Assembly (NCBI GenBank): GCA_944385785.1 | Contig: CALWYO010000047.1 | Span: forward strand, 1-48,202 | DNA: 48,202 nucleotides | Source of the DNA: an uncultured Oscillospiraceae bacterium | Lineage (GTDB): Bacteria; Bacillota; Clostridia; Oscillospirales; Oscillospiraceae | Reading direction: 5' to 3' | Part shown: positions 1-48,202 of the stretch, in pieces | Layout: every line of letters begins with the position of its first letter | Numbering within the stretch: position 1 is the stretch's first letter | The notes under the pieces: model-generated | Database searches by the model: none | What the model was told of the DNA's origin: nothing | What the model saw: only the letters and a program-made list of their open reading frames with translations | Translations under genes and position numbers: made by a program

Positions 1-285
1 AGTGTGGCAAAGGCCCTGGGACAGGGTTCCGGAACGCCTTCGCTTCAGGCCCATGTGGTTAAGACCCTGGATAAGAGCAAGGCGGGCGTCGCCACAAGTA
101 CGATCATGATCGGCCAGAATGTCGGAAACGCCGTAGCCCCAATAGCCGGCAGCTTTTTCGTGGGACCCTTTGGATATGAGGGCATGTTCTGCGGTTTCGG
201 CGTGATACTTCTGGTTGCCGGAATGGCTATTCTTTTCCTCCAGAGCAGGGTGGAAAAGAAATGGAAGAACGAGGATCAGGCATGA
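1..285 (+). CDS. MFS transporter, C-terminal fragment
   Basis: The reading frame is open from the first base, so this is the 3' end of a gene that begins outside the window. The visible 94 residues contain two hydrophobic segments (roughly residues 30-55 and 60-80) separated by a short glycine-rich turn, then a charged tail. This is how the last two helices of a Major Facilitator Superfamily carrier look; the GQNVGNAVAPIAGSFF stretch resembles MFS helix 11. The substrate cannot be told from this piece. It is followed within 25 bases by a strong terminator, so it is the last gene of its transcript. The fold assignment is moderately safe; nothing else is. Confidence 0.7.
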   Translation, partial: SVAKALGQGSGTPSLQAHVVKTLDKSKAGVATSTIMIGQNVGNAVAPIAGSFFVGPFGYEGMFCGFGVILLVAGMAILFLQSRVEKKWKNEDQA

Positions 286-306
286 GCTGCCGTCACGTTT
301 AATAGA

Positions 307-349
307 AAAAGCATGATTGGGCGTTAAACTGCCCAGTCATGCTTTTTTT
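307..349 (+). terminator. Rho-independent terminator after the MFS gene
   Basis: Two 13-base arms (AGCATGATTGGGC and GCCCAGTCATGCT) pair with one G-U wobble around an 8-base loop. The stem is preceded by A's and followed by a T run. It closes the transcript of the truncated transporter gene and lies before the convergent gene ending at 410, for which it may also act in reverse. Confidence 0.9.
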
Positions 350-409
350 CTCCCCGCGAGGGGAGCGACGACACGCTGCCTTTTCTTTTATGCGGACACC
401 AAGCTGTTC

Positions 410-1483
410 TTATCTTTTAAATCCCCTGTAATCCAGGTCCTCATAAGGCGTATCCTCCACGCCAAGGCTGTTGAGCTTGTAAACCATATTATTCAGAACC
501 GGTTTCCAAAGGCTCTGGAACCACTTGGTTTTGCCAAACCACCTTACAAGAGTGGGGCTTACGGCGTAATATGTACGGATGAATGCCCTGCCGTACCATG
601 TGGGGGCCAGCGTGTAGTCGCGGAAACGGCGGAGAGTCCACACCTGGGGGCAGTTATAGGAACCGTAAACGGCTGTGGCAATGTAGCACCCTCCGGTATT
701 TACTACAGGCGGCGTGTAGTTGGGTTCAGACTCCTTGACTTTTGCGGCGTATGCGTCAATAGTGTTTTTTGCCGACTGCCTGCTGGCAGTGTTCATATAT
801 GCCGCCGTTCCCGCGTGTTTGGCTATACCGAGTTTCCAGGCTTCAGCGGCCAACTTTTTGGCGGTCTCCTGTTCCCCAAAAAATTTGGTGAGCATATCCC
901 CTAAATAGTAGCAGGTGTTGTAACAGGCAACAGCCCTGTTTATATATTCCTGTGTGTACCTGCTCTTTATCTGGGCGCTTATGCCGTTATAGTGGTTGTA
1001 TGCGGCATTGTGAAGCATATTGACTATGTAGATTACCCTGTTGTACACTTCTGTGTAATCATTTTTCAGCTGCTCTTCGTCGGTGACACTTTCCTTCATG
1101 AGCTGGAAGACAGAGTCAATACAGTTGTTTACAGATATTGCGGCGGACTGGATATTTGCTATTTTGCAGTTCATGGCCGTATAGTATACTGCATAAAAAG
1201 CGGCCTCCCAGCTGGATGGGTCCTCCTCCAAAATCCTGTTATAGTATGTTTCCGCCATATCGTTATTGTTGTCGTCTCTGGCGCGCCTGGCCAGCTGATA
1301 CAAGTTGGAGAGTTTGCCGGAGCTGTCCACTTTTACTGTGCCAGCAACTTCAACGGTCCCCTCCACCATCATCTTTTTAGCTTCCTCAACGGTGTATTTT
1401 GTGCCGCAGTCCTGGCAGACATACAGACCGTCCTGCTTTATAAGGTCATGGCCGCCGCACATCTCACATACTAAAGCTTTCAT
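410..1483 (-). CDS. zinc-ribbon, helical-repeat protein with CFI-box-like C-terminus
   Basis: The 357-residue product has three visible parts. Residues 6-26 form a zinc ribbon with two CxxC pairs (C6/C9 and C23/C26). Residues 60-250 are a mostly helical region rich in Tyr, Asn and Ala with TPR-like segments, for example the part around EDPSSWEAAFYAVYY. From residue 266 comes a motif CYIATAVYGS followed by RRFRD and a hydrophobic helix, which matches what I know as the CFI-box C-terminal domain of uncharacterised bacterial proteins. No function has been established for it, to my knowledge. There is no signal peptide. The gene stands alone, divergent from the deaminase gene at 1658, and its ribosome binding site is weak (GTGGGATGAC). 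A 6-bp-arm inverted repeat (1495-1513) lies in its leader. Function unknown; the domain calls rest on motif recognition only. Confidence 0.75.
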   Translation of the reverse strand: MKALVCEMCGGHDLIKQDGLYVCQDCGTKYTVEEAKKMMVEGTVEVAGTVKVDSSGKLSNLYQLARRARDDNNNDMAETYYNRILEEDPSSWEAAFYAVYYTAMNCKIANIQSAAISVNNCIDSVFQLMKESVTDEEQLKNDYTEVYNRVIYIVNMLHNAAYNHYNGISAQIKSRYTQEYINRAVACYNTCYYLGDMLTKFFGEQETAKKLAAEAWKLGIAKHAGTAAYMNTASRQSAKNTIDAYAAKVKESEPNYTPPVVNTGGCYIATAVYGSYNCPQVWTLRRFRDYTLAPTWYGRAFIRTYYAVSPTLVRWFGKTKWFQSLWKPVLNNMVYKLNSLGVEDTPYEDLDYRGFKR

Positions 1484-1572
1484 GTCATCCCACTGACCGG
1501 AGTTGTACCGGTCAACCTTTCTAAAGACTTTATGTATTATAACTATATATTACCGTAAAGTAAGTGTCGACA

Positions 1573-1587
1573 TATGCAAGTTGCATA
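1573..1587. promoter_or_regulatory. 15-bp perfect palindrome in divergent promoter region
   Basis: TATGCAA-G-TTGCATA is a perfect odd palindrome located 19 bases upstream of the -35 box of the deaminase promoter. It also lies upstream of the opposite gene starting at 1483. Its position suits a dimeric regulator binding site. The regulator is unknown, and chance occurrence in an AT-rich spacer is possible. Confidence 0.4.
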
Positions 1588-1605
1588 GTGTTGAAGCAGA
1601 AGATA

Positions 1606-1634
1606 TTGCGCTTAAAATAGTAGTTTGTTATAAT
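1606..1634 (+). promoter_or_regulatory. sigma-A type promoter for the dCMP deaminase gene
   Basis: A -35 TTGCGC (1606-1611) and a perfect -10 TATAAT (1629-1634) are separated by 17 bases, and the start codon lies 24 bases downstream of the -10 box. Confidence 0.7.
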
Positions 1635-1657
1635 GTATTAAAAAACAGAGGTGCCAG

Positions 1658-2128
1658 ATGGAAAGACGGGATAAGATAAACTATTACCTGGACATAGCCG
1701 ACACCGTGGCTGAGCGTTCCACGTGCCTTCGGCGTATGTACGGCGCGATAATAGTGCGGGACGATGAGATTATATCAACGGGCTACAACGGAGCTCCCAG
1801 AGGCAGGAAGAACTGTGTTGATTTGAACTTCTGCAAGAGGGAAAACCTGAATATACCCTCGGGTGAGCGGTACGAACTGTGCCGAAGCGTACATGCGGAA
1901 GCAAATGCGATCATATCTGCAGCCAGAAGGGATTGTATTGGCGCCACTATGTATTTGGCAGGCAGGGACGCAAAGACCAAGGAGATATTAACTGATACCA
2001 CCTCCTGCTCCATGTGCCGCCGCCAGATAATAAATGCCGGAATAAAGACTGTTGTCTGCCGGACCGGTGAGGATACTTATGAGGTTGTCCCAGTACGGGA
2101 CTGGATATTTAACGACGATTCAATATAA
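1658..2128 (+). CDS. comEB: dCMP deaminase family protein (ComEB-like)
   Basis: The 156-residue product is a zinc-dependent cytidine/deoxycytidylate deaminase-family protein, expected to convert dCMP to dUMP for thymidylate synthesis. The active-site motifs are complete: HAEANAI gives the zinc ligand H79 and proton-shuttle E81, and SCSMCRR gives C117 and C120. An additional Cys/His-rich insert (residues 53-79) is typical of the dCMP deaminase/ComEB branch as opposed to cytidine deaminase. The length is usual for the family. The ATG is preceded by an AGAGGTG ribosome binding site. It is monocistronic, between its own promoter and a strong terminator. ComEB is named for its place in the B. subtilis competence operon, but no competence genes are seen here, so a nucleotide-pool role is more likely. 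Confidence 0.9.
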   Translation: MERRDKINYYLDIADTVAERSTCLRRMYGAIIVRDDEIISTGYNGAPRGRKNCVDLNFCKRENLNIPSGERYELCRSVHAEANAIISAARRDCIGATMYLAGRDAKTKEILTDTTSCSMCRRQIINAGIKTVVCRTGEDTYEVVPVRDWIFNDDSI

Positions 2129-2163
2129 AGAGTAAAAAGCGCCACTTTGGCGCTTTTTACTCT
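2129..2163 (+). terminator. Rho-independent terminator after the deaminase gene
   Basis: A long perfect stem (arms beginning AGAGTAAAAAGCGCC, loop ACTTT) has A-rich and T-rich bases within the arms, so it can work on either strand. It starts at the stop codon of the deaminase gene. Confidence 0.9.
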
Positions 2164-2245
2164 TATTTAACTATGCAAAAAGGATCAAAAACCACTGAAA
2201 GCGGCACGGCCATGAGATCAAGGCGCGTGGGCCCAGACGGTCCGC

Positions 2246-2308
2246 ATGTAAAACTTCATGGGCCGTGAACACACTATAATGAAAGAAATGGCCCATGAAG
2301 TTTTACAT
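2246..2308. repeat. 19-bp perfect inverted repeat just after feoB
   Basis: Arms at 2246-2264 and 2290-2308 are exact reverse complements across 19 bases, around a 25-base loop, and the inner arm ends two bases past the feoB stop codon. On the feoB strand the hairpin is not followed by a T run, so it is not a classical terminator. It may protect the mRNA 3' end, or be a small repeat element. Confidence 0.75.
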
Positions 2309-2310
2309 AC

Positions 2311-4428
2311 CTAAAAGATACGTGCTATCCAGGAGATAAGTCCACAGAGCGTAAGTCCGAAAACTGTCGGAAGAAGTATTGAGATTATGGTCCATTTGAG
2401 ACTACCGGTCTCTTTTTTTATTGTTATAACAGTGGTGGAACAGGGCCAGTGCATAAGCGTAAATATAAGTACGCATATTGCGGTGGTCCACGTCCAACCG
2501 TGAGATAATAGAAGTTCCTTTAGCGCCGCAGTGCTCTCAGCGCCTACAAGAGTAGAGCCGGAAGTATAGGCCATTATCATGATGGGTATAACCGTCTCAC
2601 TTGCGGGCAGGCCGAGAATGAAAGCGCCGAGTATAACACCATCCATCCCAAAGAAGCGGCCCAGAGGGTCAAGGGCTGAAGTGCATATTGACAGCAGGGT
2701 ACGGCCGTCTACCGCCAAATTGGCCATTATCCAGATTAGCAGTCCTGCGGGGGCGGCTACGGCCGCGGCGCGGCCAAGCACGAATACTGTCCTGTCAAGG
2801 AATGAACGCATGAGTATTTCACCGATTTTTGGCCTTCTAAAGGGAGGCAGCTCAAGAGTCATGGATGAGGACTCGCCTCGGAGCAGCGTGCGGCTTAAAA
2901 ATGCGGAGGCGGCAAGCGTCGCCGCTATGCTGAAGACAAGAAAACCGGTTAATATGAGGGCCGAGGAGATATCGCCGCATAGACCGCCTCCGGCTATGAG
3001 AAACATGGAGATCATTGCAGTGAGTATGGGAAAACGTCCATTGCAGGGTACAAAACAGTTTGTTACGATGGCAATTATTCGCTCTCGTGGCGAGCCGATT
3101 ATTCTACAGCCGACTACGCCCGCAGCGTTGCAGCCAAACCCCATACACATGGTGAGTGCCTGTTTACCGCAGGCTCCAGCACGTCTGAATCCCTCGTCGA
3201 GGTTGAAAGCGACTCTGGGCAGATACCCCAGATCCTCAAGCAGCGTAAACAGCGGAAAGAAGATTGCCATAGGAGGAAGCATAACCGCCGTGACCCAGGA
3301 GAGAACTCTCCATATTCCATCGATTGCCGCACCGATAAGCCAATGGGGAGCCTTTAAGTAAGTAAGTCCGGATTCCAGCCACATGCCTGCTGCGTCAAAG
3401 GCCAGCTGCAGATAGCCTGAAAAGAAGTTGGCGCCCTCCATGGTTATGAAAAAAATAACCGCCAGCAGTAAGAGCATCACAGGGACGCCTGTGAGAGGTC
3501 TCGTGAGAAAGCGATCCAGTTTTAATTGGCGCGTATCTCTGGAGCTCTCCTTTTTAACAACAGCTTTGTCGTTTATTTGAGATGCTGCCGAATATATTGA
3601 AGATACTACATGGCGTCTTAAGGACAGCAGGTCATAACCATTGCTCTTTAAAATGTTAAGGGCTGACTCTAATGTGGCGGACACAGACGGTTGCTCCTCC
3701 AAAGTCAGCCCTAAAAAATCGTTTATTGACGATATAAGGCTATCCGAGCCTTCCAGAAGACGGATCGCTGTCCATCTTGCCGAAAGTCTGCCTGAGAGTA
3801 CTTCCATCAATGCCGGCGTCAGCACTGACAACGCATCTTCTACTGGGTCGGAATATATAACGGAGGGAGGACGGGGAGGCGAAGGAGAATGAAGCGAGCT
3901 GGCGATGGCTGCCTTCAATTCCGGCAATCCTTTTTTCCGTCTTGCAGCTAAAGCGACGACAGGCACTTTGAGCTCTGATGACAGGACCTCAAGATCCAGA
4001 TGTACGCCCCGGCTTGGCGCCTCGTCAATCATATTTACGGCAACCAGCACATTATCTGAGGCCTCCAGTATTTGGAGCACAAGATCGAGATTCCGTTCAA
4101 GACAGCAGGCGTCGCAGACTATAACGGTCAAATCTGCTCCGCCAAAACATATGTAATCTCTGGCTGATTTCTCATCATCTGACAGGGTAAGCAGAGAATA
4201 TGCGCCCGGTATATCCACAAGAGTATAAATCTGTTCCCTGTAACGGAACTGTCCCCAGGCTGGCTCCACAGTTTTACCGGACCAGTTTCCCGTATGCTGC
4301 CTGAGGCCTGTAAGACCATTAAAAATAGTACTTTTGCCTACGTTGGGATTCCCTGCGAGAGCTATGGTGTAATGGGCGTTTTGCTCTTTGGACACAGCCG
4401 AAGCGGCGGAAGAAACTCCTGCGCTCAT
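2311..4428 (-). CDS. feoB: ferrous iron transport protein B
   Basis: FeoB is the inner-membrane Fe(II) permease with a fused N-terminal GTPase. In the 705-residue product the G domain carries G1 GNPNVGKST (26-34), G3 DIPG (72-75) and G4 NMID (132-135). A helical GDI-like spacer follows, then a membrane domain of multiple hydrophobic segments from about residue 310. Two Gate-type motifs are visible, around the GFGCNAAGV segment and the LGLPASETVIP segment. It is shorter than the ~770-residue E. coli protein but within the range seen in Firmicutes. The start codon overlaps the feoA stop (ATGA), so the two are translationally coupled. No feoC follows. Iron control by a Fur/DtxR-type repressor would be expected, but I could not point to a convincing box upstream of feoA. 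Confidence 0.96.
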   Translation of the reverse strand: MSAGVSSAASAVSKEQNAHYTIALAGNPNVGKSTIFNGLTGLRQHTGNWSGKTVEPAWGQFRYREQIYTLVDIPGAYSLLTLSDDEKSARDYICFGGADLTVIVCDACCLERNLDLVLQILEASDNVLVAVNMIDEAPSRGVHLDLEVLSSELKVPVVALAARRKKGLPELKAAIASSLHSPSPPRPPSVIYSDPVEDALSVLTPALMEVLSGRLSARWTAIRLLEGSDSLISSINDFLGLTLEEQPSVSATLESALNILKSNGYDLLSLRRHVVSSIYSAASQINDKAVVKKESSRDTRQLKLDRFLTRPLTGVPVMLLLLAVIFFITMEGANFFSGYLQLAFDAAGMWLESGLTYLKAPHWLIGAAIDGIWRVLSWVTAVMLPPMAIFFPLFTLLEDLGYLPRVAFNLDEGFRRAGACGKQALTMCMGFGCNAAGVVGCRIIGSPRERIIAIVTNCFVPCNGRFPILTAMISMFLIAGGGLCGDISSALILTGFLVFSIAATLAASAFLSRTLLRGESSSMTLELPPFRRPKIGEILMRSFLDRTVFVLGRAAAVAAPAGLLIWIMANLAVDGRTLLSICTSALDPLGRFFGMDGVILGAFILGLPASETVIPIMIMAYTSGSTLVGAESTAALKELLLSHGWTWTTAICVLIFTLMHWPCSTTVITIKKETGSLKWTIISILLPTVFGLTLCGLISWIARIF

Positions 4429-4682
4429 GCCCTGTCCCCCTTGCCGGTACAGGGATACACAAATATCAGGTCTGAGTCGCTGCGCCGAAGGGCCAGCACG
4501 GAGCCTCTTACGCTATATGCGACAGGACTTCCGGCGGCCGCTGCAAACAGAGGGCGGACGATGGCCCCAGAAGTGAACCCCAGATCCATGAGATGGCGGG
4601 CATTATCGGAAGCTCCTGTTACCTGACAGACTGTGACAGGGTTGCCTATTGGTATATCTGAGAGCTTTACTTGAAGATCCAT
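4425..4682 (-). CDS. feoA: ferrous iron transport protein A
   Basis: This 85-residue protein has the small SH3-like beta-barrel of FeoA: an N-terminal LSDIPIGNPVTVCQV strand, a helix HLMDLGFTSGAIVRPL, and a C-terminal strand ending in DLIFVYPC. FeoA is a cytoplasmic partner of FeoB that supports Fe(II) uptake. It is the first gene of the feoAB operon, preceded by an AGGAAG ribosome binding site, and its last codons overlap feoB by four bases. Confidence 0.93.
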   Translation of the reverse strand: MDLQVKLSDIPIGNPVTVCQVTGASDNARHLMDLGFTSGAIVRPLFAAAAGSPVAYSVRGSVLALRRSDSDLIFVYPCTGKGDRA

Positions 4683-4840
4683 ACTTATCTCTTCCTTTCA
4701 AAAACGGTATACGCCGCTATGACAGAATATGCGGCCTTGAAATTAAAGGTGAAGAATGTATTTAGTTGAATGTATGGTCACTTGTATATAAAGCAGTGAT
4801 AGAGAGATCAGGTCTATATATTGAGAAACTGCGATGCCGG

Positions 4841-4869
4841 TTTACATTCGGAGAAAAAAGATATATAAT
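4841..4869 (+). promoter_or_regulatory. promoter for the radical SAM/Smr/YoaK group
   Basis: TTTACA (4841-4846) and TATAAT (4864-4869) are spaced by exactly 17 bases. The first start codon is 45 bases downstream of the -10 box. It serves the three rightward genes from 4914. Confidence 0.75.
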
Positions 4870-4913
4870 CTGCCCTGAAGAATATCCAAACTGAGAAACC
4901 GGGGGCATTTACC

Positions 4914-5531
4914 ATGATGACGATAACATACGAGTACGGCGGCGGACTTTATGTTAACTTAACAAACAGGTGCGACTGCCGATGCGTTTTTTGCCTGAGG
5001 CATAACGGAAATAAGGGCAGTATTTATGCTGATGATCTGTGGCTGGAACGGGAGCCTACAAGAGAGGAAGCTCTGGCTGATCTCCTGTCGAGAGATCTTA
5101 AAAACTATCCCGAGATAGTTTTCTGCGGTTTCGGAGAGCCTTCTTACAGGATGGACGATATATTATGGCTCTCTGATAAGATGCGGGAGAGTATTCCAGA
5201 ACTGCCGCCGATAAGAATTAACACAAACGGGCACGCCAATCTGATACTGGGACGAGACGTGACTCCGGAACTTGCAGGGAGGATCGACGCTCTTTCCATT
5301 TCTCTTAACGGCTCTACTTCGGAGAAATATATGGCGGCGACATGCCCCGAAGACGGGGAAAAGGCCTGGGAAGCCATGCTTGATTTCACCAGACGCGCTG
5401 CCAAGTATGTGCCGCGGGTAATGATGACTGTTGTGGATAACGGTTTGCCTGAGGAGGAAATAGAGGCGTGTAGAAGTCTGGCCCAGTCTCTTGGAGCGAC
5501 GCTCCGCGTCCGCCAGTATATAAGTGAGTGA
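4914..5531 (+). CDS. radical SAM protein, TatD-associated type
   Basis: The 205-residue protein carries the radical SAM cluster motif CxxxCxxC (C20, C24, C27), here inside NRCDCRCVFC with an extra cysteine at 22. It also has a GFGEP segment in place of the usual GGE motif. It is short and lacks any C-terminal extension or extra Fe-S motifs. This matches the small 'TatD family-associated' radical SAM group I know from Firmicutes and archaea, whose reaction has not been defined, although no tatD gene is adjacent here. The start could be either of two tandem ATG codons (4914 or 4917). It overlaps the Smr gene by four bases (GTGA), so the two are coupled. Confidence 0.85.
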   Translation: MMTITYEYGGGLYVNLTNRCDCRCVFCLRHNGNKGSIYADDLWLEREPTREEALADLLSRDLKNYPEIVFCGFGEPSYRMDDILWLSDKMRESIPELPPIRINTNGHANLILGRDVTPELAGRIDALSISLNGSTSEKYMAATCPEDGEKAWEAMLDFTRRAAKYVPRVMMTVVDNGLPEEEIEACRSLAQSLGATLRVRQYISE

Positions 5532-5785
5532 TTAACGTGCAGCCTGGAATAATGGAAATAGATGTGCACGGCATGACACAGCGGCAGGCCAAGATATTCA
5601 TTGAGAGCCGCTTGCGTAGGTGCGGGAGGGATGTCTACCGCGTCCGAGTGATCCACGGCTACAGGGGAGGCACCCAGCTTCGGGATATGGTAAGGTGCGA
5701 GATCGCCAAAAATCCAAAGGTGCTTCGTGTGGAAGTGGGATTGAATCCCGGAGAGACTGACCTTGTGTTAAGGGAACTCTATTGA
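5528..5785 (+). CDS. Smr domain protein
   Basis: The 85 residues are essentially a lone Smr domain. The DVHG motif (12-15), a helix with conserved Gln/Ala, and the HGYRGG loop (43-48) are all present. Smr domains resemble the C-terminus of MutS2 and act as endonucleases or RNA/DNA-binding modules; the exact target here is unknown. Translation probably begins at the GTG overlapping the stop of the radical SAM gene. A later ATG at 5552 would remove the first strand. The fusion-like spacing suggests the two proteins work together. Confidence 0.85.
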   Translation: MINVQPGIMEIDVHGMTQRQAKIFIESRLRRCGRDVYRVRVIHGYRGGTQLRDMVRCEIAKNPKVLRVEVGLNPGETDLVLRELY

Positions 5786-5812
5786 CGGCTTATGCTAAAG
5801 GAAGGTGCGTTA

Positions 5813-6535
5813 ATGGGAGATACAATAAACGGCAGGCCCAGGTATTTGGCCTGTGAGCGCAAATGGGTGTATGCCCTGCTTATAATGGCGGCCGGTATGA
5901 TGGGTGCATATACCCATAACCTGCGGGGCGGCGTGTTCTGTAACGCCCAAACCGGCAACATTGTTTTGATGTCAATAGCGCTGGGAAACGGCCAGTGGCG
6001 TCATGCCGTGTATTTCTTCATACCGGTGACAGCGTACATAATGGGAGCTGTCGTCTCGGAGATAATGCCGCATCCTGCAAGACGTCTTGGTTTTCTCAGA
6101 TGGGACACATATCTTGTGGGTTTTGAGATGGTTGTGCTCTTTGCAATGGGGTTCATACCGCTTTCAGCTCCGCACCAGATAGTGCAGGTGACCTTCAACT
6201 TTATAGCTTCAATGCAGTACAACACCTTCAGACAGGCTGAGGGAATACCCATGGCCACCACATTCTGTACCAACCATGTGCGCCAGATCGGCCTGGCCTT
6301 TACGAAGGCGGTGCGTGAAAAGGACAGGGGAGCGTTTAAGAAATTACTTACGCATGTGGTTATGATACTCTTTTTTATCGCCGGCGGGGCGTCCCTGACA
6401 TTCCTGTGCAGGTACTTTGCCGAGAAGACTATTTGGCTGGCAGTTATTCCTATGGGTGTGGTTTTCGTAAGACTTGTGTGTGCCGACATTTTTCAGGAGC
6501 ACGGTGACCTGGACAGAAAGCCCGCGGGACACTGA
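5813..6535 (+). CDS. YoaK/DUF1275 family membrane protein
   Basis: This is a polytopic membrane protein of 240 residues with about six hydrophobic segments. It carries the family's conserved N-terminal block with GGVFCNAQTGNIVLMS and the middle QYNTFR...TTFCTNHVRQ region. The family (DUF1275, YoaK-like) has no established transport substrate. I chose ATG 5813 because an AGGAAGGT ribosome binding site sits seven bases upstream; an in-frame ATG at 5792 lacks one. It follows the Smr gene by 27 bases and is probably cotranscribed. Confidence 0.85.
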   Translation: MGDTINGRPRYLACERKWVYALLIMAAGMMGAYTHNLRGGVFCNAQTGNIVLMSIALGNGQWRHAVYFFIPVTAYIMGAVVSEIMPHPARRLGFLRWDTYLVGFEMVVLFAMGFIPLSAPHQIVQVTFNFIASMQYNTFRQAEGIPMATTFCTNHVRQIGLAFTKAVREKDRGAFKKLLTHVVMILFFIAGGASLTFLCRYFAEKTIWLAVIPMGVVFVRLVCADIFQEHGDLDRKPAGH

Positions 6536-6603
6536 GCCGGTTTTACAATTTGTTCACCCTTCCAATTGCCGGTGAGAGATATAATACGTTTGTATAATAA
6601 GAA

Positions 6604-6623
6604 AGGGTCCGGCAACGGACCCT
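6604..6623 (+). terminator. hairpin with GCAA tetraloop upstream of the response regulator
   Basis: AGGGTCCG-GCAA-CGGACCCT forms a perfect 8-bp stem with a GNRA loop. It follows a double -10-like stretch (TATAAT at 6580-6585 and 6593-6598) and precedes an AT-rich stretch without a clean T run. It may be a weak terminator of the upstream gene, or a leader hairpin of the two-component mRNA. Confidence 0.5.
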
Positions 6624-6679
6624 AATTTAAAATTTGACTTTGTGGGAAATTAATACAGCAAATGAGAGGAGTGGGAGAT

Positions 6680-7381
6680 ATGTCTGAGAAGATTCTTATT
6701 ATTGAAGATGATGTAAATATAGCGGAACTGCTGCGGTTGTATCTTGAGAAAGAGGGATTTCAGGTATTTATTGCCAATGATGGAGGAAAGGGCATATCTG
6801 AGTTTGAACAGGTAAAGCCAGATCTGGTCCTTCTGGATATAATGCTGCCTGTTATGGATGGATGGAGCGTCTGCAGGGAGATACGCTCAACTTCCAAGAC
6901 TCCAATAATTATGCTGACTGCCAAGGGTGAGACTTTTGACAAGGTTTCCGGCTTGGAGATGGGAGCTGACGACTATATAGTCAAGCCCTTTGATGCCAAA
7001 GAAGTCGTAGCCAGGATTCATGCCGTCATGCGTCGTTATTCTGGCGAATCCGGACAGGAACAGAAGAGGAAACTTGTTTTTGACAAATTGGTTATAGATA
7101 TGGAGTCCTTTGAGCTGATAGTTGACGGAAAGCGGATAGATATACCCCCTAAAGAGATGGAGCTTTTATACCACTTGGCGTCATCTCCAAACAGAGTATA
7201 TACGAGAAACCAGCTTTTAGATGAGGTATGGGGGTTTGACTACTTTGGCGATTCGCGTACGGTTGACGTCCATATAAAACGGCTTAGAGAAAAGCTGGAA
7301 AATGTCAGTGACAAATGGTCTCTTAAGACAGTCTGGGGAGTAGGGTATAAATTTGAACTCAAAGACGACAGGGAGAGCTGA
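6680..7381 (+). CDS. OmpR/PhoB-family response regulator
   Basis: The 233-residue protein has a receiver domain with the acidic pair D10/D11, phosphoacceptor D53, T80 and K102. A C-terminal winged helix follows, ending in the SRTVDVHIKRLREKLE recognition helix and a VWGVGYKFE wing. ATG 6680 is chosen because AGGAG lies eight bases upstream; the earlier in-frame ATG at 6662 overlaps that site. It is paired with the histidine kinase 27 bases downstream. Three TTCAYA repeats after the kinase gene (8866-8920) are possible binding sites for it. Confidence 0.95.
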   Translation: MSEKILIIEDDVNIAELLRLYLEKEGFQVFIANDGGKGISEFEQVKPDLVLLDIMLPVMDGWSVCREIRSTSKTPIIMLTAKGETFDKVSGLEMGADDYIVKPFDAKEVVARIHAVMRRYSGESGQEQKRKLVFDKLVIDMESFELIVDGKRIDIPPKEMELLYHLASSPNRVYTRNQLLDEVWGFDYFGDSRTVDVHIKRLREKLENVSDKWSLKTVWGVGYKFELKDDRES

Positions 7382-7408
7382 GACGCAATTTCACAGTGAA
7401 AGGCGGCG

Positions 7409-8881
7409 ATGAATATGAAGCAACGGATGCAGAGCCTGAATTTTAAAAATTTCATGACCATCGCCCTGCTGTTATGCCTGAGCTTTATGATTTTGGGAAC
7501 TACGTTTGTTGTCTTAAGCTATAGATTTATGATGCAGGAGAAAACGGAGACAATGCACACCAACGCTGAAGAGGCGGGGAGAATGGTGTCTGCGTATTCT
7601 CAGGAGTGGAGCGTCGGCGGATTGGAGGCAAAGGCAGTGCTGCTTTGGCTTTCAGAAACCACAGGCTTCCACATAATAGTGACAGATGAAGAGGGATATG
7701 TTGTCAACTGCTCTGACGCGGTTTTTAACTGCCCGCATATCGGACAGAAAGTGCCGTCGCGGGTTATAACCATTATAAATCGGCGCAACGAGTGGACAGG
7801 CACAAGCACACTCGGCGGAGTATATGGCGACAGAGACAGATATGTGGTTGGTATAATGCTGCCTGGAAATTATCAGGGTGGCAGTGAAAGCGGATATATC
7901 TTTCTTTCCGGTGAAGCTGGAAAGATGGCGGAGGTATGGCGGCAACTGGCTGGAATTTTTATATCTGCCACAGCTGTAGTAATTTTGATAACATTTGTGT
8001 TGGGATATATAATGAGCAGAAAGCAGACTAAACCAATTAAAGAGATGGCAGATGCCGTGAACAGGTTTGGACGCGGTGATTTCTCAGCGAGAGTTAAGAT
8101 ATCTCATAGGGACGACGAGATTGAAGAGCTGGCGGAAGCGTTTAACGCGATGGCGGATTCTCTGGAGCGCTCGGAAAAGTCCCGACGCGACCTTATAGCA
8201 AATGTATCACATGAGTTAAAAACGCCCATGACTACAATAACCGGCTTTACAGACGGACTTTTGGACGGAACTATTCCCAAGGAAAAGCAGCGGGATTACC
8301 TGATGGTGATATCATCTGAGACAAAGCGCCTTTCCAGGCTTGTCCGCAGTATGCTGGATATGTCGCAGCTTCAGAATATTGACCCGAAAGAGCTTGACCG
8401 TAAGAGTTTTGATATACTTGAAGTCATATGTCAGACTTTATTGAGTCTGGAGCAGAAGATAAATAATCGGAATCTGGATGTGGACGCGCAGCTCCCTGAG
8501 GAACCGATACAGGTGGTCGGAGACAGGGATGCTATAACGCAGGTCGTATATAACCTTATAGATAACGCTGCGAAATTTGCAACTGAAGGTACCGCTATTG
8601 TGGTGAGCCTCTGGAAAGAGGAGGGGCGTGCGTTTGTGTCGGTAGAAAACAAAGGCGAGACCATATCCAAAGAAGAACTGCCCCTTATCTTTGACAGGTT
8701 CCATAAAACGGACAGATCTCGCAGCATGGACCGAGAGGGAGTCGGACTGGGATTGTATATTGCTAAGACTATATTGGATAGCCATGGAGATGATATCTAT
8801 GTTACGAGTCGTGATGGAGTTACGACCTTTGTATTCAATTTGAAGTTAGCTGGAGACAAAGGTACATTCACAAAAAATTAA
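7409..8881 (+). CDS. membrane sensor histidine kinase
   Basis: The 490-residue kinase has a first membrane helix at about 16-38, an extracytoplasmic sensor region (about 40-180) and a second helix at about 181-201. HAMP follows at 203-255, then HisKA with phosphoacceptor H268 in NVSHELKTP and an HATPase domain with the N box NLIDNAAKF and the G box GVGLGLYIA. The external domain contains two cysteines (C101, C108) that could form a disulfide or bind metal. It is cognate to the adjacent response regulator. The stimulus cannot be deduced. No target gene sits immediately downstream; a structured intergenic region follows instead. Confidence 0.95.
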   Translation: MNMKQRMQSLNFKNFMTIALLLCLSFMILGTTFVVLSYRFMMQEKTETMHTNAEEAGRMVSAYSQEWSVGGLEAKAVLLWLSETTGFHIIVTDEEGYVVNCSDAVFNCPHIGQKVPSRVITIINRRNEWTGTSTLGGVYGDRDRYVVGIMLPGNYQGGSESGYIFLSGEAGKMAEVWRQLAGIFISATAVVILITFVLGYIMSRKQTKPIKEMADAVNRFGRGDFSARVKISHRDDEIEELAEAFNAMADSLERSEKSRRDLIANVSHELKTPMTTITGFTDGLLDGTIPKEKQRDYLMVISSETKRLSRLVRSMLDMSQLQNIDPKELDRKSFDILEVICQTLLSLEQKINNRNLDVDAQLPEEPIQVVGDRDAITQVVYNLIDNAAKFATEGTAIVVSLWKEEGRAFVSVENKGETISKEELPLIFDRFHKTDRSRSMDREGVGLGLYIAKTILDSHGDDIYVTSRDGVTTFVFNLKLAGDKGTFTKN

Positions 8882-8920
8882 TCAAATTCATAAAAAATAA
8901 ATAGAATATTCACACAAAAG
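8866..8920 (+). repeat. three TTCACA/TTCATA direct repeats
   Basis: ATTCACAAAAA (8866), ATTCATAAAAA (8886) and ATTCACACAAA (8908) recur at spacings of 20 and 22 bases, two helical turns. This is the arrangement of OmpR-family binding arrays. They overlap the end of the kinase gene and lie directly before a -10-like TAGAAT (8935-8940). Confidence 0.5.
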
Positions 8921-8940
8921 TGAGATAAGTGTTGTAGAAT

Positions 8941-9112
8941 AATAATCGAAGCGATTCCTCCATGATCCGCCCGGAGTATTCCCCAATATATGCCCGAGCG
9001 GATAGCTTCGGCGGAAACCTCCCTTTTCCGCCATCAGCGAAAGCTGATAAATTCCCCCTCATTTTTTGGCAGGAGCTCCCCGTCTTTTTAGACGGGGAGT
9101 TCCGTGTTTTTG
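8941..9112 (+). ncRNA. candidate structured small RNA ending in a terminator
   Basis: No plausible reading frame covers this stretch, yet it contains consecutive hairpins. ATCCGC pairs with GCGGAT (8965-9003). GGCGGAA pairs with TTCCGCC (9010-9032). ATCAGC-GAAA-GCTGAT has a GNRA loop (9033-9048). A 13-bp stem with a T run (9072-9112) completes the set. Upstream are a -10-like box and direct repeats. This is the organisation of an independent small RNA, or of a leader cut off from its gene. I recognise no known RNA family. Confidence refers to a functional RNA being made. Confidence 0.4.
9072..9112 (+). terminator. Rho-independent terminator
   Basis: The arms GGAGCTCCCCGTC and GACGGGGAGTTCC pair with one wobble around TTTTTA and are followed by GTGTTTTT. 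It faces rightward and ends the transcript of the kinase region or of the candidate RNA at 8941. Confidence 0.85.
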
Positions 9113-9122
9113 GGGCAAACTG

Positions 9123-9161
9123 AGATATCCCCAGCAGGAATAATTCCTGCTGGGGATATCT
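9123..9161. terminator. 18-bp perfect hairpin between convergent transcripts
   Basis: Arms at 9123-9140 and 9144-9161 are perfect complements with a three-base TAA loop, 20 bases after the stop of the leftward cinA gene. Neither side has a strong T run, but the stem is long and GC-rich in the middle. It probably ends or protects the cinA-thiI group mRNA. Confidence 0.7.
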
Positions 9162-9181
9162 GTATATTAACTTAATCAACA

Positions 9182-10450
9182 TCAGCTCTCCCAGGATTCG
9201 ACAGGAAGACCGGTTAGATATCTTCTGACCATATCCAGGGCGTGGTTAGCGGCAGCTGTGCGTACGCGGTTACGGTCGAGACCTAAATGCAGTTGTCTGC
9301 AATATACGTTTCCTTCAACTGCCAACGCGCAGTACACAAGGCCCAGCTCCTTGTCGGTATTGTCCGAGGCGGGACCGGCTATACCGGTGAGGCCGACCGC
9401 CATATCAGAGTGGAACCTGTCCCTGGCGCCTCTGGCCATTGCCTCGGCTACTTGTCGGCAAACTGCGCCATAATTTTCGATGAGTTTCGGGTCAACGCCG
9501 AGAATATCCGTTTTTGCGGAGTTTGCGTAAGTAACGGCGGAGCCAAGAAATGCTTTTGAGGAACCGGGGATATCAGTGATCCTTTTTGCTATGAGTCCGC
9601 CGGTACAGCTTTCGGCAGTTGCAAAGGTGAGACCTCTCTCTGTAAGCAGGGAAAGCACTGTGTTTTCGAGAGTGTCAGTGTCGATACCGTATATACAGGT
9701 GCCTATGACAGAGCGGACCTGCTCAATAACAGGGGCCATCAGGTCTTCACACTCCTGCGCGCTCTTGCCTTTGGCTGTTACCCTGAGACGAACCTCTCCC
9801 TCTTTTGCATAGGGAGCCAGAGTGGGATTTGAGAGCTTCAGCATAAGCGGACGGAGCTTATCCTCCACAAGGGATTCACCCATACCGAAAATGTGTATGT
9901 TGTGTGAGAGAATTTCCTCATCAGAAAGATTTCTTAAATACGGCATCGCACAATTTTCAAACATTGAAATGCACTCTCTGGGAGGACCAGGCAGCATCAG
10001 CACGTGGACGCCGTCTGCCTCAAAGGCGCATCCGGGAGCAGTACCACAGGCGTTATGAAATGGGACGCATCCTTCTGGAAGAAGCGCCTGCTGGTAGTTA
10101 TTATCAGTCATTGCGTGGCTGTGCAGCCTCTGTGAGAAGTAAGTGCGGATTTCCTCTGCCTCTTTTTCGTCGAATATGAGTTTTTTTCCAAAAGATTCTG
10201 CAAGAGTTTGCTTTGTAAGGTCATCATAAGTGGGGCCAAGTCCTCCTGTAGTTATGATGATATCCGCTCTGGAACGCGCGATCTTTACCGCGTCCTTCAA
10301 CCTCTCCGGATTGTCGCCCACAACTGTGTGAAAATATACGTTTATACCTATCTCAGACAACATCTGGGATATGTCTCTGGCGTCAGTGTTTGCGATGTTT
10401 CCGAGAAGCAGTTCAGTGCCGACAGATATTATTTCAGCAGTACGGGTCAT
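9182..10450 (-). CDS. cinA: CinA family protein (NMN amidohydrolase/ADP-ribose pyrophosphatase type)
   Basis: The 422-residue product has the two CinA halves. The N-terminal MoCF-like domain carries TTGGLGPTYDDL (68-79). The C-terminal deamidase domain carries AESCTGG, GAVCRQVAEAMA and TGIAGP. In studied members the C-terminal half deamidates nicotinamide mononucleotide in pyridine nucleotide recycling, and the N-terminal half hydrolyses ADP-ribose. The usual GAVSxxVA motif reads GAVCRQVA here, with Cys for Ser. The ribosome binding site is AAAGGA. It is the last gene of a leftward group with an M28 peptidase and thiI. The link to competence is historical only. Confidence 0.93.
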   Translation of the reverse strand: MTRTAEIISVGTELLLGNIANTDARDISQMLSEIGINVYFHTVVGDNPERLKDAVKIARSRADIIITTGGLGPTYDDLTKQTLAESFGKKLIFDEKEAEEIRTYFSQRLHSHAMTDNNYQQALLPEGCVPFHNACGTAPGCAFEADGVHVLMLPGPPRECISMFENCAMPYLRNLSDEEILSHNIHIFGMGESLVEDKLRPLMLKLSNPTLAPYAKEGEVRLRVTAKGKSAQECEDLMAPVIEQVRSVIGTCIYGIDTDTLENTVLSLLTERGLTFATAESCTGGLIAKRITDIPGSSKAFLGSAVTYANSAKTDILGVDPKLIENYGAVCRQVAEAMARGARDRFHSDMAVGLTGIAGPASDNTDKELGLVYCALAVEGNVYCRQLHLGLDRNRVRTAAANHALDMVRRYLTGLPVESWES

Positions 10451-10484
10451 GTTTTATCAGTCCTTTCCGTAATTTGCCTGTACG

Positions 10485-11750
10485 TCAAGTTTTATTTCCG
10501 GTTTTGTCCCTGAGGAAGTATTTATCAAGTTCAGATTTCATATTTTCGGGCATCCCTCTGTCGATGGGCATGACAATTGAGTTGGCTATTCGTCCGATAT
10601 AAGACGACGCAAACTCCTCAAGAGCGCCCATCTGTTCTGGGCACAGAGGATATATAAGGTCGTGACGCGTGTGTATCTCAGCAGTAGTGGTGCCTCTGGA
10701 TATTCCCACAGCCGGTATACCTGCGTCTGCAAAGGGAGCCGAGTCGCTGGAGTGAACACGCAGGGATATATCTGCGGGAAAGCCCAATTCCCGGGATATC
10801 TGCTCCGTCATGTTTAGCAGAGCCTCGCTTCCGGTAACAGTGAGCCTGTTAGGGCCTAATACAGTGCCGTTCATGTCAAAATTAAAGCAAAAAACAATAT
10901 CGTCTACATCTTCGGGGTTATCTTTTATATACGCCTTACTGCCCAGAAGACCCTGCTCTTCTGAGCCGCACCAGATGAACCGGAGGGTTCTGGCGGGCGG
11001 ATTATTTATGAAGCGCCTGTAGAGGGCCATAAGCGCCGCCGCGCCGGTGGCGTTGTCCCAGGAACCGGTTCCCACAAGAACACTGTCATAATGGGCGGTA
11101 AGAACTATGGAACCGGAGCGTCCGGATGTGCCGCGTATAGTGGCCAGAAGATTGCGGGAGGTGTGCTCCCCCTCCCACTGGCGGAGTTCCAGATGTATGG
11201 TTTCCGCCTTAAGGCGGACTATTTCTGTGGCGTCAGATGCCCTTATCATGAAACCTGGAATCTTTCCCAAAGCCAGAAAATCAGGGCGCAGGGAACGCGG
11301 AAGTATATCCGCCGTATCGGGAGTATCGTAGTATTTGCCGGATATAGTCAGAAAGGCGCCGGCGTGCTTTTCACACAGAAGTTTATAGGCGTCATAGGTA
11401 AGCTGATTTATCAGTACGGCAAAGCCTGTAAGATCGTCAATATCTGCTAAATCGTCGCCGGTGCACCTGTCGGCATACAGGAACTTGAAATCAGCGCCGC
11501 CTTCAGGCAGTTGCCCGGATAATCCGTAGGGCAGAACGTCCAGACGGCGTTTGAAAGGTTCGGTTATCTCCGCTGAATAGGACTTGAGCTCATAAGCCGG
11601 TATGGAAAACTCCATGTACCGGCCGGCGCCTCCCGCCCGCTCTATTTCGGACATCAGTATATCGCCGGCGCGCCTCTCTCCTTCCGTTCCTCCAAATCTC
11701 AGAAAGCTGAGGTTTTCTACCAGACTATACTGGTATTTTCCGTCTGACAT
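10485..11750 (-). CDS. M28 family metallopeptidase
   Basis: The 421-residue enzyme shows the M28 di-zinc aminopeptidase pattern: TAHYDS (ligand H220), GSWDNATG (bridging D232), GSEEQGLLGS (catalytic E264 and ligand E265), DMNG and a C-terminal HTRHD. Between residues 80 and 190 lies a PA-like insert, as in many M28 exopeptidases. No signal peptide is visible, so it may act in the cytoplasm on peptides. The ATG at 11750 is preceded by a strong GGAGGTG; an upstream GTG at 11777 has none. It is 34 bases before cinA and 37 after thiI, in the same leftward group. Confidence 0.9.
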   Translation of the reverse strand: MSDGKYQYSLVENLSFLRFGGTEGERRAGDILMSEIERAGGAGRYMEFSIPAYELKSYSAEITEPFKRRLDVLPYGLSGQLPEGGADFKFLYADRCTGDDLADIDDLTGFAVLINQLTYDAYKLLCEKHAGAFLTISGKYYDTPDTADILPRSLRPDFLALGKIPGFMIRASDATEIVRLKAETIHLELRQWEGEHTSRNLLATIRGTSGRSGSIVLTAHYDSVLVGTGSWDNATGAAALMALYRRFINNPPARTLRFIWCGSEEQGLLGSKAYIKDNPEDVDDIVFCFNFDMNGTVLGPNRLTVTGSEALLNMTEQISRELGFPADISLRVHSSDSAPFADAGIPAVGISRGTTTAEIHTRHDLIYPLCPEQMGALEEFASSYIGRIANSIVMPIDRGMPENMKSELDKYFLRDKTGNKT

Positions 11751-11787
11751 ATTTAACACCTCCAAAACTGTGTACAAAAAAATACGG

Positions 11788-12960
11788 CTACTTGGAAATT
11801 AAAACTCTCTCTATGCCGTCTAATGCTTCTTCAACAAGAGCAGAGATTTCCAGAGGTTCTTCAGCCCTCTGCACGTCCGCAAGTTTAGGCTTTGTCCTGG
11901 GGTGACGTGGAGTGAAGACTGTGCAGCAATCTTCATATGGAAGTACAGAGGTGTCAAATGTACCGATTTTGCGGGCCTTTTCGACTATTTCTGATTTATC
12001 CATACACACCAGTGGCCGCAGCACAGGCAGAGAGACGCACTCCTGGGTTACCGCCATAGCCTCCATGGTCTGACTGGCGACCTGGCCAAGACTTTCACCG
12101 GTGACTATGGCGCCGCAGCCGTTGGCAAGGGCGATCTTTTCTGCAATCCGCGTCATGAACCGACGCATTATTATAGTGAAATATTCTTCAGGACATTTGT
12201 CGCGTATCTCCTCCTGAATGTGCGTAAAAGGCACTATTTCCAGCTGCATCCTGCCGCACCAGGGAGAGAGCTGCTTTGCCAGGGTGATGACCTTCTCCTT
12301 AGCCAACTCAGAAGTGTAGGGAAAGGAGAAGAAGTGTACAGGTATAATGTGTATGCCGCGCTTCGCCATCATCCATGTGGAGACGGGGCTGTCTATACCG
12401 CCTGAGAGCAGCGATACCGCGCTGCCGTTGGAGCCCACCGGCATTCCGCCGGCGCCCTCTGAGGGGACAGAGTGCACATAGGCGGCGTAGTCGCGCACTT
12501 CCAGATGCACCGTAAGGTCAGGGGAGTGTACGTCAACGGCTACATGTGGATATGCGTCGGCTAAAAGACCTCCCACATATTGGGATAGCTGAATGCTGGT
12601 CATTGGAAAAGATTTATCAGACCGCTTTGTCTCGACTTTAAAAGACCTGGCATTTTTAAATTCCTCAGATAAGTACTCCCTGGCTGTATTAAAGATGGCG
12701 TCTGGATCTTTGGCGCAGGCGGCGGCGCGGCTGACAGACACTGCGCCGAACACTGTTTTCGAGGCCTCGAAAGCGCCGTCCATATCGCAGTCTGGAGCTG
12801 ACGGTTCCACATAGACGGTCGACTGCACGGCATATACTTTAAACTTGCCAAAGGGAGCCAGCCTGCGGCGCAGATTAGACACCAGCTTGTCTTCAAAAAT
12901 GCGGCGATTTAGTCCTTTCAGGACAATTTCACCCTGTTTTAAAAGTATTATATCTTCCAA
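11788..12960 (-). CDS. thiI: tRNA 4-thiouridine synthase (ThiI)
   Basis: ThiI activates uridine 8 of tRNA by adenylation and inserts sulfur. The 390-residue product has the N-terminal ferredoxin-like/THUMP region (about 1-165) and a PP-loop ATPase domain with SGGIDSPVS (186-194). A YEDCC segment near residue 340 lies at the position of the conserved domain cysteine. There is no C-terminal rhodanese domain, which is usual in Firmicutes, where a dedicated cysteine desulfurase supplies sulfur; none is adjacent here. The start is TTG with GGAGG seven bases upstream. An out-of-frame ATG lies between the two and should not be used. It is the first gene of the leftward thiI/M28/cinA group. Confidence 0.95.
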   Translation of the reverse strand: MEDIILLKQGEIVLKGLNRRIFEDKLVSNLRRRLAPFGKFKVYAVQSTVYVEPSAPDCDMDGAFEASKTVFGAVSVSRAAACAKDPDAIFNTAREYLSEEFKNARSFKVETKRSDKSFPMTSIQLSQYVGGLLADAYPHVAVDVHSPDLTVHLEVRDYAAYVHSVPSEGAGGMPVGSNGSAVSLLSGGIDSPVSTWMMAKRGIHIIPVHFFSFPYTSELAKEKVITLAKQLSPWCGRMQLEIVPFTHIQEEIRDKCPEEYFTIIMRRFMTRIAEKIALANGCGAIVTGESLGQVASQTMEAMAVTQECVSLPVLRPLVCMDKSEIVEKARKIGTFDTSVLPYEDCCTVFTPRHPRTKPKLADVQRAEEPLEISALVEEALDGIERVLISK

Positions 12961-13100
12961 ATCATAACCTCCGGAGAGTAATGTGTTAATTATACGTTCA
13001 AGGTATCACAGGTAGATTATACTTCATATCAGGGATATTTTCAATGAGCCCATTTAAAACGAAATACTTAAATTCACCACAGTGCAAAATTGTGAAAATG

Positions 13101-13129
13101 TTGAAAATATATGTGTAATATGTTAAAAT
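13101..13129 (+). promoter_or_regulatory. promoter of the lactonase-fold gene
   Basis: TTGAAA (13101-13106) and TAAAAT (13124-13129) are 17 bases apart in an AT-rich tract, giving a leader of about 125 bases. The leader contains a 9-bp inverted repeat (CAGAGAATA at 13198-13206, TATTCTCTG at 13229-13237) shortly before the ribosome binding site. The rest of 12961-13260 shows no gene. Confidence 0.55.
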
Positions 13130-13260
13130 ATATGCTATAAGTAACGAAAAAAGTGGCAATTTTAGTGCTGTTAGAGCAATGTGCGGGCGGGATGGCACAG
13201 AGAATAACGCCTTTTAAGCCCAGCCGGATATTCTCTGCAGGTAATGGGAAAGGAGCTTTG

Positions 13261-14391
13261 ATGTTTGCATTTGTTGGCACTTTTGACATGAGAGGGACAG
13301 AACCAAAGGGATTGGGCGCATACGAAATTGGAGATAATGGGAAGACCAGACTTTTGAAGGAGTACTGTCAGGACCTGGTGGTGGGATTTCAGTGCTGGGA
13401 CAGGGCAAAAAATGTCTTATATTTTACCCATGAAAACCAAAACCTTCCTGGAAAAACAGGAGGCGGGGGAATGATCATAGCGATGAAGCTATGCCCCAAG
13501 ACGGGAGAGCTTGTGGAGATGGGACGTATGGAGACCTGCTCTACGAATCCATCTTACCTGGCTCTGGATAAGTCCGGCAGATATCTTGTCGCCGTACATC
13601 ATTCCACAGACAATGTTGTGACTCGCCTGGTATCGGAGGGAGAGAAAGTCAGAGCGGAGGTGATATATGACGATTGCCTGTTGGAACTTATTAGCCTAAA
13701 CGAGGATGGGGTACCGGAAGGGATTTGCTGGACAGAAACTATACAGGGATATGACGGCGATGGCAGACATCATTTTCCCCACCTTCACTCTGTTGTGGCG
13801 GATCCGTCGGGAGATAACTACATCATCAGCGATAAAGGGTTAGACAGAATATACGTCTACGGCATTAACAGGGAAAAAGGACGTATGTTTCTGCGCGGCA
13901 AAGTTGACGGGAAGACAGGATCGGCGCCGCGCTACGGTGTGTTCCACCCCACTTTACCAATTTTTTATGGTAATTGTGAGGAGGACCCGACGATTTACGC
14001 ATATAAGTTTGATGTGAATTCCGGCTCTCTCACGCTTCTGGAGACATGTCCGCTGCTCCTTGAAAATGCCGACGGCATAAAGCCTATGCCCAGCGATATC
14101 ACTGTAAACGGTGAGGGGACAAGAATTTATGCTTCTGTCAGAGACTCAAATGTGATTGCTGTGATTGCACTGGACAGGCGTGGAAATATGGAATTAACAG
14201 AGAATGTGAACTGTTGTGGTGATGATCCGAGAAGCGTGCTTTTATCGCCGGATGGAAACACTCTGTTTGTCACTAACAGAGGGACGGGCAGTGTGGAATC
14301 CTTTGAGGTACACCCTGATGGGAGCCTTTGTCATACGGGGAGAATTCTCAGACGTAATCACGCGGGCAATATAAGCGTATTTAAAGAGTGA
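13261..14391 (+). CDS. lactonase (beta-propeller) family protein
   Basis: The 376-residue protein matches the seven-bladed beta-propeller of the 6-phosphogluconolactonase/carboxy-cis,cis-muconate cyclase family. It has repeated blades of the form NPSYLALDKSGRYLVAVHH, DITVNGEGTRIYAS and RSVLLSPDGNTLFVTN, the N-terminal FVGTF start, and an HSVVADPSGDNYI segment. Members hydrolyse sugar lactones or remain uncharacterised; the substrate is unknown. ATG 13261 is chosen for the AAAGGAG eight bases upstream; the frame stays open further upstream without a better start. It is monocistronic. Confidence 0.88.
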   Translation: MFAFVGTFDMRGTEPKGLGAYEIGDNGKTRLLKEYCQDLVVGFQCWDRAKNVLYFTHENQNLPGKTGGGGMIIAMKLCPKTGELVEMGRMETCSTNPSYLALDKSGRYLVAVHHSTDNVVTRLVSEGEKVRAEVIYDDCLLELISLNEDGVPEGICWTETIQGYDGDGRHHFPHLHSVVADPSGDNYIISDKGLDRIYVYGINREKGRMFLRGKVDGKTGSAPRYGVFHPTLPIFYGNCEEDPTIYAYKFDVNSGSLTLLETCPLLLENADGIKPMPSDITVNGEGTRIYASVRDSNVIAVIALDRRGNMELTENVNCCGDDPRSVLLSPDGNTLFVTNRGTGSVESFEVHPDGSLCHTGRILRRNHAGNISVFKE

Positions 14392-14421
14392 AGCCGTATT
14401 AGAGAATGTTTGAACACTGAA

Positions 14422-14696
14422 GGGGAGTCGGACTTTTGCCGGCTTCCCTGAGGCTGTCGAAAAACTTCTCCGTAGGAAAGCCTCGCAGAGTTCCTGCGGC
14501 CGCAGCCGCGGGAATAAAATGAAAATCCGTCATTTCTGGGGACATGTGCCTCTGAAATGACACTTCTTATGGCGGACGGGACGACAATTTTACAAAAAAT
14601 CGAGGCCTGGACGCCATGAAGCCTTTTATTGAAAAAGGCCTCGAGGCCTTTTTCGATAAGCTGAGGGAAGTCGGACTTTTGCCGGCTTCCCTTTAA
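14422..14696. repeat. hairpin-rich repeat element flanked by two identical stem-loops
   Basis: This fills most of the 462-base gap 14392-14853. The same 26-base hairpin unit (TCGGACTTTTGCCGG core inside GGGAAG/CTTCCC arms) occurs at 14422-14449 and 14665-14691, differing by one base in the left arm. Just inside each copy are related inverted segments around TCGAAAAA and TTTTTCGA. The interior has an 8-bp inverted repeat (14529-14536/14554-14561) and a 24-base perfect palindrome (14631-14654) centred on CTCGAG. No reading frame is convincing. It looks like a MITE-like or other non-coding repeat element. Confidence 0.6.
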
Positions 14697-14793
14697 GAGT
14701 ATATGGACGGAAGATGGTGTGACGTGCAATTTAGTATCTGGAACGCTGTCTGCAAAAGAAGAAAACGAAGCCGGCCGTTTTTACATATCAGTA

Positions 14794-14822
14794 TTGAGCG
14801 TATGGACAAGGCCTGCTAAAAT
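14794..14822 (+). promoter_or_regulatory. promoter of the UvrD/PcrA-type helicase gene
   Basis: TTGAGC (14794-14799) and TAAAAT (14817-14822) are spaced by 17 bases, 31 bases before the start codon. Confidence 0.6.
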
Positions 14823-14853
14823 AAGTGCAGATATGTTTTAGAGGTGACCGGGT

Positions 14854-17007
14854 ATGACAGATCAGCTGAGAGAACTTAATAAAGCCCAGATGGAGGCTGT
14901 GACTTCAACTGAGGGTTATGTGAGAGTGATAGCCGGCGCAGGTTCTGGAAAGACCAGGGCGCTTACGCAGAGATTTGCATATCTGGTAAATGAGCTGGGG
15001 ATACTTCCTGGAAATATATTGTGCGTCACATTTACAAATAAATCTGCCAATGAGATGCGGGAGAGGATACGCCGCCTTACAGGGGACAGAGATACGGGAT
15101 ACATAAATACTTTCCATGGTTTTTGCGTATCGGTACTGCAGGAGGACAGCTCTGCGGTATCGTACCCAAAGAGCTTTCTGGTGCTTGATAATTCAGATAT
15201 TGACGCCATGCTGCAAATTATATATGAGGAGCGTGGATTCACACTTCGGGATATGACTTTCTCCGCGGCCAGGGATATGATAGAAATACAAAAACTTTTT
15301 AAAAAGCCTGAGTATTACCTGGATATGATAACTATGCCTCTGGATACGCTGCGTATTAAGTATGAAAGTGCCGAATCAGTCCAGGACGCAATATTTTATG
15401 GATATCTTTATCAGGAGAAAAAGTGCTTTGGGCTGGACTATAACGACCTTATTAAATTTTCTCTCTATATATTTAAGGAAAATGAAAGCATAAAGCTGAA
15501 GTGGCAGCAAAGGCTGGAGTATATTATGATAGATGAGTTTCAGGACATAGACATGCTCCAGTATCAGCTTATGAAGGTCCTGTGCGGATGGCATAAGAAT
15601 CTGTTTATAGTCGGAGATCCTGACCAGACCATATACACTTGGCGCGGGGCCGATGAGAAGTATCTCCTTGATTTTGAAAAGGAGTTTCCAGGTACAAAGA
15701 CTATAATGATGATGGAAAATTACAGGTCCACTCCTCAAATACTCTCAGTAGCAAACTCGCTTATAAGCAAGAACAGAAACAGGATTGAGAAGGATCTGCT
15801 GCCTGTGCTGGACAGCGGGACAAAAGTCTTATGCCATTTGGCTCAGACGCAGCGGGGAGAGGGAGAGTGGATAGGCGGTGAGATCTTAAAGCTCAGCCAG
15901 TCCGGTGTGGAATACAGGGATATCACCATATTGTATAGGGCCCATTATGTGTCGAGACAGATAGAGGAATCTCTGCAAAGGGCGAAGATACCGTATACTA
16001 TATACAGCGGAGTACAGTTTTTCGACAGAGCTGAGATAAAAGACGCCATATCTTATCTGCGGATGGTGGCATACAGGGATGACCTGTCGTTTATGAGAAT
16101 CGCAAATAAGCCGAAAAGAAATATCGGGCAGAGAAGGATGGCCTTTTTGCGCCAGTGGGCGGACAGCCACGAGTGTACGCTATTCACAGCCTTAAAAGAA
16201 AATATTGAAGAGCCAATTATCAAAGGTACCGGCGCTGCAAAATTTATATCCCTGGTGGAGAGCTATGATATGTCCTGGAGGGACAGGCCGGTATCCGAGC
16301 TGCTGTCTGACGTATTGAACGAGAGCGGATATGAGCGAATGCTTCGCACTGAGGGCAGTCAGGAGCGGCTGGACAACCTTGCAGAGCTGAAGCAGTCAAT
16401 TTACGAGTATGAGGTATCCTGTGGAGAAGAGGGGACATTGGAGCACTACCTCTCGCATGTGGCTATGTTTACTAACGCCGATGCGGGAGAGCCGGGGGAT
16501 AAAGTGAAGCTGATGACAGTCCACGCCTCCAAGGGCCTGGAATTCCCTTACGTATTCCTGTGCGGTATGAACGAAGGGGTATTTCCCTCCAGGAGAGTCA
16601 GAACAATAAAGGCGATGGAGGAGGAGCGACGTCTGGCGTTTGTGGCTGTGACTCGCGCGGAAAAGGGACTTTACCTGACTGGTGCAGACGGGCGGGGAAC
16701 AGACGGCACATACCGTTTCCCATCGCGATTTCTGCTGGATATCGGAGAAGAGCACATGGAGTTTACCGAACCGCTACAGGAGACGCTCATAAGAGCCGCC
16801 AGAGAGTATATAGAATCATCTGATAAAATGCTGGCATCAGACGGCGAACCGGAGTTTAAACCAGGCGACAGAGTTCTGCATTTTATGTTTGGGGAAGGCA
16901 CGGTGCTTTCGGTGATGCCGCAGGATGCCGCGCTGACAGTGAAGTTTGATAAAATAGCAACTCCAAGGCATATTTCATTTCGCGTAAAGCTCAAAAGACT
17001 GGGATAA
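14854..17007 (+). CDS. UvrD/PcrA-type ATP-dependent DNA helicase
   Basis: This is a superfamily 1A 3'-5' DNA helicase of 717 residues. Visible motifs in order are Walker A GAGSGKT (28-34), motif Ia TFTNKSANEM, motif II DEFQD (227-231), motif III GDPDQTIYTWRGA (254-266), motif IV ENYRST, motif V TVHASKGLEFPYVF and motif VI AVTRAEKGLYLTG. The C-terminal 45 residues (KPGDRVLHFMFGEGTV...) resemble the Tudor-like tail of PcrA that binds RNA polymerase. Motif II reads DEFQD where PcrA has DEFQDTN, here followed by ID, so it may be a UvrD paralogue and not the essential PcrA. The ribosome binding site is GAGGTGA. No UvrB or LigA neighbour is seen. Confidence 0.93.
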   Translation: MTDQLRELNKAQMEAVTSTEGYVRVIAGAGSGKTRALTQRFAYLVNELGILPGNILCVTFTNKSANEMRERIRRLTGDRDTGYINTFHGFCVSVLQEDSSAVSYPKSFLVLDNSDIDAMLQIIYEERGFTLRDMTFSAARDMIEIQKLFKKPEYYLDMITMPLDTLRIKYESAESVQDAIFYGYLYQEKKCFGLDYNDLIKFSLYIFKENESIKLKWQQRLEYIMIDEFQDIDMLQYQLMKVLCGWHKNLFIVGDPDQTIYTWRGADEKYLLDFEKEFPGTKTIMMMENYRSTPQILSVANSLISKNRNRIEKDLLPVLDSGTKVLCHLAQTQRGEGEWIGGEILKLSQSGVEYRDITILYRAHYVSRQIEESLQRAKIPYTIYSGVQFFDRAEIKDAISYLRMVAYRDDLSFMRIANKPKRNIGQRRMAFLRQWADSHECTLFTALKENIEEPIIKGTGAAKFISLVESYDMSWRDRPVSELLSDVLNESGYERMLRTEGSQERLDNLAELKQSIYEYEVSCGEEGTLEHYLSHVAMFTNADAGEPGDKVKLMTVHASKGLEFPYVFLCGMNEGVFPSRRVRTIKAMEEERRLAFVAVTRAEKGLYLTGADGRGTDGTYRFPSRFLLDIGEEHMEFTEPLQETLIRAAREYIESSDKMLASDGEPEFKPGDRVLHFMFGEGTVLSVMPQDAALTVKFDKIATPRHISFRVKLKRLG

Positions 17008-17031
17008 TGACCGCTTTTATCCACAAATTAG

Positions 17032-17060
17032 TAGACTTCCTGAAATTTATGTGTTATACT
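17032..17060 (+). promoter_or_regulatory. promoter of the tetR gene
   Basis: TAGACT (17032-17037) and TATACT (17055-17060) are 17 bases apart, and the palindrome at 17079-17093 lies downstream in the leader. Confidence 0.45.
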
Positions 17061-17078
17061 TGCCAAAGATTACAGTTG

Positions 17079-17093
17079 GTTATCAGTGATAAC
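17079..17093. promoter_or_regulatory. palindromic operator candidate before tetR
   Basis: GTTATC-AGT-GATAAC is a palindrome 18 bases upstream of the tetR start and just past its promoter. Autoregulation at such a site is common for TetR proteins. No copy was noticed before degV or acpP. Confidence 0.5.
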
Positions 17094-17110
17094 TTATAGA
17101 AAGGGATACT

Positions 17111-17695
17111 TTGCTGAGGGAAATGGGCAGCGCATCTAGAAATCTTAGGGAAGAATTGGTCCAAGCCGGTATCAGGGAGATAAATAAAAACGGCATCCAT
17201 GGATTCTCCGTCAGACGTGTTGCCAGCGCCTGCGGCGTGTCTTGTGCGACGCCCTACAAATATTTTAAAGACAGAAGGGAATTTGTTGCAGGGATTATCG
17301 AGTATATAAATGGGCAGTGGATATTGAGACTCAATTCGATATTGAGCCAGAACAGCACTAATACCAGGAAACAGCTTTTGGCGATAAGTATGGAGTATAT
17401 AAAGTTTCTGGTTGAGAACCCCCATTTTCGCTCTATACTTATGTTAAAAGATGAGGCTTTTGACGCCAGATACGCTGGCATACGCGGCCCGCTGAGCCGG
17501 ACGACTCAGGAACTTGTAGATAAGTATTGCAGGCAGGTGAATATGCCCGAGCGGACAAAGAAACTTAAACTGTACATCGTGCGCTCTCTTATATATGGGG
17601 CGGCCCTCATGTTTGACAATGATGAGATTGAGTACAACGAGGAGAACCTGGCATTGGTGTCCTACGCCATAGACAGGGAATTTGAGCTGGATTAG
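17111..17695 (+). CDS. TetR/AcrR-family transcriptional regulator
   Basis: The 194-residue product has the N-terminal TetR helix-turn-helix (about residues 33-52, FSVRRVASACGVSCATPYKYF) and a helical ligand-binding C-terminus. The start is uncertain. TTG 17111 follows GAAAGGGA, while ATG 17123 has GAGGG only three bases away. Its position directly upstream of degV and the fatty acid synthesis operon suggests lipid-related control, as with FadR-like or FabR-type TetR proteins, but that is inference. The ligand is unknown. Confidence 0.88.
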   Translation: MLREMGSASRNLREELVQAGIREINKNGIHGFSVRRVASACGVSCATPYKYFKDRREFVAGIIEYINGQWILRLNSILSQNSTNTRKQLLAISMEYIKFLVENPHFRSILMLKDEAFDARYAGIRGPLSRTTQELVDKYCRQVNMPERTKKLKLYIVRSLIYGAALMFDNDEIEYNEENLALVSYAIDREFELD

Positions 17696-17749
17696 GTCCC
17701 AGATGGGGATTAGACTATACCGGCATAACCGGACGAAAGGAGCTTTGCC

Positions 17750-18622
17750 ATGGGCGACTACGCGATATTTACTGATTCGTCATGTGATCTGCCTGCATCC
17801 ATAGCGGAGGAACTGGGACTACATGTGCTGCCACTGGTGGTGAATTTGAACGGCAGGGAGTATAAGAATTACCTGGATCAGCGTGAGCTCAGCTTCAGCA
17901 GTTTTTATAGCCAGCTGCGCGGAGGAGCGAGCGCGTCTACTTCAGCGCCTAATGTTGAGGCGTTTGTGGAGGAAATGGAGCCAGTGCTGCAGGCGGGAGA
18001 GGATATTCTAAGCATATGTTTTGCATCGGCTCTTTCCAGCACCTACCAGAATGCATGCATGGCAGCCTCTGAGCTGGCGAATAAATATCCTGATAGGAAA
18101 ATATACTGCATAGATTCAAAGTGCGCTTCACTGGGACAGGGACTCCTTGTCTATTTGGCGGCAAACAGGAAGAGAGAGGGGCTTACAATTGATGAGCTTC
18201 GGGAGTATGTGGAAAAAACACTGCCGACTATTTGTCACTGGTTTACGGTGGACGATCTGTTTTTCCTGAAGCGCGGAGGCCGAATTTCAGCTGCTACGGC
18301 GGCTGTCGGGTCTGTACTGCACATAAAACCTGTTCTGCATGTAGATGACGCAGGCCGGCTCATAAGCATGTTCAAGACAAGAGGCAGAAAGGCGTCAATA
18401 AAAGCCATGTATGAAAAGGCTGCCACCACTTCCAGGGACATAGCCGGTCAGACAGTTTTTATAAGCCACGGCGACTGCCTGGAGGATGCGAAATACTTGG
18501 AGTCGATGATCAGGGAGAACCTGCATCCTGTTGATGTGATAATAAACCATGTGGGGCCTGTCATTGGAACGCATTCGGGGCCTGGCACTCTGGCGCTGTT
18601 TTTTACCGGCCCAGTTAGATAA
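17750..18622 (+). CDS. DegV family fatty acid-binding protein
   Basis: The 290-residue protein has the DegV fold. The N-terminal FTDSSCDLP motif holds the conserved serine that contacts the lipid carboxylate, RGGRIS lies in the middle, and a C-terminal GTHSGPGTLALFF completes the pocket. Family members (FakB) bind a fatty acid and present it to the kinase FakA for phosphorylation to acyl-phosphate; no fakA is in the window. It is placed 86 bases before acpP and the FAS genes, which fits a role in fatty acid handling. The ribosome binding site is AAAGGAG. Confidence 0.92.
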   Translation: MGDYAIFTDSSCDLPASIAEELGLHVLPLVVNLNGREYKNYLDQRELSFSSFYSQLRGGASASTSAPNVEAFVEEMEPVLQAGEDILSICFASALSSTYQNACMAASELANKYPDRKIYCIDSKCASLGQGLLVYLAANRKREGLTIDELREYVEKTLPTICHWFTVDDLFFLKRGGRISAATAAVGSVLHIKPVLHVDDAGRLISMFKTRGRKASIKAMYEKAATTSRDIAGQTVFISHGDCLEDAKYLESMIRENLHPVDVIINHVGPVIGTHSGPGTLALFFTGPVR

Positions 18623-18707
18623 AATCAGTTTAAAGCGGCATTGCCGTTTGTACCCGTCTATTGATGGGACAACAAATATAAAAACATTTTTGTTTGGAGG
18701 AAAAACC

Positions 18708-18932
18708 ATGGTATTCGAAGCAATTGCAGAAATTATAGCAGAGCGTAACGATTGTGACGTAAGCGAGATCAAAGAAGACAGCACATTCCAGGAGCTTGGA
18801 ATCGATTCTCTTGACACTGTAGAGATGATTATGGAGCTTGAGGATAAACTGGGCAAAGAGATCGAACTTGACCAGAAAGTAGAGACTGTCGGTGACCTTG
18901 TAAAATTTATCGAGGAAAAATACGATCTATAA
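18708..18932 (+). CDS. acpP: acyl carrier protein
   Basis: This is an acidic 74-residue protein with the phosphopantetheine attachment motif GIDSLDTVEM (Ser34). It carries the growing acyl chain between Fab enzymes. ATG 18708 is set by GGAGG six bases upstream; the frame is open further up but without such a site. It is the first gene of the fab-acc operon. No convincing -10/-35 pair was found in the 85-base gap after degV, so readthrough from degV is possible. An imperfect hairpin (AAAGCGGCATTGCCGTTT) lies in that gap. Confidence 0.96.
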   Translation: MVFEAIAEIIAERNDCDVSEIKEDSTFQELGIDSLDTVEMIMELEDKLGKEIELDQKVETVGDLVKFIEEKYDL

Positions 18933-18942
18933 GGTAGAGACT

Positions 18943-19887
18943 ATGATAAGAACACCGATTTGCGACCTCCTTGAAATAGAATATCCCGTATTTCAAGGAG
19001 GTATGGCGTGGATTGCCGACGCCAAACTTGCCGCCGCAGTATCTAACGGAGGCGGACTGGGCATTATAGCTGCCGGCAACGCCCCTGGAGATTTTGTCCG
19101 GGAGCAGGTGCAGGAAATTAAAAAACTCACCGGCAAACCCTTTGGGGTAAATGTGATGCTGCTTAGCCCATATGCTGACGAGGTTGCCCAGGTGATAATA
19201 GACGAAGGAGTTCCGATTGTCACAACCGGTGCGGGAAATCCGGGAAAATATATGGAGTCATGGCTTTCTGCCGGCGTGAAAGTGATACCTGTAGTGCCGT
19301 CTGTAGCCATGACAAAACTGGTTACGCGCCTTGGCGCCTCAGCAGTAATAGCCGAGGGCGGAGAAAGCGGAGGCCATGTGGGAGATCTCACAACTATGGC
19401 CCTTGTCCCGCAGGTTTGCGATAATACTGACCTGCCGGTTATTGCCGCCGGCGGTATAGCCGATGGCAGGGGAGTTGCGGCAGCGTTTATGCTGGGTGCA
19501 TGCGGCGTCCAGATGGGGACCCGTTTCCTTGTTGCCCAGGAGTGTTCGGTTCACCAGAATTACAAGGACAAGATACTAAAGGCCAACGACATTGCGACAA
19601 TGGTTACCGGAAAACGCTCAGGACATCCGGTTAGAAGTCTTAAGACTCCTTTTACAAGGGAGTATTTTAAACTTGAATATTCCCAGGCCACCGATGAAGA
19701 GCTTGACAAATTCGGGACAGGCGCTCTTAGAAAGGCAGTCGTAGACGGAAACCAGAAAGAGGGATGCTTCCTGGCCGGCCAGATAGCAGGTATGGTCACA
19801 CGAGAGCAGCCTGCGGCGGATATAGTTCGCGAAGTTATAGAGGAGGCCGAGCCTATTCTGAGAGGTGCAATGAAATGGGTAAGGTAG
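18943..19887 (+). CDS. fabK: enoyl-ACP reductase II (FMN-dependent, FabK)
   Basis: This 314-residue TIM-barrel flavoprotein of the FabK/nitronate monooxygenase superfamily performs the last step of each elongation round, reducing trans-2-enoyl-ACP with NAD(P)H. Diagnostic features are the N-terminal YPVFQGGMAWI, the AEGGESGGHVG loop with H145 (the conserved active-site His of pneumococcal FabK), AAGGIADGRG and QMGTRF for FMN binding. FabK replaces FabI, so triclosan resistance would be expected; that follows from family knowledge. It lies ten bases after acpP and overlaps fabD by 13. Confidence 0.95.
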   Translation: MIRTPICDLLEIEYPVFQGGMAWIADAKLAAAVSNGGGLGIIAAGNAPGDFVREQVQEIKKLTGKPFGVNVMLLSPYADEVAQVIIDEGVPIVTTGAGNPGKYMESWLSAGVKVIPVVPSVAMTKLVTRLGASAVIAEGGESGGHVGDLTTMALVPQVCDNTDLPVIAAGGIADGRGVAAAFMLGACGVQMGTRFLVAQECSVHQNYKDKILKANDIATMVTGKRSGHPVRSLKTPFTREYFKLEYSQATDEELDKFGTGALRKAVVDGNQKEGCFLAGQIAGMVTREQPAADIVREVIEEAEPILRGAMKWVR

Positions 19888-20792
19888 CCATAGTTTTTTC
19901 AGGTCAGGGAGCTCAATATCCAGGTATGGGCAAGGAGCTCTACGACGCCGTGCCGGAGTCGCGGCAGATATTTGAGACACTGGAGGCCATAAGACCGGGG
20001 ACTATTGAGCAGTGTTTTAATGGCAGCCAGGAAGAACTCATGAGGACAGAAAACACACAGCCGTGTATGTTCGCCATGGAAATGGCGTCGGCGGCGGCAG
20101 TCACCGCCCGCGGCGTTAAGGTGTCAGCGGTAGCGGGGTTCTCCCTGGGAGAGATCTCTGCGCTTACCTATTCGGGAGCCGTCACCCTGGAGGACGGCTT
20201 TAAAATTGTTGTCAAAAGAGGACAACTTATGCAGGAGGAGTCGGAAAAAGCTGACTGCTCTATGGCTGCGGTGGTAAAACTGACGGACCAGCAGGTTGAA
20301 GAAATCTGCGGAAAGTACAAAAATGTGTATCCTGTTAATTATAACTGCCCTGGTCAGGTGACTGTTTCAGGCCTTTCTGAAGAGTTGGCTGAGTTTTCAA
20401 AAGAAGTCAAGTCGGTGGGGGGCAGGGCGCTTCCGCTGAAAGTAAAAGGGGCGTTTCATTCGCCGTTTATGGCTGCGGCCGCCGAGAAGTTTAAGGGAGT
20501 ACTTGACAATTTCCAGATTAATACTCCAAGTATAACCCTGTATTCAAATTACACTGGCCTTCCCTATGAGGGCGATTATGTACAACTGCTCTCAAGGCAG
20601 ATAGAGAGTCCAGTGCGCTGGCAAAAAATAGTAGAGCATATGGTATCATGCGGAATAGATACTTTTATAGAAGCTGGTCCAGGCAAGACTCTGTGCGGAC
20701 TTATTTCTAAAACTGCGCCTGAGGTGCATGCGTACAGAGGCGAGGATCTGAAGTCCATATCCGAAGCACTGGAGGGAATAAAAGCATGCTGA
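19875..20792 (+). CDS. fabD: malonyl-CoA:ACP transacylase
   Basis: FabD transfers malonate from CoA to ACP. The 305-residue product has GQGAQYPGMG near the N-terminus, GFSLGE with nucleophile S90, R115 in the KRGQLMQ helix, and H195 in GAFHSPFM. ATG 19875 is chosen because it begins the family's MGKVAIVFSGQG start and has GAGAGGTG just upstream, inside the end of fabK. It overlaps fabG by seven bases. Confidence 0.96.
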   Translation: MGKVAIVFSGQGAQYPGMGKELYDAVPESRQIFETLEAIRPGTIEQCFNGSQEELMRTENTQPCMFAMEMASAAAVTARGVKVSAVAGFSLGEISALTYSGAVTLEDGFKIVVKRGQLMQEESEKADCSMAAVVKLTDQQVEEICGKYKNVYPVNYNCPGQVTVSGLSEELAEFSKEVKSVGGRALPLKVKGAFHSPFMAAAAEKFKGVLDNFQINTPSITLYSNYTGLPYEGDYVQLLSRQIESPVRWQKIVEHMVSCGIDTFIEAGPGKTLCGLISKTAPEVHAYRGEDLKSISEALEGIKAC

Positions 20793-21520
20793 CAGGTAAA
20801 ACCGCCCTGATCACTGGCGGATCCAGAGGCATCGGGAAGGCAATTGCCTTGAAATTTGCCTCCCAGGGTTCCCAGATAGCAATAGTGTACGCGGGAAACG
20901 AATCCGCCGCTTCACAGACCGTCGCTGAGTGCGAAAAATTTGGTGTCAGAGCCAATGCCTATAAGTGCGATGTATCAGATTTTAGCGCGGTTAAGGAGAC
21001 AGTGGCGCAGGTGAAGGCCGATATGGGCAGGATAGACATTCTGGTGAATTCTGCTGGGATAACCAGAGATAAGCTGATTGCCATGATGAGCGAGACGGAC
21101 TTTGACAGCGTTGTCTCCGTTAATCTTAAAGGCACATTTAATATGATAAAGCACTGCTCCCCCATATTTATCAGGCAGCGGGGCGGCAGAATAATAAATA
21201 TCAGCTCAGTTTCCGGAATTATGGGCAATGCCGGTCAGACGAATTATTCTGCGTCAAAGGCTGGGATAATTGGTCTGACTAAGGCTACGGCCAGGGAATT
21301 GGCGCCCAGGGGGATAACGTGTAATGCCATTGCCCCTGGCTTTATAAAGACGGACATGACCGAAGAGCTTGGCGACAATCAGGAAATACTGGCTGCAATC
21401 CCGTTAAAGAGAATGGGTCAGCCTGAGGAAGTTGCGGAGCTGGCCGCGTTTCTCGCGGGAGACGGAGCCTCATATATAACAGGCGAGGTAGTCCGTATAG
21501 ACGGCGGTATGGCCATGTGA
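20786..21520 (+). CDS. fabG: 3-oxoacyl-ACP reductase
   Basis: FabG is the NADPH-dependent SDR that reduces beta-ketoacyl-ACP. The 244 residues show the cofactor motif TGGSRGIG (10-17), NSAG, and the catalytic triad S141, Y154, K158 in YSASK. The C-terminal GEVVRIDGGMAM is diagnostic of FabG. The start overlaps the fabD stop (ATGCTGA), a sign of coupled translation. Confidence 0.96.
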   Translation: MLTGKTALITGGSRGIGKAIALKFASQGSQIAIVYAGNESAASQTVAECEKFGVRANAYKCDVSDFSAVKETVAQVKADMGRIDILVNSAGITRDKLIAMMSETDFDSVVSVNLKGTFNMIKHCSPIFIRQRGGRIINISSVSGIMGNAGQTNYSASKAGIIGLTKATARELAPRGITCNAIAPGFIKTDMTEELGDNQEILAAIPLKRMGQPEEVAELAAFLAGDGASYITGEVVRIDGGMAM

Positions 21521-21533
21521 GGAAGGAGAAAAG

Positions 21534-22763
21534 ATGAGAAGAGTCGTAGTTACCGGACTCGGAATCGTAAGTCCTGTGGGCAATACGGTGGATGAGTTCT
21601 GGAATAACATAACTGACGGAGTGTGCGGTATTGGGCCAATAACGCATTTTGACACTACTGACTTTAAGGCGAAACTGGGTGCAGAGGTAAAAGATTTTGA
21701 CCCGAAGGCGTATATGGATAAAGCCGAGTCTCTGCGTACGGACAGGTTTACTCAGTTTGCGATTGCATCTGCTTGTCAGGCTGTTGAGGACAGCGGCGTT
21801 ATCGGCACGGTGGAGCCTGAAAGAATAGGCGTCTATTTTGGCACAGGCATAGGCGGCATACAGACCTTTATAAATGAGCACACAAAGCTGATAGAAAAAG
21901 GCCCGCGCAGGGTGTCGCCATATTTTGTACCTATGATGATTGCGAACATGGCGGCAGGCTCAATAGCCATACGTTTTAACTGTCAGGGGGCAGCCATGCC
22001 TGCAGTTACTGCCTGTGCATCGGGAGCCAATGCAATAGGAGAGGCCGTCAGAGCCATACGGCACGGATATGCTGACGCCATGATAACCGGCGGGTCTGAG
22101 GCGTCGATAACCGACTGTGGAGTGGCAGGGTTTATTAATATGCAGGCCCTGTCTACGGCCAGTGATCCCAATGCCGCCAGCCTGCCCTTTGATATGCGGC
22201 GCGGAGGATTTGTGATCGGCGAAGGCGGAGCCGCGCTGATACTTGAGGAATATGAGAGAGCCGTAGCCAGAGGCGCCAAGATATACTGTGAAATAACAGG
22301 TTATGGATCCACTTGCGACGCCTATCACATCACGGCTCCAAGGCCGGATGGTATGGGCGGTGTAAATGCCATGCGGCAGGCAATGGAAGAGTCTGGATAC
22401 AATGGCTCTGAGCGGATATACTTAAACGCCCATGGAACGGGAACGCCTCTTAATGATAAGATAGAGACCATAGCTGTTAAGACGGCATTCGGAGAGGAAA
22501 AGGCAGCTGATATTATTATTAGCTCCACAAAATCCATGACAGGACATATGCTGGGCGCTGCGGGCGCTGCTGAGGCGCTGGTCTGTGTAAAAGTACTGTG
22601 CGACGGGATAATACCGCCAACTATAAATCTTTTGGAACCCGATCCAGAGTGCGATCTGAACTATACTCCAAATAAGGCGGTTAAGGCTGAGATAGATCTG
22701 GCCCTTTCAAATTCACTGGGCTTTGGCGGGCATAATGCATGCCTTGCTATGAAGAGGATATGA
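21534..22763 (+). CDS. fabF: beta-ketoacyl-ACP synthase II
   Basis: This is the condensing enzyme of chain elongation. The 409 residues carry the Cys-His-His triad: C161 in TACASGANAIG, H300 in NAHGTGTPLND and H338 in STKSMTGHMLGAAGA, plus the C-terminal NSLGFGGHNA. The ribosome binding site is AAGGAG. It is the only ketosynthase in the cluster; no fabH for initiation is present in the window. Confidence 0.97.
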   Translation: MRRVVVTGLGIVSPVGNTVDEFWNNITDGVCGIGPITHFDTTDFKAKLGAEVKDFDPKAYMDKAESLRTDRFTQFAIASACQAVEDSGVIGTVEPERIGVYFGTGIGGIQTFINEHTKLIEKGPRRVSPYFVPMMIANMAAGSIAIRFNCQGAAMPAVTACASGANAIGEAVRAIRHGYADAMITGGSEASITDCGVAGFINMQALSTASDPNAASLPFDMRRGGFVIGEGGAALILEEYERAVARGAKIYCEITGYGSTCDAYHITAPRPDGMGGVNAMRQAMEESGYNGSERIYLNAHGTGTPLNDKIETIAVKTAFGEEKAADIIISSTKSMTGHMLGAAGAAEALVCVKVLCDGIIPPTINLLEPDPECDLNYTPNKAVKAEIDLALSNSLGFGGHNACLAMKRI

Positions 22764-22765
22764 AT

Positions 22766-23194
22766 ATGGAAGAGAAGGACATAAAAAGATATGCCCAGCT
22801 TATGTCGGAGCTGGGACTTACCGGCCTTGAGATAACAGAGGGAGGCTCTACACTGCGCTTGGAGAGATCTCCGGCAGCGGTAGCGGTATCGGCAGCGCCC
22901 TTACAGCCGCAGGCAACCGGCGGAGCCCCAGAGTCTTCAGCCCAGGATATGGGAAGTGAGTTCCGCTCGCCCATGGTTGGGGTTTTCTACTGCGCGCCGG
23001 CGGAGAACGCAGAGCCATTTGTCAAAGTGGGTGATACCGTACACAAGGGAGATGTGCTCTGCATAATAGAGGCTATGAAGCTGATGAATGAGATAACCTC
23101 AGACAGGGACGGTGTGATAACTGAGATATGTGTCGGAGACAGCCAGGTGGTCGATTATGGACATGTGCTGTTCCGCATAAAGGAGGCCAGATAA
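22766..23194 (+). CDS. accB: biotin carboxyl carrier protein of acetyl-CoA carboxylase
   Basis: The 142-residue BCCP has an N-terminal helical segment and an Ala/Pro/Gln-rich linker (about 35-62). A biotinyl domain follows, with the attachment motif EAMKLMNEI (Lys105). ATG 22766 has AGAGG eight bases upstream; ATG 22760 is too close to it. It carries carboxybiotin between AccC and AccAD. Confidence 0.95.
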   Translation: MEEKDIKRYAQLMSELGLTGLEITEGGSTLRLERSPAAVAVSAAPLQPQATGGAPESSAQDMGSEFRSPMVGVFYCAPAENAEPFVKVGDTVHKGDVLCIIEAMKLMNEITSDRDGVITEICVGDSQVVDYGHVLFRIKEAR

Positions 23195-23611
23195 TTGGAC
23201 CGCAATGAGATAATGGAGATATTGCCTCACAGGGGCAATATGCTCTTAGTCGACGAGTCCGTTCTGGACGGTGATATTGCCAGAGGCAAGTATCATGTGC
23301 GCGGAGACGAATGGTTTTTAGACGGCCATTTTCCCGGCAATCCGGTAGTCCCAGGGGTTGTGCTCTGCGAGATACTTGCACAGTCTGCCTGCGTCCTTTT
23401 AAAAGACGCTATGGTAGACGGCAAGCTGCCTATGTACACCGGACTTGATAAAGTCCGCTTTAAGAGCCCTGTGCGGCCTGGCGACACTTTTGAGACGGAA
23501 TGCCGCATAACACGGGCCAAGGCCCCGTTTTATTTTGCGGAGGGAAAAGGATTTGTGGAGGGAAAACTCTGCGTCAAGGCGGAGTTCTCCTTTGCCGTTG
23601 TAGGAGAGTGA
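23195..23611 (+). CDS. fabZ: 3-hydroxyacyl-ACP dehydratase
   Basis: This hotdog-fold dehydratase of 138 residues has the N-terminal ILPHRGNMLLVD and the catalytic loop FLDGHFPGNPVVPGV with H45 and E59. The start codon is TTG directly abutting the accB stop, with a perfect AAAGGAGG eight bases upstream. Its position between accB and accC is common in clostridial fab operons. Confidence 0.96.
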   Translation: MDRNEIMEILPHRGNMLLVDESVLDGDIARGKYHVRGDEWFLDGHFPGNPVVPGVVLCEILAQSACVLLKDAMVDGKLPMYTGLDKVRFKSPVRPGDTFETECRITRAKAPFYFAEGKGFVEGKLCVKAEFSFAVVGE

Positions 23612-23614
23612 CAG

Positions 23615-24916
23615 ATGTTTTCCAAGATACTGATAGCCAACAGGGGTGAAATTGCCGTAAGGATAATCAGGGCCTGCAAAGAGATGGGAATTTCCACCGT
23701 TGCGGTCTATTCCACGGCGGACTCCGACGCGCTGCATGTGGCCCTGGCAGATCAGAGCTACTGTATAGGAGGCCCTGAGGCTGCCGACAGCTACCTTCGT
23801 GAGGACAGGATCATTTCCGCCGCCCTTGTATCGGGAGCTCAGGCCATACACCCTGGATACGGTTTTTTGTCGGAGAACGAGCATTTTGCCCAGCTCTGCC
23901 TTAAAAACGGCATCGTTTTTATAGGTCCTTCTGTTGAAAACATGCGGGCCCTGTCCAGCAAAGAGATGACTAAACGGCGAATGCAGGAGGCGGGGCTTAC
24001 TACGATACCGGGCTCTCCGGTTCTATCCACTCTTGCCCAGGCCAAGAGCGAGGCCGATAAAATAGGCTATCCTGTCATGTTAAAAGCCCGCTCCGGCGGC
24101 GGTGGACGGGGTATACGCCTTGTGCGGGAACCAGGAGAGCTTGAGCGTGCTTTCCATGCAGCCGTAAGTGAGGGTGAAGCCGCTTTTGGCGATGGCGCTG
24201 TATATATGGAGAAATATCTGTATCCGGCTAAACATATAGAGGTGCAGATTATTGCCGACGAGAGCGGCAATGTTGTGTGCCTGGGTGACAGGGACTGCTC
24301 CATCCAGCGAAATAATCAGAAACTTATTGAAGAGACGCCGTCGCCAGTTGTAAATTCACAGCAGCGGGCGGAGCTTTTTGATAAGATAACCAGCGCAGTT
24401 AAAAAGATTGGATACGTGGGCGTCGGTACCCTTGAATTTTTGTATAGCGGCGGCAACTTTTACTTTATGGAGATGAATGTCAGACTTCAGGTGGAACATA
24501 CCGTTACGGAAGAGCTGACTCAGATTGACCTGGTGAAGTGGCAGATTCGCGTGGCGGCGGGCATATCCTTTGGATATACCCAGGATGACATAAACCTGCG
24601 TGGTTCAGCGATAGAGTGCCGTATAAACGCGCTTGCACCCGGAAAGGTTAATTTCCTTCATGTGCCAGGGGGACCCTTTGTCAGGTTCGATACGTTCCTT
24701 GTGGCGGGGTTCAGCATCTCGCCATACTATGATTCTCTTCTGGGCAAGCTGATAGTGTATGCCGGTACACGTGAGGAGGCGCTGAGGAAAATGCAGGCGG
24801 CTCTTTGCGAACTTGTTATAGACGGCGTCCCAAACAATGTTGAGGAGCAGATAGACATAGTAAATGACAGCCGGTTCCGTGACGGAAGCTATGATCTCTC
24901 TTTTTTTGCCAAATGA
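23615..24916 (+). CDS. accC: biotin carboxylase subunit of acetyl-CoA carboxylase
   Basis: The 433-residue ATP-grasp enzyme carboxylates biotin on AccB. Motifs are the N-terminal KILIANRGEIAVRI, the glycine-rich ATP loop KARSGGGGRG, and EMNVRLQVEHTVTE, where the usual EMNTRIQVEHPVTE carries conservative changes. It is slightly shorter than the usual ~450 residues because of a trimmed C-terminus. It lies three bases after fabZ; the ribosome binding site GGAG is inside the fabZ end. Confidence 0.96.
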   Translation: MFSKILIANRGEIAVRIIRACKEMGISTVAVYSTADSDALHVALADQSYCIGGPEAADSYLREDRIISAALVSGAQAIHPGYGFLSENEHFAQLCLKNGIVFIGPSVENMRALSSKEMTKRRMQEAGLTTIPGSPVLSTLAQAKSEADKIGYPVMLKARSGGGGRGIRLVREPGELERAFHAAVSEGEAAFGDGAVYMEKYLYPAKHIEVQIIADESGNVVCLGDRDCSIQRNNQKLIEETPSPVVNSQQRAELFDKITSAVKKIGYVGVGTLEFLYSGGNFYFMEMNVRLQVEHTVTEELTQIDLVKWQIRVAAGISFGYTQDDINLRGSAIECRINALAPGKVNFLHVPGGPFVRFDTFLVAGFSISPYYDSLLGKLIVYAGTREEALRKMQAALCELVIDGVPNNVEEQIDIVNDSRFRDGSYDLSFFAK

Positions 24917-24926
24917 GGTGTTTTAA

Positions 24927-25796
24927 GTGCCATTTATAGAGTTTTTGTTCAAACCAAAAAACGAGCTGGAAAAGGGAGGACGTCAGTCCGTCCAGATTGC
25001 CAGTGCAGATGAGAACGAGCCCTCAAAGCCCTGTCCCAACTGCCGGAAAATGGTGCCGTTGAGCCAATTGTGGGCTAATCACAATACATGCGAATGCGGA
25101 TACCATTTCCGCATGAATGCGCGGCAGAGGATAAATTTTATCTGTGATACCGACACTTTTTCCGAGTGGGACGCCGGCGTCGTTTCCAGGGATATACTGG
25201 ACTTTCCAGGCTACATAACAAAGCTGGAAAATACGCGCAACGCCTGCGGAGAATCCGAGGCTGTGATTTGCGGCAGGGCTAAAATAGAAGGCGAGGACTG
25301 TTGCATCTTTGTAATGGAGCCATATTTTATGATGGGTTCCATGGGTACGGTAGTGGGAGAGAAGATAACGCGAACCTTTGAAAGAGCAATGGAATTGGGA
25401 CTCCCAGTTGTGGGATACACAGTTTCCGGCGGAGCCAGGATGCAGGAGGGAATCCTTTCCCTTATGCAGATGGCCAAGACAAGCGGCGCTGTCAAGCGTC
25501 ACTCTGATGCCGGCCTTTTTTATCTGACGGTGATAACAGACCCCACAACAGGCGGTGTTACTGCCAGTTTTGCCATGGAGGGCGATGTGATACTGGCAGA
25601 GCCCGGCGCCCTTATAGGATTTGCCGGACCCAGGGTAATAGAACAGACTACAAGGAAAAAGCTCCCTGCTGGGTTCCAGAAGGCGGAATTTGTTATGGAG
25701 CACGGATTTGTAGACGCCATAGTACCCAGATCCACCCAGAAGGCGACTATAGCGCAACTTCTGAGAATGCACACCGGAGGTGAGCGCGTTGGCTAA
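24927..25796 (+). CDS. accD: acetyl-CoA carboxylase carboxyltransferase subunit beta
   Basis: The 289-residue beta subunit forms the carboxyltransferase with AccA. The N-terminal zinc ribbon starts with CPNC near residue 36 and ends in CECGYHF, so the second pair is CxC with one residue fewer than the usual CxxC. The crotonase-like core has GGARMQEG and the C-terminal FAGPRVIEQT segment. The start is GTG with GAGGTG six bases before. It overlaps accA. Confidence 0.95.
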   Translation: MPFIEFLFKPKNELEKGGRQSVQIASADENEPSKPCPNCRKMVPLSQLWANHNTCECGYHFRMNARQRINFICDTDTFSEWDAGVVSRDILDFPGYITKLENTRNACGESEAVICGRAKIEGEDCCIFVMEPYFMMGSMGTVVGEKITRTFERAMELGLPVVGYTVSGGARMQEGILSLMQMAKTSGAVKRHSDAGLFYLTVITDPTTGGVTASFAMEGDVILAEPGALIGFAGPRVIEQTTRKKLPAGFQKAEFVMEHGFVDAIVPRSTQKATIAQLLRMHTGGERVG

Positions 25797-26601
25797 GAAT
25801 ACTGTATCGAAAGCCTATGATAGGGTAAAATTGGCCAGGCAGAATGGCAGGCCCACTGGAGTGGACTACATTGAGAATATAATCACTGATTTTATTGAAC
25901 TCCATGGAGATAGAAACTATGCCGATGACGAGGCCATTGTAGGCGGTATTGGATATCTGGATGGAAAGCCGGTTACAGTAGTCGCCATTGAAAAGGGGCG
26001 TAATTCCAAAGAGCGCGTAGCGCACAATTTTGGTGCGCCGCACCCTGAGGGATACAGAAAGGCCCTCCGCCTTATGAAACAGGCTGAAAAATTCAGGCGG
26101 CCTGTGATCTGTCTTGTGGATACGTCGGGGGCATATTGCGGAATAGGCGCTGAAGAGAGAGGACAGGGGCAGGCTATTGCCCAGTGCATTGTAGAGATGA
26201 TGGCTCTGAAGACACCTTCAGTGTCCATATTGATAGGCGAAGGAGGCAGCGGCGGAGCCCTGGCGCTGGCGGTTGCCGACCGAGTCTGGATGCTTGAGAA
26301 CGCCGTATATTCTGCCATATCTCCGGAGGGATGCGCCAGCATACTCTGGAAGGATTCGTCAAAGGCCGAAGAGGCTGCTGAGAGTTTGAAACTGACCGCC
26401 TCTGACGCCTTGGCTCTCGGTGTGATCGAAGAGATAATACCTGAACAGGAACTGGGCAAAGAGAGCTTTTACGAAAAACTGCGGGTGAAGCTGTCCAGGG
26501 AGTTTAGAGAGCTGACGTCCATGGATGTTGACCAGCTGGTCCAGCATAGATTTGAAAGGTTTCGCAACCTGGGTGTGCCGGATATGGGAGGTAAGAAATG
26601 A
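25789..26601 (+). CDS. accA: acetyl-CoA carboxylase carboxyltransferase subunit alpha
   Basis: The 270-residue alpha subunit has RPTGVDYIE, the FGAPHPEGYRKA segment, VDTSGAYCGIGAEERGQGQA, and GEGGSGGALALAVADRVWMLE, all classic AccA. I place the start at TTG 25789 because GGAGGTG ends six bases upstream. The GTG at 25780 lies within that ribosome binding site and would be too close. It overlaps accD by eight bases and the thioesterase gene by four. Confidence 0.94.
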   Translation: MAKNTVSKAYDRVKLARQNGRPTGVDYIENIITDFIELHGDRNYADDEAIVGGIGYLDGKPVTVVAIEKGRNSKERVAHNFGAPHPEGYRKALRLMKQAEKFRRPVICLVDTSGAYCGIGAEERGQGQAIAQCIVEMMALKTPSVSILIGEGGSGGALALAVADRVWMLENAVYSAISPEGCASILWKDSSKAEEAAESLKLTASDALALGVIEEIIPEQELGKESFYEKLRVKLSREFRELTSMDVDQLVQHRFERFRNLGVPDMGGKK

Positions 26602-27035
26602 GCGGGGATTTGGGCCGCGATTATGTCAGGCGGATATACTATTATGAGACAGACAACATGGGCATAGTCCATCACTCCAATTATATCCGTATAATGGAGG
26701 AGGCCAGGATGGATTTTATGCGTAATCTGGGCTATGAGTATACCGCCATGGAAGACCAGGGGATAATAATGCCTGTAACAGGGGTTTCCGCCCAATATCT
26801 ACAGCCTTTGCATTTTGACGATATAGTCCATGTGCACACAAAACTCACCAGTTTTAACGGCGTGCGCGCTGCTTTCAGCTATGAAATATTCAGGCAGGGC
26901 GAAGACAGACCATCCGCTGTGGGAGAGAGCGGCCACTGCTTTCTTGACACTGCCACAAGGGTACCTGTTAACCTGAAAAAACGGTATCCTGAGTTTTTTG
27001 AACGCGCTATGGAAATCCAGGAGAAAAGTAAATGA
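26598..27035 (+). CDS. YbgC-type acyl-CoA/acyl-ACP thioesterase (hotdog fold)
   Basis: The 145-residue protein is a single hotdog domain with the signature YYETDNMGIVHHSNY, whose D19 corresponds to the catalytic Asp of 4-hydroxybenzoyl-CoA thioesterase and YbgC. It would hydrolyse acyl thioesters to free acid. Four-base overlaps with accA upstream and the ligase gene downstream place it firmly in the fatty acid operon. This suggests a substrate among acyl-ACPs or acyl-CoAs, but chain length cannot be read from the sequence. Confidence 0.88.
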   Translation: MSGDLGRDYVRRIYYYETDNMGIVHHSNYIRIMEEARMDFMRNLGYEYTAMEDQGIIMPVTGVSAQYLQPLHFDDIVHVHTKLTSFNGVRAAFSYEIFRQGEDRPSAVGESGHCFLDTATRVPVNLKKRYPEFFERAMEIQEKSK

Positions 27036-28666
27036 GTATATACAAACAGTTCTGTGATGAGACATTTGACCAGCAGGGGCTTTTGACTGACTTTCAGATC
27101 AAATACCCATATAACTATAATTTCGGATACGATGTTGTGGACGAGATAGCCCGCCATGAACCGCAGAAGAGAGCACTTGTCTGGTGCAATACAGAGGGAA
27201 GGGAGAGAATCTTTACCTTCGAGGATATTTCCAGACTCAGCACAAAGACGGCCAACGTCCTGCATGCCAATGGTATAAAAAAAGGCGACAGGGTGATGGT
27301 TATGCTAAAACGCCATTATGAGTACTGGTATGTATCTGTGGCTCTACATAAAATAGGAGCTGTGATGATTCCCGTAACCCACATGCTCACCACAGATGAT
27401 ATTATATATAGGATCGAGACAGCATCCATAAAAGGCATTGTGTGTTCGCCAGACGAGGGGATTTTGAAAAAAGTCGGCCGTGCAATTGAGAAGACTGATT
27501 CTGTAATAGCCGCCTGGACCATCGAGAAAGAGGCTAAGGGATTTTTTAACCTCACATCTCAGGTGGAGGCGGCGCCGGATACAATGGAACGCGAGCTTAC
27601 GTTGGCTTCAGACCCGATGATTATGTATTTTACTTCAGGCACAACCGGCTATCCAAAAGGTGTAATACATGACCATACTTATACTCTGGCTCACATACTT
27701 ACTGCCAGGCACTGGCAGAACGTAGAGGACGGGGGCCTGCATCTGACTGTGGCGGAGACCGGCTGGGGAAAGGCCTCCTGGGGCAAGATTTACGGACAGT
27801 GGCTCTGCGGATGCGCTGTTATGGTCTTTGATTTTGACAATTTTGACCCGAAGCAGCTGATGACAATAATCAATAAATATCACGTTACCAGTTTCTGCGC
27901 GCCGCCGACTGTCTATAGATACCTTGTAAAAAAGGGAGTCGTGGATATGCCCTCCCTGAAGTATGTGACTACGGCTGGCGAGGCTCTTAATCCGGAGGTT
28001 TTCCGACTTTTCAAGGAGCAGACGGGTCTTACTTTGATGGAGGGTTTTGGTCAGACAGAATCTACGCTGATGCTTGCAAATCTTGTGGGCTCTGTTTCCA
28101 GACCGGGCTCTATGGGTAAGCCGACACCGCTCTATCATGTGGAGTTGCTTAATGACGATGGAGAATATGCAAAAACCGGCGAGATTGGGGAGATAGTAAT
28201 TATCCCTCCGTCAGACGGCCGTCGTCAGGCGGGCATATTTTCCGAGTATAACGGAAATGAGGATCTCTATAAATATGTCTGGAGGGGCGGTATATATCAT
28301 ACTGGAGACACAGCCTGGAGAGATGAAGAGGGATATTTCTGGTTTAACGGCCGTATAGACGATGTTATAAAGACAGGTGGGTTCCGAGTGGGGCCCTTTG
28401 AAATTGAGAACGTACTTATGGAGCATCCGGCAGTCATGGAGTGCTCGGTAATAGGCGTTCCGGATCCACTGAGGGGACAGGCGATAAAAGCGGTAATTGT
28501 ACTTTCGCCTGGATATGAACCCAGTTTGGAACTGCAAAAGGAGATAAGGGAGTTCTGCAACAGCCGAATTGCGGAGTATAAGTGGATCCGATCCATTGAA
28601 TTTGTAAAAGAGATGCCAAAGACTATCAGCGGGAAAATACGCAAGGTGGAGCAGCGGGGCGAATAA
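27032..28666 (+). CDS. AMP-dependent acyl-CoA synthetase (medium-chain/acetyl-CoA synthetase-like)
   Basis: This 544-residue adenylate-forming enzyme carries TSGTTGYPKG (201-210), TTAGEALNPE, GFGQTEST, TGDTAWRDEEGYFWFNGRIDDVIKTGG and the C-terminal catalytic Lys535 in KTISGKIRK. The overall pattern, including the TVAETGWGKASWGK segment, is that of medium-chain acyl-CoA synthetases. It would convert free fatty acid, ATP and CoA into acyl-CoA. As the last gene of the fab-acc operon, after a thioesterase, it could move chains from ACP to CoA, or salvage acids. A strong terminator follows. Confidence 0.9.
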   Translation: MSIYKQFCDETFDQQGLLTDFQIKYPYNYNFGYDVVDEIARHEPQKRALVWCNTEGRERIFTFEDISRLSTKTANVLHANGIKKGDRVMVMLKRHYEYWYVSVALHKIGAVMIPVTHMLTTDDIIYRIETASIKGIVCSPDEGILKKVGRAIEKTDSVIAAWTIEKEAKGFFNLTSQVEAAPDTMERELTLASDPMIMYFTSGTTGYPKGVIHDHTYTLAHILTARHWQNVEDGGLHLTVAETGWGKASWGKIYGQWLCGCAVMVFDFDNFDPKQLMTIINKYHVTSFCAPPTVYRYLVKKGVVDMPSLKYVTTAGEALNPEVFRLFKEQTGLTLMEGFGQTESTLMLANLVGSVSRPGSMGKPTPLYHVELLNDDGEYAKTGEIGEIVIIPPSDGRRQAGIFSEYNGNEDLYKYVWRGGIYHTGDTAWRDEEGYFWFNGRIDDVIKTGGFRVGPFEIENVLMEHPAVMECSVIGVPDPLRGQAIKAVIVLSPGYEPSLELQKEIREFCNSRIAEYKWIRSIEFVKEMPKTISGKIRKVEQRGE

Positions 28667-28678
28667 TGCAGAGTAAAT

Positions 28679-28712
28679 AAAAAGAAGCAGACGTCTGCGT
28701 CTGCTTCTTTTT
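28679..28712. terminator. bidirectional terminator between the FAS operon and the pstS-like gene
   Basis: A 15-bp perfect stem (AAAAAGAAGCAGACG and its complement around TCTG) has A's on the left and T's on the right. It therefore serves both the rightward fatty acid operon and the leftward lipoprotein operon ending at 28738. Confidence 0.93.
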
Positions 28713-28737
28713 GGTTGTTGGTATACAAACAGGCTTA

Positions 28738-29727
28738 TTACTCCGTATCTCCCACAGGCGTGTAACCCTCATGTTCAACCAGAGCCTGACCTTCAGTGGA
28801 GAGTATCCAGTCATAGAGCACCCTGGTGGGACTTCCCTCCTGGGTATCTTTTGCTATTGATACAAAGTATGGATTTAAAAGCGGATACTCACCGGAAGCA
28901 ATAGTTTCATCGCTGGGAGATACGCCGTCAATAGAGAGAATCTTCAGGCCTTCGGCCATTTTCATGTCGCTGGCGTAATAATAGACGGTATACCCCAAGG
29001 CGCCCGTGCCGTTGTCAAAATCCCTGACGGCTGTCATCATTCCCTCCATGGATGGTATATAGTCTGCTGGAGGGTCCATAAACGGCGTCTCGCCCATCAC
29101 AAGTTTTACTATTAAAGCCTGAGACCCTGCCTCACTGTTGCGCTGGAAAGCCGTTATGGGTTCATCGTTTCCGCCTACCTGGCTCCAGTTTGTTATCTCA
29201 CCGGAGTATATCTGCCTGACCTGGTCAATTGTGAGGCTGTCTACGGGGTTGTCCTGCTGAACTATAAAGACCAGAGCGTCGATTGCAAAGGGCGTCATAA
29301 GCCATTTGTCACCATTTTGCAGCTGCTCCAGTACCCAGGCTTCAGGTTCCGCTGCCAGCAGGAGATCGGCTTCTCCGGACATAAGCGCCTGGTATGATGC
29401 CGTAGTGCGGGAGAAACTCACCAGGTCCGATACCTGCTCACGGCTCTCCCCTAAAAGTACGCTGCATACCGCCTGGGCGAAGGGCACGGTGGAAGTGGAG
29501 CCGTCCAGACGCGGGAAGTTCTCACGGGTAAAGCGGAAGCTATTTGCAGTCTCTTCATCAGAACTGCCTGGGTTTTCATTGTCCGAATTCTCAGTGCTGT
29601 CAGATACATCATTTTCCGGTGTGCTGTTATTATCATTGAGACTTTGATCTTCAGAGGGCTGAGCGCCGCAAGAAGCCAGAGACAGACATAAAATCAGCGA
29701 GAGAATTATTGAAATAGCTTTTTTCAT
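28738..29727 (-). CDS. PstS-like periplasmic-binding-type lipoprotein
   Basis: The 329-residue precursor begins with a lipoprotein signal peptide ending in the lipobox LASC (Cys20). An Asn/Ser/Glu-rich linker (about 25-65) follows, then a phosphate-binding-protein-like domain with the ligand loop DGSTSTVPFA, IYSGEITNWSQVGG and a C-terminal WILSTEGQALVEHEGYTPV. These are PstS/PBP-like features. No pstC, pstA, pstB or phoU is nearby, so it is an orphan binding protein, perhaps a sensor or a partner of a distant transporter. It is cotranscribed with the lipoprotein gene 15 bases upstream. Confidence 0.85.
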   Translation of the reverse strand: MKKAISIILSLILCLSLASCGAQPSEDQSLNDNNSTPENDVSDSTENSDNENPGSSDEETANSFRFTRENFPRLDGSTSTVPFAQAVCSVLLGESREQVSDLVSFSRTTASYQALMSGEADLLLAAEPEAWVLEQLQNGDKWLMTPFAIDALVFIVQQDNPVDSLTIDQVRQIYSGEITNWSQVGGNDEPITAFQRNSEAGSQALIVKLVMGETPFMDPPADYIPSMEGMMTAVRDFDNGTGALGYTVYYYASDMKMAEGLKILSIDGVSPSDETIASGEYPLLNPYFVSIAKDTQEGSPTRVLYDWILSTEGQALVEHEGYTPVGDTE

Positions 29728-29742
29728 AATTTGTTCTCCTTT

Positions 29743-31299
29743 CTAATCCCATTCCCCAGAGGAAAGAATATAGCGAAATACTATGTTTCCCTGCAGATCG
29801 CGTAAAATAACGCGGCTATCGCCGGTTATGAGGACTAATCCTCCCGCAAGACTGACAGATTCACTGGGAGAGCGGCGAATTGTACAGAGGCTTTGGCCAG
29901 CACTGTCAAATATCTGAACCTGCCGGCCGTCATCCGCCCTGAAATACAGTTCACCCGTAGCCAGATCATAGCTATGACAATCGCCGGTGTACAGGATATT
30001 GTCAGCCATTAATCCGTTGTCGAGGCTTACAAGGGTTTGAGATCCGGTATTGTTGTCATAGCTGGAGAATAACGCCACGCGCCCCCAAACAGTTTGAGGA
30101 GTACCAGGAGCTGTGACGCGCAAAACTTCATCTCCCTGGACAAACACGGTGTCATCTCCGTCGTAATACCATGTCCAACCGTTTGGTATACCACTTGGCC
30201 AGTGGGCATATTTGCCTATAATGGGACTTTCTACACTTTCCATAGTGGCGGCGTCATATACCTCTTTTACCAGGTAACCCTGCTGCCATCCGTCTGGAGT
30301 GTAATCGTAGACCATAAACTGATCTCCGCTGTCCCAGGTGACCCTGGCTATACCTCCAGCAGAGAGCAGGGAGCTGCCGGACTCGTCGTATACAGTGTAT
30401 GTGTAGCTATCGTAGTCGTAGCTTACATATTTTCCGTTTACCAGACGGTCTGCCGGCGGAAGTTCTTCAGTGTATGTGAGTTCGCCTGTGGAGGGATCTA
30501 TCCACCACCCCAATGTCCCATAATTGCGTATATACGGTCTGTCGCCGTGCCATCCGGCGCCCCATAGAGCCATGGACGGGCCGATTTCAGAGGGGATATT
30601 GCTGACGCGCATAGTTTCTTCTCCGGTTTTGCCGTCAAGATAGACAAGCTGGTCACCATCTAAAAGGAAGATTCCATTTTCAGTACAGTTCTGATTTATG
30701 TCTCTGCCCCATAGAGAGAGCTCTCCGTCCATGGTGTATTTAAATTCCGTGCACCAACTCCCATCCCTCGCAGCCATTGCCCAGACTTCAGAGGCTTCAT
30801 CCCAGCCATCGCTGGAGGTTGCCGGAGTTTCCTTACAGAGCATAAAGTACGGAAGAGGTTCCAGATTATAATAGCCTCCCTGAGAGCCGCCGTCCCATAC
30901 GGAGGAGAGTACGGGATCAAGGACGATTTCACCAGACAGGGTTATCAATCCATACCTTGAGCCTAAATCTGTACCGCCCAGTTTGTCGCCAAGGAAGGGG
31001 ATTAAGGGGCCGTAGTTATCAGAAGGGACAAGTTCTGTAATAACTGAGTCTGATGAACGTGTATATATAGGCTCCTCAGGCGCGTAGGGCTCCAGTGATG
31101 ACCAGTCTACGTATACGTCCGGTCCGTCCGAGTTATTGGGAAACTGCTCCTCCGGTTCCTCTGGCTCTTCCGGCATGGAGACAGGCTCCTGGGGTACTGT
31201 ATCCGGTCTGTCTGGTTCTTCAGATGCCTGACCGCATCCTACCAGGCTTATACATAAAATGACAGATATAAAAACAGACATGGCGTAACTGAATTTCAT
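29743..31299 (-). CDS. uncharacterised lipoprotein with WG-repeat-like segment
   Basis: The 518-residue product has a lipoprotein signal peptide with lipobox LVGC (Cys22), then a Pro/Glu-rich linker (about 28-60). A long beta-rich region follows, with many Asp, Gly, Tyr and Trp residues. The segment YGLITLSGEIVLDPVLSSV resembles one unit of WG-type repeats, and later stretches such as NGLMADNILYTGDC suggest a beta-propeller-like fold. The function is unknown. ATG 31299 is chosen for the GGGAGGTG eight bases upstream. Being in one transcript with a PstS-like lipoprotein suggests a surface-bound pair. Confidence 0.8.
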   Translation of the reverse strand: MKFSYAMSVFISVILCISLVGCGQASEEPDRPDTVPQEPVSMPEEPEEPEEQFPNNSDGPDVYVDWSSLEPYAPEEPIYTRSSDSVITELVPSDNYGPLIPFLGDKLGGTDLGSRYGLITLSGEIVLDPVLSSVWDGGSQGGYYNLEPLPYFMLCKETPATSSDGWDEASEVWAMAARDGSWCTEFKYTMDGELSLWGRDINQNCTENGIFLLDGDQLVYLDGKTGEETMRVSNIPSEIGPSMALWGAGWHGDRPYIRNYGTLGWWIDPSTGELTYTEELPPADRLVNGKYVSYDYDSYTYTVYDESGSSLLSAGGIARVTWDSGDQFMVYDYTPDGWQQGYLVKEVYDAATMESVESPIIGKYAHWPSGIPNGWTWYYDGDDTVFVQGDEVLRVTAPGTPQTVWGRVALFSSYDNNTGSQTLVSLDNGLMADNILYTGDCHSYDLATGELYFRADDGRQVQIFDSAGQSLCTIRRSPSESVSLAGGLVLITGDSRVILRDLQGNIVFRYILSSGEWD

Positions 31300-31455
31300 A
31301 TTATGCACCTCCCCGTACACGGCTGTTACGCCTTGATTTCAATATAATTTACTATATATGATATCCATAAAAACGGTGCGTTTCATCCATATTCAGTAAC
31401 ATTTGTTTACAAAGAGCTTGTGGCGGTAAAAATGATTTTTGTATAAAAAGCTATC

Positions 31456-31484
31456 TTTACCCCTTATGTTTACAAGGGTATAAT
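31456..31484 (+). promoter_or_regulatory. promoter candidate for the LCP gene
   Basis: TTTACC (31456-31461) and TATAAT (31479-31484) are spaced by 17 bases, giving a leader of about 100 bases. The rest of the gap 31300-31588 is AT-rich and shows no gene. A promoter for the leftward lipoprotein operon must also lie here but was not clear. Confidence 0.5.
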
Positions 31485-31588
31485 AAAAAAATAAAAAAAT
31501 GTCGAAATTTATGTCCCTTTTAATCATGTGGATACGTCTATATATAAGTGAGCATATTAAATAGCATGTTGTGTATGGGAGGAGTTCA

Positions 31589-33040
31589 ATGAAGGGTAAG
31601 CATACTGGAGGCAGCCGTGCAGTCAGTTCAAAAGGGCAGCATGCGGCGGGCCACACGAAAAATAAAAGAAATAGAAAAGGCCGTAAGGCAAAGGTCCTTA
31701 TAGTAATAGCTTCGCTGTTTGCGGTTTTTGCGGTGGCGATAGTTTTACTATATAATAGGTGGGTTGTCAAGCCTGAGCTGCCAAACCGCGAACCACCGGA
31801 TGGAAGCCAGCAAAATGGACAGACGGACGATCAGGAAACCGATATAGACGCCGTTGCGCCAATGGCTACAGGAGAGAGAAAAAGCGAGGACTTCTATACA
31901 GTCCTTATTGTAGGCGCCGATGAGAGTTCCAATCAGACAGATACAATAATGGTGGTATCGTATGATGTGACAAACCAGAAAGCGTCGGTGATGTCAATAC
32001 CAAGGGATACATTGGTAAATGTGAGATGGAACCCTAAAAAGATAAACAGCGTATACAGCGTTAACGGCAGCGGAGATGAAGGACTTGAGGCGCTCATAAC
32101 TCAGGTGAGCAATATAATTGGCTTCAGACCGGACTATCATATTAAGATAGACTGGGAGCTTGTGGGACAGATGGTTGACGCCATAGGCGGTGTGCATTTT
32201 GAAGTCCCGTACGATATGGACTACGATGATGACGCCCAGGATTTGCACATACATCTTAGCAAAGGATACCAGGAACTAAACGGCGAAGACGCTATGAATT
32301 TAGTGCGCTGGAGAAAAAATAACAGCGGCGTCGCCCTGGGAGACGTACAGCGTTTGGAAATACAACATGATTTTCTGGCAGCAGTGCTTCAGGAAACTCT
32401 CCAGATAAAAAATGTTACGAAAATCGGCGAACTGGTAACGCTATTCCAGGAGAATACGGAGAGCGACCTGATTGTGGAAAATCTGTTCTGGTTTGCGTCC
32501 CAGGCGGTATTTGGCGGCCTGAAAGTGGAGGATGTGGAATTTACCACGATGCCGTACGCCTCAGGGTATGATTACACCGGAAGATTTTCATACGTCTATC
32601 CCATTCAATCTGAACTTATGGATATTATAAATAACGGACTAAATCCGTATGCTGCCGATGTGACGTATGCCAATGTGGACTGGATGAGCATCAATTCTGA
32701 CGGGACATTGTCCTCAACTACCGGCGTACTTCGTGATCCGGATATGGGGTACCTGCCGGCTCAACCTGAACCGGAGCCGGAGCCTGAACCTGAACCGGAA
32801 GAGCCTGAGACTCCGCCGGAGGAGCCCCAGGAGCCGGAGACGCCGCCTGAAGAACCCCAGGAACCGGTGACACCGCCTGAAGAACCTCAGGAACCGGTGA
32901 CACCGCCTGAAGAGCCACAGGAGCCGGAGACACCGCCAGAGGAACCTCAGGAACCAGAAACACCGCCGGAGGAACCACAGGAGCCTGAAACTCCACCTGA
33001 AGAAACTGAGCTCCCTACTGGAGAGGAAACGCCGATTTAA
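31589..33040 (+). CDS. LytR-CpsA-Psr (LCP) family protein with repeat tail
   Basis: LCP proteins attach lipid-linked glycopolymers to peptidoglycan outside the membrane. The 483-residue product has a basic cytoplasmic N-terminus and one membrane helix (about 35-56). The LCP domain starts near 101 with DFYTVLIVGAD and includes DTIMVVSYD, MSIPRDT (R139, D140) and LVRWRKNNSGVALGDVQRLEIQ. From about residue 390 the tail is a (PE)n stretch and then about seven copies of a ten-residue ETPPEEPQEP-like unit. ATG 31589 is set by GGGAGGAG just upstream. A long hairpin terminator follows. Confidence 0.92.
   Translation: MKGKHTGGSRAVSSKGQHAAGHTKNKRNRKGRKAKVLIVIASLFAVFAVAIVLLYNRWVVKPELPNREPPDGSQQNGQTDDQETDIDAVAPMATGERKSEDFYTVLIVGADESSNQTDTIMVVSYDVTNQKASVMSIPRDTLVNVRWNPKKINSVYSVNGSGDEGLEALITQVSNIIGFRPDYHIKIDWELVGQMVDAIGGVHFEVPYDMDYDDDAQDLHIHLSKGYQELNGEDAMNLVRWRKNNSGVALGDVQRLEIQHDFLAAVLQETLQIKNVTKIGELVTLFQENTESDLIVENLFWFASQAVFGGLKVEDVEFTTMPYASGYDYTGRFSYVYPIQSELMDIINNGLNPYAADVTYANVDWMSINSDGTLSSTTGVLRDPDMGYLPAQPEPEPEPEPEPEEPETPPEEPQEPETPPEEPQEPVTPPEEPQEPVTPPEEPQEPETPPEEPQEPETPPEEPQEPETPPEETELPTGEETPI
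32801..33009 (+). repeat. 30-bp tandem repeat encoding the Pro/Glu tail
   Basis: About seven in-frame copies of a 30-base unit encode ETPPEEPQEP, with two copies starting VTPP and a degenerate last copy (ETPPEETELP). Copies differ mainly at third codon positions (for example CCC/CCT/CCA/CCG for proline). The repeat is therefore not fresh, and the peptide has been kept. Confidence 0.9.
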
Positions 33041-33060
33041 TAAGCTGCGAGAATGGCTGC

Positions 33061-33157
33061 CCGCCAATGGCGGACAGGAAAAACCGCCCACTCACGTAGG
33101 CGGGAGAAGACCGTCGGCGGAGCCGACGGTCTTCCTCCGCCGGCCGTAGCCGGCGGA
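33061..33157. repeat. cluster of GC-rich hairpins
   Basis: Four successive stems lie between the LCP stop and its terminator: CCGCC/GGCGG (33061-33073), CCGCC/GGCGG (33084-33103), a 13-bp stem with loop GGA (33106-33134) and a 9-bp stem with loop CGTA (33136-33157). None is followed by T's. No reading frame here is credible. Confidence 0.75.
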
Positions 33158-33164
33158 ACCACCC

Positions 33165-33214
33165 GCCGTCCGCTGGGCGGGCGGTTAGCCCCGTCCGCCC
33201 AGCGGACGGCTTTT
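33165..33214 (+). terminator. Rho-independent terminator after the LCP gene
   Basis: A perfect 16-bp GC-rich stem (arms 33165-33180 and 33195-33210) with a 14-base loop is followed directly by TTTT. It lies 125 bases after the LCP stop, after the hairpin cluster. Confidence 0.75.
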
Positions 33215-33269
33215 CTCCTATCCATGCGAATGGACGGTCTGCCTTACGACCTTAAGCTGACGAAGCTCA

Positions 33270-33311
33270 CAAAAATGCCCAGGTTCGCGCAACTGTGCGG
33301 ACCCGGGCATC
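33270..33311 (-). terminator. terminator of the MATE gene
   Basis: Read on the minus strand, a stem of ATGCCC...GGGCAT with an inner CGC/GCG-type helix is followed by TTTTTG, 13 bases after the stop codon at 33324. Confidence 0.7.
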
Positions 33312-33323
33312 TTTGTTCTATTA

Positions 33324-34700
33324 TTATAAATTGTCCTCTACTTTTGAAATTACCTTCTTATTTATTCTTACTAAAAGCAGCAGAGATACAGCCAGAGAGG
33401 CTACCTCGGCTATGGGGAAGGCCCACCATACCAGGGTAACTGTGCCTATTTTCGAGAAGATATATGCTACAGGGACAAGGACCACAAGCTGCCTTGCTAC
33501 AGAGACAATTGCGCTGTATATACCGTTGCCAAGTGCCTGGAAAACACTGCCGCATACGATTCCAGCGCCGGCGGCCAGGAAGCTCCAAGATATTGTGCGG
33601 AGCGCAGGGACGCCTATCTCCAACATGTGATCAGAGGCTTCAAAGAAACCCAACAGCCATTCTGGGAATAGTTGGAATACAGTGAATCCTAAAATAGTTA
33701 TAAATTCAGCTATCAGTACGCTGCATTTAATAGTCTTTATAATCCTTGATCTCTTTTGAGCTCCATAGTTATAGGCTACAATTGGAACCATACCGTTGTT
33801 TAAGCCAAAGACCGGCATAAATACAAAGCTTTGAACCTTAAAATAAGCTCCGAAAACGGCAGCGGCTGTTGACGAGAATACCATGAGTATTTTGTTCATG
33901 CAAAAACTCATGATAGAGCCGATGGCCTGCATAAGGGTTGTTGGGCCGCCTATAACGCATATTTCTTTCAGAACATGGCCCTGAGGACGCCCTTTCAGGG
34001 AGAAGCGTATTTCTTTATTAATCTTTATATGGAATATAATCGCCAGTATGGCCGCCACGATCTGACCAAATACGGTGGCGATGGCGGCGCCGGCTACGCC
34101 AAGGGCTGGGAAGCCAAAATAACCGAAGATCATTATAGGATCAAAGATTATATTAATTACGGCACCGGTTGTCTGAGTTATCATGGTGTATATGGTTTTA
34201 CCCGTTGATTGGATTAGCCTTTCAAAGATAATCTCAAAGAAGATACCAAAGGAGAAAATACAGACTATTGTCAGGTAGTCTACGCCCATCTCCACTATCT
34301 CAGGGTCAGTGCCGGAGGCGGTCTGAGACTGCAGGAAGGGACGGACCAGGAATATGCCTACAATTAGAAACAGTATGTAGCAGCATAATGCCAGAAAAAC
34401 GCCGTTCCAGGCTACATTGCTGACTTTCTTCTGATCTTTCTGACCTAATGCCTTTGACACCAGCGCATTGGTGCCTACTCCGACGCCATTGGCAAAAGCG
34501 ATTAGAAGTGTCTGAATTGGAAAGGCCAGGGAAACTGCCGTCAGCGCATTTTCGCTTATCTGGCTGACAAATATACTGTCTACAATGTTGTAAAGTGCCT
34601 GCACCAGCATGGAGGCCATCATTGGCAGCGACATAGTTATAAGCAGCCTGCCTATGGGCATTATACCCATCTTGTTTTCTCTCAATGTGTTGTCGCTCAA
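33324..34700 (-). CDS. MATE family efflux transporter
   Basis: The product has about 12 hydrophobic helices in two homologous halves and the N-terminal MATE signature LPMMASMLVQALYNIVDSIFVSQ. It also has VGTNALVSKALG in the first half and NGMVPIVAYNYGAQ in the second. Such proteins export drugs or metabolites in exchange for Na+ or H+. I place the start at TTG 34700 (458 residues, MSDNTLRENKMGIMPIG), which has GGTGA upstream. A GTG at 34724 would add eight residues but has no ribosome binding site. It is monocistronic, between two terminators. Confidence 0.92.
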   Translation of the reverse strand: MSDNTLRENKMGIMPIGRLLITMSLPMMASMLVQALYNIVDSIFVSQISENALTAVSLAFPIQTLLIAFANGVGVGTNALVSKALGQKDQKKVSNVAWNGVFLALCCYILFLIVGIFLVRPFLQSQTASGTDPEIVEMGVDYLTIVCIFSFGIFFEIIFERLIQSTGKTIYTMITQTTGAVINIIFDPIMIFGYFGFPALGVAGAAIATVFGQIVAAILAIIFHIKINKEIRFSLKGRPQGHVLKEICVIGGPTTLMQAIGSIMSFCMNKILMVFSSTAAAVFGAYFKVQSFVFMPVFGLNNGMVPIVAYNYGAQKRSRIIKTIKCSVLIAEFITILGFTVFQLFPEWLLGFFEASDHMLEIGVPALRTISWSFLAAGAGIVCGSVFQALGNGIYSAIVSVARQLVVLVPVAYIFSKIGTVTLVWWAFPIAEVASLAVSLLLLVRINKKVISKVEDNL

Positions 34701-34854
34701 ATTTTCACCACTCCCTACTCTCACTATTAATTACACATTTTTAACCGATCTATATTAACATAGCGTCATATGGTTAGCAATAATTAATTTGCAATATTTA
34801 ATGCAAATTAGAGGAAATAACAAGATTTTCGTCGTTCTGACAACATACAAGGTT

Positions 34855-34896
34855 AAAAAATCACCGGTTTCCGCTTTGCGGAAAACCGGTGATTTC
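34855..34896 (-). terminator. terminator at the end of the purine operon
   Basis: On the minus strand an AAATCACCGGTTT/AAACCGGTGATTT stem extended by CCGC/GCGG, with one bulge, is followed by TTTTTT. It lies 15 bases after the purL stop and ends the pur operon. Confidence 0.92.
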
Positions 34897-34910
34897 ATTT
34901 GTGCTACTTA

Positions 34911-37900
34911 TCAGATATTTCCTTTAAAGTACTTTACAGCTGATGTAAAGAGCCCCATGTCGTACTCTCCCGGCACGTTCTTATAGAGACCTCCGATACG
35001 CTCGGAGTGTCCCATCTTACCGAATACGCGTCCGTCAGGGGATGTAATACCCTCAATGGCGCAGATTGAGCCGTTGGGATTATAGTCAATCTCCATTGTG
35101 GGGACGCCGTCCATATCCACATATTGGGTGGCTATCTGGCCGTTTGCAGCCAATTTTTCAACAAGCTCTTCTGAGCACAGGAATCTGCCCTCGCCGTGGG
35201 ATATTGGTACAGTGTAGATATCGCCAGGCTTGGTGGCGGAAAACCACGGAGATTTATTTGATGCCACGCGCACACGGACAAGACGGGACTGATGCCTGCC
35301 TATTGTATTGAATGTGAGGGTTGGACTGTTTTCATCAGTCTCAATAATCTTGCCGTAAGGCACAAGACCCAGCTTGATGAGGGCCTGGAAGCCGTTGCAT
35401 ATGCCACCCATAAGGCCGTCTCGCTGCTCCAGAAGACGAGTAACGGCATCTCTGACAGCCTGGTTCCTGAAAAATGCAGTTATAAACTTGCCCGAACCGT
35501 CTGGCTCATCGCCGCCGGAGAACCCACCTGGTATGAACACTATCTGGCTTTCCTCTACCCGTCCGGCAAACTCCTCCACGCTGGAGGCTATATCAGATGC
35601 GGTAAGATTTCGAATTACGAATATCTCAGGATTAGCGCCGGCTTCAGAAAAGGCACGGGCGGTGTCGTACTCGCAGTTAGTGCCGGGAAATACGGGGATA
35701 AGCACCTGGGGATGGAGGCTTACAAATTTTGGCCAGGAACGTTTTTCGGCGGAATATTGGAAAGCCTGTACGGAACCGCCGGACCCGACCTTGGTGGGGT
35801 ACACGCTTTGCAGCTTACCCTCATATATGTCTTGGAGTTCCTCCAAAGATATCTTCTCACGGCCGTAAGAGATGCAACCGGAATCATTAGTCATACCCAG
35901 GAGCTCGCCGATTACCTTGCCGTCGCTGAGTTCAAGGACAAAAGAGCCGTAGGCAGGGGCGAAGAGATCCTCCATAGTCTGGAAATCTTCAATATCCACG
36001 CCGACTCGGTTGCCAAGGCTCATCTTCAAAAGTGCTGCCGCAACACCGCCGCGACCGGGAGTATAGGCGGCGTAGAGCCTTCCTGAACGGCGCAGACCGG
36101 CGATTATCTCAAACATGTTTTTTAAACTGTCAGCCGTAGGCATACCGTTTTCATAATTTGGCCTGTATATGCACAGCATATGTCCCGGCCCTTTGAGCTC
36201 ATTTGTGAGTATCTGGCCTTCCTTGCCGTGATTTACAGCGAAAGATACCAGAGTGGGGGGAACGTCCAGATCCTCAAAAGAGCCGGACATGGAGTCCTTA
36301 CCACCGATAGAGCCTATCTCCAACTCCCTCTGTGCTTTCAGAGCCCCCAGCAGAGCGGCAAGAGGCTGTCCCCACCGTTTGGGATCGGTACCTGGCTTAT
36401 GGAAATATTCCTGGAATGTGAGGTATGTCTCGTCATTAAATTCAGCGCCGGTGGCAATCAGTTTGCAAATGGACTCAATAACGGCAATGTATGCGCCTCT
36501 GTATGGATCCCGCTCCATAATCTCGGGGTCATATCCCCAGGACATGAAAGTACAATCGTCTGTATGCCCATGAAGGACAGGTATTCTGTGAGCCATGGCC
36601 TGTATGGGCGTCATCTGATATTTACCGCCAAAGGGCATCAGCAGGGTACCAGCTCCGATGGTGGAGTCAAAACGCTCCGCAAGACCGCGTTTTGAGCATA
36701 CATTGAGATCCCCAGCAACACGGAGCATATTCTCACTAAAACCGCCGTCAATAGGATCAGCGATTGGCTTCGGAGCTTCAACGGCTACGCTTGTAGTCTT
36801 TGGAGCGCCGTTGGTATTTAAAAATTCACGGGAGATATCCACTATACGCTGTCCGTTCCACTCCATTACGAGGCGCGGCTCACTGGTGACTGTGGCTACT
36901 ACAGTGGCTTCCAGATTTTCTTCTCTGGCCAGAGACATGAACTTCTCAACGTCCTCAGGGGCAACTACAACTGCCATCCGCTCCTGGGATTCAGATATTG
37001 CAAGCTCGGTCCCGTCAAGTCCCTCGTATTTTTTAGGTACAGCGTTCAGATCTATGAGCAGTCCGTCGGCCAGCTCGCCAACGGCAACGGATACGCCGCC
37101 GGCGCCGAAGTCGTTGCACCGCTTGATAAGTTCTGTGGCTTCTCTATTGCGGAAGAGCCGCTGTAACTTTCGCTCTTCAGGTGCGTTTCCCTTTTGCACC
37201 TCCGCTCCGCAGGTCTCCACAGAGTGGGAGTCGTGGGCTTTTGAGGAACCGGTGGCTCCGCCGATTCCGTCGCGTCCTGTGCGGCCTCCTAAGAGTATAA
37301 CGATATCGCCGGGTTCGGGCCGCTCACGGCGCACGTTTTCAGCAGGCGCTGCGCCCAGCACGGCGCCAATTTCCATGTGTTTAGCGGCATATCCCGGGTG
37401 GTATATCTCGTCCACTATGCCTGTGGCAAGACCAATCTGGTTGCCATAGGAACTGTAACCTGCAGCAGCTCCGCGCACCAGCTGCCTCTGGGGCAATTTA
37501 CCGGGGATTGTCTGGGAGACGGGAACTGTTGGATCGGCGGCGCCAGTGACCCTCATAGCGGCGTATACATACGATCTGCCTGATAGCGGATCCCTTATAG
37601 CTCCGCCTATACAGGTGGCAGCGCCGCCAAAGGGCTCAATTTCAGTGGGATGATTGTGGGTTTCATTTTTAAATAGCAGCAGCCACCGTTCAGATTTCCC
37701 GTCTACTTCAACCTGTATCTTTACAGTGCAGGCATTTATCTCCTCGGACTCGTCAAGTCGGCGCAGCTTTCTTATTGACCTGAGGTATTTTGCGCCAATA
37801 GTTGCCAGATCCATAAGACACACAGGTTTTTTACTGCCGCATTTCATCCTCATTGCCAGATAATTCTCATATTCCCTCTGACAGGCAGGATCAGCAAACT

Positions 37901-38603
37901 CCACATCTTCAATTTGAGTCAGAAAAGTGGTATGACGGCAATGGTCCGACCAGTATGTGTCTATCATCCTGATCTCGGTTATAGTTGGATCTCTTTCCTC
38001 AGAGGAAAAGTAATCCTGACAGAATTTTAGGTCATCGGCATCCATAGCAAGGCCGTACTTTTTAACAAAATTCTCTATTTCACCGGATGTCAACCAGCGA
38101 AAACCCGACAGTGTTTCAACGCTGGTGGGGACAGAATACTCCTGCCGGATAGTATCATACTGTTGGAGGGAGGCCTCCCGCGCCTCTACAGGGTTTATGA
38201 CGTACTTTTTTATCCGTTCCAGTTCCTCCGGTGATACGCTGCCTTTTAGTGCATAGACCTTTGCGGTACGCACCAGCGGTCGCTCCCCCTGAGAAATTAT
38301 CTGTACGCACTGAGCGGCGCTGTCAGCCCGCTGGTCAAACTGCCCCGGCAGATATTCCACTGCAAAGACTGTGTCATCTCCGAAATCCGGCTGGTCATAT
38401 GTATTGTCCAGCTGCGGTTCAGAGAACACAGTGCTGCGGCACTGGTTAAAGAGCTGCCTGTCAATGCCCTCTACATCATATCTGTTCATCAGACGGAGCC
38501 CAGTGAGGGACGTTATTCCCAGGTTTTCACGGATATCTGAAAGAAGCTCTGCAGCTTCCAGCCCCAGCCCGGGTTTCTTTTCCACGTAGACTCGGTATAC
38601 CAT
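34911..38603 (-). CDS. purL: phosphoribosylformylglycinamidine synthase, single-chain
   Basis: FGAM synthase converts FGAR and glutamine to FGAM. The 1230-residue protein is the large single-chain type common in Clostridia, with an N-terminal PurS-like part and two PurM-like ATP/FGAR halves (motifs YWSDHCRHTTFLT, ETHNHPTEIEPFGGAATCIGGAIRD in pieces, NDFGAGGVSVAVGELADG). A C-terminal glutamine amidotransferase domain carries FPGTNCEYDTA, GGFSGGDE, the nucleophile in GGICNGFQ and the HGEGRF His. The separate small purS and purQ genes are therefore not needed. The ribosome binding site is GAGGAGGG, inside the end of purD, one base apart. It is the last gene of the operon. Confidence 0.96.
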   Translation of the reverse strand: MVYRVYVEKKPGLGLEAAELLSDIRENLGITSLTGLRLMNRYDVEGIDRQLFNQCRSTVFSEPQLDNTYDQPDFGDDTVFAVEYLPGQFDQRADSAAQCVQIISQGERPLVRTAKVYALKGSVSPEELERIKKYVINPVEAREASLQQYDTIRQEYSVPTSVETLSGFRWLTSGEIENFVKKYGLAMDADDLKFCQDYFSSEERDPTITEIRMIDTYWSDHCRHTTFLTQIEDVEFADPACQREYENYLAMRMKCGSKKPVCLMDLATIGAKYLRSIRKLRRLDESEEINACTVKIQVEVDGKSERWLLLFKNETHNHPTEIEPFGGAATCIGGAIRDPLSGRSYVYAAMRVTGAADPTVPVSQTIPGKLPQRQLVRGAAAGYSSYGNQIGLATGIVDEIYHPGYAAKHMEIGAVLGAAPAENVRRERPEPGDIVILLGGRTGRDGIGGATGSSKAHDSHSVETCGAEVQKGNAPEERKLQRLFRNREATELIKRCNDFGAGGVSVAVGELADGLLIDLNAVPKKYEGLDGTELAISESQERMAVVVAPEDVEKFMSLAREENLEATVVATVTSEPRLVMEWNGQRIVDISREFLNTNGAPKTTSVAVEAPKPIADPIDGGFSENMLRVAGDLNVCSKRGLAERFDSTIGAGTLLMPFGGKYQMTPIQAMAHRIPVLHGHTDDCTFMSWGYDPEIMERDPYRGAYIAVIESICKLIATGAEFNDETYLTFQEYFHKPGTDPKRWGQPLAALLGALKAQRELEIGSIGGKDSMSGSFEDLDVPPTLVSFAVNHGKEGQILTNELKGPGHMLCIYRPNYENGMPTADSLKNMFEIIAGLRRSGRLYAAYTPGRGGVAAALLKMSLGNRVGVDIEDFQTMEDLFAPAYGSFVLELSDGKVIGELLGMTNDSGCISYGREKISLEELQDIYEGKLQSVYPTKVGSGGSVQAFQYSAEKRSWPKFVSLHPQVLIPVFPGTNCEYDTARAFSEAGANPEIFVIRNLTASDIASSVEEFAGRVEESQIVFIPGGFSGGDEPDGSGKFITAFFRNQAVRDAVTRLLEQRDGLMGGICNGFQALIKLGLVPYGKIIETDENSPTLTFNTIGRHQSRLVRVRVASNKSPWFSATKPGDIYTVPISHGEGRFLCSEELVEKLAANGQIATQYVDMDGVPTMEIDYNPNGSICAIEGITSPDGRVFGKMGHSERIGGLYKNVPGEYDMGLFTSAVKYFKGNI

Positions 38604-38604
38604 A

Positions 38605-39879
38605 TCAGCCCTCCTCTATTGCTTCCAAGGCGCGCTTTCCTATATCCCTGCGGCAAAAGCCGTTTTCAAATTTTACTTTTTCGGCATATTCGTAAGCCCC
38701 GTCAATGGCGTTCCGAAGAGTATCTGCCACTGCAACCACTCCTAAAACGCGTCCTCCGTGACTTACAAGTTTCCCGTCGCGAAGTTCTGCCCCAGCCACA
38801 TATATCTCTCTGTCAGCCTCTTCCTGAGGAAGGGTAATATCATATCCGCTTTCGTACTTTACAGGATAGCCTTTTGAGGCCAATACAACGCAGCAGGCGC
38901 TTCTGTTGTCAAATTCCACCTGGATATCTCCAAGACGCCCGTCGGTGACGGCCCACATGACACGCAGCAGATCGGTTTTCAACAGCGGCAGCACTACCTG
39001 AGTTTCCGGATCGCCAAAACGGCAGTTGTACTCTATAACCTTTGGTCCGTCTTTTGTTATCATAAGGCCGAAGTAGAGGCAGCCTTTAAAGGGCCTGCCC
39101 TCCTCCCGCATGGCACGTATCGTGGGCAGGAATATTTTTTCCATGCACTCCTCGGCAATCTCCGGCGTATAATATGGGTTCGGAGCAACCGTACCCATGC
39201 CGCCTGTGTTGGGACCTTTGTCCCCGTCCTGTGCGCGCTTGTGATCCATACTTGATACCATAGGCACTATGGTATTGCCGTCAGTGAAAGAGAGTACGGA
39301 TACTTCCGGCCCCTCAAGATACTCCTCTATTACTATGGAAGCTCCGCTATCGCCAAAAATACGGTCGCCCATTATGGCGCGTACGGCGTCGGCAGCCTGC
39401 TGCCTGGTCTCAGCAACTGTTACGCCCTTTCCCAAGGCCAGACCGTCGGCTTTAACCACCGTGGGAATGGGAGCAGTTTCAATATATGCCAGTGCCTCGT
39501 CCATATCATGAAACACCTGGTATTGAGCGGTGGGTATATTGTATTTACGCATTAGCTCTTTAGCGAACACCTTACTGCTCTCTATCATTGCCGCGGATTT
39601 TCTGGGACCGAAGCAGGGAACTCCGGCGTCTTCCAGCGCGTCAACAGCACCGAGAGCCAAAGGGTCGTCAGGAGCTACGACAGCATAATCTATCCGTTCA
39701 GATATGGCAAAACGGACTATAGAGGGAATATCCGTAGCTTTAATATCAACGCATTTGGCGTCTGCGGCAATTCCGCCGTTGCCTGGCAGAGCAAAAATCT
39801 GCATTACACGCTGGTTTTTCTTCAGTGCTTTTATAATGGCATGTTCGCGGCCGCCGCCGCCAACTACAAGAATTCTCAT
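38605..39879 (-). CDS. purD: phosphoribosylamine-glycine ligase
   Basis: PurD joins glycine to phosphoribosylamine (GAR synthesis). The 424-residue ATP-grasp enzyme starts with the N-terminal GGGGREHA (7-14) and contains VKADGLALGKGV, the DHKRAQDGDKGPNTGGMG substrate loop and EYNCRFGDPETQ. CTAAGGAG lies eight bases before the ATG. A 92-base gap separates it from the AICAR transformylase gene. Confidence 0.96.
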   Translation of the reverse strand: MRILVVGGGGREHAIIKALKKNQRVMQIFALPGNGGIAADAKCVDIKATDIPSIVRFAISERIDYAVVAPDDPLALGAVDALEDAGVPCFGPRKSAAMIESSKVFAKELMRKYNIPTAQYQVFHDMDEALAYIETAPIPTVVKADGLALGKGVTVAETRQQAADAVRAIMGDRIFGDSGASIVIEEYLEGPEVSVLSFTDGNTIVPMVSSMDHKRAQDGDKGPNTGGMGTVAPNPYYTPEIAEECMEKIFLPTIRAMREEGRPFKGCLYFGLMITKDGPKVIEYNCRFGDPETQVVLPLLKTDLLRVMWAVTDGRLGDIQVEFDNRSACCVVLASKGYPVKYESGYDITLPQEEADREIYVAGAELRDGKLVSHGGRVLGVVAVADTLRNAIDGAYEYAEKVKFENGFCRRDIGKRALEAIEEG

Positions 39880-39971
39880 TTTTTATCTCCTTAGAGAGGT
39901 GTGGGTTTTGATAATTACCCCTGAACACCAGGGTATTTATAAACTGAAAATTTGTACTACGCAGCGATCTA

Positions 39972-41156
39972 TTAGTGGTGGAAGAGTCTCATCCCAGTAA
40001 AGGCCATTGCGATGCCGTATTTGTTGCAGGTGGCTATTACATCGTCGTCTCTGACGGAACCTCCGGGCTGGGCAACATATTTTACGCCGCTTTTCGCAGC
40101 CCTCTCTATATTGTCGCCAAATGGGAAAAAAGCATCTGAACCGAGAGATACACCAGTGATAGTATCCAGATATTCACGTTGTTCCTGGGCGGTAAATGGC
40201 TCTGGACGCTGGGTAAAATATTTCTGCCACACGCCGTCAGCAGTGACGTCTTCTTCGTTCTTATTTATAAACCCGTCGATTACGTTATCCCTGTCGGCCC
40301 TTCCAAGACCTTTTTTAAACGGCAGTTCCAGAACCCTTGGAGACTGGCGCAGATGCCAGGTATCCGCCTTGCCTCCGGCCAGACGAGTGCAGTGAATACG
40401 GGACTGCTGGCCGGCTCCTACGCCGATAGCCTGTCCATCAAAAGCAAAGCAGACGGAGTTGGACTGAGTGTATTTAAGGGTGATGAGAGAGATGATAAGA
40501 TCTCTCTTTGCATCTTCGGGGATATTCTTGTTGTCTGTGACAACGTTTGCCAAAAGTTCGTAATCTATTTTGAAATCGTTGCGTCCCTGAGAAAAAGTAA
40601 CTCCAAATACATCTTTGGTTTCCTCGTGAGCCGGCACGTAGTTGGGATCTATCTGCACCACGTTATACCCGCCCTTCTTCTTTGAGGAGAGTATTTCAAG
40701 AGCGCGGGGAGTGTAGCCGGGAGCGATTATGCCGTCGGAAACCTCCCGTTTTATTATCCTGGCTGTCACTTCATCGCACACGTCCGAAAGAGCTATCCAG
40801 TCGCCAAAGGAACTCATTCTGTCGGTGCCCCGGGCACGGGCGTAGGCACAGGCAAGCGGAGAGTCGTCAAGCCCTTCTATATCGTCTACAAAACACGCCT
40901 TACGCAGCTGCGGGGAGAGCGGCCGTCCAACAGCGGCTCCGGCAGGGGATACGTGCTTGAAACTTGCCGCCGCAGGCATACCCAGCTCAGAACGAAGCTC
41001 CTTTACAAGCTGCCAGGAGTTAAGAGCGTCCAGAAAATTTATATATCCCGGCCGTCCGTTGAGTACCTCTATGGGAAGCTCACCGCCGCTCCGCATGAAG
41101 ATCTTGGCCGGCTTCTGGTTGGGGTTACAGCCGTATTTAAGCTCAAATTCCTTCAT
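39972..41156 (-). CDS. AICAR transformylase (stand-alone PurH C-terminal domain)
   Basis: The 394-residue protein corresponds to the AICAR formyltransferase half of PurH. It has the catalytic Lys-His pair in SFKHVSPAG (K67, H68), TLKYTQSNSV, GAGQQSRIHCTRLAG, SLGSDAFFPFGD and a QPGGSVRDD ending. The N-terminal IMP cyclohydrolase half of usual PurH is absent, and a separate PurO-like protein is encoded directly upstream with no gap. The pair together would carry out the last two steps from AICAR to IMP. The ribosome binding site is AGGAGG. Confidence 0.93.
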   Translation of the reverse strand: MKEFELKYGCNPNQKPAKIFMRSGGELPIEVLNGRPGYINFLDALNSWQLVKELRSELGMPAAASFKHVSPAGAAVGRPLSPQLRKACFVDDIEGLDDSPLACAYARARGTDRMSSFGDWIALSDVCDEVTARIIKREVSDGIIAPGYTPRALEILSSKKKGGYNVVQIDPNYVPAHEETKDVFGVTFSQGRNDFKIDYELLANVVTDNKNIPEDAKRDLIISLITLKYTQSNSVCFAFDGQAIGVGAGQQSRIHCTRLAGGKADTWHLRQSPRVLELPFKKGLGRADRDNVIDGFINKNEEDVTADGVWQKYFTQRPEPFTAQEQREYLDTITGVSLGSDAFFPFGDNIERAAKSGVKYVAQPGGSVRDDDVIATCNKYGIAMAFTGMRLFHH

Positions 41157-41870
41157 TTATATGGCCTCCTCTTGATTCTTGTTGTATATCCTGCTCTCAA
41201 ACTCACAATTGGAGTCTATTCTGGTGTATCTTACATATAAGGACACCTTATTGTCTGAATTAAGATTTTCCCAAAGCATATTGCCAAAGGCGTCGATATC
41301 GTTGCCTATACCAACTTCCTCAGGTTCACCGGAAAAAGACGGCAGAGGCTCTCCGTCGCCCTGATAAGTGTGAATAAACCTGCCGACGCCCGGTACAGGC
41401 GGATATTCAAATGTCTCCCTTATACAGTATTTCCCAGAGATGTCGGCGCTTTTAAGGATAGAGAGCTTGCAGCTGCCGTCAGACGACTGGAGCCCTGAAA
41501 TGCGCGGCGTCCAATTGGGGCCGTCTGGCTCGAATTCACGGGTGCGAAGAGCAGCTTCAAAGGTCTGACCTTCAAGCAGGAAATCCCTTATGGTGTCTGT
41601 CTGGTCTCCATTGGTGACAACCAGGTCTTTTCCGACTTTACGAACCGGATGGTAGATTATAAGACTGGGATCTGTCATGGCAGACTCATCAAAAGCCTTT
41701 GTACGGATTCCGTCTTCAGTGTTTTCAAAAACTCTGTTTCTTGAGTTTACGCTTCTGCCCATGATAAAATAAGCGGTTACAGCCCACTTTCCATCTGGGG
41801 ATACCCCCAGTACTATTCCTCTGCCCGGATATGGATTTCCGACAAGCAGTGCTCCCAAATCATATCTCAT
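41157..41870 (-). CDS. IMP cyclohydrolase, PurO-like family
   Basis: The 237-residue product has the stretches LLVGNPYPGRGIVLG, VTAYFIMGRSVNSRNRVF and ESAMTDPSLIIYHP. I associate these with the PurO-type IMP cyclohydrolase family, first known in archaea and also found in Clostridia. It would close the purine ring of FAICAR to IMP. ATG 41870 overlaps the purN stop by four bases and has AAGGAG upstream. Its gene directly abuts that of the stand-alone AICAR transformylase, its expected partner. Confidence 0.88.
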   Translation of the reverse strand: MRYDLGALLVGNPYPGRGIVLGVSPDGKWAVTAYFIMGRSVNSRNRVFENTEDGIRTKAFDESAMTDPSLIIYHPVRKVGKDLVVTNGDQTDTIRDFLLEGQTFEAALRTREFEPDGPNWTPRISGLQSSDGSCKLSILKSADISGKYCIRETFEYPPVPGVGRFIHTYQGDGEPLPSFSGEPEEVGIGNDIDAFGNMLWENLNSDNKVSLYVRYTRIDSNCEFESRIYNKNQEEAI

Positions 41871-42487
41871 GCTCTGTTTTTCTCCTTTACAATAGCCGCA
41901 GAAACAAGCTGCGCGGCCTGGGGCAGAAGTTTCCACTCTGCCTGCTCCATCACCCTCCGCTGCAATGTCTCCGGTGTGTCCCCATCTTCTATATATACAG
42001 CCCGCTGGGCTATTATCTTTCCGCCGTCAGGCACTTCGTTGACAAAATGTACTGTTGCCCCAGTTACCTTTACGCCGTAGTCAAGGGCAGCCTGATGGAC
42101 CCGCAGACCGTAATATCCCTTACCGCAGAAGGAGGGAATCAGACTGGGGTGTACGTTTATTATTCTCTCAGGGTACTGCCTCACAAAATCTGCCGAAAGT
42201 ATACTCATGAAGCCAGCTAAAATTATAAGGTCTATATCATACTGGCGGAGAGTTTCAAGCAATTTCTTCTCGAAACCTGCCTGATCAAGTCCCAGAGATT
42301 TTTTAGATATGGTCACAGCTTCTATACCGGCATTTTTCGCCCGCTCCAGGGCATAGGCTCCGGTGACGTTGGACACTACAAGAACTATCTGGCCGCTGCT
42401 TATTGTCCCGCTTTTTTACGCGACAATAAGGACCTGTAAATTTGTCCCGCCGCCGGATACCAGCACTGCTATTCTGGACTTCAGCAT
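41867..42487 (-). pseudogene. purN: GAR transformylase purN with in-frame stop at codon 24
   Basis: The frame begins at ATG 42487, overlapping the purM stop (ATGCTGA). It reads MLKSRIAVLVSGGGTNLQ, then VLIVA, a TAA at 42418-42416, then KSGTISSGQIVLVVSNVTGAYALERA in the same frame, down to the stop at 41867. The total length (206 codons) matches PurN. The N-terminal SGGGTNL loop binds the GAR phosphate, and INVHPSLIPSF and VPDGG carry the downstream Asn, His and Asp. Only one codon breaks the gene. Either it is inactive, or a fragment starts at internal GTG 42376 (169 residues, lacking the phosphate loop), or the stop is read through, or the base is a sequencing error. The stop lies in the loop of a hairpin with 9-bp arms (CTTATTGTC/GACAATAAG, 42399-42430). 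Confidence 0.85.
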
Positions 42488-43521
42488 AGTTCCATCCTCA
42501 CCTGGCTCTCAACAACCTGGCCGCAGACATATGCATCCTGACCGGTGCTCTGGAGAACGGCCACCGCAGTATCGGCCTCGGACACAGGGACGATCGCCGT
42601 CATGCCAACGCCCATGTTATATACGTTGAACATCTCTCTTTCGGAAATACCGCCCAGTTTAGAGAGCAGAGGGAATATGGGAGGTATCCGCAGTGAGGAG
42701 CGGTCTATCCTGGCTCCCAGGCCTTCAGGCAGCGCCCGGGGAATGTTTTCGTAAAATCCTCCGCCGGTTATATGGGCCAGTGAGCGGACAGAGACCTTTT
42801 CCAGAAGAGCCATAACAGGTTTTACGTATATCTTTGTGGGCGCCAGAAGTACGTTTCCTATCCTCTCGCCGCCCAGCTCATCAAACCTGTCGTTAAGGTC
42901 GGTACTGGAATCTGCCAAGATTTTGCGAACCAGAGAAAAACCATTGGAATGGACCCCTGAAGACGGGATAGCGATTATTGCGTCGCCAGGTCTTGCGCTC
43001 TCAGGACGCAGCACACGGCTTTTATCTACGATGCCAACGGCAAAGCCTGCAAGGTCATACTCCTCCTCAGGCATAAGTCCAGGGTGCTCGGCGGTTTCGC
43101 CGCCAATAAGGGCGCAGCCGGCCTGAACGCATCCCTCGGATACGCCGGATACTATCTGGGCTATTCTCTCAGGAATATTTCTGCCGCAGGCAATATAGTC
43201 CAGGAAGAAAAGGGGGCGTGCTCCGGAACATATTATATCATTGACGCACATGGCCACGCAGTCTATTCCCACAGTGTCATGACGATCCAGGTCAAAAGCC
43301 AATTTAAGTTTTGTACCAACTCCGTCAGTACCAGATACTAAAACCGGCTCCGCCATGCCGGTGAGATCAGGGAGGAACATGCCGCCAAAGCCGCCGATAT
43401 CCGTATCGGCGCCTGGTATTACAGTCCTTGCCACATACTGCTTCATAAGTTCTACGGCCCTGTAACCGGCCGTTATGTCCACGCCTGCTGCGGCGTAGCT
43501 GTCAGATCTGGAGTTCTCCAT
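42481..43521 (-). CDS. purM: phosphoribosylformylglycinamidine cyclo-ligase
   Basis: PurM (AIR synthetase) closes the imidazole ring of FGAM. The 346 residues have SGTDGVGTK (63-71), the DCVAMCVNDI segment, ALIGGETAEHPG, SSGVHSNGFSLVR and AHITGGGFYENIPR. The length is usual. The ribosome binding site is TAGGAGG. Just upstream is a 13-bp tandem repeat. Its stop overlaps the original purN start. Confidence 0.96.
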   Translation of the reverse strand: MENSRSDSYAAAGVDITAGYRAVELMKQYVARTVIPGADTDIGGFGGMFLPDLTGMAEPVLVSGTDGVGTKLKLAFDLDRHDTVGIDCVAMCVNDIICSGARPLFFLDYIACGRNIPERIAQIVSGVSEGCVQAGCALIGGETAEHPGLMPEEEYDLAGFAVGIVDKSRVLRPESARPGDAIIAIPSSGVHSNGFSLVRKILADSSTDLNDRFDELGGERIGNVLLAPTKIYVKPVMALLEKVSVRSLAHITGGGFYENIPRALPEGLGARIDRSSLRIPPIFPLLSKLGGISEREMFNVYNMGVGMTAIVPVSEADTAVAVLQSTGQDAYVCGQVVESQVRMELC

Positions 43522-43533
43522 AAAAACCTCCTA

Positions 43534-43559
43534 AATATTGTTCACCAATATTGTTCACC
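43534..43559. repeat. 13-bp exact tandem duplication before purM
   Basis: AATATTGTTCACC occurs twice in direct succession between purF and purM, next to the purM ribosome binding site. It may be a simple slippage duplication. Confidence 0.8.
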
Positions 43560-43588
43560 GCTGTTGTCTCCGCTTTTGGGGAAGGCGT

Positions 43589-45013
43589 TTATTCCTTGCC
43601 GTTCCAGCAGTATGTGCACAGTTTGCACTTGTCTATACCTATAGCCTCAAGGGTGTTGTCCAAAGACTGATATTGAAGGGAGTTAAAGCCCAGCTTTTGG
43701 CATATGTTTTCGCGCATGGCCTTACCTCTGTCAGAGTAGCCGTCCACATATTCCTCGGCGTATTTAAATCCCTCTTCACCCTCAAGCTCCTTTATGGTGC
43801 GGCGGGCTATAAGATCCATATCAGACGTACTGCGTGAGAAATTAAGATATTTGCATCCGTACATAATGGGCGGACAGGCAGAGCGCATATGAAGCTCCTT
43901 TGCGCCATTTTCCGAGAGAAAATTAACGGTACTGCGGAGCTGTGTACCTCGGACAATGGAATCGTCCACAAACAGCAGCTTTTTTCCTTGTATAAGCTGG
44001 TGCACAGGGATGAGTTTCATCCTTGCCACCTGATTGCGGACCTCCTGACGCTGCGGCATGAAACTGCGGGGCCAAGTAGGGGTGTATTTTATAAAAGGTC
44101 TGGCGTAGGGGATATTACTCTCGTTGGCATAACCGATGGCGTGGGCTACACCTGAGTCCGGAACGCCGCAGACGTGGTCCACATCTGGTATGCCGTCAAG
44201 CTGCCTGTCGAGTTTGGCCAGCAGTCTGCCGTTTATATTTCTGGCCATCTCTACGTTGCTGCCCTCGTAATTTGCATTGGGGTATCCGTAATATGTCCAA
44301 AGAAAAGTGCATATACGCATTTTGTCGCCGGCAGGGGAGAGAGTCTCATATCCCTCAGGGGTGATCCTGACTATCTCACCAGGGCCTATATCCCGCCTGT
44401 AGCGGTATCCGAGTTTCTCAAAGGCGAAGGACTCAAAAGACACGCAAAATCCGTCTTCGGCCTCTCCGATTATAATAGGAAGTCTGCCGAGAGAATCCCT
44501 TCCGGCTATGATTTCTCCCTTATCGGTAAGTATGAGCACAGAGGCGGTGCCGTCTATTTCCTGCTGGGCATAACGTATTCCCTCAGCAAAAGAACCCCTC
44601 TGGTTTATAAGCGCAGCCAGGAGCTCCACCTGGCTTATCCTGCCGCCGCCCATGGCCTCAAAGTGGCCGTGAGTTTCGTTTAGAAATCGCTCAGCCAGCT
44701 CTTCTTGGTTGTTTATTATGCCTATCATGGCTATGGCGCACACACCGAGCCTGCTGCGTATGAGCAGGGGCTGGGGATCCGTGTCGCTTATGCAGCCTAT
44801 AGCCGCTGTGCCGTGCATATCCGCCGCGTCCTGTTCAAATTTGGTTCTGAATGGAGAGTTTTCAATGTTGTGTATCTCCCGCTGTATGCCTTCGACTCTG
44901 GACCAACAGGCCATTCCGCCTCTTCTCGTTCCAAGATGGGAGTGGTAGTCTGTGCCGAAAAACACATCTAACACACAATCACGCTTAGATGTAGCTCCGA
45001 AAAAACCGCCCAA
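43589..45013 (-). CDS. purF: amidophosphoribosyltransferase-like protein lacking the N-terminal Cys
   Basis: The 474-residue protein has an Ntn-type glutaminase-like N-terminal domain (GTDYHSHLGTRRGGM, SRLGVCAIAMIGIINN) and a PRTase domain with the PRPP motif LLFVDDSIVRGTQLR. Cysteines suited to a [4Fe-4S] cluster are present: ICTF, ACPPIMYGC and CKLCTYC. Translation must start at TTG 45013, with GGAGG nine bases upstream, giving Met-Gly-Gly-Phe-Phe-Gly. The usual catalytic Cys1 of the CGVFG/CGIxG start is glycine, and the frame offers no upstream Cys start. From memory, MGGFFG-type homologues occur in other anaerobes. It may use ammonia directly, or a separate glutaminase. It is second in the pur operon. 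Confidence 0.88.
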   Translation of the reverse strand: MGGFFGATSKRDCVLDVFFGTDYHSHLGTRRGGMACWSRVEGIQREIHNIENSPFRTKFEQDAADMHGTAAIGCISDTDPQPLLIRSRLGVCAIAMIGIINNQEELAERFLNETHGHFEAMGGGRISQVELLAALINQRGSFAEGIRYAQQEIDGTASVLILTDKGEIIAGRDSLGRLPIIIGEAEDGFCVSFESFAFEKLGYRYRRDIGPGEIVRITPEGYETLSPAGDKMRICTFLWTYYGYPNANYEGSNVEMARNINGRLLAKLDRQLDGIPDVDHVCGVPDSGVAHAIGYANESNIPYARPFIKYTPTWPRSFMPQRQEVRNQVARMKLIPVHQLIQGKKLLFVDDSIVRGTQLRSTVNFLSENGAKELHMRSACPPIMYGCKYLNFSRSTSDMDLIARRTIKELEGEEGFKYAEEYVDGYSDRGKAMRENICQKLGFNSLQYQSLDNTLEAIGIDKCKLCTYCWNGKE

Positions 45014-45037
45014 ATTTATCTTGCCTCCATTTTATTT

Positions 45038-45069
45038 GCGGTTATATCGCTTATTTGCAGATATACCGC
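45038..45069. repeat. inverted repeat between purE and purF
   Basis: GCGGTTATATC and GATATACCGC pair with one bulged T around an 11-base loop in the 103-base gap between the two genes. There is no T run. It may be an mRNA processing or stability hairpin. Confidence 0.5.
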
Positions 45070-45116
45070 CGTAAAATTCTTCTTCGTTAAAAATACTGGT
45101 CGCCTGCCGTCAACAA

Positions 45117-45608
45117 TTACATATACTTATCGCTTATTTCCCTGTCTGAGGACAGCATTTTGTCAAGCCCATCCTGCCGGGCCTTTTCCAGTTTGTCCTG
45201 GAGCTCCGGTTCAGATATCGCAAGAATCTCAACTGCCAGCAGCGCGGCGTTTGCCGCGCCGTTTATGGCCACGGTAGCCACAGGAATACCAGAGGGCATC
45301 ATAACCGTGGAGAGCAGAGCATCCATTCCGTCTAAAACTGTGGAGCGGCAGGGGATGCCTATCACAGGAAGAGTAGTGTTGGCGGCAACTGCTCCCGCCA
45401 GATGCGCCGCCATACCGGCCGCAGCAATTATCACTCCAAAACCTGCCTCGCGGGCTCCTTTTGAAAAATCCCGGACCTTATCAGGTGCGCGGTGCGCCGA
45501 ATAGACGTGTATTTCATAGGGAATATCATACGCCCTCAGCGTGTCTACGGCTTTTTCAACTATAGGCATATCGCTGGCGCTGCCCATTAAAATTCCAACT
45601 TTCTTCAT
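45117..45608 (-). CDS. purE: N5-carboxyaminoimidazole ribonucleotide mutase
   Basis: PurE interconverts carboxyaminoimidazole ribonucleotides. The 163-residue product has GSASD (9-13), VYSAHRAP with the active-site His, AAGMAAHLAG and MPSGIPVATVAING, the class I PurE pattern. The ATG at 45608 is preceded by AGGGAGGT; the frame is open further up through the leader but lacks PurE similarity. It is the first gene of the pur operon. purK, needed with class I PurE, is not in the window. Confidence 0.95.
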   Translation of the reverse strand: MKKVGILMGSASDMPIVEKAVDTLRAYDIPYEIHVYSAHRAPDKVRDFSKGAREAGFGVIIAAAGMAAHLAGAVAANTTLPVIGIPCRSTVLDGMDALLSTVMMPSGIPVATVAINGAANAALLAVEILAISEPELQDKLEKARQDGLDKMLSSDREISDKYM

Positions 45609-45762
45609 TTTTACCTCCCTGTGGCGAATATGCCCGATAAATTTACAATTCCAGACCTGGGCTGGTGAAAACAAAAAAGACCCGCCTCCAGCTAACATGA
45701 TGACAAGACACTTCAACGAAAGCCATAAGACAGATCCGCCCGCTGCCCGGGACGCCGCAAAT

Positions 45763-45784
45763 GCCCCCTGGTTCACCCGGGGGC
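45763..45784 (-). promoter_or_regulatory. GC-rich hairpin in the purE leader
   Basis: GCCCCC and GGGGGC pair around a 10-base loop in the 5' leader (about 45817 to 45609). The leader holds further GC-rich segments and a GGAGGCGGGTC followed by T's (about 45696-45680 on the minus strand). I could not match it to the purine, PRPP/ykkC or ZTP riboswitches. The leader shows no gene. Confidence 0.4.
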
Positions 45785-45823
45785 GCTGTTCTCGAACATT
45801 TTACATACTTTTTTCTATACATT

Positions 45824-45853
45824 ATTATAATTTATATTTTTAGCCTCAGTCAA
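45824..45853 (-). promoter_or_regulatory. promoter of the purine operon
   Basis: On the minus strand, TTGACT (45853-45848) and a perfect TATAAT (45829-45824) are separated by an AT-rich 18-base spacer. Transcription would start near 45817, about 210 bases before the purE ATG. Confidence 0.85.
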
Positions 45854-45888
45854 GGGATTTTGAAACTTATGAAAAATTCTGTTTCCTT

Positions 45889-45927
45889 TGTCCAATTTCT
45901 GAGGAATGCAGGGGGGAAGATTGGACA
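45889..45927. promoter_or_regulatory. inverted repeat between divergent promoters
   Basis: TGTCCAAT (45889-45896) and ATTGGACA (45920-45927) are perfect 8-base arms separated by 23 bases. They lie just upstream of the pur promoter -35 box and upstream of the rightward promoter. This could be a regulator site, for example for a repressor of the pur operon, or a hairpin by chance. Confidence 0.4.
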
Positions 45928-45984
45928 TTTTTCACCTGATATACAGCATATTTACACATATTTGCCGGCCTTTACCCATTCTTT

Positions 45985-46009
45985 CCATGTTTATATTTGA
46001 CAAACATGG
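45985..46009. promoter_or_regulatory. operator candidate overlapping the -35 box
   Basis: CCATGTTT (45985-45992) and AAACATGG (46002-46009) form a dyad centred within the promoter of the oxoamine synthase operon. Its right arm overlaps the TTGACA box, an arrangement typical of repressor sites. Confidence 0.5.
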
Positions 46010-46026
46010 TGATTATCGTGTAGCAT
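45997..46026 (+). promoter_or_regulatory. promoter of the oxoamine synthase/SDR operon
   Basis: A consensus -35 TTGACA (45997-46002) and -10 TAGCAT (46021-46026) are spaced by 18 bases, 41 bases before the chosen start codon. Confidence 0.7.
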
Positions 46027-46066
46027 AAGGGTGAACTATAAACAAAAGAGTACGGAGGTACATTCC

Positions 46067-47248
46067 ATGGATATATTCAAAAAATGCTCGGCTCACTCTA
46101 TTGCCGACGAAGCGCGGGAGCGGGGAATATACCCATATTTCCACGCGTTGGAATCACGTCAGGATGTGGAGGTGATAATGGAGGGCAAACGCCGGATAAT
46201 GCTTGGGTCGAATAATTATCTTGGACTTACCGTATGCCAGGAGGTTATAGACGCAGGTCTTGCAGCCCTAAAGCAATATGGTACAGGTTGCTCTGGCTCC
46301 CGATTTTTAAATGGGACGCTCCGTCTTCATCAGGAGCTTGAGGCTAAGTTGGCCAAATTCCTCCGCAAAGAGGATGTGGTCACTTTTTCTACCGGATTTC
46401 AGTCAAACCTTGGTATAATCTCCGCAATAGTGGGCCGAGGGGACTATGTGATATGCGACAGGGAAAACCATGCCAGTATTTATGACGGGTGCAAACTCTC
46501 TTACGGCACTATGCTCCGTTACCATCACAATGATATGGAGGATCTGGAAAAGCAGCTTAAGAAAGTACCTGATGAATCAGGATGCCTCATAGTCACAGAC
46601 GGCGTGTTCTCCATGGGCGGGGACATAGCAAATCTGCCTGAAATAGTAAGGCTTGCAAAAGAATATGGAGCGAGAGTTATGGTGGATGACGCCCACGGCC
46701 TTGGAGTTATAGGAGAGGGAGGACGTGGAACCGCCAGCTACTACGGCCTTGAGGATGATGTGGACATATATATGGGGACATTCTCCAAATCCCTGGCCTC
46801 CCTGGGCGGATACATGGCTGCCGATGCGCGAGTCTGCGACTATGTACGTCATACCTCCCGTCCATTTATATTTTCTGCCTCTATAACTCCTGCATCCTGC
46901 GCCACGGCTATAGCCGCCCTGGAGCACCTGGAGGCCCATCCGGAACTGGTAGATTCGCTGCAGCATATATCCGCGTTTTTCCGGCAGCAGCTGCTTGACC
47001 GAGGCATAAAAATACGTATGTCGGATACGCCAATAATACCGATCTATACATACGAGCCTATTGAGACGTTAACTATAGCGAAGCAGCTGTACGATGCAGG
47101 GGTGTATGTGAATTCCTCCCTGCCTCCGGCGGCCGCTCCTCATGAGTGTCTGCTGCGTACATCTCTGATGGCAACCCACACTGAGGAACTTGTCACTGAG
47201 GCGGCGGACATTATTCAAAAAGTGCTTGGTGAAAACGGCCTATGCTGA
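46067..47248 (+). CDS. PLP-dependent alpha-oxoamine synthase, serine palmitoyltransferase-like
   Basis: Alpha-oxoamine synthases condense an amino acid with an acyl thioester, with loss of CO2. The 393-residue product has the fold-type I pattern: GSNNYLGL (48-55), GTGCSGSRFLNGT (72-84), H135 stacking on PLP in ENHAS, the DDAHGLG acid D208/H210, and Schiff-base Lys241 in GTFSKSLASLGGY. The FSKSxxSLGG form around the lysine is closer to bacterial serine palmitoyltransferases than to Kbl (LGKALGGASGG) or BioF (FGKAxG). No other bio genes or tdh are present. ATG 46067 has GGAGGT eight bases upstream. It overlaps the SDR gene by seven bases. The assignment to sphingoid base synthesis is inference; BioF-like or Kbl-like activity remains possible. 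Confidence 0.85.
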   Translation: MDIFKKCSAHSIADEARERGIYPYFHALESRQDVEVIMEGKRRIMLGSNNYLGLTVCQEVIDAGLAALKQYGTGCSGSRFLNGTLRLHQELEAKLAKFLRKEDVVTFSTGFQSNLGIISAIVGRGDYVICDRENHASIYDGCKLSYGTMLRYHHNDMEDLEKQLKKVPDESGCLIVTDGVFSMGGDIANLPEIVRLAKEYGARVMVDDAHGLGVIGEGGRGTASYYGLEDDVDIYMGTFSKSLASLGGYMAADARVCDYVRHTSRPFIFSASITPASCATAIAALEHLEAHPELVDSLQHISAFFRQQLLDRGIKIRMSDTPIIPIYTYEPIETLTIAKQLYDAGVYVNSSLPPAAAPHECLLRTSLMATHTEELVTEAADIIQKVLGENGLC

Positions 47249-48045
47249 ACGCTAATGGTAAAGTAGTCCTTATAACAGGCGGCTCCAGCGGAATTGGGCT
47301 GGAAACTGCCCGCTGTCTGTCTCAGGCGGGCGCACATGTCTTCGAGATGAGCCGCAGAGATTCAGAAAGGTCCGGCATTACCCATATCCGCGGTGATGTA
47401 ACTCGGGAACCTGACTGCTCTGCTGCGGTTGAAGCGGTTATAAAGGAGAGCGGAGGAATAGACGTACTTATACTCTGCGCCGGATTTGGAATATCTGGAG
47501 CGGTGGAGTTTACAAGATCAGAGGATGCGCGCAGGCAGTTGGACGTAAATTTCTTTGGTGCCGTAAATATGGTCAAGGCCGCTCTGCCATATATGCGCCA
47601 GGCGCGCAAGGGCAGGATAATCATTATAAGCTCCGTTGCCGGAGCCATACCAATCCCCTTCCAGACATTCTATTCGGTTACAAAAGCGGCGCTGAACTCA
47701 TACGCAGGTGCGCTGCGTAATGAAGTACGGCCATATGGAATAAGCGTCTGCGCCATTATGCCTGGGGATATATCCACAGGCTTCACCGCCGCCAGAGTAA
47801 AGGAGGCGCGCGGAGATGCTGAATACGGTGGACGCATATCCCGTTCAGTGGCCAGAATGGAAAAGGACGAACAAAACGGCATGTCGGCCGCTGCGGCGGG
47901 CAGGTATATAGCGAAAATGAGCCTGCGGCGCAGTCTGCCTCCGTCAATGGCAATAGGAATTCAATATAAATTTTTCACAATGTTGGTTCGGCTGCTACCG
48001 TCACGTCTTGTAAGCCGGCTGGTGTACGGAATGTACGCCGCGTGA
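47242..48045 (+). CDS. SDR family oxidoreductase, candidate 3-ketosphinganine reductase-like
   Basis: The 267-residue protein is a classical short-chain dehydrogenase with TGGSSGIG (12-19), CAGFG, N103, S131, Y144 and K148 (YSVTK). The residues following the second strand (EMSRRD) suggest NADP preference. The C-terminus is basic and hydrophobic (MLVRLLPSRLVSRLVYGMYA), possibly membrane-associated, as in 3-ketodihydrosphingosine reductases. The start overlaps the upstream oxoamine synthase stop by seven bases, so the two products are made together. It would plausibly reduce the 3-keto product of that enzyme. Other SDR roles cannot be excluded. Confidence 0.85.
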   Translation: MLNANGKVVLITGGSSGIGLETARCLSQAGAHVFEMSRRDSERSGITHIRGDVTREPDCSAAVEAVIKESGGIDVLILCAGFGISGAVEFTRSEDARRQLDVNFFGAVNMVKAALPYMRQARKGRIIIISSVAGAIPIPFQTFYSVTKAALNSYAGALRNEVRPYGISVCAIMPGDISTGFTAARVKEARGDAEYGGRISRSVARMEKDEQNGMSAAAAGRYIAKMSLRRSLPPSMAIGIQYKFFTMLVRLLPSRLVSRLVYGMYAA

Positions 48046-48123
48046 CGCAGACTAAATCTGCTTTATGTGAAGTGCGGCTCTTGGCGGTTTACGCATATCA
48101 TGTGAAAAAACGCGGAATATAAA

Positions 48124-48152
48124 TAAGAGGACGCAAGCACTGCGTCCTCTTA
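48124..48152 (+). terminator. hairpin after the SDR gene
   Basis: A 12-bp perfect stem (TAAGAGGACGCA/TGCGTCCTCTTA, loop AGCAC) lies 79 bases after the stop. It has no T run and precedes a better terminator. Confidence 0.6.
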
Positions 48153-48160
48153 AGTCTGTC

Positions 48161-48186
48161 AAAAAAGTGGCGAAGCCACTTTTTTG
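48161..48186. terminator. Rho-independent terminator at the window end
   Basis: AAAAAAGTGGC and GCCACTTTTTT pair perfectly around GAA, with A's before and T's after. It can act on both strands and ends the oxoamine synthase/SDR operon. Confidence 0.88.
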
Positions 48187-48202
48187 AGCAAGATGCAGTC
48201 CG

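Follow-up and report, generated by a model that had tools for sequence, protein, structure and literature searches.

A candidate two-gene sphingoid-base operon pairing a serine palmitoyltransferase-type synthase with an SDR in an uncultured Oscillospiraceae bacterium

The right end of the window, which is the whole stretch of DNA analyzed here and constitutes one entire contig of 48,202 bases, contains two overlapping genes that probably form a sphingoid-base operon, the first coding for a synthase that would generate 3-ketosphinganine and the second for an SDR that would reduce it to sphinganine or a long-chain analogue. The source genome spans 1.78 Mb in 131 contigs and is 73% complete. The features of the locus are as follows.

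45997 to 46026, plus strand: sigma-70-like promoter, TTGACA-18-TAGCAT, a motif match of a kind present in the region at chance level
46054 to 46058, plus strand: Shine-Dalgarno-like GGAGG, with 8 bases between the motif and the synthase ATG
46067 to 47248, plus strand: serine palmitoyltransferase (SPT)-type alpha-oxoamine synthase (AOS), 393 aa with PLP lysine K241, from the translation
47242 to 47248, plus strand: overlap of the AOS stop and the SDR start, 7 nt (ATGCTGA), from the sequence
47242 to 48045, plus strand: classical SDR, predicted 3-ketosphinganine reductase, 267 aa, from the translation

Both open reading frames lie where the sequence-only reading had placed them, with an overlap of 7 nt, and the synthase motifs that it picked out, GTGCSGSRFLNGT and GTFSKS, are present. 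The overlap would be expected to couple translation of the SDR to that of the synthase. Promoter-like sites are as numerous in the region as chance predicts (4 observed, 4.2 expected), and the 48,202-nt window contains no Rfam families or tRNAs. The SDR ends 157 nt from the end of the contig, and the continuation is seen in a relative (locus L009) whose synthase is 98% identical to that of the window; there, the polynucleotide phosphorylase gene (pnp) follows directly after the SDR on the opposite strand, and the unit is thus two genes. On the other side, purE is located upstream of the synthase in the window and is retained there in L009, L010, and L094, so that the locus belongs to the resident chromosome and the contig is not a stray one.

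The synthase scores highest among NCBIfam models against SerpalmtaseCFB (Bacteroidetes-type SPT, NF047600; 527 bits), with lower scores for Proteobacterial SPT (396 bits), a BioF/Kbl-family subfamily and Kbl (381 bits), and BioF (371 bits). The 527 bits fall below the equivalog cut-off of 640, which is reached by none of the 245 genomes of the order and by 2 of 80 sampled Bacteroidota genomes. Compared with PDB sequences, the closest is the Sphingobacterium SPT (3a2b, 429 bits), ahead of Kbl (1fc4, 257 bits), SulA (7u7h, 212 bits), and the best BioF (180 bits), and the predicted structure (pLDDT 93) superimposes on SPT structures 8guh and 3a2b with TM-scores of 0.96 to 0.97. For phylogeny, one AOS sequence was taken from each locus, giving 160 once fragments shorter than 340 aa and six repeats (the window copy, L003, and five re-fetched loci) had been left out, and discarding any with 74% or more identity to a retained sequence reduced these to 77; references were exempt and include crystallised SPTs, E. 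coli Kbl and BioF, Thermus BioF/Kbl, HemA, and an annotated Bacteroides Kbl. In the resulting maximum-likelihood tree, the window synthase groups with the SPTs of Sphingobacterium (3a2b) and Sphingomonas (2jg2) with 100/99 support (bootstrap/SH-aLRT), in a clade that excludes E. coli Kbl and BioF, Thermus BioF/Kbl, HemA, and L205, L206, and L207. Within this clade, the Firmicutes members and one Sphaerochaetaceae bin form a separate monophyletic subclade of 32 rows, also supported at 100/99. The same SPT grouping is recovered at 94/92 in a second tree of 41 rows with added Firmicutes, and the comparison with the Kbl and BioF clades that had been proposed to check the assignment therefore puts the synthase outside both and with the SPTs.

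The active site is likewise of the SPT type. With residue roles drawn from PMC10196870 and PMC9304779, 16 of 19 active-site positions are identical between the window synthase and Sphingobacterium SPT (SmSPT), including, in SmSPT numbering, N52, Y54, G80, S81, H138, D210, H213, T241, S243, K244, A274, and R367. At the three that differ, the window has N50, S76, and I268 (SmSPT S53, A79, and M271), which are the commonest residues of other SPT-clade rows. The sites of G80, S81, and A274 are Gly, Ser, and Ala in the window and in all 32 rows of the Firmicutes clade, and the set used to recognize SPTs, namely the GTFSKS lysine with N52, G80, S81, H138, T241, A274, and R367, is present in full. 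Alanine at the A274 site is not proof alone, because five aligned AOS proteins outside the SPT clade share it. Taken with family scores and phylogeny, the synthase is most likely an SPT-type enzyme, a sequence-based prediction of a kind that can fail; a predicted SPT of Nostoc is reported to have yielded no sphingolipid (PMC8895605), although that protein fell outside the SPT grouping.

It is unlikely, but deserving of some weight, that this SPT-like enzyme acts on alanine or glycine rather than serine, with the pair giving 1-deoxysphinganine-type or other long-chain amino alcohols. Characterised SPT also accepts L-Ala and Gly, if poorly (PMC10196870), and anaerobic bacteria of the Black Sea have been associated, through abundance, with sulfate-1-deoxyceramides (PMC11334938). 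Moreover, SmSPT A79, which has a water-mediated side-chain contact with the substrate, corresponds to Ser in the window synthase and 31 of the 32 clade members; however, Ser is also the commonest residue at this position elsewhere in the SPT clade (8 of 16 rows), and the SmSPT residues that surround the substrate (N52, G80, S81, T241, and A274) are conserved without exception across the 32 clade members.

The second gene product has the features of a classical SDR (TGxxxGIG, the catalytic Ser, and YxxxK; Pfam adh_short, 158 bits), and residues S131, Y144, and K148 are invariant across 38 aligned SDR sequences. Its top NCBIfam model is KdsR (NF049977) at 224.6 bits, with the next family at 190; this is below the cut-off of 400, which is passed in none of 33 genomes searched, nor in any of 8 covered by another search, sphingolipid-type Bacteroidota included. 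KdsR is also the top model for a synthase-linked SDR (L020) and for an unlinked one (L134). Since both proteins score below the NCBI equivalog cut-offs, they are described here as predicted SPT-type and 3-ketosphinganine reductase (KDSR)-type proteins and not as equivalog members; KdsR is our best guess at a family name for the SDR from its sequence, and is strengthened by the genomic context. The predicted structure (pLDDT 96) is a standard SDR fold ending in two helices, at residues 240 to 251 and 254 to 266, both amphipathic by hydrophobic moment, and with a net charge of +6 over residues 228 to 267, which bears out the basic tail noted previously and suggests, on the strength of the model, that the SDR may attach to the membrane through these helices. 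A fold search returned the general SDR fold only, the best query TM-score among the 50 matches listed being to human 17-beta-HSD1 (0.89). A quick SDR tree is weakly resolved, with synthase-linked and unlinked SDRs intermixed. There, the FabG outgroup attaches to L091 through a long branch, a placement taken to be an artefact.

The pairing of the two genes is widely conserved. Ninety loci were considered, each with a synthase of at least 400 bits that is placed in the Firmicutes clade, with the window excluded, no two synthases identical, and L062, L064 to L066, L068, L070, and L071 left out as non-Firmicutes. An SDR is directly adjacent to the synthase in 55 of these (47 downstream and 5 upstream, all on the strand of the synthase, plus 3 in divergent orientation) and is 810 nt away in one; nine loci without a match are cut by the contig end, and 25 have no SDR within at least 900 nt of flank on both sides. 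After thinning at 75% synthase identity, an SDR is adjacent in 27 of 34 loci, near in one, and absent in six. Neighboring genes were clustered across 89 synthase loci (window copy included) and 17 unlinked-SDR loci, 5 of the 106 lacking a usable anchor. The SDR comes up in 52 loci, followed by htpG near unlinked SDRs (5 loci) and then several clusters of 4, mostly from close relatives, one of which is a MarR-family gene lying directly upstream; this clustering showed no second gene family next to the synthase at over five loci. The synthase-SDR pairing is not a matter of chance.

Co-occurrence extends this to genomes in which the genes are apart. In a sample of the order chosen mainly for completeness, the SDR subfamily is present in 23 of 24 SPT-positive genomes (from a total of 36; 278 to 406 bits), including four in which it is unlinked to the synthase, and in none of 22 SPT-negative genomes (144 bits or fewer, or no match), for a Fisher p of 6e-12 that is uncorrected for relatedness. 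The exception is SPT-positive genome G234, where the best match is 142 bits. Because SPT-positive genomes supplied the SDRs behind the model (A1), the informative part is its absence from the negatives. Among 23 genomes without a synthase-adjacent SDR, a KdsR search at E<=1e-45 found matches in 16, several of them weak (170 to 196 bits), and none in the other 7; the same search matched five of five linked controls and one of five non-Firmicutes. Together with the SPT-clade placement, the pairing and co-occurrence support the initial proposal of a Firmicute in which an SPT-like synthase and a KDSR-like SDR are coupled.

Members of the SPT clade span many families, although their distribution is patchy. 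The SPT model identifies 36 of 245 genomes of the order at 489 to 553 bits and 5 more at 342 to 368 bits; synthases from three of those five were placed in the tree, two falling among Kbl and one elsewhere outside the SPT clade. Across the phylum, 18 of 348 genomes, the source genome included, score at least 527 bits, and named relatives include records from Oscillospiraceae, Lachnospiraceae, Mogibacterium, Acholeplasmatales, and Izimaplasma, many of these records being gut bins. Ceramide lipids were reportedly once found in Acholeplasma axanthum.

The patchiness of these 18 in 348 genomes would also suit an SPT-clade synthase recruited to make some other long-chain aminoketone or amino alcohol, such as a signal or antibiotic precursor instead of a membrane lipid, as would the fact that ceramide and headgroup genes were not seen recurring beside the pair. 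This is nonetheless quite improbable: the clade is conserved over many families with one fixed partner, the pair in the window's genus sits between purE and (in L009) pnp, and a CqsA-type NCBIfam model gives only 192 bits with the window synthase.

That the synthase is instead a Kbl or BioF, acting in short-chain threonine catabolism or biotin synthesis, is highly improbable despite the common fold and the NCBIfam scores for Kbl and BioF of 381 and 371 bits, as both trees place it elsewhere, the sites of G80, S81, and A274 are Ser, Val, and Asn in eight of eight Kbl rows, and the A274 site is Thr in three of three BioF rows. The lack of biotin genes and threonine dehydrogenase had been noted for the window, and it holds beyond it: although the source genome is itself 73% complete, bioB exceeds its cut-off (225 bits) in none of the 36 SPT-positive genomes, seven of which have weak matches (73 to 104 bits), and a tdh search of 47 genomes, including 25 that are SPT-positive, gave nothing at E<=1e-80. 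Kbl (glycine C-acetyltransferase) is thus rejected on the trees and the tdh search, and BioF on the tree and the bioB search. A SulA-type cysteate acyltransferase, with the pair making capnine, the sulfonolipid base, is scarcely credible and is rejected, as although SulA is a close lipid-making cousin whose product, too, is a substrate of KDSR-like SDRs (PMC11211663), the lysine that it carries and requires at the A274 site (PMC9304779) is alanine in the window and in all 32 clade members, and the three aligned rows that do have lysine there (L205, L206, and L207) are outside the SPT clade.

In the preferred reading as a sphingoid-base operon, the PLP enzyme would carry out a decarboxylating condensation of L-serine and a long-chain acyl thioester that yields 3-ketosphinganine, and the co-translated SDR, which its basic C-terminal helices perhaps tether to the membrane surface, would use NADPH to reduce this to sphinganine or an analogue of similar type. 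The window also contains a fatty acid synthesis (FAS) operon, which had been suggested as a source of acyl-CoA. It exists as described, with FabK-like (NMO family), FabD, FabG, FabF, BCCP, and FabZ-like genes among 10 open reading frames scanned, and further along a 4HBT thioesterase and an AMP-binding (acyl-CoA synthetase-like) enzyme at 26598 to 28666; it is about 17 kb from the pair, with opposite-strand purine genes between (three checked). The proposed role as supplier fares less well: among 46 genomes examined, close orthologues of the AMP-binding enzyme (60 to 63% identity) belong to six that are SPT-negative and to one that is SPT-positive, the two SPT-positive genomes from the window's genus yield nothing at E<=1e-110, and the idea that this enzyme feeds the pair is rejected on that distribution. 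By analogy with bacterial SPTs for which acyl-ACP has been argued to be a plausible donor (PMC9304779), acyl-ACP would be at least as likely a donor here as acyl-CoA.

The later steps were searched with a query that we take to be a putative ceramide synthase, bCerS, from Proteobacterial SPT clusters. It recovered its homologue in a control plasmid, but among 25 SPT-positive genomes produced nothing convincing (a single hit has E=0.002 and an internal stop). It had no match in three Bacteroidota either, so the negative outcome in the Firmicutes carries little weight; no ceramide synthase was identified with this query. It is tentatively proposed, with rather less than even confidence, that the clade represents a monophyletic, mainly Firmicutes pathway with a dedicated SPT and KDSR, often in one operon, in which sphingolipids are completed by an acyltransferase unlike known ceramide synthases, and that part of the gut sphingolipid pool comes from Clostridia. 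The bacteria spanned by such a pathway would be of Oscillospiraceae, Lachnospiraceae, Anaerovoracaceae, and Acholeplasma/Izimaplasma types. Gut sphingolipids with immune and metabolic roles are mostly credited to Bacteroidetes, and if gut Clostridia do make sphingoid bases, both this attribution and the associated host effects will need revisiting. The Gram-positive host also raises the question of the fate of sphinganine in a cell without a recognised ceramide synthase.

SPT-like genes are widespread, having been reported from 38 phyla in the Black Sea (PMC11334938), and Gram-positives have been mentioned in connection with them (PMC11087976); neither a Firmicutes SPT-KDSR operon nor a Clostridia SPT was found in the open-access literature on bacterial SPTs, as covered mostly by titles and abstract openings. 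Among characterised systems, the synthase is closest to S. multivorum SPT (3a2b/8guh), with 50% identity in the structural alignment, a closely matching predicted structure, membership of the same clade, and agreement at the catalytic and substrate-site residues checked, but it differs from the Bacteroidota type in belonging to its own mainly Firmicutes clade, in scoring below the NCBIfam cut-off, and in being operon-coupled to a reductase. The SDR resembles the KDSRs yeast Tsc10p and Bacteroides BT_0972, as compared through the NCBIfam model, in being a classical SDR with KdsR as its top model and the Ser-Tyr-Lys residues kept, but differs in its sub-threshold score (224.6 against 400). SulA of Alistipes finegoldii (cysteate acyl-ACP transferase, 7u7h) is similarly an AOS making a long-chain ketone base that is later reduced by an SDR, but has Lys281 where the window synthase has Ala271; in Chryseobacterium and Alistipes, the 3-ketocapnine reductases, which are related to KDSR, reportedly do not adjoin their synthase (PMC11211663), whereas SDRs of the window type often adjoin theirs. 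The Caulobacter/Rhodobacteria pathway (Spt, AcpR, AasR, bCerS, and CerR) shares the SPT chemistry, but there Spt is accompanied by a dedicated ACP and acyl-ACP synthetase (PMC9386255), and no such genes were seen recurring beside the Firmicutes synthase. In models of the Caulobacter route, CerR acts after acylation (PMC11087976; PMC9278070), and by analogy the pair described here would resemble the Bacteroides route, with SPT followed by KDSR, more than one in which acylation precedes reduction. Relative to the Bacteroides route, the differences are the operon coupling, the separate clade, and the Gram-positive Clostridia host.

In the maximum-likelihood tree of alpha-oxoamine synthases (AOSs), the protein from a Sphaerochaetaceae bin (L036) is placed within the Firmicutes clade of serine palmitoyltransferases (SPTs), and those from Planctomycetota (L062), Anaerolineae (L064), and Elusimicrobia (L070) fall in the broader SPT clade, outside its Firmicutes subclade; these placements may reflect horizontal transfer or misbinning. 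A Bacteroides faecis plasmid that is typed as conjugative also carries an AOS gene, followed by a TetR-type regulator:

NZ_CP103142.1, 2803-4038, AOS (locus L128)

The top PDB match of this AOS is an SPT (305 bits), although it lies outside the SPT clade in the tree. Two Proteobacterial plasmids with SPT clusters each code for a protein whose gene adjoins lipid-kinase genes:

L217, 2782-3735, minus strand, protein with no family match in Pfam or NCBIfam
L126, 5114-6046, minus strand, protein with no family match in Pfam or NCBIfam

These two are homologous, sharing 35% identity, and are possible ceramide synthases.

The predicted 3-ketosphinganine reductases (KdsR-like SDRs) include a second lineage (L083, L145, L149, and L153; 99% SH-aLRT in the SDR tree) in which members adjacent to an AOS gene and members encoded elsewhere are mixed, hinting that the reductase has been replaced in some genomes. 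Genome G074 has two KdsR-like copies, scoring 330 and 229 bits. At unlinked loci L164, L165, L166, L168, and L170, htpG (Hsp90) is 1 to 3 genes away from the SDR gene, its Hsp90 identity being confirmed for L164.

Directly upstream of the SPT-like AOS gene at L019, L020, L027, and L109 is a MarR-family gene (Pfam MarR match confirmed in three of the four), possibly coding for a lipid-responsive regulator of the AOS-SDR operon.

Among the purine genes of the window, PurH is split, in contrast to the usual fused enzyme:

within 39972-41870, minus strand, part 1, separate AICARFT-family protein (PF01808)
within 39972-41870, minus strand, part 2, adjoining IMP_cyclohyd protein (PF07826)

We take PF07826 to be the archaeal PurO type.
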